Assembly (NCBI RefSeq): GCF_924101635.2
Contig: NZ_CAKMAA020000061.1
Coordinates: 1 to 54,648 of the forward strand
DNA: 54,648 nucleotides
Direction of reading: 5' to 3'
Source of the DNA: Candidatus Nitrotoga sp. HW29
GTDB taxonomy: Bacteria; Pseudomonadota; Gammaproteobacteria; Burkholderiales; Gallionellaceae
How positions within the stretch are numbered: the first letter of the stretch is position 1; each line of letters begins with the position of its first letter. Shown in pieces: positions 1-54,648 of this stretch. Below the pieces are notes generated by a model, which was not told the origin of the DNA, did not search any database, and saw only the letters and a list, made by a program, of their open reading frames with translations. A program made the translations under genes and the position numbers.

Positions 1-1300
1 GGGCCTTGGCTTTTGCTTCTATTTGTAACTTGGCTTGTTCGGCTTGCAGTTCAGATCTGGCTTTTGATATTTCCTGCTCTGCGGTGAGTCGCATAGCTTC
101 TACTTGTTTTTTTGCGTGAGTAGCCTCGTGTTCAGCTCTGATTCTTGCCGCTTCCTGCTCTTCCTTAAAACGTGCCGTTTCAGCCTCAACACAGGCCTTG
201 GCTTTCGCTTCCATTTGTGATTTTGCTTGCTCGGCTGCCAGCTCAGATCTGATTTTTGATGTTTCTTGCTCTGCCTTGAGTCGAGCCATTTCGGCGGCGG
301 CATGAGCACTGACTGCAGCTTCCACTTCCTCTTTTGCTTTAGCCTGCTCAGCTTCCTGTTTCACTTTAATTTTTATGGCATCTTTCTCTGCCTTGAGGTA
401 CATAGCTTCAACTACTGCACGCGCTTTAGCTTCTGCTTCCACTTTTGCCCGAGTAGCCTCCTGTTCCGCCCTGATTTTTATCGCTTCTTGCTCAGCCTTA
501 AATCGTACAGCTTCCACTTCGAATCGAGCCTTGACTAAGGCTTCCGCTTCCTCTTTTGCTTTGACTAGCGCGCTTTCCAATTCCGCTCTGATTTTTTCCG
601 TTTCTTGTTCTGTTTTAAAACGAGCCATTTCAGCTTCCGCTCTTGCCCTGACTAAAACTGCTTCCTGTTCCGTCCTGGCTTTTACCGCTTCTTGCTCAGC
701 CTTGAGGCGGAAAGCCTCGGTTTCAGCATACGTCTTGGCTTCCGCATCCGCTTTTGCCTTGGCCTGTGCAATTTCTTGTTGCTCAGCCTTAAAGCGCGCC
801 GCTTCGGCTTCGAATCGGGCTTTAGCTAGGGCTTCCGCTTCCTCTTTTGCCTTAACCAGCGCGCTTTCCAATTCCAATTTAATTTTTTTCGCTTCTTGTT
901 CTGCTTTGAAACGTACGGTTTCTACTTTCTCCTCTTCCGCTGCTAATGTATCCACGGCCGATACACGCATAACATCGCTAATAGACTGCCTCTCTCCAAA
1001 ATTTTCAAACTTGGGAGAAGGTATGTTGTTTTTTTGAACAGGCGCCCGGGGGATAGCCATTTTAACAACGCTATTTATCTTATCTTTATCTTGAATGAAA
1101 CCTCCATCAATCAACTCTTGGAACATATCGCCAAGCGATTCACGTAAACTGGGCGCAGCCCGTTTCATCAGCTCTTTCACCGTGGATTTATTATCAATCA
1201 AACCTAAGGCACGCTTAATATCACTAGATAAATGGTTAGTTATCCTTTTACTTTCGTCTTCACCTTTACTGGTTTTTATAAATATAATTTTTATATCCAT
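1..1300 (-). CDS. Partial coiled-coil protein, runs off the left edge
   Basis: The frame opens at an ATG (complement of 1298-1300) and stays open to base 1, so at least 433 residues are present and the C-terminus is missing. An in-frame TAG lies 24 bases upstream of the ATG. Residues 1 to about 75 form a compact mixed-charge domain (starting MDIKIIFIKTSKGEDESK) that looks like a small helical or winged-helix module. After about residue 115 the protein is one very long Ala/Glu/Lys/Arg-rich helix with heptad-like phrasing (RFKAEQEA, AKEEAEA), so an extended coiled coil is expected. The DNA carries long internal repeats (for example about 520-620 against 811-911, and 2-106 against 194-298). I recall similar N-terminal modules on large bacterial regulators that end in catalytic domains such as nucleotide cyclases, but that end is outside the window and the function is unknown. 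Plus-strand frames here are shadows of this repeat-rich gene. Confidence 0.75.
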   Translation of the reverse strand, partial: MDIKIIFIKTSKGEDESKRITNHLSSDIKRALGLIDNKSTVKELMKRAAPSLRESLGDMFQELIDGGFIQDKDKINSVVKMAIPRAPVQKNNIPSPKFENFGERQSISDVMRVSAVDTLAAEEEKVETVRFKAEQEAKKIKLELESALVKAKEEAEALAKARFEAEAARFKAEQQEIAQAKAKADAEAKTYAETEAFRLKAEQEAVKARTEQEAVLVRARAEAEMARFKTEQETEKIRAELESALVKAKEEAEALVKARFEVEAVRFKAEQEAIKIRAEQEATRAKVEAEAKARAVVEAMYLKAEKDAIKIKVKQEAEQAKAKEEVEAAVSAHAAAEMARLKAEQETSKIRSELAAEQAKSQMEAKAKACVEAETARFKEEQEAARIRAEHEATHAKKQVEAMRLTAEQEISKARSELQAEQAKLQIEAKAKA

Positions 1301-1423
1301 GCCGATCCGCCACACCCAAATAATCTAATTCTCGTCACTTAATTTTCACAGCAACTAACCGCATAAAAACATCTATCTATTGACTGAAAAGCTCACAGCC
1401 AGTAGTATGGCGGCCTTGTCAAT

Positions 1424-1499
1424 TCCCTGATAGCTCAGTCGGTAGAGCGACGGACTGTTAATCCGCAGGTCCCTGGTTCGAGTCCAGGTCGGGGAGCCA
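1424..1499 (+). tRNA. tRNA-Asn (anticodon GTT)
   Basis: This is a complete cloverleaf. The 7-bp acceptor stem pairs 1424-1430 (TCCCTGA) with 1489-1495 (TCGGGGA), with one T-G pair. The D-loop contains AGTCGGTAGA, the anticodon loop is CTGTTAA with GTT at 1457-1459, and the T-arm contains GGTTCGAGTCC. G1496 is the discriminator and CCA (1497-1499) is encoded. No other tRNA follows. A terminator lies directly downstream and a decayed copy of the 3' part lies at 2898-2980. Confidence 0.97.
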
Positions 1500-1506
1500 A
1501 ATATAG

Positions 1507-1533
1507 AGCCTTGCAGTGATGCAGGGCTTTTTT
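1507..1533 (+). terminator. Rho-independent terminator of tRNA-Asn
   Basis: A 9-bp stem AGCCTTGCA/TGCAGGGCT (one G-T pair) with loop GTGA is followed by six T residues. It lies 8 bases after the tRNA CCA end. Confidence 0.85.
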
Positions 1534-1543
1534 ATTGCCTGAA

Positions 1544-1744
1544 TCATTTTAAAGTTTTCCAGACACCGTTCCAAAACGTATTGGATATCTTGTCGGAACA
1601 TCTTGGACGATCACATCCATAGATCGCCTTGATTACTTTATCGGCATATCTATTTTTTAGTTGAGCAGGAAGATTGGCAAGACGTGATATAAGGCTGGAG
1701 CGGTTTATGTTCGCAATCGATATGTATTGAGATGCTGTTGATTC
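1544..1744 (-). pseudogene. Gene remnant: 66-codon open frame without a start codon
   Basis: A minus-strand frame is open from a TAA at 1745-1747 to a TGA at 1544-1546. Its 66 codons contain no ATG and no upstream ribosome binding site. The translation is protein-like, with segments such as LISRLANLPAQLKNRYADK and VIKAIYGCDRPRCSDK and a tail ending in FWNGVWKTLK. It looks like the C-terminal stub of a larger lost gene. I do not recognise the family. It sits just inside the putative tRNA-flanked island, where an integrase gene often lies, but nothing in the residues proves it came from one. Confidence 0.3.
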
Positions 1745-1860
1745 TTACTAAAATACATTTATACACCTTAATATTTTCATTTTCTCACTAAGGAAAAGAG
1801 TGGCTCATGCGTTGCTATAGCAGCGCTACAGCTGGCAGAAGAAAGCGTTTTGAGAAAAAA

Positions 1861-2667
1861 CTATTTAGCACGAAGGTACAGAGTTTTATGATTCGATCCA
1901 GATTTTTGCCTTTGTTCTGTCACGAAAAGATCCGTTTTTGCTTTGACCAGCTCAGAGAGCTTTTTGTAGCCGTAGAGCCTGGAGTCAAAATCTGGTTGTA
2001 ATTTTGTAAGGTAACTGCCGAATGCACCGAGGCCTGTCCAACCGGTGTCGTCAATAGACTGTTTAAGTGCAGTTAAAATGAATTTTTTTGGGAATTCCAA
2101 TTTTGTCTCTGTTTCTACGATGGGTATCTGAGATAGAACGGATTTCTGTTCGCTCTTAGCTACCAGCGGCTGGCTGACCGGTTCGACTGCTATGCTAGGA
2201 CGTAGAACTTCAGTGAACACGAATTGATGGCAGGCATTGCGGAATGCTTCCGGTGTTTTATTTTCCCCAAATCCAAGAACAGTGAGTCCTTCTTCACGCA
2301 ATCGCATAGCAAGTCCTGTGAAATCACTGTCACTTGTTATCAAGCAAAAACCATCGAATTTTCGCGTATACAACAAATCCATTGCATCGATAATAAGCGT
2401 ACTGTCTGTGGCATTTTTTCCGGTCGTATACGCAAATTGTTGAACTGGCTTGATAGCGTATCGCTGCAGCATCTTCTTCCAGGACAAGCTTGTTGGAGCA
2501 GTAAAGTCTCCGTAGATGCGCTTCACGGTTGCTTCGCCAAATCTTGCGATTTCCGCGAGAAGCTCTTCTATGACTGCAGCTTGGGCGTTATCAGCGTCAA
2601 TTAGAACCGCTAACCGCAGAGTTGATTCTTCCGATTCGATTTTTACTGCCAGACGTGGGGATACCAA
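1861..2667 (-). CDS. NYN-domain ribonuclease-like protein with C-terminal OST-HTH/LOTUS domain
   Basis: A 268-residue protein of the LabA/DUF88-like NYN family (PIN-like metal-dependent RNase fold). Residues 18-27 read LRLAVLIDAD followed by N, giving the first acidic metal site (D24, D26). D88 and D94 (TDSTLIIDAMD) and D113/D115 (TSDSDF) supply the other expected acidic positions. Residues about 190-268 fit an OST-HTH/LOTUS domain (ILTALKQSIDDTGW, then GYKKLSELVKA), a module linked to RNA binding. The start is TTG at 2665-2667 with GGAG five bases upstream; no ATG lies before the catalytic motif. The usual role of such proteins is RNA cleavage or RNA-linked regulation, but the target is unknown. 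The gene stands alone inside the putative tRNA-Asn island, which fits an accessory or defence-type gene. Confidence 0.85.
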   Translation of the reverse strand: MVSPRLAVKIESEESTLRLAVLIDADNAQAAVIEELLAEIARFGEATVKRIYGDFTAPTSLSWKKMLQRYAIKPVQQFAYTTGKNATDSTLIIDAMDLLYTRKFDGFCLITSDSDFTGLAMRLREEGLTVLGFGENKTPEAFRNACHQFVFTEVLRPSIAVEPVSQPLVAKSEQKSVLSQIPIVETETKLEFPKKFILTALKQSIDDTGWTGLGAFGSYLTKLQPDFDSRLYGYKKLSELVKAKTDLFVTEQRQKSGSNHKTLYLRAK

Positions 2668-3107
2668 GATAACTCCAGATTTATAATTTTGCTTAGGGAG
2701 AAATTTTACGTACTAACACGAATGCCAGCTGCCCAATACAGCGTCACTATTCACACTGAATGATCGCATGTCACCTTCCCAATGATGTCCACTCGTTAAA
2801 GATAAATCGACATGAATTATTTTTTCTTTAGAGCTGCAATAGGAAATAACTTTAAATTGATATCCAAGCCCATACCAACATAGGGGAAATGGAACAAACT
2901 GTTAATCCGCAGATCCATCGTTCGAGTTTAGGTCGGGAAGCCAAACATAGAACCTTGCAATGATGCAGGGCTTTTTTATTCGCTCAACTATTAAGTTGAG
3001 CCTGTGAGATATAACAGCTTAGAGTTTCCATTTACCATTCGATAGAGAGTTAGATATCTCAATGGGTTAACAATTTTGAATATCATATTGGATTCACTAG
3101 TGTCCGG
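2668..3107. other. Gene-free stretch with the decayed distal tRNA-Asn copy
   Basis: Apart from the tRNA-derived repeat (2898-2980) no gene is supported. The part next to 2667 presumably holds the promoter of the NYN gene. The part after 2990 is AT-rich and leads into the IS4-type remnant. Confidence 0.5.
2898..2980 (+). repeat. Decayed copy of tRNA-Asn 3' part and terminator
   Basis: This matches 1454-1536 over 83 bases without gaps. It starts in the anticodon loop (ACTGTTAATCCGCAG), continues through the T-arm (with ATCG and GTTTAGG changes that break pairing), the CCA end and the terminator hairpin with its six T residues. Most changes are transitions. The D-arm and 5' acceptor strand are absent, so it cannot be a working tRNA. 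It is best read as the distal attachment site or a tRNA pseudogene. Confidence 0.85.
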
Positions 3108-3837
3108 TTAAGAATCGAATAGATTCAGTCAGTTGCTGAAGCTGCTGTTTTGTGACTGACCGTCGATGCCCTGCAAGGCTTATTGAATGGGCATTTTCTC
3201 GAACAGCGTGACCGATAGAATCTGTAACAAAGTGTGAGCGAAGCGTCCAGATTGAGACGCTTCTTGATGATAGCGACTAGCACATAAACCGAGACGGCGA
3301 TCCAGATTTGAGATTTGACCGCGTTCTCTGAAGTACCGAAAAAGGACTTGATACGCAGATGCTGTTTAATCCATTTGAAGAACAATTCGATTTACCAACG
3401 ACAGCGATAAAGGCCGGTAATACTCTGCGCCGGCAAATCGAGGTAGTTGGTCAAAAAGCCCCGCGTCTTGCCCTCGGTATCTTTGATCTTTATGCGTCTG
3501 ATCGTTGTTGGGAAATATTGCTGAGAATAAAAGCTCGTCAGCGTACCCAGCTGGTCGCAGATAATGCCGGACGTGCGGTCTGTCGGCAAAGAGTATCGTC
3601 GAGTGAAGCACAAGTTTGCCTTGGCTCGTGTCTCGAAGAAACTGCCTGCTTGGTGCAAGTAATGCAGTCGGCTTAAGTCGAGATAGCCGCGATCCATGGT
3701 GTAGAACGCCCCGGCTTCGGGAATAAAGTGAAGTGTTTAACCTTGTGCTCTCCGTTGTAGCGGGCGACACATCTGCGGAAAGTGGTCAGCGGCAGGTACG
3801 ACATCACTTGAGCAAACACAAGTTTGCCCGTGTTCAT
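3108..3837 (-). pseudogene. IS4-family transposase, internally deleted and frameshifted
   Basis: Pieces of one DDE transposase are read on the minus strand. The N-terminus starts at ATG 3835-3837 (NTGKLVFAQVMSYLPLTT, FRRCVARYNGEHKVKHF). It then jumps, in another frame, to the later catalytic region (AFYTMDRGYLDLSRLHYL, IICDQLGTLTSFYSQQYF), and then to the C-terminal YREK-type region (ELFFKWIKQHLRIKSFFGTS, IWIAVSVYVLVAIIKKRLNL). Compared with an intact member of this group, the middle section containing the first catalytic Asp is missing. Stops interrupt the tail (a TAA in the LQ..QALQG region near 3180 and a TGA near 3125). No clear inverted repeats could be matched. The element is dead. Confidence 0.85.
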
Positions 3838-4254
3838 TAACAGTCCTCGAAATCGGGTTGGGAATACCCCGAATACTACTTGCCAAATTCAAATCGAGAC
3901 CAGGCTTAACCATGAAATATCTTCGTTCCCTCAATCAATTACAATCGACTCGGCGGTTAACGTTGGGTTGCTACTGATAGTAGCTAATTTTTAAATTCAA
4001 CTTATTTTGTAAGAACATGGCAACCGCCACTATAATTTTAAACGTTGGATATCAGAATTAATGACAGCTCAACATTCTAGACTCATGGTAACTCTCATCC
4101 ATGGCTAGATTCAGAATAAGAGAACCATCATGTAATCTATACTCACGGTAGAAATTGAAATTGTGAGATTAACTGACATGTGACGAAAATTTTAAGAGAG
4201 GCGATGGTCATTCCTATCCCGATTAAATCGCGATTGGAACTTACCCAATTTAAT
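3838..4254. other. Gene-free stretch between IS remnant and SIMPL gene
   Basis: No convincing gene is seen. A GTG-started extension of the downstream frame begins at 4180 but lacks a ribosome binding site. The segment probably contains the lost right end of the IS4-type element and the promoter of the SIMPL gene. Confidence 0.4.
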
Positions 4255-4968
4255 ATGACGAACGAACTGAAATCATCATTTACGCTTGGCGCGCTGCTGT
4301 GCATTGGACTGATCGTAGCTGGATATATCCTCGGACAAAGCGCACTTAAATTTAAGTCGTATGATCGGAGTGTTTCCGTTAAAGGGCTTTCTGAGCGGGA
4401 AATTCCGGCTGATATCGCTGCATGGCCAATTCGATTTACTGCAGCGGGCAATGATCTAAGCGCACTTTATACATCGATGGAGATAAACGCTAAACAAGTC
4501 TCGAAATTTCTAGAAGCGGCAGGATTCTCTCCTTCCGAAATTACTATTGCGGCTCCCGTGATAACAGATAAGCTCGCGCAGAATTTTGGCAGCCAAAATG
4601 TAAGTCTGCGCTACACGGCTAAGCAGACCATTGCCGTCTACACCACTAAAATTGATCTTGCTCGTTCCGCAAAAAACAACGTCGGTGAATTAGGAAAAAA
4701 AGGAATCGCCTTCGGCGGGGAAGAATACGAACAGAAAACGGAATACCTGTTTACTAAGCTAAACGATGTTAAACCCTCTATGGTAGAAGAAGCCACGAGG
4801 AATGCACGCCATGTTGCTGAGCAATTCGCAGCTGATTCGAATAGTAAACTCGGTAAAATCAAGAGTGCTAATCAGGGTCAGTTCACCATTTCAGATAGAG
4901 ACAGCAGCACTCCCCACATCAAGAAGATAAGAGTGGTATCCACTGTTGATTACTTTCTGTCAGATTGA
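4255..4968 (+). CDS. SIMPL-domain (DUF541) membrane-anchored protein
   Basis: A protein of 237 residues with the chosen ATG; an in-frame GTG at 4180 would add 25 residues that look untranslated. Residues about 8-27 (SFTLGALLCIGLIVAGYILG) form one transmembrane helix or uncleaved signal. The rest is an extracytoplasmic SIMPL domain: it opens with the family phrase YDRSVSVKGLSEREIPAD, carries the paired beta and helical segments, and ends in RVVSTVDYFLSD. SIMPL/DUF541 proteins (relatives of OMP28 and BP26) are envelope proteins of poorly defined, often stress-related function. It stands alone between an IS remnant and a long intergenic region. No operon partner is visible. Confidence 0.85.
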   Translation: MTNELKSSFTLGALLCIGLIVAGYILGQSALKFKSYDRSVSVKGLSEREIPADIAAWPIRFTAAGNDLSALYTSMEINAKQVSKFLEAAGFSPSEITIAAPVITDKLAQNFGSQNVSLRYTAKQTIAVYTTKIDLARSAKNNVGELGKKGIAFGGEEYEQKTEYLFTKLNDVKPSMVEEATRNARHVAEQFAADSNSKLGKIKSANQGQFTISDRDSSTPHIKKIRVVSTVDYFLSD

Positions 4969-5109
4969 GCGTTACGCCTGACGGTTCTAAGTTTTCACAG
5001 CAGACGCTCAGGCTCCAAACAGGAAAATTTGCTCAAATGAGTGTCAAGATATTGGCGTCCTTTTGAGTGAATCCTGATTCATTGGTACCTATTGATACTT
5101 CCGTAATTC

Positions 5110-5280
5110 ATGACAGCTATTGATCGCCTCAAGCGTGATATCTTCAATAGCGATATTGAAGAATACAGGTATGACAAAAACAAGATTGAGCGAGACTTCA
5201 AAGAAGCGGGTCAAAGCTGGACGGTTGCTGCTTGCGGACAAAGGATGCGCCAGTTCCTGCGTATTTGTGTGATTTCCTAA
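5110..5280 (+). CDS. Possible small ORF or gene scrap, 56 codons
   Basis: An ATG at 5110 opens a 56-residue frame ending in TAA at 5278-5280. The product is hydrophilic (IEEYRYDKNKIERDFKEAG), but no ribosome binding site precedes it and no family is recognised. It may be a remnant of a longer gene, given the nearby transposase debris. Confidence 0.2.
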   Translation: MTAIDRLKRDIFNSDIEEYRYDKNKIERDFKEAGQSWTVAACGQRMRQFLRICVIS

Positions 5281-5477
5281 CGCCTGCTAATTTCGCTAGC
5301 CCGCCAGAATTGCGGCATTCCGGGGTAAATCTCTCTCCCCTGATCATTCCTTGCTCGCTAAAAATGACCCGAAGTTCGTTACGAGCTATTTTGTTATTTT
5401 GACATCTATATTTTAAGTTTTTAAAAACATTTGTTTTTATTTTCTTAAGCTCACCGTAAGGGCTGATTGGTCGTGGT

Positions 5478-5507
5478 GCGACAAATTGTCGCGCGGCAAT
5501 TTGTCAC
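5478..5507 (+). promoter_or_regulatory. Two tandem GCGNC-N5-GNCGC sites (RegA/PrrA-like)
   Basis: The perfect palindrome GCGACAAATTGTCGC (5478-5492) is directly followed by the near-palindrome GCGGCAATTTGTCAC (5493-5507). Both fit two half-sites GCGNC and GNCGC with a 5-base spacer; the second has one mismatch. This resembles the pattern described for the RegA/PrrA family, whose gene lies 5.4 kb downstream in the same direction. The sites are about 150 bases before the receptor start. The function is inferred. Confidence 0.5.
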
Positions 5508-5657
5508 ATTCCCAAGAGTATTTTTCTTCCTTATGATTCGTGCGTTTAATGTTTTAAGTTAGAACCATCATTAATAAAGCTGTTTTGAACAGCGCTCTAA
5601 ATGAGAGCTGTTGGTATTTATTTTGGCCAAAATTGGTCTAGCGAGAAGGAAGTTTCT

Positions 5658-7934
5658 ATGACCAAGAAATTAGCGTGTCGTACTCGGCGCACATATATGT
5701 TCGTATTCAAAGTACGTATGCAGCGTTCCAATGTATTTAAAGCAGCACGGTTGCTGTACGTCCGCTTATCAACGATTTTTTCTACGGTTTTATCAATAAG
5801 TGTTTTTTCCATCTTTGTGATGATGTCTGCGCCTAGTCGTGCTGAAACTGAAATAGCAACGTTGCCGCAAATTAAGGTTGTAAGTACAGCACCCATCGCC
5901 AATGGCCGCCTTAATCTTGACGAACCTTCTGAAATCGGCAGTCGCCTTGGGTTGACGCCGCGCGAGACACCGGCCTCGGTTACGGTTGTAAATCGCGCCA
6001 CTATTGATGCACGTGGTGCGCAAAACACCCAGGAGATACTTCGGGCAATTCCTGGTGTCACTGCACACGATGCACCAGGCAATATCGGTGTTTTTTATCG
6101 GGGTTTTGGCAGTGGGTCACTTAGTCAATTATTCAACGGTATCAATGTACAATATTCGATTGCAGCCCGTCCGGTGGATAGTTGGATTTACGATCGCGTC
6201 GAGGCCATCGGTGGCCCATCCAGTTTTCTTTATGGCTCAGGTGCGATCGGTGGTTCTATTAACTACATCACCAAAACCGCAGAAAGAGACGATTTTTCAG
6301 AAGCGAGAGTGCGGCTGGGCGCTTATAACCTCAAGGAAGTGTCTCTGGGATTAAATCGCCGCATCATTGGCGATGGCGGAGCAGGCAGTCACTACGCGCG
6401 TATCGATATTAACCGCCGTAACGCGGGTAGCTGGATCAATGGCACTGAAAGCAAGGCCACACAAGTCGCTGCTTCACTGTTGTCGGACTTTGGCGGTGGA
6501 TTGACCCATAAATTGGCTTATGAATACCAGGATGAGAATGTTGACCGGCCATACTGGGGCACACCGGTACTCAACCCGGCATCGGGCACGTTGCGCGTTG
6601 ATCCCGGCACCCGCTTCAAAAACTACAACAGCACCGATAGTATTTATGCCCAGCGTGTGCAATGGTTGCGCTCGGTGACCGATTGGCGTGTGACCGATAC
6701 GCTGCAATTCCAGAATACTGCGTATGCCTATGATGCATTGCGCGATTACCGTAATGTTGAAACGTATGTTTTCAATCCGGCCAACACAGCCGTGATCCGT
6801 TCGAATACTTTTCTGCAGCGGCATGACCATCAAGTTTTTGGTGATCGCGTTAACGGACTATACAAGGGGAAACTCGCTGGCCTTAGAAGTGATTGGTCTT
6901 TTGGGCTGGATGTGAGCGTAAACAAGCAAACGCGATTCCCGAATAGCCTGCCTGCTGTCGTGAGTACAGTCGATCCGTACAATTTTGTTACCGAAAGTTT
7001 TTTTCAAGTGCCCGGCATGTCACCAGGCTTTAACCCTGATCGGGAAGTCAAGGTCACTTCAGCCGCACTGTATCTTGAAAACCGCACGGCGCTCATGCCG
7101 ACTTTAAACCTCACCACTGCGCTGCGCCATGACCGTATCGAGCTTGATCTGACCAATCATCGTGCGGTGACAGCGTCTAATCCCGCTACCCTCGCGCGTA
7201 CATACAACCCAACGACCGGTCGCATTGGCTTGGTATGGGATGTTGCGCCAGGCGCCAATTTATACGCGCAATATTCAACGGCGGCCGATCCTCCATCGGG
7301 CATTCTTACTACGGCCACTTTTGCGGCTGTGCGTGATAACACCGCACTTACGACAGGCAAGCAGGCAGAAATTGGCAGCAAAATTGATTTCTGGCAAGGC
7401 AAAGGGATGGCTACGATTGCGGCCTACAGTATTACCCGCAAAAATATTGCTACTCCGGTATTGGGCAACAGCGCACTCACCGTTTTGGTCGGGGAGCAAT
7501 CGGCTAAAGGTGTGGAGCTGGCTATCGGACTGCAACCCACCTCCAAGTTATCGATGCAGGGCAATATCACCTATGTCGACGCGCAATTTGAGAATTTTGT
7601 TCAGAACGGTGTTTCACTGGCCGGTAAAACACCAATTAACACGCCATCGACAGTTGCTAACTTATGGACTTCGTATGACATCACACCAGCTTGGCAAGCC
7701 AGTGCAGGTGTACGTCACGTCGGCAAAGTTTATGCGGACGCTGGTAACACAATGAATTGGTCTGCCTACACGCTATTTGATCTTGGTGCGCGCTGGAAAA
7801 TGAGTAAGACGGTGTCATTAATAGGCCGCGTCCGTAATGTGACGGATCGTATTTATGCCGCGAATGTCGGTAGTACGATGGCTTATCTGGGGCCGCCGCG
7901 CACAGCCGATATTACTTTGAGTGCGGCGTTTTAA
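5658..7934 (+). CDS. TonB-dependent siderophore receptor
   Basis: A 758-residue outer-membrane receptor of the ferric-siderophore (FhuA/FecA) type. The ATG at 5658 is chosen because GAAGGAA lies seven bases upstream; an ATG at 5601 lacks such a site. A long N-terminal region ends in a signal-like hydrophobic stretch (VLSISVFSIFVMMSAPSRA). The plug domain follows (TPRETPASVTVVNRATI, QEILRAIPGV, YDRVEAIGGPSSFLYGSG, IGGSINYITK). The beta-barrel ends in the canonical terminal aromatic (TADITLSAAF). It imports an iron chelate or another large ligand with TonB-ExbBD energy; the ligand cannot be read from sequence. The next gene starts 13 bases after its stop and encodes a PepSY membrane protein, a frequent partner for reducing or handling imported ferric siderophores. 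Confidence 0.92.
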   Translation: MTKKLACRTRRTYMFVFKVRMQRSNVFKAARLLYVRLSTIFSTVLSISVFSIFVMMSAPSRAETEIATLPQIKVVSTAPIANGRLNLDEPSEIGSRLGLTPRETPASVTVVNRATIDARGAQNTQEILRAIPGVTAHDAPGNIGVFYRGFGSGSLSQLFNGINVQYSIAARPVDSWIYDRVEAIGGPSSFLYGSGAIGGSINYITKTAERDDFSEARVRLGAYNLKEVSLGLNRRIIGDGGAGSHYARIDINRRNAGSWINGTESKATQVAASLLSDFGGGLTHKLAYEYQDENVDRPYWGTPVLNPASGTLRVDPGTRFKNYNSTDSIYAQRVQWLRSVTDWRVTDTLQFQNTAYAYDALRDYRNVETYVFNPANTAVIRSNTFLQRHDHQVFGDRVNGLYKGKLAGLRSDWSFGLDVSVNKQTRFPNSLPAVVSTVDPYNFVTESFFQVPGMSPGFNPDREVKVTSAALYLENRTALMPTLNLTTALRHDRIELDLTNHRAVTASNPATLARTYNPTTGRIGLVWDVAPGANLYAQYSTAADPPSGILTTATFAAVRDNTALTTGKQAEIGSKIDFWQGKGMATIAAYSITRKNIATPVLGNSALTVLVGEQSAKGVELAIGLQPTSKLSMQGNITYVDAQFENFVQNGVSLAGKTPINTPSTVANLWTSYDITPAWQASAGVRHVGKVYADAGNTMNWSAYTLFDLGARWKMSKTVSLIGRVRNVTDRIYAANVGSTMAYLGPPRTADITLSAAF

Positions 7935-7947
7935 GGGTGCGCTACTG

Positions 7948-9498
7948 ATGGCGTATGCCAAACGATGGCTGTTCCTGATTCATCGCTGGCTTGGAATTGC
8001 TGTCTGCATCTTTTTCGCGATGTGGTTCATCTCGGGGATAGTCATGATGTATGTGGGCTACCCGAAGCTAACTGCTGCAGAACGAATACAGCACCTGCCG
8101 CCGCTTAATACTGCGACCATAACATTGACGCCAAGACAGGCGCTGGATGCAGCCGGTATCAAGGGATCGTTGCACGAACTTCGGTTGGCGGTGGCCAGTG
8201 GGGGTCGTGCGGTCTATTTGGCCGTACCGGCCCGTGATCTGAATGCTGGTTCGGCAAGTAGTCTGCGTCGGGTGGCACCGGGCAGCGATACGGTGGTGAT
8301 AGACGCCAGCACAGGCGTTGTGTTGCGGCAGGTTGATCGCGCGCATGCGTTGGCGAGTGCCGCTGTGTTTGGCGGTTTGGCAGTTGCCACCGATTATGAG
8401 GGGGGCATCGACGAAGACGCTTTCACCCATTCGCGCGCATTGGACGCACATCGTCCGCTACATAGAGTACGACTCGCTGACGCTGATGCCACTTTGCTGT
8501 ATATCTCAGGTACCACTGGCGAAGTAGTGCGGGATGCCCCGCGTATCGAGCGTTTTTGGAATTATATTGGTGCGTGGATTCACTGGCTCTATCCTTTTCG
8601 TGGCAATATATTTAACGCATATTGGACCGATATCGTCATCTGGCTCTCGATTCTTGGTATTGGTTTAGTTCTCACCGGCACAGCAATCGGAATCATGCGT
8701 TGGCGATTTACACGAGTTTACAGGCGAGGCTCACATTCTCCCTACCATGGTTTTGTGATGCGTTGGCATCATATTCTAGGATTGTTGTTTGCACTGATCA
8801 CGTTGACGTGGGTATTCAGCGGATTGATGTCAATGAACCCCTGGAAAATTTTTGACAGTGGCGCACCAGCCTTAAATACTGTAGCGATGAACGGAGGGCT
8901 GCTGGATATTTCCAGCCGGCAAGCTTCAGCGCAACAATTGCTTGCGGCTGCGCCGAATGGTGTACGGGAGCTTCATTGGATACGCGCGTCGGGCCAGACT
9001 TTAGTGTTTGCGAGTATGAGTGGCGGTGGTCGGCCAGCTGTATTTAATGCAGAGTCGGCGAGTATTTATGTGCCTGACTTCGAGGCATTGAAAACCAATG
9101 TTGCACGCTTGCTTCCCGATCCCGTTGTACGCATTGAGGTATTGACCGACTACGATTTGTACTATTACTCACGGGAGCCGCATACGATGACGGGGGGGCC
9201 GGAAAAATTTCTGCCGGTGTGGCGCGTCGTATTCGACAATGCACACGCCACTTGGGTATACATTGATCCAATGACCGGCGCAGTGCTCGGACATACAGAC
9301 AGTACGAAACGCCTGAGCCGCTGGCTATTTGCGATGTTACATAGCTGGGACTGGCTGCCATTGCTGGAAAGACGCCCCTTGTGGGACATCGTGCTTATTT
9401 TACTCAGCCTGTGCGGTACCGCGCTCAGCCTGTCCGGAGTGATCATTGGATGGCGGCGGCTGGGTCGCAAATTTAAGTTTGTGACCGTGCCGGGTTAG
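7948..9498 (+). CDS. PepSY-associated transmembrane protein (siderophore reductase-like)
   Basis: A protein of 516 residues from the ATG at 7948; the frame can be extended upstream to 7921 over the receptor stop, but that start is less likely. Helix 1 follows KRWLFLIHRWLGIAVCIFFA, the classic opening of PepSY_TM proteins, with His in LIHRWLG. Further helices lie near YWTDIVIWLSILGIGLVLTG and near WHHILGLLFALITLTWVFSG, and a last one near the C-terminus (WDIVLILLSLCGTALSLSG). Large periplasmic PepSY-type segments lie between them. Conserved His residues at the helix starts are suitable haem ligands, as proposed for inner-membrane siderophore reductases of this family. It is almost certainly co-transcribed with the receptor. 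The substrate is not determined. Confidence 0.85.
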   Translation: MAYAKRWLFLIHRWLGIAVCIFFAMWFISGIVMMYVGYPKLTAAERIQHLPPLNTATITLTPRQALDAAGIKGSLHELRLAVASGGRAVYLAVPARDLNAGSASSLRRVAPGSDTVVIDASTGVVLRQVDRAHALASAAVFGGLAVATDYEGGIDEDAFTHSRALDAHRPLHRVRLADADATLLYISGTTGEVVRDAPRIERFWNYIGAWIHWLYPFRGNIFNAYWTDIVIWLSILGIGLVLTGTAIGIMRWRFTRVYRRGSHSPYHGFVMRWHHILGLLFALITLTWVFSGLMSMNPWKIFDSGAPALNTVAMNGGLLDISSRQASAQQLLAAAPNGVRELHWIRASGQTLVFASMSGGGRPAVFNAESASIYVPDFEALKTNVARLLPDPVVRIEVLTDYDLYYYSREPHTMTGGPEKFLPVWRVVFDNAHATWVYIDPMTGAVLGHTDSTKRLSRWLFAMLHSWDWLPLLERRPLWDIVLILLSLCGTALSLSGVIIGWRRLGRKFKFVTVPG

Positions 9499-9590
9499 TA
9501 GTAAGTATCGGAGTTAAATCACCATTGGGACTTCGGCCTGGATTTTTTGCTACTATTCCCACATCAAGCGTTGAATTACCGGATTAATTA

Positions 9591-10859
9591 ATGGAACCAT
9601 TTGTTTCTTTTTCAACGTCGTCGCCAGTGAACCTGCGGCGAGTGTTGGTGCTCAAAAATATCGCTGTGATTGGTCTGACTTTGGCGGTGTTGGTGGTTGC
9701 CAAAGGCATGGGGATGCCATTGCCATTTGCAGTGATCGGCACCGTGTTATTGGTGCTGAATATACTCACTTGGGTACGGTTCAAATTGCCATGGCCCGTG
9801 CAAGAGATTGAGGTATTCGGGCAGTTGGTGTTGGATGTTCTGTTGCTTAGTGCGTTGCTCTATCTGGCCGGAGGTACCACTAATCCATTTGTGTTGCTGC
9901 TATTGTTGCCGCTCACGATAGCCGCTGCTACGTTGTTGGCTATCTATGCCTGGTTGTTGGCTGCGATCATTGTGGCCTGTTATACGTTCTTGATGTTTGT
10001 TTATATTCCGCTGCCGCATTTTCATATTGACCACGTTGCCCGTCTTGATTCAAGTGCTTGGCTTATGTGGTTTGGTTTTGTTTTGGGCGTAGGGTTGGTT
10101 GGTTATTATGTGGTGAAGATGGGTAATACTTTGCGCGAACGCGAGTGCATGTTAGCGGAAGTGCGTGAAAATGCGCTGCGTGATGAGCATTTGGTGGCAC
10201 TTGGCGCACTGGCAGTAGGTGCGGCGCACGAATTAGGTACACCGCTGGGGACGATGGCGGTCGTGCTTAAAGAACTAGAACATGAATATGCGATGCAGCC
10301 AGAATTGGTGCAAGAGTTGCACTTGTTGCGTGACCAAGTTACCCGCTGTAAAAATACGCTCTCCCATATGCTTTCGTCGACAGAACAAGCGCGAGCGGAA
10401 AGTGGTTACAGCATCGCGCTTGATAGTTATCTGACAGATTTGCTGGCGCAATGGCGCTGTATGCGTCCCTCGGCGCAGGTAAGCTATCGCTGGACGGGTC
10501 CGTCGCCCGCACCGCAGATTGTAGCGGAACAAGTGTTGGGTCAAGTTATCACCAATATTCTAAACAATGCAGCCGATGCTTCGGAGCACAGTGTTGAGGT
10601 GGAAGTCAGTTGCAATATAGAGCAATTAAAGATTGAAGTTTCCGATCGCGGTACAGGTTTAACGCCCTCTGCGGAAATTCATGCCGGAAAATTATTTTTT
10701 ACCACCAAAGAAGGCGGGCAGGGGCTTGGATTATTTCTGGTTAATGCCACACTACGCCGGTTTGGCGGTGCGCTCTCGTTGTCAAATCGGGATGGCGGAG
10801 GTGTATGTACCCGCGTGACATTGCCCTTGGCTCGTTTACGTGTGACGAATTCGATATGA
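9591..10859 (+). CDS. regB: RegB/PrrB-type redox sensor histidine kinase
   Basis: A 422-residue membrane kinase with about six N-terminal helices (residues about 20-175). GGTTNPF at 94-100 matches the conserved RegB segment implicated in quinone sensing. The H-box is AAHELGTPLGTMAV with the phospho-accepting His at 213, followed by C253 forty residues later. This is the same spacing as I recall for His225 and Cys265 of Rhodobacter RegB, the redox-active Cys. The N-box (NILNNAADAS) and G-boxes (DRGTGL, GGQGLGLFL) complete an active HATPase domain. Its stop overlaps the start of the response regulator (ATGA), so the pair is translationally coupled. It starts 92 bases after the PepSY gene and may share its transcript. 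In this family the signal is redox state or oxygen. Confidence 0.93.
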   Translation: MEPFVSFSTSSPVNLRRVLVLKNIAVIGLTLAVLVVAKGMGMPLPFAVIGTVLLVLNILTWVRFKLPWPVQEIEVFGQLVLDVLLLSALLYLAGGTTNPFVLLLLLPLTIAAATLLAIYAWLLAAIIVACYTFLMFVYIPLPHFHIDHVARLDSSAWLMWFGFVLGVGLVGYYVVKMGNTLRERECMLAEVRENALRDEHLVALGALAVGAAHELGTPLGTMAVVLKELEHEYAMQPELVQELHLLRDQVTRCKNTLSHMLSSTEQARAESGYSIALDSYLTDLLAQWRCMRPSAQVSYRWTGPSPAPQIVAEQVLGQVITNILNNAADASEHSVEVEVSCNIEQLKIEVSDRGTGLTPSAEIHAGKLFFTTKEGGQGLGLFLVNATLRRFGGALSLSNRDGGGVCTRVTLPLARLRVTNSI

Positions 10860-11428
10860 CCTTGGCAGAATTGGAAAACTCGTTACCGTGCACGCGTAAG
10901 CTATTGCTGGTGGACGATGATGTCACCTATTGCAGGGTGTTGGCGCAGGCACTTACCCGGCGTGGTTTCGCGGTAAGCGTGGCAAACGATGTGAATGAAG
11001 CGATTCAAATGATTGCACAAAATCTTCCCACCCACGCGGTCATTGATTTAAAGATGCCCGGGCCGTCCGGTTTGACACTGGTAGCCTATCTCAAGGAGCG
11101 TAATTCTGATGCGCGCATTGTGGTGTTGACCGGCTATTCGAGCATAGCCACTGCCGTGGAGGCAGTGAAGCTGGGGGCGACATACTATCTGGCCAAGCCC
11201 GCAGATGCGGATGAAATTGTCGCGGCTTTTGATCATCAGCCAGGCATTACTGAAGCTGCGATTATAACGAAACGAATGTCTGTGGATCGCCTGGAGTGGG
11301 AACACTTGCAGAAAGCGCTTGCTGATTGTGGCGGGAACATTTCTGCTGCCGCACGTACGCTTAATATGCATCGGCGCACATTGCAACGCAAACTACAAAA
11401 ACATCCTAACCGCGAGCGAAGTAATTAG
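10856..11428 (+). CDS. regA: RegA/PrrA/ActR-type response regulator
   Basis: A protein of 190 residues starting at the ATG that overlaps the regB stop codon. The receiver domain carries the acidic pocket (LLLVDDDVTY), the phospho-acceptor D64 (HAVIDLKMPGPSG), the conserved Thr (VVLTGYSS) and Lys (YYLAKPAD). After a short proline-poor linker, the C-terminal Fis-type helix-turn-helix reads CGGNISAAARTLNMHRRTLQ, followed by RKLQK. It is the DNA-binding partner of RegB. In relatives it controls respiration, carbon or nitrogen fixation and electron-transfer genes in response to redox state. Two abutting sites that resemble its recognition pattern lie at 5478-5507, upstream of the receptor operon. 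Confidence 0.93.
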   Translation: MTLAELENSLPCTRKLLLVDDDVTYCRVLAQALTRRGFAVSVANDVNEAIQMIAQNLPTHAVIDLKMPGPSGLTLVAYLKERNSDARIVVLTGYSSIATAVEAVKLGATYYLAKPADADEIVAAFDHQPGITEAAIITKRMSVDRLEWEHLQKALADCGGNISAAARTLNMHRRTLQRKLQKHPNRERSN

Positions 11429-11440
11429 CTCATAAAAAAA

Positions 11441-11463
11441 CAACAGTAGTGGGATGTTGTTGT
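11441..11463 (-). terminator. Possible terminator after ppx (minus), may act both ways
   Basis: ACAACA and TGTTGT arms enclose GTAGTGGGA. On the minus strand the hairpin is followed by seven T residues, which fits termination of ppx about 100 bases after its stop. The same hairpin could also stop regA transcription weakly. Confidence 0.5.
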
Positions 11464-11562
11464 CTAATATCGAAATTGAAAAGCTGCTCTTAGCCAGTTT
11501 AATATTCAATTAGGAAACACTCCGGTTTTGCCGGGGGATATTTATTATAGTTTTGTAAAAAA

Positions 11563-13044
11563 TTAACTGGCTACTGAAAAACTAACTCCCACGGCTTTCC
11601 ATTCTTTAATTTCTGTCTGTAACGCATTTTCTGTGAGCGGATTTTGCTCAATCCATTTTTTATCAAGCTTGATACGATACTCATTGCCGTTTCTTTTTAA
11701 TTGCATTTTAGGCAAGACCACATCCGTACGGCTACGACAAAATAAAACGGCCAGACGTAATGCTAATATGGCGCTCCAATCCCGTATTGTTTCTGACAAT
11801 TTTGGTACCTTGGAAAGCGACCCACGTTGCGCCCTTGCTTGCAATCCAAGCTGAACTTGTTCCAAGTTAGAAAAACCGGGCATATCAGCATTTTCTAGAA
11901 TGTAAGCTGCATGTTTGTGATAACCACTATGAGCAATGGAAACACCGATTTCATGCAATCTGGCCACCCACTGCAACTGTTGCTGTGCAGTGTCAATATC
12001 AACGTCTGAACCTTGTGCCACTTGCTTGAAAAGCGACAACGATAAGTCCTCCACACGTTTGGCTTGTAATGGATCAATATGATAGCGTCGCATAAACTGG
12101 TTCACAGTAACATCGCGCATATCCTGATGATGCAAACGACCCAACAGGTCATATAAGACGCCTTCTTTGAGGGAGGCGCTCGCTACGCTCATATACTGAA
12201 TATTCAATTCCGTGAAAACGGCCGACATAATGGCGAATCCACCAGGCAAGACGGGAATACGATCCGACTTCAGCCCAAGTGTATCCAGTCGCTTACATTC
12301 TCCTGCTTTTAATAACATGGAACGTAGTTTCGCCAGTCCCTCTGAGGTTATACCTTCATCACTCCAATTGTTTTGCTTTAACAAATCGGCCAATGCACGT
12401 GCTGTACCAGATGACCCGATCGCTTCTTGCCAATGTTCGCCGGAAAATTTAAAACGAATTGTTTGTAGCTCCATGCGTGCAGCAAGTTCCGCCTGCTGCA
12501 TGGCAGTTTTAGTAATTTTACCGTCGCCAAAAAAACGCTTGCTATAGCTGACGCACCCCATATACAAGCTTTCCACTTGAAGCGGTTCCAGCCCCTCGCC
12601 AATCACGCATTCGGTAGAGCCACCGCCGATATCAATCACTAATCTATGATTTTTTGATAATGGCATGCAGTGTGCTACACCCAGATAGATCAGTCGTGCC
12701 TCCTCTCGACCCGCGATGACTTCGATCGGAAAACCCAAGGCATCTTCTGCTTGTTTAAGAAAAGCAGATGCATTTTTAGCCAGCCTGAAAGTATTGGTAC
12801 CAACTACCCTTACAGCGTGGTTTGGCAAACCTCGTAAGCGCTCGCCAAAACGTTTGAGGCATGCAATGGCACGCAGCTGGGACTCGTCATCCAAGACTCT
12901 GTCTTGCGTTAGCCCTGCAGCCAAGCGTACCGTTTCCTTTAAGACATCGAGTGGGTATATTTGATCCTCCTCCACTCGTGCGATTTGCAGCCGGAAACTA
13001 TTGGAACCCAAATCCACTGCGGCAATGGTATCGTAAACTTGCAC
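11563..13044 (-). CDS. ppx: Exopolyphosphatase (Ppx/GppA family)
   Basis: A 493-residue cytoplasmic enzyme that removes terminal phosphates from inorganic polyphosphate. The ASKHA-fold phosphate-1 loop is AAVDLGSNSFRLQIARV near the N-terminus and the phosphate-2 loop is LVIDIGGGSTECVIG. The GSSGTARAL and LPGGFAIM segments fit the adenosine/phosphate region, and MSVASASLKEGVLYDLL marks the end of the catalytic half. The C-terminal half is an HD-like helical domain (HEIGVSIAHSGYHKHAAYIL). Length and order match proteobacterial Ppx better than the shorter GppA. The start is GTG (13042-13044) with AGGT upstream. A lysine-rich basic protein gene lies 125 bases upstream in the same direction. Confidence 0.93.
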   Translation of the reverse strand: MQVYDTIAAVDLGSNSFRLQIARVEEDQIYPLDVLKETVRLAAGLTQDRVLDDESQLRAIACLKRFGERLRGLPNHAVRVVGTNTFRLAKNASAFLKQAEDALGFPIEVIAGREEARLIYLGVAHCMPLSKNHRLVIDIGGGSTECVIGEGLEPLQVESLYMGCVSYSKRFFGDGKITKTAMQQAELAARMELQTIRFKFSGEHWQEAIGSSGTARALADLLKQNNWSDEGITSEGLAKLRSMLLKAGECKRLDTLGLKSDRIPVLPGGFAIMSAVFTELNIQYMSVASASLKEGVLYDLLGRLHHQDMRDVTVNQFMRRYHIDPLQAKRVEDLSLSLFKQVAQGSDVDIDTAQQQLQWVARLHEIGVSIAHSGYHKHAAYILENADMPGFSNLEQVQLGLQARAQRGSLSKVPKLSETIRDWSAILALRLAVLFCRSRTDVVLPKMQLKRNGNEYRIKLDKKWIEQNPLTENALQTEIKEWKAVGVSFSVAS

Positions 13045-13169
13045 AGTAATTACCTATCAACATAAGGTTAGCCACTATTCAGTGGGATATATAGCTTTTT
13101 GTCACCGCCTACACTTTTTACACTACTTGCAATAATGCGGCAAAATTCACTCGTTATCGTAACAACCGA

Positions 13170-13631
13170 TCAATGCTTAATTGGCCGGCCTGTTTTCAAT
13201 ATTTCAACTTGCCCCACAATATTCACCAACTCAGAATCCGACAGCTTTGACAAGCAAAGCAACCCGGCTCGCAGTAATTCACTCTTTTTCACATGCACAC
13301 CCGTTGACAGACACTTCATCTTTAATGCAGCGAATTGCGAATATTCATTTTCGGGCATACTAAAACTATCACGCACCATTTTAATTTTTTTAGGTTTATT
13401 TGCCTTTGATAACTTTCTTGCTTTCACTACTTTAGCAGTAGTTACTTCAGTTTTTGCGACAGGATTTTTGTTTGCAATTTTGGCCGTCGCCTGCGCGGAA
13501 GGCACGGCTTTAACCGTGGGGGCAGATTTTGACCTGTCGCTTGCTAATACTTTTATTGGCAATGGCTTTGCAGCAGCTTTAGATTTGGTAGCAGGTTTGG
13601 TTTTAACAGTATTTTTTACCTTGGTCGCCAT
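13170..13631 (-). CDS. Lysine/alanine-rich basic protein with RHH-like C-terminus
   Basis: A protein of 153 residues from the ATG at 13629-13631, which has GGAA six bases upstream; a TTG four codons earlier is possible. The first about 85 residues are a low-complexity Lys/Ala/Thr tail like histone H1-type or AlgP-like proteins. The C-terminal part (VRDSFSMPENEYSQFAALKM, then HVKKSELLRAGLLCLSKLSD) looks like a ribbon-helix-helix or short helical DNA-binding or oligomerising segment. I infer a nucleoid-associated or polyphosphate-linked role because its basic tail could bind DNA or polyphosphate and its neighbour degrades polyphosphate. No function is proven. Confidence 0.75.
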   Translation of the reverse strand: MATKVKNTVKTKPATKSKAAAKPLPIKVLASDRSKSAPTVKAVPSAQATAKIANKNPVAKTEVTTAKVVKARKLSKANKPKKIKMVRDSFSMPENEYSQFAALKMKCLSTGVHVKKSELLRAGLLCLSKLSDSELVNIVGQVEILKTGRPIKH

Positions 13632-13978
13632 AGCTTGTTCCAAATTAAATGAGAATTTAAAAAGTAGTTACTCGTGATAATTTGCTTGATTATCTTACAT
13701 TATTAAAGTTATAAACAGTTTATACAATATAAAAAATTGTATTGATTCATAGGTATGAAAATTGTTGAGAAAATATATTTAATGGTCTAAACGAGTTTGC
13801 TAAAACTACAACCTTCTTTTGGAGTACTACAGCGGTTAGAAAAAATATTTCTAACCTACTACATAGACCATCCTGCCACGTTGTTTACATTAAATTCCGT
13901 CTTTATGAGCGGTAGCGTACTGATGGGTTTGCACGGGAGCATTAGTATCCAGCTTTATTTGATGAAAGGATTTGAATC
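13632..13978. other. Divergent intergenic region
   Basis: This AT-rich spacer lies between the divergent basic-protein and BON genes and must hold both promoters. A TTG-started 61-codon frame (13797-13982) overlaps the BON start codon but has no ribosome binding site, and I do not call it. Confidence 0.4.
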
Positions 13979-14311
13979 ATGAAAATAAAATTGGCTGCAA
14001 CTTGGCTTGCAATTGGCATGATGCTGGCACCTGCCGTAGGGTTTACCACAGATTCGAATACGGATCACTCTGGCCCCGTAGCATTTGTCAAGGATTCCGT
14101 TATAACAACAAAAATCAAGACCAAATTGGCTGCTGAAACCCATTTGAGCAGCTTGAAAGAGATTAAAGTTGATACAGATAAAAATGGTGCTGTATTTTTG
14201 AGCGGTATGGCACACAGTCAAATAGAAGTGGACAAGGCTGTTTCAATTGCTCGCGATACAAAAGGAGTGACTACGGTTCACAATGATATTCGAATCATGG
14301 AATATAAGTAA
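13979..14311 (+). CDS. BON-domain periplasmic protein
   Basis: A protein of 110 residues with GAAAGGA well placed before the ATG. A cleavable signal peptide is visible (KLAATWLAIGMMLAPAVGF, then T). One BON domain follows: AFVKDSVITTKIKTKLAAET, the strand IKVDTDKNGAVFLSGMAHSQ, and the end GVTTVHNDIRI. BON proteins of the OsmY type act in the periplasm, bind envelope surfaces and often respond to osmotic or envelope stress. The gene is monocistronic and is followed by a strong terminator. Confidence 0.9.
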   Translation: MKIKLAATWLAIGMMLAPAVGFTTDSNTDHSGPVAFVKDSVITTKIKTKLAAETHLSSLKEIKVDTDKNGAVFLSGMAHSQIEVDKAVSIARDTKGVTTVHNDIRIMEYK

Positions 14312-14412
14312 GACGTTAGTTTAAATAATATATTTATAAAATAATCTCGCGAAAGTAATGCCTGATGAGTTACAGAATTATTTGTAATCGCAAAATTTAG
14401 AGTACTTCCCTT

Positions 14413-14446
14413 ATGCCGCTGATCTCCCCGAAAGCGGCATTTTTTT
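14413..14446 (+). terminator. Rho-independent terminator of the BON gene
   Basis: An 8-bp perfect stem ATGCCGCT/AGCGGCAT encloses a 12-base loop and is followed by a run of seven T residues. Confidence 0.9.
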
Positions 14447-14511
14447 GGGAATCCAGATAATACCTGGCGAGAGTCACCATATGCAGTTTGGTAAATACCG
14501 AACGGAGAGGT

Positions 14512-14895
14512 TTACTGATGCAACCACTTAAAGGTCTGCATACCCAACATAGTCATCAACAATGAACCGCCAAGATGGGCGGCGATAATTGCAATACCCC
14601 AGGCGTATTGACCGCGTACCAGCAAAGTGACGGTTTCGGCAGAGAAGGTGGAGAAGGTCGTTAGCCCGCCCAGAAAGCCGGTGATGATGAACAAGCGCCA
14701 TTCAGGCGACAGCTCCGGTTGCTGCATAAAGAAGGCTACAGCGAGGCCAATAATATAGCCGCCGATCAGATTTGCGCACAGTGTACCCAGCGCCAGCTCG
14801 GGTAGCGCAGGATTAAGCCACGAACCCAGCCCCCAGCGTAACCATGAGCCGATGGCTCCGCCCAGACCAACTGCAATAAAGGCGTAGAGTGTCAT
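14512..14895 (-). CDS. crcB: CrcB/FluC fluoride channel
   Basis: A 127-residue protein, the usual length for the family. Four transmembrane helices are apparent. Signature segments are GGAIGSWLRWGLG near the start, LCANLIGGYIIG (channel-lining Asn) and ITGFLGGLTTFSTFSAET, which holds the Na+-site and Phe-box region (TTFSTF). It exports fluoride as a dual-topology dimer. It lies nine bases after the ATP-grasp-like gene and is probably the second gene of that transcript. No fluoride riboswitch fold was recognised upstream of the pair. Confidence 0.93.
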   Translation of the reverse strand: MTLYAFIAVGLGGAIGSWLRWGLGSWLNPALPELALGTLCANLIGGYIIGLAVAFFMQQPELSPEWRLFIITGFLGGLTTFSTFSAETVTLLVRGQYAWGIAIIAAHLGGSLLMTMLGMQTFKWLHQ

Positions 14896-14904
14896 GCGCG
14901 CATT

Positions 14905-16146
14905 CTAAGCGACGACACGGACTGGTGCAAAACCGCCGCCCGCTGTGCGGAAATTGGTAGTTTGCCCTTGATAGAGGCGTGCGGCGATAAGTTGCACTTG
15001 GCCGTCATACACATAACACCGCACATCCGATTTAAGTGCAACCGGCTCCGCACCTTCCAGGCATATCATACGTTCGCCGGGAGGCGCCATGCGCTGTGCA
15101 ATGTAACCGCCCTGTATGATGTCAGCGAATACTCGGTTGGTAATATTGGCGCCACGATAGGTGCCTTTGCCACCATAACCGGTGGCGGGTTTGAAGAACC
15201 ATTGCTTGCGTTGCTGCCGCCAATGTTCGTGCGCTTGCGCGTCCACTAACCGGGTTTGAGGTATGCCCTTCATCAAAGCGGCGATGGTCGTTTCTGCCAC
15301 TCCCATCACACGCAGGCCGTCGGGGGCAGTTAACAGGGCAAGATTGCGTTTGTCAGCATATAACGCATAGACATGCGGATGCGGTGTGAGCACCACTTGA
15401 TTGCTCTGGTAGGCTGTGTTTATGGCACTGTATTGTTGTAAGGAAAAGTCGGTCAGGCGGTTGTAAATCAGATCGATCTTGCGTTCGTGGAGATACAGGC
15501 CATTCGCACGCACCTCCAGTTCCGCCGGATCGGCGATATACGCAGTAATGCCCGCGCGTTCAAACAATTGCTGCATCAATACAAACTCTGGATAAAAATA
15601 TTGTTCGCGCGGCTGTTCATCCACGATAGCGATGGTTTGCAGCGGCGCATCACCCCGTTCCAGGCACCATTCATTGCGAAACATGTCGAGAAAAACATGC
15701 TCCAAATTGTCCATCGCCGCAGGCTTGCCCGGCGCAACTACACCACGCTGACTATGCAGTTGTAACGCGTTAAACAGCGCACCACCTGCATTTGTGTTGA
15801 TCTCAATGAGATGCGCACCTTCGGCATTCAGATGAAAATCGTAGCCAAAAAATACACCTTTAGCACGGGGCGCATAACGAGCGACGGCTGGTGCGTATTG
15901 CAACACGGCATCATGCCACGCCGGTAGCGCGACAACCTGTTGGATGGCCCCGATAACTGCGTGCATTTGCTCCATTTCACCGCTGGAAATAAATAAGGGA
16001 GCAGCAGCAAACAGGTGGGGGCAACGTTCATTGACACGGTGGTGCCAAACCTCGCCCTGCTCATGCAGGGTGTGCTCCAGCGCGCCACGATCCACAATAG
16101 CGGAATGGCAATTGCTGTTTAATTCTTTGGCAGTTTCAATATTCAC
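14905..16146 (-). CDS. ATP-grasp-like protein of unknown substrate
   Basis: A 413-residue cytoplasmic protein starting at GTG 16144-16146. Residues 115-122 (EINTNAGG) and a later glycine-rich loop (FFKPATGYGGKGTYRG) resemble the metal-ligand and nucleotide-binding parts of ATP-grasp ligases, here in the order seen in circularly permuted or unusual members. Other landmarks are LIYNRLTDFSL and VALKSDVRCYVYDGQVQLIA, typical of glutathione-synthetase-like folds. Such enzymes join an acid to an amine through an acyl-phosphate; the substrates here are unknown. The tight spacing to crcB is notable. Confidence 0.6.
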   Translation of the reverse strand: MNIETAKELNSNCHSAIVDRGALEHTLHEQGEVWHHRVNERCPHLFAAAPLFISSGEMEQMHAVIGAIQQVVALPAWHDAVLQYAPAVARYAPRAKGVFFGYDFHLNAEGAHLIEINTNAGGALFNALQLHSQRGVVAPGKPAAMDNLEHVFLDMFRNEWCLERGDAPLQTIAIVDEQPREQYFYPEFVLMQQLFERAGITAYIADPAELEVRANGLYLHERKIDLIYNRLTDFSLQQYSAINTAYQSNQVVLTPHPHVYALYADKRNLALLTAPDGLRVMGVAETTIAALMKGIPQTRLVDAQAHEHWRQQRKQWFFKPATGYGGKGTYRGANITNRVFADIIQGGYIAQRMAPPGERMICLEGAEPVALKSDVRCYVYDGQVQLIAARLYQGQTTNFRTAGGGFAPVRVVA

Positions 16147-16430
16147 GGAATAATTTCACTTTCCCAGCCTGCATATTTTATAAATTTGTCTGCTTTCGCC
16201 CTTCAAGACGCCTTGCTCGCTATTGCACTTTTGCCTTGATGTAGCCCACGACACCACATGTTTTGCCGGTATGCTGATCCATATGTGAATGTAACTCTCA
16301 TCAAATGTCCTTTTATTATCTGCTTCCTCGTGCTTCGTCAACTCCTGGAATCCTCCAGGTGCTGGTGCAGCATTCCGAATATTCGCTCTTGCGCTTCTGC
16401 AAGATACTACTATGTGGCACTTACAGCTCT
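16147..16430 (-). pseudogene. Relic of an IS200/IS605-type Y1 transposase
   Basis: Minus-strand fragments in shifting frames recall TnpA of this family: a piece with GHLM, then SYIHIWISIPAKHVVS (matching the HVH-containing SIPPKYSVS region of intact TnpA), then VVGYIKAKV or HQGKSAI in another frame (GYIKGKSAI), then RRLEGRKQTNL. The tyrosine region is not seen. No hairpin ends were mapped. Frameshifts and stops show it is dead. It fills the spacer between the ATP-grasp gene and the metal-efflux operon. Confidence 0.6.
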
Positions 16431-16563
16431 GTCTCGTGAGGCTTCAACTCTGATACGCTTTCATCGTGGATCGCCATCCCTCTGATTTTCAATCTGGGAA
16501 TAGTGTTAATTATGGTCAATATAAATGACGTCTGGCTTTTTTGCTGAGGTTATATAACTTTAT

Positions 16564-17910
16564 TTAAAATAATCGACAATTCAAATGAGTCTGGCAACTG
16601 CTCTGAGAATATTGGAATCGCATCCCTGAACGGCCTGCATTATTAATATTGGATAGCGTCGCAATTCCATTCAAATGCGTGGCAATGTCGCGCACGATTG
16701 ACAATCCCAAGCCGGTTCCCGTTTCACCGGAAGTGGCGATTCGATAAAAGGGATCAAATACCCGCAAGAGGTCATCTTCCGGAATGCCTGGCCCGCTGTC
16801 TTCTACACGGAAAATCATTTGATTGCCTTCGAGGAAGAAGCTGACATCAATCTTGCCGTTAACGGGCGTATACCGGATCGCGTTGTCGAGAGCATTGCGG
16901 ATTAAAGTCAAAAAATCGAACGTGCCGCCCCGTAATCGTATCGGCTCTTCGCGCTCGATACCCAAATCGATATGCTTCGCTTCCGCCAATGGATATAGTT
17001 CTTTAATCACTTCACGAACAATTATGTCGAATGACACAATTTCAAAATCTGTAGTTTGATTCGACTGGTGTCTCGCCAAACTCAACAGTTGTTCAACGAG
17101 CGAGCGGGCACGGATGAGTCCCGACTTGAGCGGCGCCAACCGCTGTCTAGCTTCGATCGACATATCGGCGCGTTCGATATTTTCTGCTTGAAGTGTCAGT
17201 GCCGTAATAGGTGAACGCAGCTCGTGTGCAGCATCGGCGATGAATCGCCGTTGTTGTGCCATAGACAAAGTCAGCCGCTTGAGAAGTCGGTTAATCGACG
17301 CCACGAACGGCAGAATTTCTTTGGGGATACCATCGTTGGACAATGAAACAAGGTTGCCATCCCCTTTTTCATCAAGATCTTTTGACAGGCGCATCACGGA
17401 TTTAAAGGTATGGCGAATTACGAATCCAATCAGCAGGATCAGCAGTGGCACCAAGCCGATCATTGGAAGTACGGTGCGAAGGGCACCATCCCGAGCAATT
17501 TCATCACGTACAGCAGTGCGTTGCCCAACTGCGATCCGGTCTTCGTTCGGCAGTGTTCTGATCACGACTCGCCATTCACTCTTGCGATCGGACACAGTCT
17601 GCATGCCATCGGCAAGATTATTCAGTAACCCGACCATTTGCAGCTCGGTTTGCTTGGCATTGGTATGCGTTCCTAATCGAAAGATGAATACCCGCGCATC
17701 CGGGTAATTGTCAACAGCGCGACCATCGCGATCCGGCATGGGTAATAGATCGTGTACATCCATTAGGGCCGCCACTTGCCGTAGCTGCTCGTCCTGCAAC
17801 TGATGTGCTTCGTCGAATGCCAGCCAAAACGAAAATCCCCCAGCCATCACACTGACCGCAACGATAAGCACCGAAATCCAGAGTGATAATCGATGTTGCA
17901 ATGAAGTCAT
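16564..17910 (-). CDS. Sensor histidine kinase of the metal-efflux operon
   Basis: A protein of 448 residues starting at the ATG that overlaps the regulator stop (ATGA); the frame can be read further upstream but that part lies inside the regulator gene. It has the classic layout: helix 1 (WISVLIVAVSVMAGGFSFWL), a periplasmic sensor of about 140 residues, helix 2 (MIGLVPLLILLIGFVIRH), HAMP, then the H-box FIADAAHELRSPITAL, N-box (IRNALDNAIRYTP) and G-boxes (EDSGPGIPE, GTGLGLSIV). It is closest in style to the QseC/TctE group. Because it follows the RND operon, it probably senses a periplasmic metal ion. The ion cannot be read from sequence. Confidence 0.9.
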   Translation of the reverse strand: MTSLQHRLSLWISVLIVAVSVMAGGFSFWLAFDEAHQLQDEQLRQVAALMDVHDLLPMPDRDGRAVDNYPDARVFIFRLGTHTNAKQTELQMVGLLNNLADGMQTVSDRKSEWRVVIRTLPNEDRIAVGQRTAVRDEIARDGALRTVLPMIGLVPLLILLIGFVIRHTFKSVMRLSKDLDEKGDGNLVSLSNDGIPKEILPFVASINRLLKRLTLSMAQQRRFIADAAHELRSPITALTLQAENIERADMSIEARQRLAPLKSGLIRARSLVEQLLSLARHQSNQTTDFEIVSFDIIVREVIKELYPLAEAKHIDLGIEREEPIRLRGGTFDFLTLIRNALDNAIRYTPVNGKIDVSFFLEGNQMIFRVEDSGPGIPEDDLLRVFDPFYRIATSGETGTGLGLSIVRDIATHLNGIATLSNINNAGRSGMRFQYSQSSCQTHLNCRLF

Positions 17911-18572
17911 GATTTGTGTTTGGCGACCATCCAACCGACCCCTCGTACGTTCTTGATAATGGTTGCGCCGAGCTTCTTGCGAATGGCATGAATCAGGAAC
18001 TCGACCGCGTTGCTTTCGACTTCTTCGTTCCATCCATAGATACGTTCTTCCAATTCTGTTCGCGAAAGGATCGCACCGGGTCGTAGTAGCAATGTATGCA
18101 GCAGTGCATATTCGCGAGCAGACAGGCGGTATGACATGCCGGCATGAGTGGCATCGTGCGTAGCGGGATCGAGCGTCAATACGCCATTGGTCATAACCGT
18201 CATCGCATTGCCGCCCTTGCGCCTAAACACCGCTCGCATCCGCGCGAGCAACTCGCCGGTTTCGAATGGTTTAACCAGGTAATCGTCGGCGCCAAGGTCT
18301 AAACCTTTGATGCGGTCTTGCACCGCATCGCGAGCGGTGACAATCAATACAGGCAAATGTTTACCAGCCAAGCGCAGCAGCCGTAACACCTCCAAGCCGT
18401 CTCTTCCCGGCAAGCCGAGATCAAGCAACACAATGTCATAGGTATGAATTTTGATTGCTGACATCGCTACGTGCCCGTCCTGCACCCAATCGACTGCATA
18501 GGCGGCATCGTGTAGCGCCTGGCTTATTGCCTCACCGATCATTTTGTCGTCTTCTACTAACAGAACACGCAT
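17907..18572 (-). CDS. OmpR/PhoB-family response regulator
   Basis: A 221-residue protein. The receiver domain has the acidic pair (LLVEDDKMIGE), phospho-acceptor Asp in IVLLDLGLPGRDG, Thr in LIVTARD and Lys in DDYLVKPFE. The winged-helix output domain ends in LIHAIRKKLGATIIKNVRGV, with the wing at GVGWMV. It resembles QseB/TctD-type regulators. It is encoded 42 bases after the RND pump and overlaps the kinase gene by four bases, so it is probably transcribed with the pump operon it controls. Confidence 0.92.
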   Translation of the reverse strand: MRVLLVEDDKMIGEAISQALHDAAYAVDWVQDGHVAMSAIKIHTYDIVLLDLGLPGRDGLEVLRLLRLAGKHLPVLIVTARDAVQDRIKGLDLGADDYLVKPFETGELLARMRAVFRRKGGNAMTVMTNGVLTLDPATHDATHAGMSYRLSAREYALLHTLLLRPGAILSRTELEERIYGWNEEVESNAVEFLIHAIRKKLGATIIKNVRGVGWMVAKHKS

Positions 18573-18614
18573 TCGTAATCTCTACAGAATAAGCTGGTTA
18601 ACATGTTACTCAAT

Positions 18615-21600
18615 TTACTTAAAAAACTGTATGAATCCAACTTGATCCGTCTTTTTTTCAAAACATCCAAAGCGCAACGCCAGTGTCGGCAGCACCAGTA
18701 GATTAAGCACCGTCGATGTTATCAGGCCGCCCAGGATAACAATCGCCATCGGCCCTTCGATTTCGTTGCCGGGTTCCCCGCTGTATAGCGCCAGCGGCAA
18801 TAGCCCGAGCGCGGTAACCAAGGCTGTCATGAGAATCGGCACCAAACGCTCGGTCGCCCCACGGTTAGCCGCTTCTGCACTCCAGACCATACCTTCATGG
18901 TTCACCAGATGCACGTAATGGGAAATGAGCATAATGGAATTACGTAACGTAATGCCAAATAACGTCACGAAACCAATCAAGGAACCCAACGTCAAATTCC
19001 CCCCCGTGATCAACACCATTATGACGCCGCCCACCAAGGCAAAAGGCAAATTAATCATCACTAGTACCAAGGCCCGCGCGCTTTGTAACGCCATGAAGAG
19101 CAACAACACAATGCCGATTCCAGCGATGATCGCGTTGACCAGCAAATCATACTGCGCCTGCATCCGTGCCTGCTCTTCCCCGGCAAATACGACATACGTT
19201 CCCTTTGGGAAAACAATTTCCTTGTTGATCCGCGTTTGTGCTTCTTCGGTAAATTCACTGACTGCGCGTCCTGTCACACCGAATGTGATAGTCTGTGAAC
19301 GTTGTCCGCCGCTGTGCTGAATCTGGTAGCGTCCAATTGATTGATCAATATCGGCCAGTTGTTTTAGTGGAACCGTTATTCCTTGTCCGTTGCGCAAAGG
19401 CAGTGCACCGACTTCCGCCGGGCTTTGTCGGTTATCCGGATTGAGCAACACCGATACATCATAAGTCCGGTTACCTTCATAAATCTGGGCAACCTTAATC
19501 CCTTCATAAGCTGCCTGAACGGCATCCAGAACATCGACCGGCGTAAATCCATAGCGCGTTAATTGATCCTGCCGCAATCGAATTACTAACCGCGGCGTAC
19601 CAGGAGGTGATTGCATACTCACCCCGATAGCGCCTGGTATCCGGTTCAATGTTTGGGAAATCTCCCGTGCCTTGCTGTCCAGAATATCCAGGTCATTGCC
19701 GAACACATTCACGATCACCGGCGCCGTAAAACCAGAAATGGTTTCATCGATTCTCTCGGTAAGGAAGGTATTGGCAGAGGTAATCAAGCCCGGAAAACTG
19801 TCCATCGTCGTGCGAATTCTTGCCAAAGTTTGTTCTTGTTCTTTGCCCGGCATGGGTTTGAGATCTACTTCGAATTCACTGATATTGACGCCGGTCGGGT
19901 CAACTACATCGGTCGCCCGTCCAGCCCGCTGGGCCACCAGACGCACGCCGGGGATTTGGCTCAATGCCATGGTAATTTGACGTCCAACACGCATGGATTC
20001 GGACAAGGAAGTGCCAGGAGTTGCCGCCATGTGAACGGTGTAATGACCTTCCTTCAATTCCGGAATAAAATTGCCTTCGAGGAATGGTAGTGTCGCGAGT
20101 GCCGTGACACATAGTCCAGAGATCACCGCTATGATAAGACCGGAACGGTGCTCGACACAGGCCAGCAGGCTGCCATAACGCGCTTTCAATGCTTTCACCA
20201 GGCGCGGATCTTCTGTCTCCAGTGAATTTTTCGTCAGAAGGGCATAGGCCAGTGCGGGAGTCAGGGTCAGTGCAACGCCAAGCGATGCCAAAATGGCCAG
20301 AATATATGCAATGCCGAGCGGTGCAAATAATTTGCCAGCGACACCGGATAAGGTGAGTACCGGTAAAAATATCAGGGCGACGATAAAAGTCGCATAGACC
20401 ACCGAACTGCGCACCTCGATCGATGCCTTGAATACCACAGCTGTAGCAGGCAGGGGCTGGGCAAGCACTTGGTTTTCACGAAGGCGCCGCATGATGTTTT
20501 CAACATCCACGATGGCGTCATCTACCACCTCTCCCAATGCGATCGCCAGCCCGCCAAGCGTCATTGCGTTCAAACTGATATCTAAATAGTGCAATACAAT
20601 CACCGCTGTCAGTAATGACAGTGGAATCGCTGTAGCCGAGATAAATGCCGTTCTAACATTGAGCAAAAAGAGAAAGAGAACGGCGATTACCAAGACACCG
20701 CCCAGTAATAGCGCAGTACGGAGATGACCGATAGCGGTCATAATAAAATTGGCGGGACGGAAAATGTCCGGGTGCAACATCACCTGATCGGCCACCAGTA
20801 CCGGTTTCAATCCTTCCAGCGCTTTCTCAACCGATTCGGTGACGATCATCGTATCGGCGCCGTACTGGCTTTCAATGATCAGCATAACGCCTGATTTGTT
20901 ACCGATCGAGGCGGCACCTACTGCGGGAGCAGGGGCATTTAATACGCTGGCTACATCGCCTAGATGAATGCCGATTCCATTTTTATATGTTACCACGACT
21001 TGCGCCAGCTGTTCAGGCGTCAGCACTTGACCTTCCGTATGGAGAACAATGCGCTGATTCGCATTTTCCAAAAATCCGGCACCGCGTACCCCGGTGGCGC
21101 GTTGCGCGGCATTAAGCACGTCCTGTAGCGACAAGCCGTAACGGACCAGTTTTTGCGGGTTAACCTGAATCTGCAGTTGCTGCACGTCACCACCGAAGAC
21201 GATTACACCGGCGATGCCCGGAAGATTAAGGAGATGGGGCCGCAAAACCCAGTCCGCCATGTTGCGTAGCTCCATTTGAGAGCGTGCGTCGGAGGTTAAT
21301 CCGATCACCATCGCTATCCCGGTTGATGAAATTAGTGGCAATAATGTCGGTGGCTTCACATTGCGCGGCAACCATCCCGCTGCCATACCAAGACGCTCGG
21401 CAACCAATTGCCGAGCTCGGTAGATGTCCGTGTTGCTGTTAAAGGTGATTGTCACTAGCGACAATCCCTGCAGCGATTTGGACTGCATGGTTTGCAATCC
21501 AAGGATACCCCCCATCGCATTCTCGAGCGGCTTGGTGACTAATACTTCGACCTGTTCACTCGACAGGCCTGGCGCTTCGGTCTGGATAACCGCGAGCGGC

Positions 21601-21749
21601 GGCGCGAATTCCGGGAATACATCCAGCTTCGATTGATAGAGCGCATAGATGCCATAGCCTGCCAACAAACAGGCAAGGCTGATCACGACACCACGGAATC
21701 GGATTGAAAAACGAACCAGAGATCTCAACATGGACGAATGCAATCGCAA
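18615..21749 (-). CDS. Heavy-metal efflux RND pump (CzcA/CusA family)
   Basis: A 1044-residue inner-membrane proton/substrate antiporter with the 12-helix, two-repeat RND plan. The N-terminus has FRGVVISLACLLAGYGIYAL and VFPEFAPPLAVIQTEAPGLS, typical of HME-type pumps. The helix 4 charged motif reads ALGEVVDDAIVDVENI, holding the acidic proton-relay residues. The second half repeats the plan (LITGGNLTLGSLIGFVTLFG, LRNSIMLISHYVHL). It works with the adaptor and outer-membrane genes upstream to expel metal cations. The helix 4 motif differs from both the classic CzcA and CusA versions, so the ion (Co/Zn/Cd, Cu/Ag, Ni or other) is open. It begins 13 bases after the adaptor stop. Confidence 0.92.
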   Translation of the reverse strand: MRLHSSMLRSLVRFSIRFRGVVISLACLLAGYGIYALYQSKLDVFPEFAPPLAVIQTEAPGLSSEQVEVLVTKPLENAMGGILGLQTMQSKSLQGLSLVTITFNSNTDIYRARQLVAERLGMAAGWLPRNVKPPTLLPLISSTGIAMVIGLTSDARSQMELRNMADWVLRPHLLNLPGIAGVIVFGGDVQQLQIQVNPQKLVRYGLSLQDVLNAAQRATGVRGAGFLENANQRIVLHTEGQVLTPEQLAQVVVTYKNGIGIHLGDVASVLNAPAPAVGAASIGNKSGVMLIIESQYGADTMIVTESVEKALEGLKPVLVADQVMLHPDIFRPANFIMTAIGHLRTALLLGGVLVIAVLFLFLLNVRTAFISATAIPLSLLTAVIVLHYLDISLNAMTLGGLAIALGEVVDDAIVDVENIMRRLRENQVLAQPLPATAVVFKASIEVRSSVVYATFIVALIFLPVLTLSGVAGKLFAPLGIAYILAILASLGVALTLTPALAYALLTKNSLETEDPRLVKALKARYGSLLACVEHRSGLIIAVISGLCVTALATLPFLEGNFIPELKEGHYTVHMAATPGTSLSESMRVGRQITMALSQIPGVRLVAQRAGRATDVVDPTGVNISEFEVDLKPMPGKEQEQTLARIRTTMDSFPGLITSANTFLTERIDETISGFTAPVIVNVFGNDLDILDSKAREISQTLNRIPGAIGVSMQSPPGTPRLVIRLRQDQLTRYGFTPVDVLDAVQAAYEGIKVAQIYEGNRTYDVSVLLNPDNRQSPAEVGALPLRNGQGITVPLKQLADIDQSIGRYQIQHSGGQRSQTITFGVTGRAVSEFTEEAQTRINKEIVFPKGTYVVFAGEEQARMQAQYDLLVNAIIAGIGIVLLLFMALQSARALVLVMINLPFALVGGVIMVLITGGNLTLGSLIGFVTLFGITLRNSIMLISHYVHLVNHEGMVWSAEAANRGATERLVPILMTALVTALGLLPLALYSGEPGNEIEGPMAIVILGGLITSTVLNLLVLPTLALRFGCFEKKTDQVGFIQFFK

Positions 21750-21761
21750 TGATTCATAAGG

Positions 21762-22835
21762 TCAGTCGCACTCGGGATCTTTACAGGCCGAACTGCCTGG
21801 CGGAGGCCGCAACTCTTCGGAAAGCAGTAATTGGGCTCCGCTCACCACGACACGCTCTCCCGCCTTAATGCTTTCGTTCACAAAAAAACCGCCTTGCAGC
21901 GGCGCATGCCGGGCGATTGGTCTGCGCGCAAAGCGATCCGGCGCTGTTTGCACATAGACCCAAGGCTGGCCGCCGTACCAAACAATTGCGCGGGCAGGAA
22001 TAAAAATGTCTTCCGTGGTTTCGTGGGACGTCGGCAGATACGCGACAATATTAGTTCCGGCGGCAATCGGCGCTGCTGTGCGATAGATGAAAGCGTTGCC
22101 TTGAATAACGGGATCATTCTGAGGGGATGGTGAAACCAGGTAGGCAGGTAGTCGCTGGGTATTGTTTGCAGCGATCTGAATAGTGTTAGTGGCCTGAATA
22201 GGATCGCCGGCAGGCAAGCTAATACGCAACAATACTTCCTGACGATTTAACAGCTTCTCGAACTGGGGCGAATGGGGATCGAGCGTCCAGTGGCCAAGCG
22301 GCTCGCCAAACTGTTGTCGCACCGCACCACGAATACTTTCGCTGATGCGTTGGACCGCATTCACTTTGGCCTTATCGGCCAGATACGCTGCCTGTGCAGC
22401 CTGATAAGTTTTGAGAGAAATATTTTGATTGTCCTGATACAGAATGCGATTGCGTTCATACTCCTGCCGCGAGACGGCAACTACGGCCTTGGCTGTATCG
22501 ACGTCGGCCTGCGTCGACATAAAACGGGTGCGAAGATCGAACAGCGGCTGCAAATCCAGCACCGTGCCATAGACAGTTGTTTCCGTACGATGGGTGGTGG
22601 TGGACAGAGACTCGACGAGCAATCCGCTTTGCACCTGGGTCGCTGTATCGAGCGTGATCATGGTCAAGCCATTCACGATCGACACTCGTTGTGGTACTGC
22701 AGCCGGAACCGGTGTGATTCCTTCCCTGTCCGGTAGCCCGCTCTTGTAATAGGTGAACGCCATAGTGGTGATCACTGTCAGGCCGATCGTCAGAATGTGT
22801 AGAACGAGGCGCCCGGACTTGTACCGCAAGTTCAC
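21762..22835 (-). CDS. RND efflux periplasmic adaptor (CzcB-like)
   Basis: A protein of 357 residues. An N-terminal anchor helix (LVLHILTIGLTVITTMAF) is followed by the beta-barrel and a single alpha-hairpin (DVDTAKAVVAVSRQEYERNR, then YQAAQAAYLADKAKVNAVQ). The membrane-proximal domain near the C-terminus contains IPARAIVWYGGQPWVYVQ and GERVVVSGAQLLLSEEL, characteristic of heavy-metal adaptors. The short C-terminus has two Cys residues (SSACKDPECD), which could bind metal. It joins the RND pump to the outer-membrane channel and lies between those two genes with 12-base gaps. Confidence 0.9.
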   Translation of the reverse strand: MNLRYKSGRLVLHILTIGLTVITTMAFTYYKSGLPDREGITPVPAAVPQRVSIVNGLTMITLDTATQVQSGLLVESLSTTTHRTETTVYGTVLDLQPLFDLRTRFMSTQADVDTAKAVVAVSRQEYERNRILYQDNQNISLKTYQAAQAAYLADKAKVNAVQRISESIRGAVRQQFGEPLGHWTLDPHSPQFEKLLNRQEVLLRISLPAGDPIQATNTIQIAANNTQRLPAYLVSPSPQNDPVIQGNAFIYRTAAPIAAGTNIVAYLPTSHETTEDIFIPARAIVWYGGQPWVYVQTAPDRFARRPIARHAPLQGGFFVNESIKAGERVVVSGAQLLLSEELRPPPGSSACKDPECD

Positions 22836-22847
22836 TATGGCTCTCCT

Positions 22848-24236
22848 TTATTCGGGAATGACATGCAGATCGGTTGCTGAAAGCGGCCGTTGCATCGCAT
22901 CTTCCAGCTGACCGATATTTTCTTGCACCCGTATCCGGGCATCCAGATAGACAAGCGTATTCACACAGGTTTCGCGCTGGGCTAATGTCAATGCCAACCG
23001 GTTCGTCTCTCCTGCGCGGAAACTTGTTTGCAACGCTTGCAAATGACGCTCGTCAAAAGATAACAGAGGCTTGGAGAGGTACAGATTCTTCAACGCAGCA
23101 CGGTACGCTTGAACACCGCGCTCCGTATCATTGACGGCTTGAGCTTGCAACGCGTTGACCCGCACAGCAACTTCTTTACGCCGCGCCATTGCTTCCGCGA
23201 TAGGACCCTGATTCTGGTTGAAAATGGGTAATGACATGCCGAAAATCGGCAACGTGAATTTATGCGCCCCTGCATCGAATGTGTAACCGGGCCCGATATA
23301 GATGTCAGGATATTGTTTGGCAATTTCTAATTGCAGCGTTGCCTGCCTCGCCTCATATTCCGCAAGTGCCGACAAAAGATCGGACCGATTCAAAATTGCA
23401 TGACGGCGAATCGTATCGGACGGGATATCAGAATAGATACGCTCGAATGTATCAAAACGGATGTCGGCGTTGGTTATCGCACTAATCGGCAGCCCGATCG
23501 TCGATGCCATTTGCGTGCGCGATTCAACGATCTGTCTTTGCATCTTCTCCAGGTCGAGACGATTTTGGGTAAGAGTAATGCGCGCCTGATAGGTTTCCGG
23601 CACCGATGCTGCCCCGACGGACAATCGTTTTTCCAACATTGCGACGATCTGTTGCTGCGCGTTGATCTGTTTTTCCAGGATTAATGTCTTTTGGATTGCG
23701 GTATAGAGGTTGAGCATTTGACCACGCAACCGGCTTCGAATTTGCCAAGCTACATTTCCAATATTAAGTCGGGCAGCGTGCGAAAATTGCTGTGCCTGCT
23801 CAATCCGATATCCGCGCTTGCCCGCGGTTTCTATCGGAATATCCAGCCCCAGACCGAAGGTGTAAGGAGAGGCGTAAGGAGATCCGCTTTCTTTCGGGTT
23901 AGTGGTGTATTTGAGCGGAAGCTGTAGCATGGGATTGGGCCGCTGGGCAGCAGTCAGTATGGCAGCTTGGCTCGTACCTCGCTTGGTACGAGCGATATCC
24001 AGTTCAGGACTGAAATAGAATGCAGCCAGAGTCAACGTCGTAAAATTCCATACACCGGAAGACCAAGAGCCGGCATCACTATCGAGATGCGCAGTCACGT
24101 ACCGTTGCAGGTCCGGATCATGCAGTGTGCGTGCTTCAAAGGATTGAATCAGTGCTGTTGGTTCGATCGGTTGAGCATGATAAGTCGCACAGCCGGATAG
24201 CAATCCACATACAACGAATGAAATCGTTATTTTCAC
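22848..24236 (-). CDS. TolC-family outer-membrane efflux lipoprotein (CzcC-like)
   Basis: A 462-residue protein with a lipoprotein signal (lipobox LLSGC, Cys16). Two structural repeats of the OEP family are visible, with long helices (RIEQAQQFSHAARLNIGNVA, ILEKQINAQQQIVAMLEKRL) and the second-repeat helices near LLSFDERHLQALQTSFRAGE. The PIFGMSLPIFNQNQGPIAEA segment is typical of heavy-metal OEP proteins. It forms the trimeric exit duct of the pump and is the first gene of the operon. Its promoter must lie in the spacer after 24236. Confidence 0.9.
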   Translation of the reverse strand: MKITISFVVCGLLSGCATYHAQPIEPTALIQSFEARTLHDPDLQRYVTAHLDSDAGSWSSGVWNFTTLTLAAFYFSPELDIARTKRGTSQAAILTAAQRPNPMLQLPLKYTTNPKESGSPYASPYTFGLGLDIPIETAGKRGYRIEQAQQFSHAARLNIGNVAWQIRSRLRGQMLNLYTAIQKTLILEKQINAQQQIVAMLEKRLSVGAASVPETYQARITLTQNRLDLEKMQRQIVESRTQMASTIGLPISAITNADIRFDTFERIYSDIPSDTIRRHAILNRSDLLSALAEYEARQATLQLEIAKQYPDIYIGPGYTFDAGAHKFTLPIFGMSLPIFNQNQGPIAEAMARRKEVAVRVNALQAQAVNDTERGVQAYRAALKNLYLSKPLLSFDERHLQALQTSFRAGETNRLALTLAQRETCVNTLVYLDARIRVQENIGQLEDAMQRPLSATDLHVIPE

Positions 24237-25015
24237 GCAATGATTCCGAGGTTTGATTTGATGTTTTTATGGGACATATTCAATGTAGACTCAGTGCAAA
24301 TTATCAAACCAGCACGGCGACGCTATCTCTTTCACAAATCTCCGCTGACAAATGCTGTTTCCGAATATCTCGTTCCAATATTTGTGACGGCGTGGTTAAA
24401 TCGACCTCAGTTTTAGTACGGCTGGCTAATCCAGTGTGATGATGAAGGTGCTTGGCCGTCACTATGCCCCTGCCACAGTGGACACAATTGCTCTCCTGTG
24501 GTGGTTCAGAACAAGCTTCTCTGATTCTCTAAAGAAAATATATGTGTAATAGCAATAGCATATGAATTTCCTCTTAAGGATGCATATGTCTGAATAGGCA
24601 TGAGTTTAGGGACAAAAACTTAGCAGAGCCTTAGCTGATTGCTAGAATTTATGAAATGCATTCCCCACTGTGCTTTTATGACAGAATTTAAACGTGAATT
24701 AATCAAGTTAGCTAGAACAAGGCCTGATGGAAGCCAGCAGAAGCAGGCGTTTTCGCTAAATTATTGCGCATTAGAATTGCGAGGCTTGAGCGTAGAGAAC
24801 TCAAGTTCAGTCTGGGTGCATCAAACGCTTACCAATAGTATTAGCGCAAAGTAGTAATGTTCGCTGGTAATTAAGTTCCCCCCCTTGTTAATAACAGTGG
24901 CGGATATATTGAAAATGGACAAACTCATGAGTCAACAAGAAGGGAAGCAAGCACAGGTATTGGCGCGGTTGAAAGAGAATAAAATCAGCCAACAAGAGGC
25001 GTCGAAACGTCTGGA
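24237..25015. other. Gene-poor stretch upstream of the efflux operon
   Basis: It holds the interrupted His/Cys-rich frame at 24304-24561 (minus), a weak plus-strand 71-codon frame at 24639-24854 that I do not recognise, and the left end of an ISNCY-like element running into the thiolase stop. Confidence 0.45.
24304..24561 (-). pseudogene. His/Cys-rich small ORF with one in-frame TAG (CzcI-like position)
   Basis: An ATG (24559-24561) with AGAGGAA just upstream opens MLLLLHIYFL, then TAG at 24529-24531, and the same frame continues for 75 codons to a TGA at 24304-24306. The second part contains CVHCGRGIVTAKHLHHHTGL. A short hydrophobic leader followed by a Cys/His metal-binding segment directly upstream of czcC-type genes is the layout of CzcI-like proteins. 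I see only a loose resemblance, and the TAG suggests decay (or a sequencing error). Confidence 0.3.
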
Positions 25016-25019
25016 CTAA
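24915..25019 (+). pseudogene. N-terminal scrap of an ISNCY-type transposase
   Basis: A 34-codon frame starts at ATG 24915 and ends at TAA 25017-25019. The residues MSQQEGKQAQVLARLKENKI and [10 protein letters not shown] match the opening helix-turn-helix of ISNCY-type transposases (QVLxRLxxGxISQxEAAxxLG). It breaks off exactly at the end of the convergent thiolase gene, with which it overlaps by three to four bases. Confidence 0.55.
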
Positions 25020-26215
25020 AATGCCTCAAAAATTCCCGCAGCGCCCATGCCGGTACCGATACACATGGTGACCATGCCATATTTTTGTTTGCGTCTGCGC
25101 AACCCATGCAGCAGGGTTGCGGTGCGGATCGCGCCGGTGGCACCCAGCGGGTGCCCCAACGCTATTGCTCCACCCAATGGATTGACTTTGGCGGGATCCA
25201 GGGCGACTTCCTTTATTACTGCCAGCGATTGCGCGGCAAATGCTTCGTTGAGCTCAATCCAGTCGATGTCATCCAATTGCAAACCGACTTGATTCAGCAC
25301 ACGTGGAATGGCTTCTTTCGGGCCGATGCCCATAATTTCTGGCGGCACGCCCGCTACTGCAAAACCGAGAAATTTTCCTATGGGCGTCAGATTGTAGCGC
25401 TTCAACGCGGTCTCGCTAACCAGCAACACTGCTCCCGCACCATCCGACATCTGTGAACTATTGCCGGCAGTAACTGAACCATGCTGCGCAAACACGGCTT
25501 TGAGTTTAGTCAGCGCTTCCATCGAAGTGTCTGCACGGGGACCCTCGTCTTGTTTCGCCATGCTTGTGTGCATAGTCACCTCGCGACGTAATAAATCCGG
25601 CACATGGCTTTGAATTTGATACGGTGTAATTTCTTCCTTGAATTCATTATTCGTAATCGCTTGCAAGGCACGGCGGTGACTTTCATAGGCGAAGGCATCC
25701 TGTGCTTCGCGGCTTATTTGCCAGCGTTCTGCCACTTTTTCCGCGGTCAGCCCCATACCGTAAGCGATAGTGATATTTTCATCGTGCGCAAAAATGGCCG
25801 GATTCATCGCAATTTTATTTCCCATCATTGGCACCATACTCATGCTCTCGGTACCTGCCGCAATCATCACGTCAGCTTCGCCGAGACGAATTCGGTCTGC
25901 TGCAAGTGCCACAGCCTGCAACCCGGAAGAACAAAATCGGTTAATGGTCAGACCGGGCACCGAATTGGGCAAGCCTGCCAGCAGTAATGCAATACGCGCC
26001 ACGTTCATGCCTTGCTCAGCTTCCGGCATGGCACAACCGGCGATGACATCACCCACTGCGGCAGGGTCAAGAGAGGGGCATTGTTTCATCACGCTTTTGA
26101 GCACATGTGTCAGCAGATCATCCGGCCGAGTGTTGCGAAACATGCCTCGCGGTGCCTTACCCACCGGAGTGCGGGTGGCGGCAACGATATAAGCTTCCTG
26201 AATTTGTTTAGACAT
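25016..26215 (-). CDS. fadA: Acetyl-CoA acyltransferase (beta-ketothiolase)
   Basis: A 399-residue thiolase that cleaves 3-ketoacyl-CoA to acetyl-CoA and a shortened acyl-CoA. The nucleophilic Cys is in [20 protein letters not shown], the catalytic His in [17 protein letters not shown], and the second Cys in [19 protein letters not shown]. An AGGAG site precedes the ATG. It is the last gene of the fad cluster, 82 bases after the hydroxyacyl-CoA dehydrogenase gene. Its position beside that gene supports a role in beta-oxidation over biosynthetic acetoacetyl-CoA formation. Confidence 0.93.
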
Positions 26216-26297
26216 GAATACTCCTCATTTTGAAGATCGCCGCTGTCCTGATTTCAAGGGAATGCAAGATAGGAGCGGGGAATTGTAGAGGTGCCCT

Positions 26298-28784
26298 CTA
26301 ATTCCGCAATGGCTTGTTATTTCTTAACATGTACTCAATACGTTCCTGCGTCTTTTCCATTGCCAGCAACTCAAGAAAATTGCGCCGTTCGAGATCAAGT
26401 AGCCATTGCTCGTCGACCATGCTGCCGACCTCCACGTCACCACCACACATTACCTCGGCCACGCGACAGCCAATATCATAATCATGCTCCGAGATGAACC
26501 CGCCTTCGAGCATATTCACCATCGATACTTTAAAGGACGCAATGCCCGCCCTGCCTGCTACCGGAATCTGACGCTGTATCAGGGGAGGACGATAGGCCGT
26601 GGCTATCAGCGCCAATGCTTCTTGCTTGGCTACATGCAGCAATTCGAAGTGATTCATTACAATGCGATCCGAAGCCCGCAAATAACCCATCTCGCGTGCC
26701 AGCTCTGCGCTCTTGGAGACTTCGCTCATGGCGATATTCTGAAAATAGCGCCGTAGAAACGGAAAAATATCGCCGCCTTTTGCTTCCGCTGCCGCGCGCT
26801 GCGTCATTTCCTTACAGCCGCCTCCGGAAGGCAGCAGACCGACGCCTGTTTCCACCAGTCCGATATAACTTTCCAACACAGCAACAATACGCGTGCAATG
26901 AATCGAAATTTCGCACCCCCCACCCAGTGCGAGACCGTCTACCGCCGCAACAGTAGGCACCAGCGCATATTTCAGGCGCTGCGACACCCGTTGGAATTTG
27001 ACGATTACGTCTTCTACTCGGGGGACATTACCGGTTGCCGCATTGACAATTTCACTTAATCCACCGCCTCCCGCCACGGTATATTTGACGCGCTGTACCG
27101 CGCCTTTAAACTTGCCGAAAAACCCGGCAGGTTGTTCTTCATCAACTTGCTGCACCCCTTGCATCAATTGCAGTAAATTGGCACCGGCAGAGAATGGCGG
27201 TTCGGTCTGCCAAATAATGAGTGCAAGCCAGTTTTCCTCGGCTTCGTCCAGTGCGCGCAAAATGTCATCCAGTAATTCACTGCTGATGATATGCATCTTG
27301 GTTTTGAAACTCAGGATAGCGATATTTTTATCGCTGTGCCACATACGTACTGATTCGGTCTCAAAAATTGTTTCGCCATATTGTATTGCCTCACCTGATA
27401 ATCGGTCTGGAAACTCTTGCCGGCTGTACACCGGTAACGTCGAGCGCGCTTGATACTGATTGCTGCCTGGCGAATATGAACCCTGCGCCCGATGCACTTC
27501 ATTACGGGTTTTATCCGTCACCCAACCTGGCAGCGGTGCTGACGACATTGTCCTGCCCGCTGCGATATCTTCGTTAATCCAACCGACTACCTGTTGCCAG
27601 CCTGCCATCTGCCAGATTTCGAAGGGCCCTCTGTCCCAACCGAAACCCCAGCGCACAGCAAAATCCAGATCGTGTGCATTGCTGGCGATGCTTTCCAGTT
27701 GTACCGCACAATAGTGAAATAAGTCACAAAACAGCGCCCACAGGAATTGCGCTTGTGGACGGGGGTTGGCGTGCAGGGCGGCAAGTTTTTTCGCCCAATC
27801 GCGTTCGCGTAATATGTCCTTTACCGCGTCATCCAATTTGTCTTCCGACAAGCGATAGGTCTGCAAACCCAGATCGAAAACATGAATTTTACTACCGATT
27901 TTTTGATACACACCGCGCTTGGTTTTTTGCCCCAGCGCGCCTTCCGTTATCAGTTTGTTCAACCAGTCTGGCAGCATAAAATAGGTATGCCAGGGATCGT
28001 CCGCAAGATTATTGTGCATGGTGTCGACCACGCGTGCGAATACATCCAGCCCAACCACGTCCAGAGTACGGAAAGTAGCGCTCTTGGGGCGTCCCAGATA
28101 GCGGCCGGTTAAAGCATCCACGGTATCAAAGTTCAGCCCTAGCCGACGCGCATGATGCAGCGTGGCCAGCAAAGAAAATACACCGATGCGGTTGGCGATA
28201 AAATTGGGCGTGTCCTTGGCGCGCACCACACCCTTGCCCAGCGTGGAAACAAGAAATGCTTCCAGCTTGTCCAGCAGCGCAGCGTCGGTACTGGCACAGG
28301 GAATCAACTCGACCAGATGCATGTAGCGCGGAGGGTTAAAAAAATGAATGCCGCAAAATCGATGGCGCTGTGTTTCTGGAAATGCTTGAGCCAGTTTATT
28401 GATAGATAGCCCGGAAGTATTGCTGGCGAAAATGCAGTCTGTCCCAAGATAGGAGGCGACTTTGTGGTAAAGATCTGACTTCCAGTCGATGCGTTCGGCA
28501 ATCGCCTCAATCACCAGATCACAACCGCGCAGCAATTCGAGGTGCTGCTCGTAATTTGCAGGTTGAATATAGGTCAGTTTGGCAGGGGATGCCAATGGGC
28601 TGGGTTCGAGCTTCTTCAAGCCTTCCAGCGCTTTGGTTACGTTGCCATTAGGGTCACCCTCTTTAGCAGGCAATTCAAACAGCAGCGTTTCCACATTGGC
28701 GTTGACCAAATGCGCGGCAATCTGCGCGCCCATTACCCCTGCGCCCAATACAGCGACCTTACGAATAATCAAATTTTTAGGCAT
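26298..28784 (-). CDS. 3-hydroxyacyl-CoA dehydrogenase/enoyl-CoA hydratase fusion
   Basis: An 828-residue bifunctional enzyme with the dehydrogenase half first. The NAD site is VAVLGAGVMGAQIAAHLV near residue 10 and the catalytic His and Glu lie in FCGIHFFNPPRYMHLVELIP. The hydratase/isomerase (crotonase) half comes second, with an oxyanion loop around PPFSAGANLLQL and DGLALGGGCEISIHCTRIVA. This domain order is that of FadN-like proteins and is the reverse of E. coli FadB/FadJ. It carries out hydration of enoyl-CoA and oxidation of the 3-hydroxyacyl-CoA, feeding the adjacent thiolase. Confidence 0.92.
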   Translation of the reverse strand: MPKNLIIRKVAVLGAGVMGAQIAAHLVNANVETLLFELPAKEGDPNGNVTKALEGLKKLEPSPLASPAKLTYIQPANYEQHLELLRGCDLVIEAIAERIDWKSDLYHKVASYLGTDCIFASNTSGLSINKLAQAFPETQRHRFCGIHFFNPPRYMHLVELIPCASTDAALLDKLEAFLVSTLGKGVVRAKDTPNFIANRIGVFSLLATLHHARRLGLNFDTVDALTGRYLGRPKSATFRTLDVVGLDVFARVVDTMHNNLADDPWHTYFMLPDWLNKLITEGALGQKTKRGVYQKIGSKIHVFDLGLQTYRLSEDKLDDAVKDILRERDWAKKLAALHANPRPQAQFLWALFCDLFHYCAVQLESIASNAHDLDFAVRWGFGWDRGPFEIWQMAGWQQVVGWINEDIAAGRTMSSAPLPGWVTDKTRNEVHRAQGSYSPGSNQYQARSTLPVYSRQEFPDRLSGEAIQYGETIFETESVRMWHSDKNIAILSFKTKMHIISSELLDDILRALDEAEENWLALIIWQTEPPFSAGANLLQLMQGVQQVDEEQPAGFFGKFKGAVQRVKYTVAGGGGLSEIVNAATGNVPRVEDVIVKFQRVSQRLKYALVPTVAAVDGLALGGGCEISIHCTRIVAVLESYIGLVETGVGLLPSGGGCKEMTQRAAAEAKGGDIFPFLRRYFQNIAMSEVSKSAELAREMGYLRASDRIVMNHFELLHVAKQEALALIATAYRPPLIQRQIPVAGRAGIASFKVSMVNMLEGGFISEHDYDIGCRVAEVMCGGDVEVGSMVDEQWLLDLERRNFLELLAMEKTQERIEYMLRNNKPLRN

Positions 28785-28838
28785 ATCATTCTCAAAACAA
28801 TTAAAGAAGGCATGGGACTTCCCATCCCCGCGTACGCT

Positions 28839-30155
28839 TTAAAAGCTATGTGTATATTGCACGCTTAGAATGTTTACGCTGCTATTGTATGCACCAACCA
28901 GATTACCCACAGTCGCGGTGGAAGGCGTACCGGCTGCCCCAGTATTATTATTTATACTAGCGTTATCCAAAAACAAGTGTGCATACCCAAAATCGAATGC
29001 AGTATCTTTGCCTGGTTTGTATTGTCCACCCACTGACAGCCAGGTACGGTCGTTGCCAGGAATACGTGCTGTGCGGAAGGCATCAGATATAGGCGATTGG
29101 TCATACGCAACACCACCGCGAACGGTCCAGTGTTCGTTGAAATGGTAGTTCCCGCCTACCGCGGCACGCCAAGTGTTACTCCAGTTTTCCGGCGCAACAC
29201 CCAACAATGCACCCGTATTTTTGACGACACGTAACTCGGAAAACTTATTCCAGCTGGTACGGCTGATATCTGCCATCACATCCCAATGCGAATCAAGCTT
29301 ACTGAAAAAACTGACAGACAAGGTATCAGGTGTCTTAATATTAGCCGTCACGCCGGTTGGATAGGTCGGTAATGCGCCTCCGGCAGCATCGGTAATCAGT
29401 GCAGTTCCATTGAGTTTGTACTTGAGTGAAGAGCGGTAGGCCACACCAATGCGTGTGCTGCTGCTTATTTCATACAGGCCACCAAGGTTGTAACCCCAGG
29501 CCGAATCGTTGCCGGAAACTGCTGTCATTCCTTCGGTCGTACCTAAATTCAGGGCATTGGAAAGGTAAGCAGTAATATGCTGATAATTCAATCCGGCACC
29601 GATGGAAAAATTTTCATTCACCCGATAAGATAACGAAGGATTCACGTTAATTGTCCTCACGCTTGATTCGAGCGCTTGAAAGCGTCCGACCCAACCCGCT
29701 GGATATTCCGTTCTCATTCCGAATGGCGCGTTCACCCCAAGACCGAATCTCATCTGAGGATTAATTTCCATGGTGAAATAACCATTAGGCACCGCCTGCC
29801 AACTGCCCGCATCGCCAGGTGCCGATGATGTCGGATGGAGAGCCACAGGAGACGGAGGGATAGAGGCGGAATCGATAAATTTTGCAGAAGGCTGAATCGC
29901 GTGCGCTGCGACTACAATTTGCTTACCCGACAAACGGCTCATGCCTGCCGGATTGAAAAATATAGTACTGGCATCCTCGGCGACAGCCGCGCCACCCGCA
30001 TAGGCATTACCCAAGCCGCTCGCATTTTGTTCAATCAGTGCAAAGCCCGACGCCGCTACGCTTCCGGATACCCCCGCGAGGACAGCGCCAATAGCCCAAA
30101 TCAGTGCTGTTCCCAGACTTGTATAATTGTTTTCCTTACACATATTCGAACCCAT
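28839..30155 (-). CDS. fadL: FadL-family outer-membrane long-chain fatty acid transporter
   Basis: A protein of about 438 residues (an internal Met four codons in is an equally good start). The signal peptide ends near GVSGSVAASG, and the mature N-terminus has the family hallmark SGFALIEQNASGLGNAYAGG followed by AEDASTIFFNPAGMSRL, which forms the hatch and the NPA region. A 14-strand barrel follows and ends in NILSVQYTHSF with the terminal Phe. It takes up long-chain fatty acids or other hydrophobic compounds. Its place inside the fad cluster supports fatty acids. Confidence 0.92.
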   Translation of the reverse strand: MGSNMCKENNYTSLGTALIWAIGAVLAGVSGSVAASGFALIEQNASGLGNAYAGGAAVAEDASTIFFNPAGMSRLSGKQIVVAAHAIQPSAKFIDSASIPPSPVALHPTSSAPGDAGSWQAVPNGYFTMEINPQMRFGLGVNAPFGMRTEYPAGWVGRFQALESSVRTINVNPSLSYRVNENFSIGAGLNYQHITAYLSNALNLGTTEGMTAVSGNDSAWGYNLGGLYEISSSTRIGVAYRSSLKYKLNGTALITDAAGGALPTYPTGVTANIKTPDTLSVSFFSKLDSHWDVMADISRTSWNKFSELRVVKNTGALLGVAPENWSNTWRAAVGGNYHFNEHWTVRGGVAYDQSPISDAFRTARIPGNDRTWLSVGGQYKPGKDTAFDFGYAHLFLDNASINNNTGAAGTPSTATVGNLVGAYNSSVNILSVQYTHSF

Positions 30156-30222
30156 ACGTTATTTGAATGCATTATGTATAAAAAATTATTTCAACCGACC
30201 ACTTCGCAGCAAAATAATGCGC

Positions 30223-30624
30223 TCATTCTTCAATTGGCACAATACGTGGCCTACGATCCTCTCCCACCGCCACATAGGTCAATATGGCCTCGGTTACTTT
30301 GGCGCAGACCGGCTTAACTGGGTCGCGTTGCACATACACTTCGACCTTGACAGTAATGGAAGTACGTCCTACCTTCATAAGCTCAGCATAAAAGCTCACC
30401 ACATCGCCCATAAACAAGGGCTGCTTGAACACAAATGAATTCACCGCTACCGTCACCACGCGTCCGCGCGCACGAAGGACAGCGGGTATGCTTCCGGCAA
30501 TGTCAACTTGCGCCATTACCCAACCGCCAAAAACATCCCCCGTGTAATTACTGTCGGATGGCATGGCCACCATACGCAGGGTAGGCTCACGTTGCGGCAA
30601 GCGGGTCAAAACTGGTTCATCCAT
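30223..30624 (-). CDS. Acyl-CoA thioesterase (YciA-like hotdog protein)
   Basis: A 133-residue single hotdog-fold protein. The signature is LRMVAMPSDSNYTGDVFGGW followed by VMAQVDIAGSI, with the catalytic Asp in MAQVD, and later strands FVFKQPLFMGDVVSFYAELM and SITVKVEVYV. It hydrolyses acyl-CoA thioesters in the cytoplasm and may prevent CoA from being trapped during beta-oxidation. It begins three bases after the acyl-CoA ligase stop, so the two are co-translated. Confidence 0.88.
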   Translation of the reverse strand: MDEPVLTRLPQREPTLRMVAMPSDSNYTGDVFGGWVMAQVDIAGSIPAVLRARGRVVTVAVNSFVFKQPLFMGDVVSFYAELMKVGRTSITVKVEVYVQRDPVKPVCAKVTEAILTYVAVGEDRRPRIVPIEE

Positions 30625-30627
30625 CTT

Positions 30628-32433
30628 TCAGTGTCCTTGATAAAGCTGTTCAATTTCTTTTGCAAAGTGTTTCACCACAGTTCCACGTTTAACCTTCAGG
30701 GTGGGTGTCAGCAGTCCGTTATCCACACTCCACGGCTCGGTCAACAATAATACCCGGTGTACTTTGGCATAACCTGGGAACTCCTTTATCTGATCGGCGA
30801 TACGCTGCAATACTTGAGGTTCGATACGAGGGTCATGCAACGATTCCGGTGTGTCCGTATGCACGCCGAGCGCTTGTGCCAAGTGTGCCCAGCCTGCCGC
30901 ATTTACTACTGCGAGCGCAGTGAGATAGGGACGTCCCTCACCGTATACCATCACCAGTTCGAATAAACGGTCGCGCAGAATGGCCTGCTCCATATCCGCC
31001 GGAGAAATCTTTTCACCGTTGGACATCACGATAATTTCCTTCAATCGCCCCGTGATAGTGATATGTCCTGATTCGCTAATGGAGGCAATATCGCCGCTGT
31101 TCAGCCAGCCATCCGCATCTATCATGGCGCGGGTTGCCTCGGCATTATTCCAATAACCTAACATCACATTTTGCCCTTTAACCAGTAATGCCCCCTGGTC
31201 GTTGATGCGCACCTCTACACCCGGCAAAGGAAGACCTACACTGGACGGAAAATTGCTATTCAAACGATTAGCGCAAACAATCGGGCTGGTTTCTGTCAAA
31301 CCATAGCCTTGCAAAATAGGCAAACCGAGTGCAATAAATACACGTGAAATTTCCGACTGCAAAGCCGCTCCGCCACACAAAGTCAGGCGAAGCCGTCCAC
31401 CTAAACGCGCCATTACCTTGCTCGCCACCAAGTGATTAAGCAATGGCCATAGCAATAAAATTGGATGCCAGCCAACGCGTCTCTGTTCATGCTCAAAGCG
31501 GTGCCAACCTACATTGACCGCCAAAGCAAATAGTTTGCGCCGCAACGGCGGCGCCTCCTCCAGCTTGGCGCTAATCGCCCCGTACACACGCTCAAAAATA
31601 CGGGGCACAGAAACCAGAATAGTTGGGCGAATGATTTGCAAATCTTCCGACAACAACTGAACGGAACGTGCATAGGCAACCGTGACGCCCGCCATCACGC
31701 AGATGTAATAACCCACCGTACGCTCAAAAGCATGGGAAAGCGGCAAAAAAGACAACATCGTGTCCGCTCCGGAAATGGGGCAGGTCCACAAGGCCGCATG
31801 GGCGTCAAACACAATATTGCGGTGCGATAGCATCACTCCCTTGGGGCGGCCCGTGGTACCCGAGGTGTACATGATTGTGGCCAGTGCATCAGGCTCGTGC
31901 ACTTGTTTGTCGATCAATACGGCTTGCGCGGGCAGCCACTCCTCTGCCCATTGCAACCGTGCTTCATTATGCCCGGCTATCCTGTCCAGGCTGATCATGC
32001 GCTGTATGCAAGGAAGCTGTGCGCACACATCGCGCAATGCTTGCCATTGTTCTGCGCTCTCAAATAGTAGTACTTTCACGCCCGCATCGTTGATGATATA
32101 GGCCACGCTATCTTGCCTGTCCTCAGTGTATAGTGGCACCGTCACAAGACCGAGTGATAACGCCGCCTGATCAAACAATACCCATTGTGGGCAATTGCGC
32201 AGCATGATACTGACGCGGTCGCCCACGGCCAATCCCTCACGTATCAGCGCCGCCTGCCAGCGTGCCATTTGATCACGCGCCTGCGCCCATGTCAGCGACA
32301 GCCAAGTATTTTCATTCGTGTCGAAATAACGATAAGCAATCGTGTCAGGCGTGCGTTTTACACGCTCGGCAAACAATCCATGCAAGGTGACTGCCTCTTC
32401 CGGCAGGATAATGTGGTCTTGGTTGTTCGACAT
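30628..32433 (-). CDS. fadD: Long-chain fatty acid-CoA ligase
   Basis: A 601-residue protein of the AMP-forming long-chain acyl-CoA synthetase type. The ATG at 32433 is preferred over a TTG seven codons upstream. The P-loop is TIMYTSGTTGRPKGVMLSHR, later motifs are GYGLTETSPIV and GWLNSGDIA, and the C-terminal lid has GRLKEIIVMSNGEKISPADM. It activates fatty acids to acyl-CoA for the dehydrogenase encoded just upstream. Its start lies 17 bases after the fadE stop. Confidence 0.92.
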   Translation of the reverse strand: MSNNQDHIILPEEAVTLHGLFAERVKRTPDTIAYRYFDTNENTWLSLTWAQARDQMARWQAALIREGLAVGDRVSIMLRNCPQWVLFDQAALSLGLVTVPLYTEDRQDSVAYIINDAGVKVLLFESAEQWQALRDVCAQLPCIQRMISLDRIAGHNEARLQWAEEWLPAQAVLIDKQVHEPDALATIMYTSGTTGRPKGVMLSHRNIVFDAHAALWTCPISGADTMLSFLPLSHAFERTVGYYICVMAGVTVAYARSVQLLSEDLQIIRPTILVSVPRIFERVYGAISAKLEEAPPLRRKLFALAVNVGWHRFEHEQRRVGWHPILLLWPLLNHLVASKVMARLGGRLRLTLCGGAALQSEISRVFIALGLPILQGYGLTETSPIVCANRLNSNFPSSVGLPLPGVEVRINDQGALLVKGQNVMLGYWNNAEATRAMIDADGWLNSGDIASISESGHITITGRLKEIIVMSNGEKISPADMEQAILRDRLFELVMVYGEGRPYLTALAVVNAAGWAHLAQALGVHTDTPESLHDPRIEPQVLQRIADQIKEFPGYAKVHRVLLLTEPWSVDNGLLTPTLKVKRGTVVKHFAKEIEQLYQGH

Positions 32434-32450
32434 GATTGCCTCGCACTCGC

Positions 32451-34895
32451 TCAAATAACATTCGATTCTGTCATCAGTTGCTTCGGTGCAAAATCATCCA
32501 CCATGATAACTTTGCGTTGTAGCTCGTAGTCACGCTCCAGCAGATGTGTTTCTTCGGCATTGATGAAGCCTTTATGATGTGCTTCTGCAATGCGCATCAA
32601 TTCATTCATAACCTTGAGCTGTCCGGCCTTGTGTGCCGCATTTACTCTTGCTTGCACGGGTTCGCACCGCAACGTGCTGTGTAACGCAGCTTCCAGTGCA
32701 CCAACCGCGTCATTTTCATTGTTGGGCAAATACATGCCCGTTGTCAGTCGGTCACGCGTACCTCCCGGTTGTAGCAACAATACGGCTACTTGATGCCCCA
32801 ACTTATCCGACGGTGGTGTCAGATATTTCCCCCTCGGAAAAATAAGCGCGCGCAAAAGCAGTGCAGAAAAACGGCAGGGAAAATTTTGCAGCAAGCCGTC
32901 GAACGCTATCTGAATCTTGTACAGAGCATCCTGTAGCGCCCAATGCAGCAACGGCAGATCTTCAGCGGGACGGCCATCATCCTTGAAGCGTTTGAGCGTA
33001 GCCGAGCACAGATACAACTGGCTCAGCACATCGCCCAATCGGGCAGAAATTTTCTCCCTCCGTTTAAGATTTCCGCCCAGTATCAGCATGGACACATCTG
33101 CCGCCAGCGCGAATGCAGCGGAACAGCGCGTCAATTGCTGGTAATAACGTTTTGTTTCCTCACCGGGCGGCACTGAAAGCCCGCGTCCACCGGTCAGACC
33201 AAAAAAGCACGCGCGTAGCGCATTACTCAGGCTCAAACTAATGTGGCCAAGCAGGGCAGCATCAAAATTTCGTAGGGCACGTTGCTTATCATTATCTTGC
33301 GCCGCCTGAATTTCTTTTAACACATAGGGATGAGAACGGAGCGCGCCCTGCCCAAAAATGAGCAGGCTGCGCGTCAGAATATTCGCGCCTTCCACCGTAA
33401 TGGCGATGGGATTCTGCTGGTGAGAGCGCCCCAAATAATTGCTCGGCCCCAGGCAAATCCCCTTGCCACCATGCACATCCATTGCATCATTAACCACCAT
33501 GCGCGCTCGCTCGGTGCAATGGTACTTAACGATGGCCGAAATCACCGACGGCCTCTCACCCATGTCCACCGCTGCTGCCGTTAGTACGCGTGCCGCGTCC
33601 ATCAAATAGGCATTCCCGCCCATGCGCGCCAGCGCTTCTTCTACACCTTCAAATTTACCGATCGGTAGTTTGAATTGCTTGCGTACCCGGCTATAGGCGC
33701 CACACGTTCGCACCGCCAATTTCACTCCGCCGATAGCACTGGCCGGCAATGAGATTGACCGTCCCGCTGCCAAGCATTCCATCAGCATGCGCCAACCCTG
33801 CCCGATACGATCCATTCCCCCAATAATATATTCCATCGGGATGAACACACCCTGGCCCGAAGTGGGGCCGTTCTGAAATACCGAATTAAGCGGGAAATGA
33901 CGACGCCCGACCTGTACGCCGGGCGTATTTGCAGGAATCAGCGCAAGGGTGATGCCGAGTTTTGCTTGTTCACCCAGTAAGTGATCCGGATCATATAACT
34001 TAAAAGCGAGGCCAATTAACGTCGCAACCGGCGCCAGTGTGATGTAACGTTTTTCCCACGTTACCCGCATGCCGAGCACATTTGATTGGCCATTAAATTC
34101 ACCGTGGCACACGATGCCGTAATCGGGAATCGATCCTGCATCGGAGCCAGCGAATGGCCCGGTCAAGGCAAAACAAGGGACCTCTTTACCCTGTGCCAAC
34201 CGACGCAAATACTTCTCTTTTTGCGTCGACGTGCCATAGCGTATAAGCAATTCTGCCGGCCCCAATGAATTCGGCACCATCACGGTTACGGATGCAGTAA
34301 TGCTACGCGAAGCAAGCTTGGCCACTACGGCAGAATGCGCAAGGGCAGAAAATTCCAGCCCGCCGTATTCCTTGGGAATAACCATGCCGAAAAACCCGTT
34401 GTCTTTGATGTACTGCCAAACTTGCGGCGGCAAATCCTGGCGCACATGAGTAATGTCCCAATCATCCAGCATGGCGCACAACGTTTCGGTTTGGTTATCG
34501 AGAAAGGATTGCTCTGCTGCACTGAGTGTAGGCTTGGGATAATTCAACAATTTGCGCCAGTCAGGATGGCCAGTAAAGAGATCGCCGTCCCACCAAACCG
34601 TACCCGCATCGAGCGCCTCCTGCTCCGTCTGCGAAATGTGGGGGAGTGACTTGCGGAAGATTTTTAGAATTTGACTGCTCACCAGCAGGCGACGCAGAGA
34701 AGGAACGCCCAGCACTGCAACAACTACAGCCAGCACGATTATCGCAACTTGAAACAGATCAGCAGAAAGTTTGCTTTGAATAGCCGCGATGAAAACAAAG
34801 ACTACCATCGCCAACAGCCACCCCCAGATGGAGGATCGAAAGAACGCCAACAAAATCATGACGCCCAGCATTCCTAGCAAAGTTAATATAACCAT
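32451..34895 (-). CDS. fadE: Acyl-CoA dehydrogenase, FadE type
   Basis: An 814-residue flavoprotein, the same length as E. coli FadE. Two or three N-terminal membrane helices (LTLLGMLGVMILLAF, LLAMVVFVFIAAI, VAIIVLAVVVAVLG) are followed by the dehydrogenase core: FGMVIPKEYGGLEFSALAHS, FALTGPFAGSDAGSIPDYGI, VRKQFKLPIGKFEGVEEALA and DVHGGKGICLG, and a long C-terminal helical extension. It inserts the trans-2 double bond in acyl-CoA, the first oxidation step. It is the first gene of the fad cluster. An imperfect palindrome lies 55-85 bases upstream. Confidence 0.93.
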   Translation of the reverse strand: MVILTLLGMLGVMILLAFFRSSIWGWLLAMVVFVFIAAIQSKLSADLFQVAIIVLAVVVAVLGVPSLRRLLVSSQILKIFRKSLPHISQTEQEALDAGTVWWDGDLFTGHPDWRKLLNYPKPTLSAAEQSFLDNQTETLCAMLDDWDITHVRQDLPPQVWQYIKDNGFFGMVIPKEYGGLEFSALAHSAVVAKLASRSITASVTVMVPNSLGPAELLIRYGTSTQKEKYLRRLAQGKEVPCFALTGPFAGSDAGSIPDYGIVCHGEFNGQSNVLGMRVTWEKRYITLAPVATLIGLAFKLYDPDHLLGEQAKLGITLALIPANTPGVQVGRRHFPLNSVFQNGPTSGQGVFIPMEYIIGGMDRIGQGWRMLMECLAAGRSISLPASAIGGVKLAVRTCGAYSRVRKQFKLPIGKFEGVEEALARMGGNAYLMDAARVLTAAAVDMGERPSVISAIVKYHCTERARMVVNDAMDVHGGKGICLGPSNYLGRSHQQNPIAITVEGANILTRSLLIFGQGALRSHPYVLKEIQAAQDNDKQRALRNFDAALLGHISLSLSNALRACFFGLTGGRGLSVPPGEETKRYYQQLTRCSAAFALAADVSMLILGGNLKRREKISARLGDVLSQLYLCSATLKRFKDDGRPAEDLPLLHWALQDALYKIQIAFDGLLQNFPCRFSALLLRALIFPRGKYLTPPSDKLGHQVAVLLLQPGGTRDRLTTGMYLPNNENDAVGALEAALHSTLRCEPVQARVNAAHKAGQLKVMNELMRIAEAHHKGFINAEETHLLERDYELQRKVIMVDDFAPKQLMTESNVI

Positions 34896-34949
34896 TACTG
34901 CCCTTTCTTGTTTTCAGGACAATCTCTTAACAATCCTGAAATGGATACC

Positions 34950-34980
34950 TGCTCAACGCACGTAGCATTACGTTTGAGCA
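34950..34980. promoter_or_regulatory. Imperfect palindrome upstream of the fad cluster
   Basis: TGCTCAACG and CGTTTGAGCA arms (one unpaired base) are separated by 12 bases and centred about 70 bases before the fadE start. This is a candidate operator for a fatty-acid regulator of the TetR type, or a leader hairpin. Confidence 0.4.
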
Positions 34981-35000
34981 AACTTGCTATCGTTCACGGT

Positions 35001-35050
35001 GAGCTTGTCGGACCGTTGGTCCCGCGCTAGTATTGGCTTTCGACAAGCTC
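35001..35050. repeat. REP-like inverted repeat
   Basis: Perfect 10-bp arms GAGCTTGTCG (35001-35010) and CGACAAGCTC (35041-35050). The arms, with flanking TTCACGGT and TGGCCC, look like the dispersed 'TTCGACAAGCTC' family of extragenic palindromes that I recall from proteobacterial genomes. Confidence 0.55.
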
Positions 35051-35369
35051 TGGCCCAACGACGTCTTGTGATCTTGATGCAATGATCTGTTACGTGCGTA
35101 AAGTGGATACCCATTTCCCTGAATTTATATTCTAGCTACGGAATAACCTTGTTTTTAGAAGACTTTTTATATCTGCATGTGCCGAACTTTTTGGTTATTT
35201 GAATTCGATCAATCAAGATCGGACAAAGCAAATTAAAATTGATTCAAATGCAGGAAAGTCAGATTGCCTCATGAACACGGCACTTGATGAGCATTGCGCC
35301 AGAAAAATGAGAAACCTTTGAAACACAAAGACCTACAGTTTTTGGATATGTTATGAAAAGCTTTTACCG

Positions 35370-35399
35370 GAAATTCGTGGACTTGCAGACACGAATTTC
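35370..35399. repeat. Perfect hairpin, 10-bp arms
   Basis: GAAATTCGTG (35370-35379) and CACGAATTTC (35390-35399) enclose a 10-base loop. No T-run follows on either strand. Confidence 0.6.
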
Positions 35400-35437
35400 G
35401 TGCCTCTCTTCTTGTTGATATGTGCTTGTTATTCGTC

Positions 35438-35467
35438 TCTACAGGCTCATCTGATGAGCCTGTAGAG
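35438..35467 (-). terminator. Strong hairpin after the SulP gene
   Basis: CTCTACAGGCTCAT and ATGAGCCTGTAGAG form a 14-bp perfect stem with a two-base centre, 25 bases beyond the SulP stop. No T-run follows on the minus strand, so it may act as a 3'-end stabiliser or a weak terminator. Confidence 0.5.
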
Positions 35468-35492
35468 TTTCGTAGCTAATCAGATAATTTTT

Positions 35493-37133
35493 TCATAGCC
35501 CCATAATCTCATTCTTTATAGTCGGGTTATTACCTGAAGTACTTTTATCATAGTGGTCTTTTAATATGATGAATTCTTCATGTTCCTTTAATTTTTCTTT
35601 ACCGTAAAGTTCATAAATTTCAACGGAAATATTATGATTTGGAGCTGTTATTAAAAAATCATCTATTGTTTCGATAATGTCAGGATCAATAACCTGGGAT
35701 TTGCTGGCATCAATTGTGAGCGTACTGTTTGATTTAACATGCGAAAGAAGTTTTCTTAATAGATATTTATTTAGAAAACCGGCATCTTTGTTAAACGTTA
35801 ATAGATAAAACGATTTATCTTGAGTCATGGTAATAGCAGCACGGTAATTTGCTTTTATTACAAAAAATAAACCAACGACCATACCAATGGTCATGCCTAT
35901 TAATAAATCGGTGGCTAGAATCGCAATTATTGTGATAACAAAAGGCAATAGTTGACTTAAGCCCTTCCGGTAAAATTCCTTAAACAACGCTGGCTTGGCC
36001 AGTTTGAAGCCAATATGCAGCAAAATGGCAGACAGACACCCTAGTGGGACATGATTTATGTATTTCGCGAAGAACATTACGCTCAGCAATATACATAAGC
36101 CGTGAATAAAACAGGATAACGGGGTTTTACCACCCGCGGCAATGTTGCTTGCACTGCGTACAATGACAGCAGTAATCGGAAGCCCTCCAATTAATCCGCT
36201 AAGAATATTTCCAACCCCTTGTGCTTTCAGTTCTCTGTTAGTTGGTGAAGTGCGTCTTAAAGGATCCAGTTTATCTACTGCCTCAAGACTTAATAATGTT
36301 TCAAGGCTGCCTATGATAGCGAGCGTTGCTGCAATAAGATAAACCTGAGGATTAGTCCAAAAACTGTAGTCTGGAAATGTGAAGTTATTTAAAAATTCGC
36401 TGACATTATTTGATACGGGAACGTTTACGATATGAATTGCGCTGACCGCCCAATCCGGTGCCCATCGTTCAGCGGCTAAATTATAGAGAACGCCCCATAT
36501 TACAGCGACCAATGGGCCAGGAATTAGCTTTAAAAATTTATGGTTTTTAAACCATGGCCTTTCCCAAATTATTAGTATGAGTAAAGCAACGGTGGTTATA
36601 AGTACGACACCATGTGAGATGGAACTGAATGCATCAATTATCGGGAAAAAAAACTCATGCATATCTTCATTTTTATAGCCTAAAGGACCTACAAAATCTT
36701 CATTGTACCCAGTCGCATGAGGAATCTGTTTGATTATAAGAATCAAGCCAATAGCAGCTAACATCCCTTTGATAACAGAAGAAGGAAAAAAGGCTCCGAT
36801 CACGCCTGCTTTGAGAAAGCCTGCTATCAATTGCATCATACCTGCAATGACCACTGCAACTAAAAATCCCTGGAAACTACCTAATGTTTCGATCGCATTG
36901 TAAATAATTACTGTTAATCCGGCTGCAGGACCAGAGACACTAAGTTGTGAACCGCTTAACCAGGAAACAACCAGACCACCAACCATTCCTGCTATCAACC
37001 CTGCGAACAACGGCGCGCCAGAGGCGAGGGCAACGCCAAGACATAGCGGAAGCGCTACTAAAAATACTACGATACCCGCGGGTAAATCATCTTTTAGGTG
37101 CCGAAAGTAGTACGGCAGGGATCGTTGTGTCAT
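35493..37133 (-). CDS. SulP-family anion transporter with STAS-like tail
   Basis: A 546-residue protein. It opens with the SulP phrase FRHLKDDLPAGIVVFLVALP followed by LCLGVALASGAPLFAGLIAG, and has GSQLSVSGPAAGLTV, SLETLLSLEAVDKLDPLRR and GLPITAVIVRSASNIAAGGK, all in conserved transmembrane segments. After about residue 440 a cytosolic STAS-like domain follows (STLTIDASKSQVIDPDIIET). Members of this subgroup carry sulfate or bicarbonate. I cannot decide which, but in an autotroph bicarbonate uptake is plausible. It stands alone, with hairpins downstream and an 800-base spacer upstream. Confidence 0.9.
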   Translation of the reverse strand: MTQRSLPYYFRHLKDDLPAGIVVFLVALPLCLGVALASGAPLFAGLIAGMVGGLVVSWLSGSQLSVSGPAAGLTVIIYNAIETLGSFQGFLVAVVIAGMMQLIAGFLKAGVIGAFFPSSVIKGMLAAIGLILIIKQIPHATGYNEDFVGPLGYKNEDMHEFFFPIIDAFSSISHGVVLITTVALLILIIWERPWFKNHKFLKLIPGPLVAVIWGVLYNLAAERWAPDWAVSAIHIVNVPVSNNVSEFLNNFTFPDYSFWTNPQVYLIAATLAIIGSLETLLSLEAVDKLDPLRRTSPTNRELKAQGVGNILSGLIGGLPITAVIVRSASNIAAGGKTPLSCFIHGLCILLSVMFFAKYINHVPLGCLSAILLHIGFKLAKPALFKEFYRKGLSQLLPFVITIIAILATDLLIGMTIGMVVGLFFVIKANYRAAITMTQDKSFYLLTFNKDAGFLNKYLLRKLLSHVKSNSTLTIDASKSQVIDPDIIETIDDFLITAPNHNISVEIYELYGKEKLKEHEEFIILKDHYDKSTSGNNPTIKNEIMGL

Positions 37134-37933
37134 TTTTATCGTCTCCGAATTGTTTATTTTTAAAGTGTGACTTTTAATTATCTGATTTTACAGTCACTCC
37201 CTTCTCAACTGCTCGGGGCGTTTATCACAGATGATGCGCTGTACCGTATTTTTTCAGTTCTATAGTAAGTGTGCAATCTTTAACACAACCGTCCACATGC
37301 ATGGGATGTGTCATCCTCTTGCAGTGGGTATTCCGCTTAGCTCACTACCATTGGTTTCAGCTAGGCTCAGCATTTTTGGGTCGTATCTTTTTCGACTCAA
37401 GCATTAACTTGAAATTTAACTATATCAATATGAGCCAGCTTTATTCAAGTTAAAAGGACTGTATTTTTAAATTTTACATTATAAAATCATTTATTTAAAT
37501 GCATTTTTATTCGATGATTCGTGCATGGGGATACAATAAAACTGAGGGTTATTTTTACAGCTAGCCCCGAACGGATTTGTATTGGTGTGTCATCATTCAA
37601 TTCACTATTTTTTAAGCATTTCGATCGATATATCATGAGAGATGCTCTCAGGATATATGAGGTACGTGCGGATGATAACGGCAGTCACTTCTTTACAGAA
37701 GAGCAAGTCATGTTACAAGATCGGCTGCAAGCAAGGTATAAATAAATATCCTGATTGGGCTGTGGCAATATTAAGTGGTACAGGTAGGCGGTGATCTGCA
37801 TTTTTCACGTTATTTTAAAAATATAGCATATATGATTATGAGGAATTCATTTTTAGCTGCTCAACCTATCGCCCGCCCGTTGCTACCTCTTAATTACCCA
37901 AATTGTTTTGGCAAGCTCTAGGTTATTTTAATT
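37134..37933. other. 800-base spacer, no convincing gene
   Basis: An AT-rich region between the divergent SulP and porin genes. It contains an inverted repeat at 37404-37453 and a GTG-started 74-codon frame (37521-37745) whose product ends in HFFTEEQVMLQDRLQARYK. That frame has no ribosome binding site and no recognised family. Confidence 0.45.
37404..37453. repeat. Inverted repeat TTAACTTGAA / TTCAAGTTAA
   Basis: Perfect 10-bp arms at 37404-37413 and 37444-37453 with 30 bases between them. The arms could be a pair of operator half-sites or the stem of a leader hairpin. No T-run follows. Confidence 0.45.
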
Positions 37934-39229
37934 GTGAAAATCAACATACATATTGTTCTGAAATATCTTGTATGGATAGTGTTGTTGGGAGTTCGTATAA
38001 CTTCAGTTAATGCAGAGTCTGGCAATATTAAGGATAGTTTGGAAATTAAAAAGGAAGAAGGCCGTTTTGAGATGGCGATAGGTGGACGTGTCCATTTGGA
38101 TGCGCATCTGTTCAACAAGGATAATAGGGATACCGCATTTCCAGCGTTTGGGAGTCAACTACCAACTATTGATGATCGCAACGGCTTCAATTTACGTCGT
38201 ACCTACTTAACACTATCAGGTAAGTTTTATGGCTGGAAATATAAGTTTGAAAATGATTTTTCAGCCGGTACTTATCCCGACAGCACACGTGAAATGTGGG
38301 TTTCAACCCCACTGGGACGAGGTGATCTTGTGATCGGGCAATTTAAGCCCTATCGCGGTATGGAAGAACTAACTAGCTCAAATGAAATTACCATGATGGA
38401 ACGTCCGTCGACGTCATCCACTGGTATTTTTAACGCTCGGCAATTTTTGATGGGTGTAGGATATAAAGGAATCATTGCAAACCAATTTGGCTATGCAGTG
38501 GATATCATGAAACTGGCTCATGTGGGACTCCCTCTAAACGGTTTAACTTATGGCGGTAGAGTATTTTGGGTGCCGATTTCTGAAGAAGGTAACACGCTTC
38601 ATTTGGGTCTTTCTTATAGCGTGGACAATCCCGACGCGAGATCGATTCCTGCAAACCCGGTTGCGATTTATGGCGGACGTCGCGGCATTAAAAAATCATT
38701 TGGTACTGCCGGTATGGGCATGGGATCGTCTTACGAAAACAGTGAGACCATTTTTGCAGTAGAAACAGCTTATGCAATCGGCCCGGTTACGTTACAAGCA
38801 GAATACGCAACCGTGAAACTCGATAACACACATTTGGTTGCGGGTGAACAGCAAGATTCTGAACTGCAGGCCTATTACTTACAGGCCAGTTGGTTTGTAA
38901 CGGGTGAAAAAACACTTTATCAGAAGGACCGTGGCGCATTCAGCAAACCCAAAAAAATCGGAAAATGGGGCGCAGTGGAAGTCGCCGCACGCTATAACTT
39001 CGTAGAGAATAAAGATCAGAGCTTGGTTGCTAATCCTTGTGCTACGGATACGTCGAAATGCCAAGTACAATCAATTACATTAGGTGTCAATTGGTATGTC
39101 AAACCGAATGCACGTGTCATGCTGAATTACTACCTTGCTGAAGCTGATATTGGTAATGCCGGGGGCGGCACCCCGGATCGCACGGACAGTCCGTCTGTCA
39201 TTTCTTTCCGCACTCAATACAGCTTTTAA
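37934..39229 (+). CDS. Phosphate-selective porin (OprP/OprO family)
   Basis: A protein of 431 residues from a GTG at 37934. The signal peptide (KYLVWIVLLGVRITSVNA) is followed by mature SGNIKDS. Family features are GGRVHLDAHLFNKDN, NGFNLRRTYLTLSGKFYGWK, FENDFSAG, LVIGQFKPYRGMEELTSSNE and a C-terminal barrel ending in SFRTQYSF with the terminal Phe. It forms a trimeric outer-membrane channel for anions such as phosphate or polyphosphate. It is monocistronic. A Ppx gene occurs elsewhere in the window, but no direct link is visible. Confidence 0.9.
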   Translation: MKINIHIVLKYLVWIVLLGVRITSVNAESGNIKDSLEIKKEEGRFEMAIGGRVHLDAHLFNKDNRDTAFPAFGSQLPTIDDRNGFNLRRTYLTLSGKFYGWKYKFENDFSAGTYPDSTREMWVSTPLGRGDLVIGQFKPYRGMEELTSSNEITMMERPSTSSTGIFNARQFLMGVGYKGIIANQFGYAVDIMKLAHVGLPLNGLTYGGRVFWVPISEEGNTLHLGLSYSVDNPDARSIPANPVAIYGGRRGIKKSFGTAGMGMGSSYENSETIFAVETAYAIGPVTLQAEYATVKLDNTHLVAGEQQDSELQAYYLQASWFVTGEKTLYQKDRGAFSKPKKIGKWGAVEVAARYNFVENKDQSLVANPCATDTSKCQVQSITLGVNWYVKPNARVMLNYYLAEADIGNAGGGTPDRTDSPSVISFRTQYSF

Positions 39230-39485
39230 TGTTGTTTGGAAATCTTTATAGGTTGTTATAAACACTGTAAGTTTAAGAGCGCTTCTTATTGTTGAATACG
39301 TTATTGTTGAGTACGTTATCTGTTTTCTAATTTTTTGAATAAAAAACAAGTCGTTTCGGAAGCAAATTTATTCCATGAATCACGAATAATTCCTTACAAA
39401 CCGGCATTGAGCGATACTACGAATGGATACCAATTGAGCTGGAGAGGTCGGGGCGTATAAATTAGCTGGGATCCATTTTGAAGTA

Positions 39486-39824
39486 CTATTGTTTATTTTT
39501 TTCGCCTTCCTTCTTGTCTTCTTTATCTTCCTCGTCTTTTATAACATCACCCGTAATGGCATCACATATTATTTCCCAATTTTTCCCATCTTTTCCTTGT
39601 ATTTCAACTTCAAATATTAACTTATCCTCTGTTTTTTCAAATTCTGCCTCGATTACAGCGCCAGAATGCTTTTCAAGAGCAGTTCTAACGCATTGAAGCA
39701 TATTAATATTGTGTTCATTATGATTGTTAATTTTTATATTATTGGCTCCTGGATCTTGAGAATAGGCGGGCGCGACACCTAATCCAAAGGTACTTATAAG
39801 AATTCCATTTATTAGGTTTTTCAT
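39486..39824 (-). CDS. Small secreted PepSY-like protein
   Basis: A protein of 112 residues. The ATG at 39824 is chosen because AAGGAA lies seven bases upstream; an adjacent ATG at 39827 and an earlier one at 39848 are alternatives. The signal peptide NLINGILISTFGLGVAPAYS is followed by a short PepSY-like unit: MLQCVRTALEKHSGAVIEAE (helix) then KLIFEVEIQGKDGKNWEIIC (strands) and DAITGDVIKDEED. The C-terminus is strongly charged (DKEDKKEGEKNKQ). Such small PepSY proteins are periplasmic, may inhibit proteases or bind metals, and often accompany two-component systems, but none is next to it here. Confidence 0.8.
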   Translation of the reverse strand: MKNLINGILISTFGLGVAPAYSQDPGANNIKINNHNEHNINMLQCVRTALEKHSGAVIEAEFEKTEDKLIFEVEIQGKDGKNWEIICDAITGDVIKDEEDKEDKKEGEKNKQ

Positions 39825-39848
39825 CATCAGTTCCTTGTGATTTAGCAT

Positions 39849-40434
39849 AATTTTTTAATTATTTACCATTTGTTAAAACGAAAATTATGGACGTGCTTAA
39901 AATATAGCGACACATAGTTAAGTTATTTTCCAGTTGTACTACTAAAGGCAGGGAGTCAGTAAATGGTAAATTTTTATACTACCGTAATCCTTGCATTATC
40001 GAGCTCATTTTTCAATTGGTAAAACAGATCATTCCTTAATGTGGAGACCAGCATCATGCAATGCTATCCCTGATGCAATTTTTGCATAAATCTTAACAAA
40101 AGTACTTGACATTATGCTGGTTATTCACAAGGTATTGCCGTACCCGCGCAATGCGGAATGTTTTTAAGATGTAATTGAGTGATAATAATTAAATTATTGT
40201 TTTAATTGAAGATAATTTATGCCTATGAAATGAGCAGTGGGGCAAAACTGTATATAAAATTAATAGTTAGACTAGTTATAGTGAAATTACTCACATTGTT
40301 ATCCACAGTATTTGTGGACAATAAGAAATACTTAATTGAGTCAGTCAGGTTAGCTCAACAATATAGAAAGTTAGAGAAGAGATCCTGCTAAAGTGTAGTT
40401 GGTGACTATTGGCTGAGAAGTTACATTGTCAACA
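39849..40434. other. Gene-free AT-rich stretch
   Basis: No convincing gene. Short plus-strand frames (40206-40391) lack ribosome binding sites and recognisable products. Confidence 0.4.
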
Positions 40435-40545
40435 TTTTTTGAGAAGCACAAAGGGCTGTTGGTACGGAGTGTTGGCAACTACTTCGACCTCAAACGTTGG
40501 GGAATTACTCCACAAAAGCCGATCAAAAAATGGGGGGGAGCATAC
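40435..40545 (+). pseudogene. Relic of an IS630-type transposase
   Basis: In the frame starting near 40440 the residues KGLLVRSVGNYFDLKRWGIT and PQKPIKK, followed by AYKQN and a TGA, match the helix-turn-helix segment of IS630-type transposases (VGNYLKRWGFTPQKPIKKAYEQ). Only this short segment survives; the catalytic DDE part is absent. It ends about 120 bases from the end of pntB. Confidence 0.7.
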
Positions 40546-40665
40546 AAACAAAATTGAATTATTCTATCCGTCCAGAGACAGCCCTGAGTTAAACTGGGAA
40601 AAGGGGTTTAACGCCAACTTAAAACACGCCATTTATTTGGCGGATTCGAGTTCGAAGTGCAGCAA

Positions 40666-42045
40666 CTAATGCTGCAACGCCTTAATTATATCCTCGACTA
40701 CTTTTTTGGCATCTCCAAACACCATCATGGTTTTGTCTAAATAGAATAGATCATTGTCCAGTCCAGCATAGCCGACAGCCATACTACGTTTGACTACCAT
40801 AACAGTACGCGCCTTGTGTGCCTCAATGATCGGCATGCCATAAATAGGGGAGTTAGGGTCGGTTTTGGCCGCAGGATTGACCACGTCGTTGGCACCGATG
40901 ACGAGTACTACATCCGTATCGGCAAATTCGTTATTGATCTCGTCCATTTCAAATACTTGATCGTAAGGTACTTCAGCCTCGGCCAGCAATACGTTCATAT
41001 GACCCGGCATGCGTCCGGCCACAGGATGGATGGCATAACGTACTTTGACGCCATTCTTGATCAAATGGTCGGCCATTTCGTTAATTGCATGCTGTGCCCG
41101 CGCTACTGCCAAGCCATAGCCCGGCACGATGATGACGCTATTCGCATTGCCCATCAGGAATGCAGCATCATCCGCGCTGCCGCTACGTACTGGCCGCTGC
41201 TCGACTTTTCCTGCTTCCACGGCACCTTCGCCACCGCCAAAGCCACCAAGAATTACATTGAAGAAGGAGCGGTTCATTGCCTTGCACATAATGTAAGAAA
41301 GAATCGCACCAGAGCTGCCGACTAACGAACCGGCAATAATCAGCATATTATTGTTCAGAGTAAAGCCGATGCCGGCCGCCGCCCATCCGGAATACGAGTT
41401 AAGCATGGATACCACGACGGGCATGTCTGCTCCGCCAATCGGCAAAATCAGCAATACACCCAGCGACAGCGCCAGAGCAATCATGATCAGGAATGGCACC
41501 CAGCTTTGCGTGAAAATGAACATGATGCCGAAGGCGATCATCACAATACCCAGAAACAGGTTGAACCAGTGCTGTCCAGCAAAATGCAGCGGCTTGCTGC
41601 CGAGTTTGCCGGACAGTTTTCCGAAAGCGATGATAGAGCCGGTGAATGTAATTGCACCAACAAACGTGCCGATGAATAACTCAATCAGATTGCTGGCGTG
41701 CAGCGGCGAGATGCCGTAGGCGACGGGATTATAAAACGCGGACATGGCGACCAGCACCGCTGCCAGACCGACCAGTGAATGCATTGCCGCTACCAATTCC
41801 GGCATGGCAGTCATTTGAATGCGCCGGGCGACTACCGCGCCTATCGCTCCGCCCACGATGATGGCAAGCGCAATATAAATCAGGTTTTGGGTGATAGTCA
41901 GTGTGGTGAGCACCGCAATAGTCATACCTATTATGCCAAACATGTTTCCGCGCCGTGCTGAAACGGGAGAACTTAAGCCTTTCAGCGCCAGGATAAATAG
42001 AACTGCGGCGATTAAATAGGCTAATGCAACAAAATTTGCCGACAT
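40666..42045 (-). CDS. pntB: NAD(P) transhydrogenase subunit beta
   Basis: A protein of 459 residues; the ATG at 42045 follows AAGGAAAAATC and fits the family start SANFVALAYLIAAVLFILAL. The membrane domain II (about residues 1-260) has multiple helices, including MPVVVSMLNSYSGWAAAGIG. The C-terminal NADP(H)-binding domain III shows SVIIVPGYGLAVARAQHAIN, HPVAGRMPGHMNVLLAEAEV and VLVIGANDVVNPAAKTDPNS. It couples hydride transfer between NADH and NADP+ to proton flow. It is the last gene of the pnt operon. Confidence 0.96.
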   Translation of the reverse strand: MSANFVALAYLIAAVLFILALKGLSSPVSARRGNMFGIIGMTIAVLTTLTITQNLIYIALAIIVGGAIGAVVARRIQMTAMPELVAAMHSLVGLAAVLVAMSAFYNPVAYGISPLHASNLIELFIGTFVGAITFTGSIIAFGKLSGKLGSKPLHFAGQHWFNLFLGIVMIAFGIMFIFTQSWVPFLIMIALALSLGVLLILPIGGADMPVVVSMLNSYSGWAAAGIGFTLNNNMLIIAGSLVGSSGAILSYIMCKAMNRSFFNVILGGFGGGEGAVEAGKVEQRPVRSGSADDAAFLMGNANSVIIVPGYGLAVARAQHAINEMADHLIKNGVKVRYAIHPVAGRMPGHMNVLLAEAEVPYDQVFEMDEINNEFADTDVVLVIGANDVVNPAAKTDPNSPIYGMPIIEAHKARTVMVVKRSMAVGYAGLDNDLFYLDKTMMVFGDAKKVVEDIIKALQH

Positions 42046-42194
42046 GATTTTTCCTTGATTATTTTTTGTAACTGCTTCACCTCGCAAATCAGGTGAAGTA
42101 TAGTGATGCTCAAAAAAAGTAGAGAGTCATTCCAAATTAATGGTTGATATTGCTCTGCTGTGCCTCTTTGCGTCTGAGCATCAACGTCCCGGAT

Positions 42195-42491
42195 TTATTT
42201 ATTTTTCTTTTTGAACATGCTCAACATGCGCTGTGTTACCAGAAAACCACCGAATACGTTAATTGCCGCCAACATAACTGCAATTAAGCCCATGACTGTG
42301 CCGGCGTCGAGTTGCTCGGGTCCCGCCGCCAGCATGGCGCCAACGATGATAATGCCGCTAATTGCGTTGGTCACTGCCATGAGCGGTGTATGTAACGCAG
42401 GCGTGACATTCCATACCACGTGATAGCCAACCACTACGGCCAATACGAATACGGTCAGATTGATAATGACAGGATCAATTGCACTACTCAT
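42195..42491 (-). CDS. pntAB: NAD(P) transhydrogenase subunit alpha 2 (membrane part)
   Basis: A 98-residue protein with three transmembrane helices. Conserved phrases are [32 protein letters not shown] and [18 protein letters not shown]. It forms the alpha-side membrane segment in organisms with split alpha subunits, such as Rhodospirillum. It lies between pntAA and pntB with spacers of 74 and 149 bases. Confidence 0.95.
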
Positions 42492-42565
42492 TTCAAAACT
42501 CCTAGGTTGAGATTGGCAAGTCTTAACCTTCCCAGCTCATTTTCTAAGGGGAGAGGTTAATGTAT

Positions 42566-43690
42566 TTATTTAATAATCACTTCTCCGTCGATACACAACA
42601 GCGATCCGGCGATAATGTCATCAGTGCGATTAATGTTCGTCTTTCCGCCATTCTTGGGATCGCATAGTAAATTTAAGAAATTCAATAGATTGCGTGCATA
42701 TAAAGCACTGGCATCTGCAGCAACCAAAGCAGGTAAGTTGTCTTCACCCACCAACGTGATGCCATGCTTAACCACCGTTTTTCCTAATTCGGACAATGGG
42801 CAATTGCCGCCTGCTTCAACAGCCATATCCACGATCACGGAACCTGGCTTCATGGATTTGACCATATCCTCTGTTACCAGCACTGGTGCGGTTTTACCGG
42901 GGATCAATGCAGTGGTAATGACAATATCGGCTTGCGCCACACGTTTGGCAACCTCCACCTTTTGACGAGCCATCCAACTGGCGGGCATGGGGCGGGCATA
43001 GCCGCCAACGCCTTGGGCAATCTCACGTTCCTCATCCGTTTCATAAGATACATCAATGAATTTGGCGCCCAGGGATTCCACTTGTTCTTTTACCGCAGGA
43101 CGCACATCGGAGGCCTCAATTATCGCTCCCATGCGCTTGGCGGTAGCGATAGCTTGCAACCCGGCCACACCCACACCTAATATCACTACGCGTGCAGCCT
43201 TCACCGTTCCGGCAGCCGTCATTAACATCGGCATAAACCGTTTATATAAATTAGCCGCTACCAGCACTGCCTTATACCCGGCAATGTTAGCTTGCGAAGA
43301 CAAAACATCCATAGCTTGCGCGCGTGACGTGCGCGGCAGCTTTTCCATGGCAAAAGCGATGACACCTTGCTTGGCGTAGGCTGCAACCAAGTTCGTCTGG
43401 GAAGGTGAAAGCAAGCCAATTAGTATCGTTTTGGCGGCCAACTTCGCCAGCTCGTCTTCAGTTGGGGCTCTCACTTTAAGCATGATTTCCGCTTGTGCAT
43501 AAACTTCCGCGGCGCTGACCAAGGTGGCACCTGCTGCCTGATAGTCTGCATCGGGAATACTCGCGCCTGCTCCGGCACCCTGTTGCACTATGACCGCATG
43601 ACCGGCGGCCAACATTTTTTTTACCGTTTCGGGTGTTGCAGCGACACGTGTTTCACCTGCGTGCGTTTCCGTAGGAATGCCTATACGCAT
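42566..43690 (-). CDS. pntAA: NAD(P) transhydrogenase subunit alpha 1 (NAD-binding)
   Basis: A 374-residue soluble domain I protein. The start MRIGIPTETHAGETRVAATP and ETVKKMLAAGHAVIVQ are typical, the Rossmann loop is VVILGVGVAGLQAIATAKRM, and the mobile loop region carries GGYARPMPASWM. It binds NAD(H) and passes hydride to domain III of PntB. It is the first pnt gene. A hairpin with a minus-strand T-run lies between it and the flavoprotein gene upstream. Confidence 0.95.
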   Translation of the reverse strand: MRIGIPTETHAGETRVAATPETVKKMLAAGHAVIVQQGAGAGASIPDADYQAAGATLVSAAEVYAQAEIMLKVRAPTEDELAKLAAKTILIGLLSPSQTNLVAAYAKQGVIAFAMEKLPRTSRAQAMDVLSSQANIAGYKAVLVAANLYKRFMPMLMTAAGTVKAARVVILGVGVAGLQAIATAKRMGAIIEASDVRPAVKEQVESLGAKFIDVSYETDEEREIAQGVGGYARPMPASWMARQKVEVAKRVAQADIVITTALIPGKTAPVLVTEDMVKSMKPGSVIVDMAVEAGGNCPLSELGKTVVKHGITLVGEDNLPALVAADASALYARNLLNFLNLLCDPKNGGKTNINRTDDIIAGSLLCIDGEVIIK

Positions 43691-43707
43691 GAAACATTTC
43701 CCCTTTT

Positions 43708-43732
43708 AAAAATGCCCGGGCACACCGGGCAC
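43708..43732 (-). terminator. Hairpin between the Nfn-like gene and pntAA
   Basis: TGCCCGG and CCGGGCA arms (five-base loop). On the minus strand the hairpin is followed by TTTTTA, which fits a terminator of the flavoprotein gene, 29 bases after its stop. A near-identical hairpin lies on the other side of that gene (47473-47493). Confidence 0.7.
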
Positions 43733-43760
43733 ATGAACCCATAATTAAATAATTTTATCA

Positions 43761-46700
43761 TCAAGATGTGCCTGTCAATATGTCATCTTGTTCTATGCAA
43801 TGCGCTATCCACTGTGCGGTCAGTTTTTCCTGCACGGTATTTTGCTTGAGTCGTGCATTCAACCCGGGGAAGCTTACGCAATCCAGTCGCTGATCCTGAT
43901 TAAAACAGGAGAATACATAGGTTTTTTCTCCGGTTGAAATATCGAAGTGCTCTTGAATGCACTGCCCGCAAATCTCTTTCATCATGCATTGCATGGGTGA
44001 ATTGATGGAACCAAAGGCGTGGTGATCCGGTTTCATATAAGGTTTCAGTTCGTTATGGCGGGCCGCCGCAACCGCGGCCATCATCCTGTCCGAACCAATT
44101 GCAATGATCCGGTCGACCTGATTCATCGCGATGTCTGGCTGGCCCAATTCGCCGCTGGCGTAGGCTTTGATGGCTTGCACGATGTTACCTACATATGTTC
44201 GGTCTTGGGGACGATCCGGTATAAATCCGGGCGCTTCATCACTGCACCAAATCACCACATCGGCGGCCATTTCGATGTCTTCCACCTTGTAGCGATCGAT
44301 CATTTTTTTGTAGCCGGCAAAGTATAAAACTTTAGAGCCCGCGCTACGGAATGCCTTGCCGATGGAGAACAGTACGGCATTACCTAAACCTCCACCAACC
44401 AGCAACACTGTTTCCCCCGGCGCGATCTCAGTGGGCGTACCCGTTGGCCCCATAAGCACTACCGGTTCACCGGGCTTCAGTTTGGCACATAATTGCGAGG
44501 AGCCGCCCATTTCCAGCACAATCGTAGAGAGCAAACCTTGCTCGGCATCAACCCAGGCGCCGGTCAGGGCTAACCCTTCCATGACCATGCGCGTACCATC
44601 GATTTGTGCAGCATGAGTTTCGTAATTCTGCAGGCGATAGAACTGCCCCGGTTGAAAGTTGCGCGCTGCGGCAGGGGCTTTGACGATCACCTCGACAATA
44701 TTGGGAGTAAGACGGACCACTTGATGTATGGTGGCACGCAGATCGTTGCCCAAGCGAGCAAGAAATTCCTGATTATTCTCTTTAGCTGCAGCGGTAACCT
44801 GTGACAGCACTTTGCTCAGCACCGGATAACCCTGTTTCGCACTGCCCATAGCCTTGACTACGTTACCGGAATATGAAGGATGCAGGTCACCGAAAAAGCT
44901 GACGAAACGACCATCATGGTATTTGTACTGAAGCACGTGTGCCTTGGCCGGCTTGGCATTGCTACGTTCTGGCCTGACTGGCTCTCCCTGTTCGTCACAT
45001 GCCTGGAAGTAACGTCCATCAAGCTTGAACTGTTCTGGAAACTCCCGTGCCAGCACGGTATTCGGTTGGGTGCCCGCAGCCACAAAAATGGTGCGCGCAG
45101 GCAGATGTATTTGCCCGGCTTTTTGCCAAGCGCCATCGGCATCCAATTTCTGGTTCATCACCACCATGGCGGTCGCATCACCATTTTCATCTATCTCTAC
45201 ACGCACTGGAGTCAAACCTTCGGCAAAATAAATTCCTTCCTCCAGAGCCTTTTCCACTTCCTCATGATTGAGGGTATAGGATGGGCTGTCGACCAGCCGC
45301 TTGCGATAGGCCAAAGTGACGCCACCCCATGATTTGATAAGCTGAAGAATATTGGGATCACGTCCCTCGATCGAAGCCAGAGCTCGCTCCGCGCGTATAG
45401 CCCGGGCATGACTCAAAAATTCGTCGCCTATAATTGCTTCAGTCGCCGACCACATGCGGCGCAATGCCGCCTCACCTTTTTCTGCCGTCAACATTTCGTA
45501 GCGGCAAAGAAATTTCTCAACCTGTACCGGGTAATAGGCGAGAGATTCAGTGGCGGTGTCAATAGCGGTTAAGCCCCCGCCGATGACTACAACCGGCAAG
45601 CGAACTTGCATGTTGGCGATGGAGTCGGGCTTGGCGGCACCTGTCAATTGCAACGCCATCAGAAAATCCGACGCAGTGCGAACACCGCATGCCATGCCGT
45701 TTGGTATGTCGAGCAATGTCGGACGGCCAGCACCAGCGGCCAGTGCAATATGATCGAAGCCCAGCTCAAAAGCACTTTCAGCAGTAATTGTTCCACCAAA
45801 ACGCACACCGCCGAATAGCGCGAACTCTGCGCGCCGTTCCAGCAGCAGGCGGATAATTTTAAGAAAATTCTTATCCCATCGAACCGTAATGCCATACTCG
45901 GCCACTCCGCCAAAACCGGCCATCACTCTATTATCCAGTGGTTCTTTCAATGCACTTGCATCATAGATCGGGCTAAATGGCACTCGATTACCACCGGCAT
46001 CTACACCGGATAAATCGCCCGGCAAGGGTTCGATTTTTAATCCGTCAATACCGGCAACAATATGGCCGTCGTTCATTAAATGATGTGCTAGCGTAAAACC
46101 GGCAGGACCCATGCCGACCACAAGTACACGCTTACCAGTGCTGGCACGCGGATAGGGGCGGCGAATATTAAGCGGATTCCATCGGGTGAGCAGGCTGTAG
46201 ATTTCAAAGCCCCATGGCAGCTCTAGAACGTCCTTCAATGATCGCGTTTCAGACTGTGGAATATTGACCGGCTCTTGCTTTTGATAGATACAGGATTTCA
46301 TGCAGTCATTGCAAATACGATGACCGGTTGCGGCGCACATTGGATTATCGACAGCAATAACAGCTAAGGCACCCAGCGCCAGACCGGAAGCTTTAACTTT
46401 ATGAAATTCTGATATTTTCTCATCTACAGGACAACCCGCCAGCGGAATACCGAAAGTGCTTTTCTTGAACGGAGGGGGAACGTCCGCAACGCTTTCTTTT
46501 TCTCGCAGCCCGATCGAGCATGAGTCTTTGCCTTGTTCATGGCACCAAATGCAGTAATTAGCTTCACCCAAGGCACCCGCCAAGTTCGTGCCGTTATCTG
46601 TCAGGGCGAACCCCTCGCGCTGACGCAAATGGCTATCTGCAAGGCGATGCGCAGTATATGAAATATTTTCAACGGGGATGATAGGTACCAGACGCTGAAA

Positions 46701-47345
46701 GTCGAGTTTGGCAGGTAGCTTGAACAACACGCCATGCCCGTGGCGTTTTTTCCCGGCCGTGGAAAGCGCCGCCCAAGCCGCGTAACGCATGGCGGTATCA
46801 AGTTTGTCTATATTTTCTGCTTCGGCATCGAGCCAACCATTAACGTGACGGGCAAATAGTAATTCATTCATCTCATCGGTCGCATCGCCGAAAGCTTGTA
46901 ACAAAGCTGCCGCGAGGATGTCTCCATCGAAAGCCGCGGCATCGGCTGCCTTATACTTGTGTATGGCTTTACGCTGCACAAAAATACGTTTGCAGTGAAA
47001 TAGTGGTGCCAGCTCATGGTGCTGTTCCGCCAATTCGCGTACCGCAACCTGAATATTAAATAATTGACCAAGAAAATCTTCCAGATGGGGGGCCAGATCA
47101 ATAATGAGTTGCGATTCTTCCAGATGTGTTAAATGATCCGGTGCATTACGTGCCGCCGCCAATTTTTCTGCCAGCAATGGTTCGCCTTTAGCGAGTTCGG
47201 CCAAAAAGTACGAGTCGATGCGAGGCAATCCATCGTAGCTGTAGAGATCTTCAAAGTTCATTCCAAATCCCAGTTTTAAAACTGGGGGCGGAACGATACC
47301 TTTATCAGTATCTGTGATACGTTGCTCAGAATTTAAGCTTTCCAT
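43761..47345 (-). CDS. Fused GltD/NfnB-like and PyrK/NfnA-like flavoprotein
   Basis: A protein of 1194 residues from the ATG at 47345 (TAGGAG upstream); the frame is open to 47468 but that part looks untranslated. Residues 1 to about 260 are an N-terminal region I do not recognise. Residues 265-352 copy the GltD-type Fe-S region: C265, C268, C276, C305 (GCPVDEKISEFH), C337, C345, C348, C352. Two Rossmann domains follow (VLVVGMGPAGFTLAHHL at about 407; VVVIGGGLTAIDTATESL). From about residue 920 a ferredoxin-reductase/PyrK-like part has NFQPGQFYRLQNYE (FAD), LLVGGGLGNAVLFSIG (NAD(P)) and a [2Fe-2S] pattern C1120, C1126, C1129, C1147. The order equals NfnB followed by NfnA in one chain. By analogy it may couple NADH, NADPH and ferredoxin. 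It lies next to pntAA; the reaction is not proven. Confidence 0.75.
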   Translation of the reverse strand: MESLNSEQRITDTDKGIVPPPVLKLGFGMNFEDLYSYDGLPRIDSYFLAELAKGEPLLAEKLAAARNAPDHLTHLEESQLIIDLAPHLEDFLGQLFNIQVAVRELAEQHHELAPLFHCKRIFVQRKAIHKYKAADAAAFDGDILAAALLQAFGDATDEMNELLFARHVNGWLDAEAENIDKLDTAMRYAAWAALSTAGKKRHGHGVLFKLPAKLDFQRLVPIIPVENISYTAHRLADSHLRQREGFALTDNGTNLAGALGEANYCIWCHEQGKDSCSIGLREKESVADVPPPFKKSTFGIPLAGCPVDEKISEFHKVKASGLALGALAVIAVDNPMCAATGHRICNDCMKSCIYQKQEPVNIPQSETRSLKDVLELPWGFEIYSLLTRWNPLNIRRPYPRASTGKRVLVVGMGPAGFTLAHHLMNDGHIVAGIDGLKIEPLPGDLSGVDAGGNRVPFSPIYDASALKEPLDNRVMAGFGGVAEYGITVRWDKNFLKIIRLLLERRAEFALFGGVRFGGTITAESAFELGFDHIALAAGAGRPTLLDIPNGMACGVRTASDFLMALQLTGAAKPDSIANMQVRLPVVVIGGGLTAIDTATESLAYYPVQVEKFLCRYEMLTAEKGEAALRRMWSATEAIIGDEFLSHARAIRAERALASIEGRDPNILQLIKSWGGVTLAYRKRLVDSPSYTLNHEEVEKALEEGIYFAEGLTPVRVEIDENGDATAMVVMNQKLDADGAWQKAGQIHLPARTIFVAAGTQPNTVLAREFPEQFKLDGRYFQACDEQGEPVRPERSNAKPAKAHVLQYKYHDGRFVSFFGDLHPSYSGNVVKAMGSAKQGYPVLSKVLSQVTAAAKENNQEFLARLGNDLRATIHQVVRLTPNIVEVIVKAPAAARNFQPGQFYRLQNYETHAAQIDGTRMVMEGLALTGAWVDAEQGLLSTIVLEMGGSSQLCAKLKPGEPVVLMGPTGTPTEIAPGETVLLVGGGLGNAVLFSIGKAFRSAGSKVLYFAGYKKMIDRYKVEDIEMAADVVIWCSDEAPGFIPDRPQDRTYVGNIVQAIKAYASGELGQPDIAMNQVDRIIAIGSDRMMAAVAAARHNELKPYMKPDHHAFGSINSPMQCMMKEICGQCIQEHFDISTGEKTYVFSCFNQDQRLDCVSFPGLNARLKQNTVQEKLTAQWIAHCIEQDDILTGTS

Positions 47346-47472
47346 GCAGTGCAAACTCCTAAATTTATATGCGCTATGAACTTTAAAGTGAGGAGGTCGC
47401 TCACCCAATTGTAGGCAAGATATCTTGCTTACATGCGGACAAAACGCCTGCGCTCCAGCCCCAAGCATATTA

Positions 47473-47493
47473 AAAATGCCCGGTTATACCGGG
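47473..47493 (-). terminator. Terminator-like hairpin upstream of the Nfn-like gene
   Basis: TGCCCGG and CCGGGCA arms with loop TTATA, followed on the minus strand by TTTTTA. It is almost the same hairpin as at 43708-43732 but no minus-strand gene ends just upstream of it, so it may be the leftover terminator of a lost gene. Two direct copies of ATTATACGATTTTAT follow at about 47519 and 47544. Confidence 0.5.
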
Positions 47494-47624
47494 CAATAAT
47501 AATTTATATCAACTTATAATTATACGATTTTATTAGCCTAGGATTATACGATTTTATCTTCGGCACCGCACTGCCATAGCATGAAAAAGTTATAATTCAT
47601 TGTCTGTAACCTGAATTGTTTTAT

Positions 47625-49499
47625 ATGCCCGCCATACAACGATTACCTGATTTGCTTATCAACCAAATTGCTGCAGGCGAAGTTATCGAACGCCCTGCTG
47701 CCGCACTTAAGGAGATGTTAGAGAACAGTTTGGATGCGGGTGCCACTGAAATCATCGTGCAGCTGGAAGGTGGCGGCGTAAAGCTGCTGCGTGTGCGCGA
47801 CAATGGTAATGGTATCGCGCCAGAAGAGTTACCGTTTGCCCTGATGCGCCATGCGACCAGTAAGATTGCCTCATTAGCCGATTTGCAGCGCGTCGCCAGC
47901 ATGGGTTTTCGCGGCGAAGCTTTAGCCAGTATGGCGGCAGTAGCGCAGATAACGCTTACCAGCCGCAAGACGGAAAATTCACATGCTTGGCAGATTCAAT
48001 CCGGGGATGGCACACAGAGCGAAGTTATCCCTGCTGCACACGCTCAGGGCACCAGCGTGGAAATACGCGAACTGTATTTCAACACCCCGGCGCGACGCAA
48101 ATTTCTTAAATCCGAAGCCACCGAGCTCGCTTATTGTGAGGAAACTTTCAAGCGCATCGCACTGTCGCGTCCGGATGTCGCCTTCAGCCTGCAACACAAT
48201 AACCGCATGATGTGGCAATTACCCACGCTACCTCGCTCAAGTTATGCATCGATCTCTCAGTTTCCTGAAGTAAATTGGGAAGAAATGGGAGATGCATTGC
48301 CAAAGCGCCTTGAAGCTTTATTAAGTAAAGAGTTTGGGCAAAGTGCGGTGCCTGTCTCACGTAAGGCAGCTGGTTTGCATTTATATGGTATGGCTTCTTT
48401 GCCGGCTTATTCGAAAGCATCACGCGAAGCTCAATATTTTTTTGTGAATGGACGTTTCGTTCGCGACAAGGTCGTTGCTCATGCCATCCGACAAGCCTAT
48501 CAGGATATCCTGCATCACCAACGTCATCCCGCCTTTGTGCTGTTTTTAGATATGCCGCCAGAATTGGTGGACGTGAATGTACATCCGGCCAAAAGCGAAG
48601 TGCGCTTTCGTGAGAGCCAGGCCATTCATCAGTTCGTGTTCCATGCGCTGCAACAAGTGCTGAGCACGCCCGTAGCTTTGACAGAAAATGTGTCTGAATT
48701 ATCAAATCAACTAGCTCAGATTTCATCCGTGCAACGAACTACATCGATGCAACAGCCAATGCAGCAGTCTTTGCGCTTGCCCATGGCATCACAGCCGCTG
48801 GCTTTTTACGATGCTCTTTTTGGAAAGAAGGAAAGCAGGGGGGGGGAGGATGAAAAATTAAATGACGCACTCTTGTTAAATGCTCACTCTCAATCTTCTT
48901 TAGCAGAAACCGAAGTTCCACCGCTTGGTTTTGCGCTAGCACAGCTAGCCGGCATTTATATTTTGGCGCAAAACGTACATGGGCTGGTGGTGGTGGATAT
49001 GCACGCCGCCCACGAACGTATCGTATACGAAAGACTTAAAACGGCACTTGACGGGCAACAAATCCCCATGCAGCCGTTACTCATTCCGGTGAGTTTTGCT
49101 GCCGAGGCATTGGATATTGCCACAGCCGAGGAAGAGAGCGTAGCCATTACGCAACTCGGTTTTGATATTGCGCCCTTGTCGCCGACAACACTGGCAGTGC
49201 GGGCCATGCCTGCTATGCTAAAACAAACTCACGCTGAAGCCGCTGCGCGTGATGTATTGCACGAAATGCGTGAATACGGCGCTACTCGAGTATTGACCGA
49301 ACGACGCAATGAACTATTATCCACGCTGGCTTGCCATTCCGCAGTACGGGCCAATCAAATCCTTGGCGTGCCCGAGATGAATAATATTCTGCGTGAAATG
49401 GAACGTACAGAACGATCCGGCCAGTGTAACCATGGTCGTCCGACTTGGTTTCAGATGAGTATTGCAGAATTGGATACGCTGTTCATGCGAGGAAAATGA
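47625..49499 (+). CDS. mutL: DNA mismatch repair protein MutL
   Basis: A protein of 624 residues; the ATG at 47625 is preferred over a TTG at 47616. The GHKL ATPase motifs are [35 protein letters not shown] and [15 protein letters not shown]. The transducer domain has [20 protein letters not shown] and [13 protein letters not shown]. The C-terminal half carries [12 protein letters not shown] at residue 458, which fits the DQHA(X)2E(X)4E nuclease motif with Met for Gln, so a nicking MutL is likely, unlike E. coli MutL. It links MutS recognition to strand removal. Its stop overlaps the miaA start. Confidence 0.95.
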
Positions 49500-50434
49500 A
49501 TTCACTGCCCCCCGCTCTTTTTCTTATGGGGCCTACCGCCAGCGGAAAGACGCAGGTGGCTGTAGAACTGGCCCAACAGCTTCCGGTAGAAATTATTAGC
49601 GTTGACTCCGCGCTGGTATATCGGGATATGAATATCGGTACTGCCAAACCCGAGGTTGCCGTGCTTGCTTATGCGCCGCATCACTTGATCAATATAATTG
49701 ATCCAACCGATGCCTATTCCGCCGCCGCTTTTCGTCAGGACGCACTGTGCTTGATGAATGACATCACCCAACGCGGACGCATTCCTTTGCTGGTGGGCGG
49801 TACCATGTTGTATTTCCGTGCCTTGCGTTTTGGTCTGAATGAACTACCGCAAGCCGACTCCAAAGTGCGTGCCGCTTTGGACGAGAAATCAGACCGTATT
49901 GGTTGGCCTGCATTGCATGCCGAATTAGCCCAGGTTGATCCGGAAACGGCGGCACTTCTAAAGCCAAACGATGCGCAACGTATTCAGCGTGCGCTGGAAG
50001 TGTATCAACTCTCCGGTCAACCGATGTCCGCGCTATTCAAGCAGCAAAACAAATATCCGCTGCCTTATCATGTTATGCAGATTGCACTCATTCCAAGTGA
50101 GCGTAGCAAGCTGCATGCACGTATCGCCACACGATTTGTTGCCATGCTTAAACTCGGCTTGGTAGAAGAATTGCTCGCACTTAAAGAAAAGTACTCGTTG
50201 CATCCCGATCTGCCTTCCATGCGCTGCGTTGGTTATCGTCAGGCATGGGAATTTCTCGCTGCTGAAATAAATGAAACAGAGTTATTAGACAAAGGCATTG
50301 CCGCCACGCGCCAACTGGCTAAACGACAACTTACCTGGCTGAGAGGTATGCCGGAAATCATGGAATTTGATTGCTTAGCCTCTAATCTGGCGCGGCAAGT
50401 AATCGCTGCCGTACGGCAGCTACAGAAGATTTAA
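49496..50434 (+). CDS. miaA: tRNA dimethylallyltransferase
   Basis: A protein of 312 residues. The ATG overlaps the mutL stop (ATGA) and follows GAGGAAA; longer readings into mutL are unlikely. The P-loop is [20 protein letters not shown], then [40 protein letters not shown] and [25 protein letters not shown] lies near the C-terminus. It adds the isopentenyl group to A37 of tRNAs that read UNN codons. The mutL-miaA pairing is common in proteobacteria; hfq, which often follows, is absent here. Confidence 0.96.
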
Positions 50435-50505
50435 TCTACTGGCTAAGTGAAAAATTTTGTATTGAAAGAAATCAGGAGCCCGGTGTGTTGGGAGCGTATT
50501 AGTTT

Positions 50506-51324
50506 TTACTCTTGTGCACCGACTATAACCTTCACTTCTTCCGGCTGTATGTGTAGGAGCTTGCCGATATCAGCATAATCGTCGGGCAGAGCTGCATTGT
50601 TCCAGCCATTGGCAGAATGGCGCGCAAGTTTAACGGCAAGAAAGACGTTACGTACGCGCTGTTGATCGGCACACTCGCCATCCATCAGCGTGATCAGTAG
50701 TTTGGGTAGTGACCATCTGGATGCCAATGCAGATTGCAAACTAAACAATGCAAAGCCCAGCACTTGTTCCTGTGCAATATTGCTACGCAATGTTTTATCC
50801 TGTTGTTGCATAGCACGGATTTTTAGCATATCTACGGGTGCAAAACACCACATTAGCAGTTCGGCAATATCAAATAATAATGCGGCGATGCGAACTTCTT
50901 CAAAATGCAAATCACTCAAGCGCACTGCCCAATCTACAGCGAAAGTGGATGCGCGGTTTGAACGATGTACTACTCGCAATAAACTACTTAAGGCATCCAT
51001 TTGTCCGCTTAGAACTGTTTCCGCCAGCGGCTCTGCTGGTACTTTTTTAAAAAACGTATCGAGACCCAACATTATTAATGCTTGGTCCACCTGCATCACT
51101 TCATGGTTTTGACTGGCGTGCTTTTGCTGCTGCAGATGGCGCAGCAGCTTAACCGTCATCATTGGGTCGAAATTGATAATATGGGCAACACCTCGCGCAC
51201 TGAGGTTTTTTTCATGTTGGCGTAATGCAGACAGGTTGCGTGCGGTTTGTTTTAATATCGGAATATCGACTTGGCTGAGAAAATCCACCCACTCGGCCAG
51301 TTCCCACCTTTTCTGAGGTTGCAT
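50506..51324 (-). CDS. HDOD-domain protein
   Basis: A 272-residue protein with one HDOD domain and no other output. It starts near VDIPILKQTARNLSALRQHE and runs through VAHIINFDPMMTVKLLRHLQ, QALIMLGLDTFFKKVP, VRIAALLFDIAELLMWCFAP and LGFALFSLQSALASRWSLPK. The HD metal ligands are replaced (FDIAELL), as usual in HDOD proteins, so it is probably not a hydrolase but a signalling scaffold. It is monocistronic and converges on miaA. Confidence 0.88.
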   Translation of the reverse strand: MQPQKRWELAEWVDFLSQVDIPILKQTARNLSALRQHEKNLSARGVAHIINFDPMMTVKLLRHLQQQKHASQNHEVMQVDQALIMLGLDTFFKKVPAEPLAETVLSGQMDALSSLLRVVHRSNRASTFAVDWAVRLSDLHFEEVRIAALLFDIAELLMWCFAPVDMLKIRAMQQQDKTLRSNIAQEQVLGFALFSLQSALASRWSLPKLLITLMDGECADQQRVRNVFLAVKLARHSANGWNNAALPDDYADIGKLLHIQPEEVKVIVGAQE

Positions 51325-51487
51325 AATATTCCCTTACCATTACTAATCTGTCGAATATCTCGGCTTTCTAGAGTAAATCTTTAGGAAGAAGAGATTGCAT
51401 TGCGATCAAGTTCCAAATTGTCTTGGAGCAGATGCGTTAGGCCATAGTGTTAAACCATGACCTAAATGTCAGCCACGTCATAGTAAA

Positions 51488-52285
51488 TTAGTGATTAAGG
51501 TCGTTCACGTGTACTTCCACCAGCGTATTCAGTATCCATCCAGAACGTTCATTGTCGGTCTGAACGTGTAGCCAATCACCCAGATAGGCGTGCGCAGTTA
51601 GCGCGGCACCTTTCTTTAGTGCACCAAGCTTAACGGTACTGCCGGATGGTTCTCGGCGCAGATGGATGTTGCTCTTGGCGCGTAACGGAATGGGAACGTT
51701 GAACGGTATCATTACAAGGCGTGGATCTGATGCTTTACGGGTGCGGTTATCCATCACCATGTCGATAAATTCTCGTGTTTGCGCGGTATGATCCATGGTT
51801 GTGCCGTAGTTCCCTTTGGCGTAGGAAGTCGTAGCGGCATCAAGGAGGCGTTGTGCTTGCAGTATTTGTCCGGGCGTTGTGATCTGGGATGACTTTAAAT
51901 TTGCCAGAGCGACTTCTACTTCCGCGATAGATGAAGCGGCACCAGGTTGTGTGGCTAGCCGCCGTAGCCTCACCTGTTCGCGAGTGACTTGACTGGTGGT
52001 TTCTTGTAATGCTTTGGCATGGCCCTGTTGACGAGCATTCAAGTTTCGGATTTGCACCTCTTTTTCCGCTAGCTGTTGTTGCAGGCGCTCGATTTCACGT
52101 TGCAGTAAATCGTTGGGTTCATGCGGCGGAATTGGGGCGGTTGTAACAACCGGGATTGGTTTCGAGAGGGTGCACCCCGTAATGTTTAAACTTAACAGTG
52201 TTATAACTGTTGAGCATAGTATTTGTACCGCCCAAGTCTTAAGCAAACTATTCAGTTTGTCTGACTGTGTTCGCAATCTTGTCAC
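51488..52285 (-). CDS. Lipoprotein with coiled coil and SH3-like domain
   Basis: A 265-residue protein. GTG at 52283-52285 overlaps the stop of the small ORF upstream (GTGA). The lipobox is LNITGC with Cys38. Residues about 60-110 form a coiled coil (LLQREIERLQQQLAEKEVQI), then a helical region (EVEVALANLKSSQITTPGQI, YAKGNYGTTMDHTAQTREFI), and the last about 65 residues are a bacterial SH3 domain (SNIHLRREPSGSTVKLGALK, WLHVQTDNERSGWILN). SH3 domains of this type bind peptidoglycan or envelope proteins. It is likely a periplasmic envelope lipoprotein of unknown role. Confidence 0.8.
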   Translation of the reverse strand: MTRLRTQSDKLNSLLKTWAVQILCSTVITLLSLNITGCTLSKPIPVVTTAPIPPHEPNDLLQREIERLQQQLAEKEVQIRNLNARQQGHAKALQETTSQVTREQVRLRRLATQPGAASSIAEVEVALANLKSSQITTPGQILQAQRLLDAATTSYAKGNYGTTMDHTAQTREFIDMVMDNRTRKASDPRLVMIPFNVPIPLRAKSNIHLRREPSGSTVKLGALKKGAALTAHAYLGDWLHVQTDNERSGWILNTLVEVHVNDLNH

Positions 52286-52467
52286 TTGGTCACCTTTTTT
52301 GGTAGGGTATATACCCTACCACAACGCACATTATTGCGCGGTGCAAATTGCTTGTTTTGACGTAAATTATCAAGATAAAGTGCGAACAAGAACTTCAGTT
52401 TCTCTTCCTCTTGATGATGCGCTTGCGGTTTTGTGGTTTTAGATGGGGTGAGGAGTAGATCTGTCAT
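52282..52467 (-). CDS. Possible small ORF, 61 residues, coupled to the lipoprotein
   Basis: An ATG at 52465-52467 opens 61 codons that stop inside the lipoprotein start (GTGA overlap). The product has a charged middle (HHQEEEKLKFLFALYLDNLR) and a basic tail. No clear ribosome binding site is seen, and a perfect palindrome lies within its last codons. It is not a family I recognise. Confidence 0.35.
   Translation of the reverse strand: MTDLLLTPSKTTKPQAHHQEEEKLKFLFALYLDNLRQNKQFAPRNNVRCGRVYTLPKKVTK
52301..52320. promoter_or_regulatory. 20-bp perfect palindrome upstream of the lipoprotein gene
   Basis: GGTAGGGTATATACCCTACC is a gap-free perfect inverted repeat, 16 bases before the GTG start. 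It is a good candidate operator for a dimeric repressor. It has no loop, so it is less likely to act as an RNA hairpin. Confidence 0.6.
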
Positions 52468-52609
52468 GGCACGGATTAGCGTTGAATGCCAAGCTGAGTG
52501 CCTCGGTGTGAGGATTGTCGGCTGTGGTTTTTTCGGGAGAGTGCTGCGCTCATACGATGGCGCAACGATAGTTGTCGAGAGAATTTTGTTGTCCGTGATG
52601 TGGACATGA

Positions 52610-52747
52610 TTAAACCTCGTCAACTTTAAATGCTGCACGAATAGCTCCCAGCTTCGTACTGTTCGTTTTTAAATCATTCTTGCCGAAATGTGATATAGGG
52701 CGCATGTTAATAACGCCAGCCGGTTCATCGAGCGTGTAAGCGGTCAT
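52610..52747 (-). CDS. Possible small protein of 45 residues
   Basis: An ATG (52745-52747) with GAGAGGAAA five bases upstream opens 45 codons ending in TAA at 52610-52612. The product begins TAYTLDEPAGVINMRPISHF, and its C-terminal half is basic then acidic (RAAFKVDEV). The ribosome binding site is the best in this stretch. No family is recognised. It could be the first gene of the short run leading to the SH3 lipoprotein. Confidence 0.45.
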   Translation of the reverse strand: MTAYTLDEPAGVINMRPISHFGKNDLKTNSTKLGAIRAAFKVDEV

Positions 52748-53144
52748 AATTATTTCCTCTCAAATACCCAAAAACCTTGCCACACACTTTCGGCTGCCAT
52801 TTTTAGATGCGAGTTTGTTAAAAGTCTGTGCAGATAACTTGTGATTAATTCTGAGGAACTTGGAGTATTTCAAAATGGGTGGCGAGATCGATTTGAAATA
52901 CAGACAGGAACTGCCCATGTTGAATTCTCTCTTGGCTCAGCTTTGTTTCACACTTCCCATCCTGATTTGATCAGAGCGAAGTTTTTTATCAGTGATTACT
53001 ATTTGTGTCATTCAAAATAACTTGCAGTTTTTTATGGGAAAGTTAATAATAACAAGAATAATTATTGTTATTATTAACTGGGTTTTGATGTCTATACCAA
53101 TTTGTCGACATTTACCCCGGGCATTTCACATAGAGGGTATTTTG
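52748..53144. other. Spacer before the di-heme peroxidase gene
   Basis: AT-rich and without a convincing gene. It should hold the divergent promoters of the small ORF run and of the peroxidase gene. An upstream reading of the peroxidase frame to 52992 has no ribosome binding site and a non-signal composition. Confidence 0.45.
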
Positions 53145-54446
53145 ATGATGCAAAAAAAATCTGCTGTACTCATACTGATGCTGTGCTTGAGTTTTGTTGT
53201 TAAAGCTGGAGAAACGCTTACAGGTGAGCAGCAGCTTGGAGAGCTCTTATATAAAGATGAAAACTTATCCTGGAACAGAAATCAATCCTGTGCTAGTTGT
53301 CATAGTCTAAATCCTGTTCTAAATCAATCAAGAAAACGAAATCTCTTCCCTAAATTGCCCTCGGGATTTGTTGACCCAGAAAATGTTAAAGAAGGTACGC
53401 CTGTTTCATTCGGCTCAATCCCTGGAACAACAGGCTCTTTAAATGCGCCAAGTGCTGGTTATGTGGCGTTTAGCCCACTTTTTCATTGGGATGAAAAGGA
53501 AAGCCTGTATGTGGGTGGTCAATTTTGGAATGGCCGTGCAGGTAATTTAATCGAGCAAGCAAAAGGGCCTTTTCTAAATCCGAACGAAATGGCAATGCCA
53601 GACGAGAAGTCAGTAGTCAGTCGATTACAGGAAAACGAACAATACAGAAAATTGTTTAAGCAGATCTATCGTTTGAATTTGGCTGCTGAGCCTTACGTTT
53701 ATAGTACAAAATATAATGCATTGCCACTTGCTACAGTTACTGAAATTTATCATCACATGGCGAAGGCGATAAGTGCATTTGAGCAAAGTCATATTTTTAA
53801 TAAATTCACCTCAAAATTTGATTATGTACTGGCCAATATGACTACGTTGACATCCATTGAAAAAGAAGGCTTTGATCTTTTTAATGGCAAAGCCAAGTGT
53901 GCCTCCTGCCATGTTACTGAAACGACTAGCGATAAAGATGGCAATCTTATTCCGCCGATGTTTACTGATTTTACCTATGACAATATTGGCTTGCCGCGCA
54001 ATATAAAAATTTCTAAAAACCCCGAACCTAATGCAGGCCTTGGTGGACGTGCTGATATTGCAGCGCTTGATCCAAATGGCGATGAGATCGGCAAGCACAA
54101 GGTAATGTCGCTCAGGAATATAGCCTTAACTCCACCTTATGGTCATAATGGTGTGTTTGCTACCTTGGAACAGATTGTTCATTTTTATAATACCCGTGAT
54201 ACGTTAGGCTGGGTGCCTGATAATGAAGATTCTGGATTCGCAACGTCAGGTTGGCCCGATCCGGAAGTTCTCCAGAATGTTAATCATGACGAACTGGGAA
54301 ATCTGGGGCTGACTATTGACGAGGAAAAGGCGATTGTTGCTTTTATGCAAACATTGACCGACGACTATCAAAAATGGGGCAAGGATCGGCGCGTTCCTCC
54401 CAACACACCATCTCCTTTTGCAGAAGCGAAGCCGCCAGTTTTATAG
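53145..54446 (+). CDS. Di-heme cytochrome c peroxidase / MauG-like protein
   Basis: A protein of 433 residues from ATG 53145 (an adjacent ATG at 53148 is equivalent), with AGAGGG upstream. The signal peptide SAVLILMLCLSFVVKAG is followed by two c-type haem sites, CASCH at 49-53 and CASCH at 252-256. Conserved phrases are FWNGRAGNLIEQAKGPFLNP (with NEMA after it), FDLFNGKAKCASCH, and KVMSLRNIALTPPYGHNGVF, which carries the Met region of the distal haem ligand. It is a periplasmic enzyme that reduces H2O2 with electrons from cytochrome c, or a MauG-type oxidase; the two cannot be separated here. An insert of about 35 residues follows the first haem site. Confidence 0.92.
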   Translation: MMQKKSAVLILMLCLSFVVKAGETLTGEQQLGELLYKDENLSWNRNQSCASCHSLNPVLNQSRKRNLFPKLPSGFVDPENVKEGTPVSFGSIPGTTGSLNAPSAGYVAFSPLFHWDEKESLYVGGQFWNGRAGNLIEQAKGPFLNPNEMAMPDEKSVVSRLQENEQYRKLFKQIYRLNLAAEPYVYSTKYNALPLATVTEIYHHMAKAISAFEQSHIFNKFTSKFDYVLANMTTLTSIEKEGFDLFNGKAKCASCHVTETTSDKDGNLIPPMFTDFTYDNIGLPRNIKISKNPEPNAGLGGRADIAALDPNGDEIGKHKVMSLRNIALTPPYGHNGVFATLEQIVHFYNTRDTLGWVPDNEDSGFATSGWPDPEVLQNVNHDELGNLGLTIDEEKAIVAFMQTLTDDYQKWGKDRRVPPNTPSPFAEAKPPVL

Positions 54447-54593
54447 CTTTAGGCCATTAGAAATCTTGAAATTAATGCAATGCAGTTTTGACCCGGCAAA
54501 AAATTGTTGAATTTATAGATCAGACCATTAAATACTACGCCCGCGTAAATCGGAGTACGGATATTTTGATCAATCTACTGGATGGTCGGCTTT

Positions 54594-54648
54594 AATGGTC
54601 TTTCGACAACAGCTCGCCTGCGCTGGCCTGTGCTTTGATCTGCTCGAA
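54594..54648 (-). pseudogene. Transposase scrap at the right edge
   Basis: Read on the minus strand from the edge, the residues FEQIKAQASAGELLSKDH end in TAA at 54594-54596. They match the middle of IS5/IS1182-type transposases (the LLSxDHFTVDG region) and then break off. Only a fragment is in the window; the rest lies beyond the right edge, if present. Confidence 0.5.

Follow-up and report, generated by a model that had tools for sequence, protein, structure and literature searches.

The window, the whole stretch of DNA analysed here (54,648 nucleotides, Candidatus Nitrotoga sp. HW29, contig NZ_CAKMAA020000061.1), carries an nfn-like gene for a fused flavoprotein and the pnt genes on the same strand. 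The following features were found:

40666..42087, minus strand: pntB (NF006974, 595 bits, below the cut-off of 689; model matched over its full length)
about 42195..42491, minus strand: pntAB (from translation, ends counted by hand; C-terminal match to TIGR00561)
42566..43690, minus strand: pntAA (NF006942, 402 bits, cut-off 383), 70 bp downstream of the nfn-like gene
43761..47345, minus strand: nfn-like fused flavoprotein gene (1194 aa, stop included in the coordinates)
43764..44735, minus strand: PyrK/NfnA-like half, residues ~871-1194 (phmmer to 4ylf_A and 5jca_S, hhalign to NfnA of genome G034, motif)
44736..46160, minus strand: GltD/NfnB-like FAD and NADP(H) domains, residues ~396-870 (PF07992, E 6.4e-13; PDB matches)
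46248..46562, minus strand: Fer4_20-like double [4Fe-4S] region, residues 262-366 (PF14691, 25.2 bits, just under the cut-off of 25.8)
46641..47345, minus strand: N-terminal all-helical domain, residues 1 to ~235 (predicted models)

The coordinates given for the gene in the preliminary description were exact (its strand, left unstated there, is minus), and so was its position directly upstream of pntAA-pntAB-pntB. The open reading frame spans 43761-47468, and the Met codon at 47345 is preceded by AGGAG. GGAGTT and ATGGAAAG were the same in all nine aligned leaders (the window and Nitrotoga-type loci), and a search of the leader against Rfam gave no match above the gathering threshold.

The closest solved folds to the AlphaFold model of the protein (pLDDT 88, pTM 0.90) were NfnI-L (TM 0.81) and NfnI-S (TM 0.89), followed by P. 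furiosus Xfn. The preliminary description had proposed NfnB followed by NfnA in one chain, with two dinucleotide folds, and had suggested comparing a predicted structure with NfnAB. Predicted fold and profile matches agree with this order: both halves match, two flavin and two dinucleotide folds are present, and there are ligands for two [4Fe-4S] clusters and one [2Fe-2S] cluster. The N-terminal domain had no PDB fold match (Foldseek best E 1.7, residues 1-252). The Fer4_20-like region contains the ligands C265, C268, C276, C305, C345, C348, C352 and E366, whose assignment to either cluster we presume from DPD and Nfn. The GltD/NfnB-like half includes the motifs GMGPAG (411-416), R489, GGGLTA (589-594) and YR(K/R)R (680-683), and the PyrK/NfnA-like half includes FAD, an intact NAD lobe (GGGLGNA, 984-990) and a four-Cys [2Fe-2S] site (C1120, C1126, C1129 and C1147).

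Both halves of NfnAB and both of its flavin folds are present in the protein, as are two [4Fe-4S] sites that include a Glu ligand, a [2Fe-2S] site and the NADP arginines. It differs in being one chain in the order B-A, with an extra N-terminal domain of ~235 aa, long insertions at ~436-475 and ~605-672 (alignment against NfnB) and four Cys at the [2Fe-2S] site instead of Asp and three Cys. The same single-chain order, NfnB then NfnA, is described for the Pattern C fused Nfn (Mobiluncus curtisii type), which a 2019 review (PMC6405883) gives as uncharacterised. Pattern C likely corresponds to NF009415/PRK12779, against which the window protein scored only 92.6 bits (cut-off 1519). Its best NCBIfam match was NF005128/PRK06567 (E 1e-228), a model of the same family, although the score of 761.9 bits was below the cut-off of 1072. 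This model fits a reduced form of the protein: the homologue L139, with most of the NAD lobe missing, scored 2051 bits. The database name of NF005128 is 'putative bifunctional glutamate synthase subunit beta/2-polyprenylphenol hydroxylase'. PDB entry 9n5u ('NfnA') was considered as a fused Nfn and rejected, being the Thermococcus NfnABC complex. Two surveys of bifurcating enzymes (PMC6085437, PMC6405883) describe Nfn as nearly confined to microbes with an anaerobic or facultative lifestyle and give a single aerobic exception. Among open-licence papers, searched by titles and abstract openings, we found none on this family or its cys role, and the literature searched yielded no published assay of any member.

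Distribution of the family and conservation of cofactor sites

Among the matches listed, GTDB contigs gave 587 stretches that fitted the pattern; 579 of these encoded relatives, and 80 were kept. A match at E <= 0.001 was found in 30 of 41 related genomes: in 28 it reached E < 1e-100, and in the other two it was weak and GltD-type only. With so many relatives, the gene is not a chance open reading frame. The family occurs among nitrite and ammonia oxidisers, in Azospirillum and in a Rickettsiales-type order (that of genome G103). The tree had 73 rows and omitted the loci L137 (the same gene as L153) and L152; L102 formed a very long branch.

For the homologue alignment, L023 (in-frame stop) and L100, L101 and L103 (short) were removed first, and rows above 84% identity were then dropped, reducing 99 sequences to 60. 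All twelve Fe-S ligands, the Nfn-type Glu included, were invariant in 60/60 homologues, among them the cysteines C265-C352, C1120, C1126, C1129 and C1147, numbered correctly in the preliminary description. At one of these cluster positions the family departs from NfnA: the Asp ligand of its [2Fe-2S] cluster (DGTGMCGxC) is replaced by Cys in all 60. In the Nfn review this Asp is well conserved and linked to the high potential of the cluster. The pattern C-x5-C-x2-C-x17-C was present in 52 homologues, was one residue longer in four and did not catch the other four. E366, also kept in 60/60, aligns with E126 of P. furiosus Nfn, the Glu ligand of the proximal [4Fe-4S] cluster. At the NADP site, R681 was found in 60/60, K/R at 682 in 59/60 and R683 in 57/60. 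R489 is invariant; phmmer pairs it with R201 of Nfn (FAD N5) across a one-residue gap, whereas hhalign to another NfnB does not.

The NAD lobe is degenerate in the reduced homologues L102, L139, L140, L144 and L146, where the cluster ligands are retained. Judging from these sequences, bifurcation among three substrates would not be what the family has conserved.

Linkage to pnt and to sulfate assimilation

The frequency of the gene beside pnt, a point raised in the preliminary description, could be estimated from 73 loci with sufficient downstream sequence. In 21 of them, from two separate clades, pntAA lies within 1 kb downstream on the same strand; 52 have no pntAA within 1 kb. By taxon names and tree, this linkage was confined in the sampled loci to the Nitrotoga/Gallionellaceae group and Nitrosomonadaceae, so it is real but lineage-bound. 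Whether a genome has pntA at all was discarded as uninformative (46/48 genomes match at E <= 1e-20). Some of these genome-wide matches were of the alanine-dehydrogenase kind only.

In Nitrosomonadaceae and the Rickettsiales-type order, the nfn-like gene is the last of a sulfate-assimilation gene run. Among 65 loci with sufficient upstream sequence, cysN and cysI lie upstream on the same strand in 20, and 45 have no upstream cysN; both cys and pnt neighbours were found in 15 loci. In Azospirillum, the gene had neither kind of neighbour in the sequence inspected. Across 299 genomes, 42 had a CysI match (TIGR02041, E <= 1e-100), and 41 of these also had a CysJ match (TIGR01931, E <= 1e-100). The sole exception is G103, whose cys run contains the nfn-like gene. 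These strict searches for CysJ were used because a loose one was unspecific, with 34 of 48 genomes matching at E <= 0.001 and only two above the cut-off. A CysJ-like frame of 515 aa in genome G000 was set aside: its neighbours look, by eye, like ApbE/PepSY genes, and the 14-kb stretch showed no CysI. The CysI of G103 scored 525 bits with TIGR02041 (cut-off 757) and 543 bits with the ferredoxin-type model (cut-off 732), and passed NF010029; CysJ may never have been its partner.

Within the order of G103, CysI was matched in 27 genomes; in 12 of these the gene and cysI share a strand, with the gene 3.3-5.3 kb further downstream. All 12 belong to the 20 CysJ-less genomes, versus 0/7 CysJ-bearing ones (one-sided Fisher 0.007), while presence of the gene anywhere in the genome did not clearly differ (15/20 versus 4/7, Fisher 0.33); all these counts ignore the relatedness of the genomes. 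As 32 of 51 gene-bearing genomes of the order have no CysI match, sulfite is not a universal client. Five of 19 genomes with L106-type CysI have neither CysJ nor the nfn-like gene, one of the five being 53% complete; in the three of these with flanks, no alternative donor was obvious by eye. Nitrosomonas-type CysI was not found in 18/19 genomes of the window's genus, the remaining one having a weak 31% match.

With CysJ, or the FNR of ferredoxin-dependent sulfite reduction, the fused protein shares its position in the cys run and a probable role in CysJ-less genomes. CysJ consists of a flavodoxin and an FNR domain. The fused protein is built in an unrelated way: it has three sites for Fe-S clusters and lacks a flavodoxin/FMN domain, and no flavodoxin or CysJ model appeared among the Pfam/NCBIfam matches listed for the window protein, up to E 1. 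As a precedent, SPO2634 of R. pomeroyi is described as ferredoxin-dependent in PMC13188885, where it was assayed with ferredoxin and FNR of the same organism.

Proposed function and alternative readings

Repeated placement beside NADPH-making and sulfate-assimilation genes suggests a path from NADPH to low-potential electrons. We lean, by a narrow measure, towards a single-chain NfnBA-shaped NAD(P)H oxidoreductase acting as an NADPH-driven low-potential electron donor to ferredoxin or a siroheme/sulfite reductase, fed by Pnt in the window and recruited to cys runs elsewhere. We infer its substrates, direction, partner and co-transcription as follows. As the function conserved in the family, the FAD in the GltD/NfnB-like half would accept a hydride from NADPH, and single low-potential electrons would run from there via the two [4Fe-4S] clusters to ferredoxin or directly to the siroheme reductase. 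A second branch would be formed by the PyrK-like half, which has the [2Fe-2S] cluster and another FAD; if its NAD lobe is intact, as it is in the window protein, this half may exchange electrons with NAD(H), and Nfn-type bifurcation is possible. In the window, Pnt, encoded in the same orientation, would use the proton-motive force to hold NADPH highly reduced, so the pair may act as a module leading from proton-motive force through NADPH to low-potential electrons. In Nitrosomonadaceae and the Rickettsiales-type order, the same protein would have been recruited to sulfate-assimilation runs, where it is probably the electron donor of CysI in the absence of CysJ. The preliminary description proposed that the gene and Pnt balance the NADH/NADPH pools. 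The adjacency on which it relied stands, but the separate link to sulfate-assimilation genes favours low-potential electron delivery over balancing only.

A true Nfn-type bifurcating transhydrogenase (2 NADPH + NAD+ + oxidised ferredoxin giving 2 NADP+ + NADH + reduced ferredoxin, or the reverse) would agree with the NfnI-L and NfnI-S folds, the match of E366 to the proximal-cluster Glu, the pairing of R489 with R201 by one of two aligners and the intact NAD lobe of the window protein. We nevertheless consider it rather unlikely, given the Cys in place of the Asp linked to a high cluster potential, the lobe lost in reduced homologues and the third-best match to Xfn; P. furiosus NfnII also shows that close relatives of Nfn may do without NAD, and reduction of sulfite by NADPH needs no bifurcation.

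Less probable again is the opposite flow, in which ferredoxin reduced by a 2-oxoacid:ferredoxin oxidoreductase, with or without NADH, would yield NADPH. Here korA/korB adjoin the gene in G088 and G244, and KorA exceeded its cut-off in 10/21 gene-bearing versus 1/27 gene-less genomes of a hand-chosen set (Fisher 0.0004). At the phylum level, over 299 genomes, the excess was not clear (6/15 versus 73/284, Fisher 0.24), and the KorA link is therefore retained only as a rival. Moreover, G000, G005, G006, G009, G039 and G103 gave no KorA match at E <= 1e-20, and linkage to pnt and cys suits consumption of NADPH. An ordinary small subunit of glutamate synthase, or another GltD-like partner subunit, would account for the GltD/Pyr_redox_2 profile matches and is very improbable: the same genome has a separate GltB-GltD pair, the window ORFs include no gltB neighbour, the chain also bears a full NfnA-like half, and the GltD fold match (TM 0.73) is below that of NfnI-L.

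A bolder version of the donor reading, which we regard as doubtful, would be a new class of donor in aerobic, possibly host-associated Pseudomonadota, in which the fused Nfn-like enzyme, coupled to Pnt, would use bifurcation to turn proton-motive force, via NADPH, into low-potential electrons, and would have replaced CysJ as donor to assimilatory sulfite reductase in two separate lineages.

In databases, the Nfn-like family of nitrifiers, Azospirillum and the Rickettsiales-type order goes under a misleading name. If the donor role is true, it would help to explain how CysI is reduced in those of these bacteria without CysJ and would account for the position of the gene beside pnt, and cultured ammonia oxidisers would offer a direct test case.

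Domain structure of the fused protein

The nfn-like gene of the window encodes an NfnB-like half followed by an NfnA-like half in one chain of 1194 amino acids.

43761–47468, minus strand: ORF of the fused gene, with a probable start codon at 47345

An AGGAG was found 11–15 bases 5′ of the ATG at 47345. As the preliminary description had stated, the gene lies directly upstream of pnt. The distance to pntAA is 70 bp; pntAB and pntB come next, and all are on the same strand. In the leader, a T run follows a GC-rich hairpin (window 47477–47495, minus strand). Both lie on the strand of the gene, about 130 nt 5′ of the start codon, and were found again in several Nitrotoga loci. Together they could be an attenuator; a search of the leader against Rfam gave no family above the gathering threshold. 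Candidatus Nitrotoga of the Gallionellaceae are nitrite oxidisers, and the genome containing the window is 3.0 Mb in size. Among the matches listed, the closest genus-named relatives of the fused gene were from Candidatus Nitrotoga (85–90% identity).

The AlphaFold model, built from an alignment of 60 homologues, had a pLDDT of 88.2 and a pTM of 0.90, with pLDDT < 50 at residues 1–18 and at residues 479–485, which adjoin the presumed FAD site. In a Foldseek comparison of this predicted fold, P. furiosus NfnI-L was the top match (TM by target 0.81); NfnI-S gave 0.89, Xfn, in third place, 0.78 and GltD 0.73. Profile alignment to the canonical NfnB and NfnA of G034, a genome of the same order as that of the window, agrees with Foldseek. 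The reading of two Nfn halves in one polypeptide was upheld. The cysteines noted earlier (C265, C268, C276, C305, C345, C348, C352, C1120, C1126, C1129 and C1147) are invariant across the 60 homologues, and so is E366; these are the twelve ligands. In the phmmer alignment R489 falls on R201, the arginine at the flavin N5, but in the hhalign alignment it does not. The proposed [2Fe-2S] site stands as regards its four invariant cysteines, but the NfnA motif DGTGMCGxC is absent, a Cys occupying its Asp position in 60/60 sequences. The Nfn review (PMC6405883) deals with this Asp ligand.

Residues 1 to ~235 form a helical domain predicted with confidence. Modelled separately, residues 1–252 (pLDDT 89, pTM 0.73) gave no fold match in the PDB (best E 1.7). 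Pfam recovered Pyr_redox_2, with Fer4_20 under threshold; a MurD match was at chance level. The top NCBIfam match was NF005128 (PRK06567; E 1e-228), whose 762 bits fall under the cut-off of 1072. '2-Polyprenylphenol hydroxylase' is a misleading database name for NfnA-like halves in NF005128 and NF009415. The name Pattern C already exists for the fused B-A order, and an uncharacterised database model represents the family; among the open-licence papers listed in literature searches, none was seen on the extra domain, the all-Cys [2Fe-2S] site or the cys/pnt linkage of the fused gene.

Distribution and linkage to pnt and cys genes

The genome collection held at least 579 relatives of the fused gene among at least 587 pattern matches. 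The gene occurred in 15/299 genomes of an even draw across the phylum (E ≤ 1e-30) and in 51 of the 71 genomes of the order of G103, which looks Rickettsiales-like, a name inferred in part from the PRK06567-type form. Four environmental MAGs labelled Bordetella parapertussis or Chitinophaga pinensis group (loci L011, L021, L038 and L030) grouped with Betaproteobacteria in the tree, and their species labels are probably wrong.

For neighbour counts, 80 loci were kept from the matches listed, 73 having at least 1200 nt downstream and 65 having at least 6000 nt upstream. The adjacency to pnt recurs in part of this set: at 21/73 loci a co-oriented pntAA lies within 1 kb, and at the other 52 it does not. 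Upstream, cysN and cysI were found at 20/65 loci, and 15 loci carried both linkages. As labelled, the cys-linked loci belong to Nitrosomonadaceae, most of them carrying pnt too, and the pnt-only loci to Nitrotoga, Gallionellaceae or Nitrosomonadales, plus one Nitrosomonas (L052) where cysN was not called. The gene order is cysI-cysH-cysD-cysN-fused gene-pntAA-pntAB-pntB in Nitrosomonas sp. Nm34 and cysI-siroheme gene-cysH-cysD-cysNC-fused gene, with a 2-bp gap, in G103. The G103 order, or a shortened form of it, was present in six more genomes (G378, G359, G373, G384, G402 and G352), some with small ORFs interposed; G352 has cysD-cysNC only. Neighbours differ in other Betaproteobacteria and in Azospirillum.

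A quick tree placed the rows with cys linkage in two separated groups (12/12 rows of one branch and 11/14 of another, both with support 100); the cys label needs 4 changes, of which starred branches force 3. The pnt-linked group of the window lies within a 13-row branch (support 98), with Nitrosomonadaceae outside.

Several other neighbourhoods were observed. In G034, which also bears the fused gene, nfnB and nfnA lie next to korAB as a canonical pair of separate genes (G034:C14 3–5154, L123). Genes for 2-oxoacid:ferredoxin oxidoreductase adjoin the fused gene on the opposite strand at L125 (G244) and L108 (G088). At L110 (G076), gnd-, zwf- and pgl-like genes for NADPH production, named by eye, lie upstream on the same strand, separated from the fused gene by one opposite-strand ORF.

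Sulfite reduction and the proposed electron flow

A TIGR02041 (CysI) match at E ≤ 1e-100 was found in 42/299 genomes, 40 of them above the cut-off. CysJ (E ≤ 1e-100) was present in all 40 and in G153, one of the two below; G103 is the sole one of the 42 with no CysJ at this threshold. The G103 CysI passes NF010029 and scores 543 bits with the ferredoxin-type model versus 525 with TIGR02041, both under cut-off. Being below the cut-off of TIGR02041, it may belong to the ferredoxin type and never have relied on CysJ. The Nitrosomonas CysI is a 698-aa form whose NirA, CysI and CobG matches are all sub-threshold; a search of the window's genome did not find this type.

Within the order of G103, 27/71 genomes had a CysI match, 7 of these with CysJ. 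Of the 20 genomes lacking CysJ, 12 had the fused gene at a distance of 3.3–5.3 kb downstream of cysI, as against none of the 7 with CysJ (one-sided Fisher 0.007, relatedness of genomes ignored). Its presence anywhere in the genome gave no clear difference (15/20 versus 4/7, 0.33). A purely sulfite role is opposed by the 32 of 51 fused-gene genomes of this order that have no CysI match, and by 5 of the 19 genomes with the L106-type CysI, which have neither CysJ nor the fused gene.

We suggest the following pathway. NADPH would be oxidised at the FAD of the NfnB-like half, and ferredoxin or CysI would receive single electrons relayed by two [4Fe-4S] clusters. The PyrK-like half would serve as a second branch to NAD(H) where the NAD lobe is intact, and the adjoining Pnt would supply NADPH, driven by the proton-motive force. 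That the fused protein is a bifurcating enzyme is a minority reading, because NADPH can reduce sulfite without bifurcation, as CysJ and FNR do. Bifurcating and non-bifurcating Nfn homologues, such as P. furiosus NfnII, are indistinguishable by sequence alone according to the review (PMC6405883).

Reduced homologues

Six of eight additional homologues (L139–L146) retained all twelve ligands and R489; some ligands are missing in L143, since it was read from an internal Met, and in L145, since its stretch ends within the gene. L139, a reduced homologue of 1043 aa, matched NF005128 over its full length with 2051 bits. The genomes of L139 and L140 (1.2 and 2.0 Mb, respectively) each have no CysI match. 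L139, L140, L144 and L146 have lost glycine 986 along with most of the NAD lobe, and the NADP arginine 681 is also gone in L144, L145 and L146. Judging from these sequences, the constant part of the family is the electron-transfer chain and not the three-substrate reaction.
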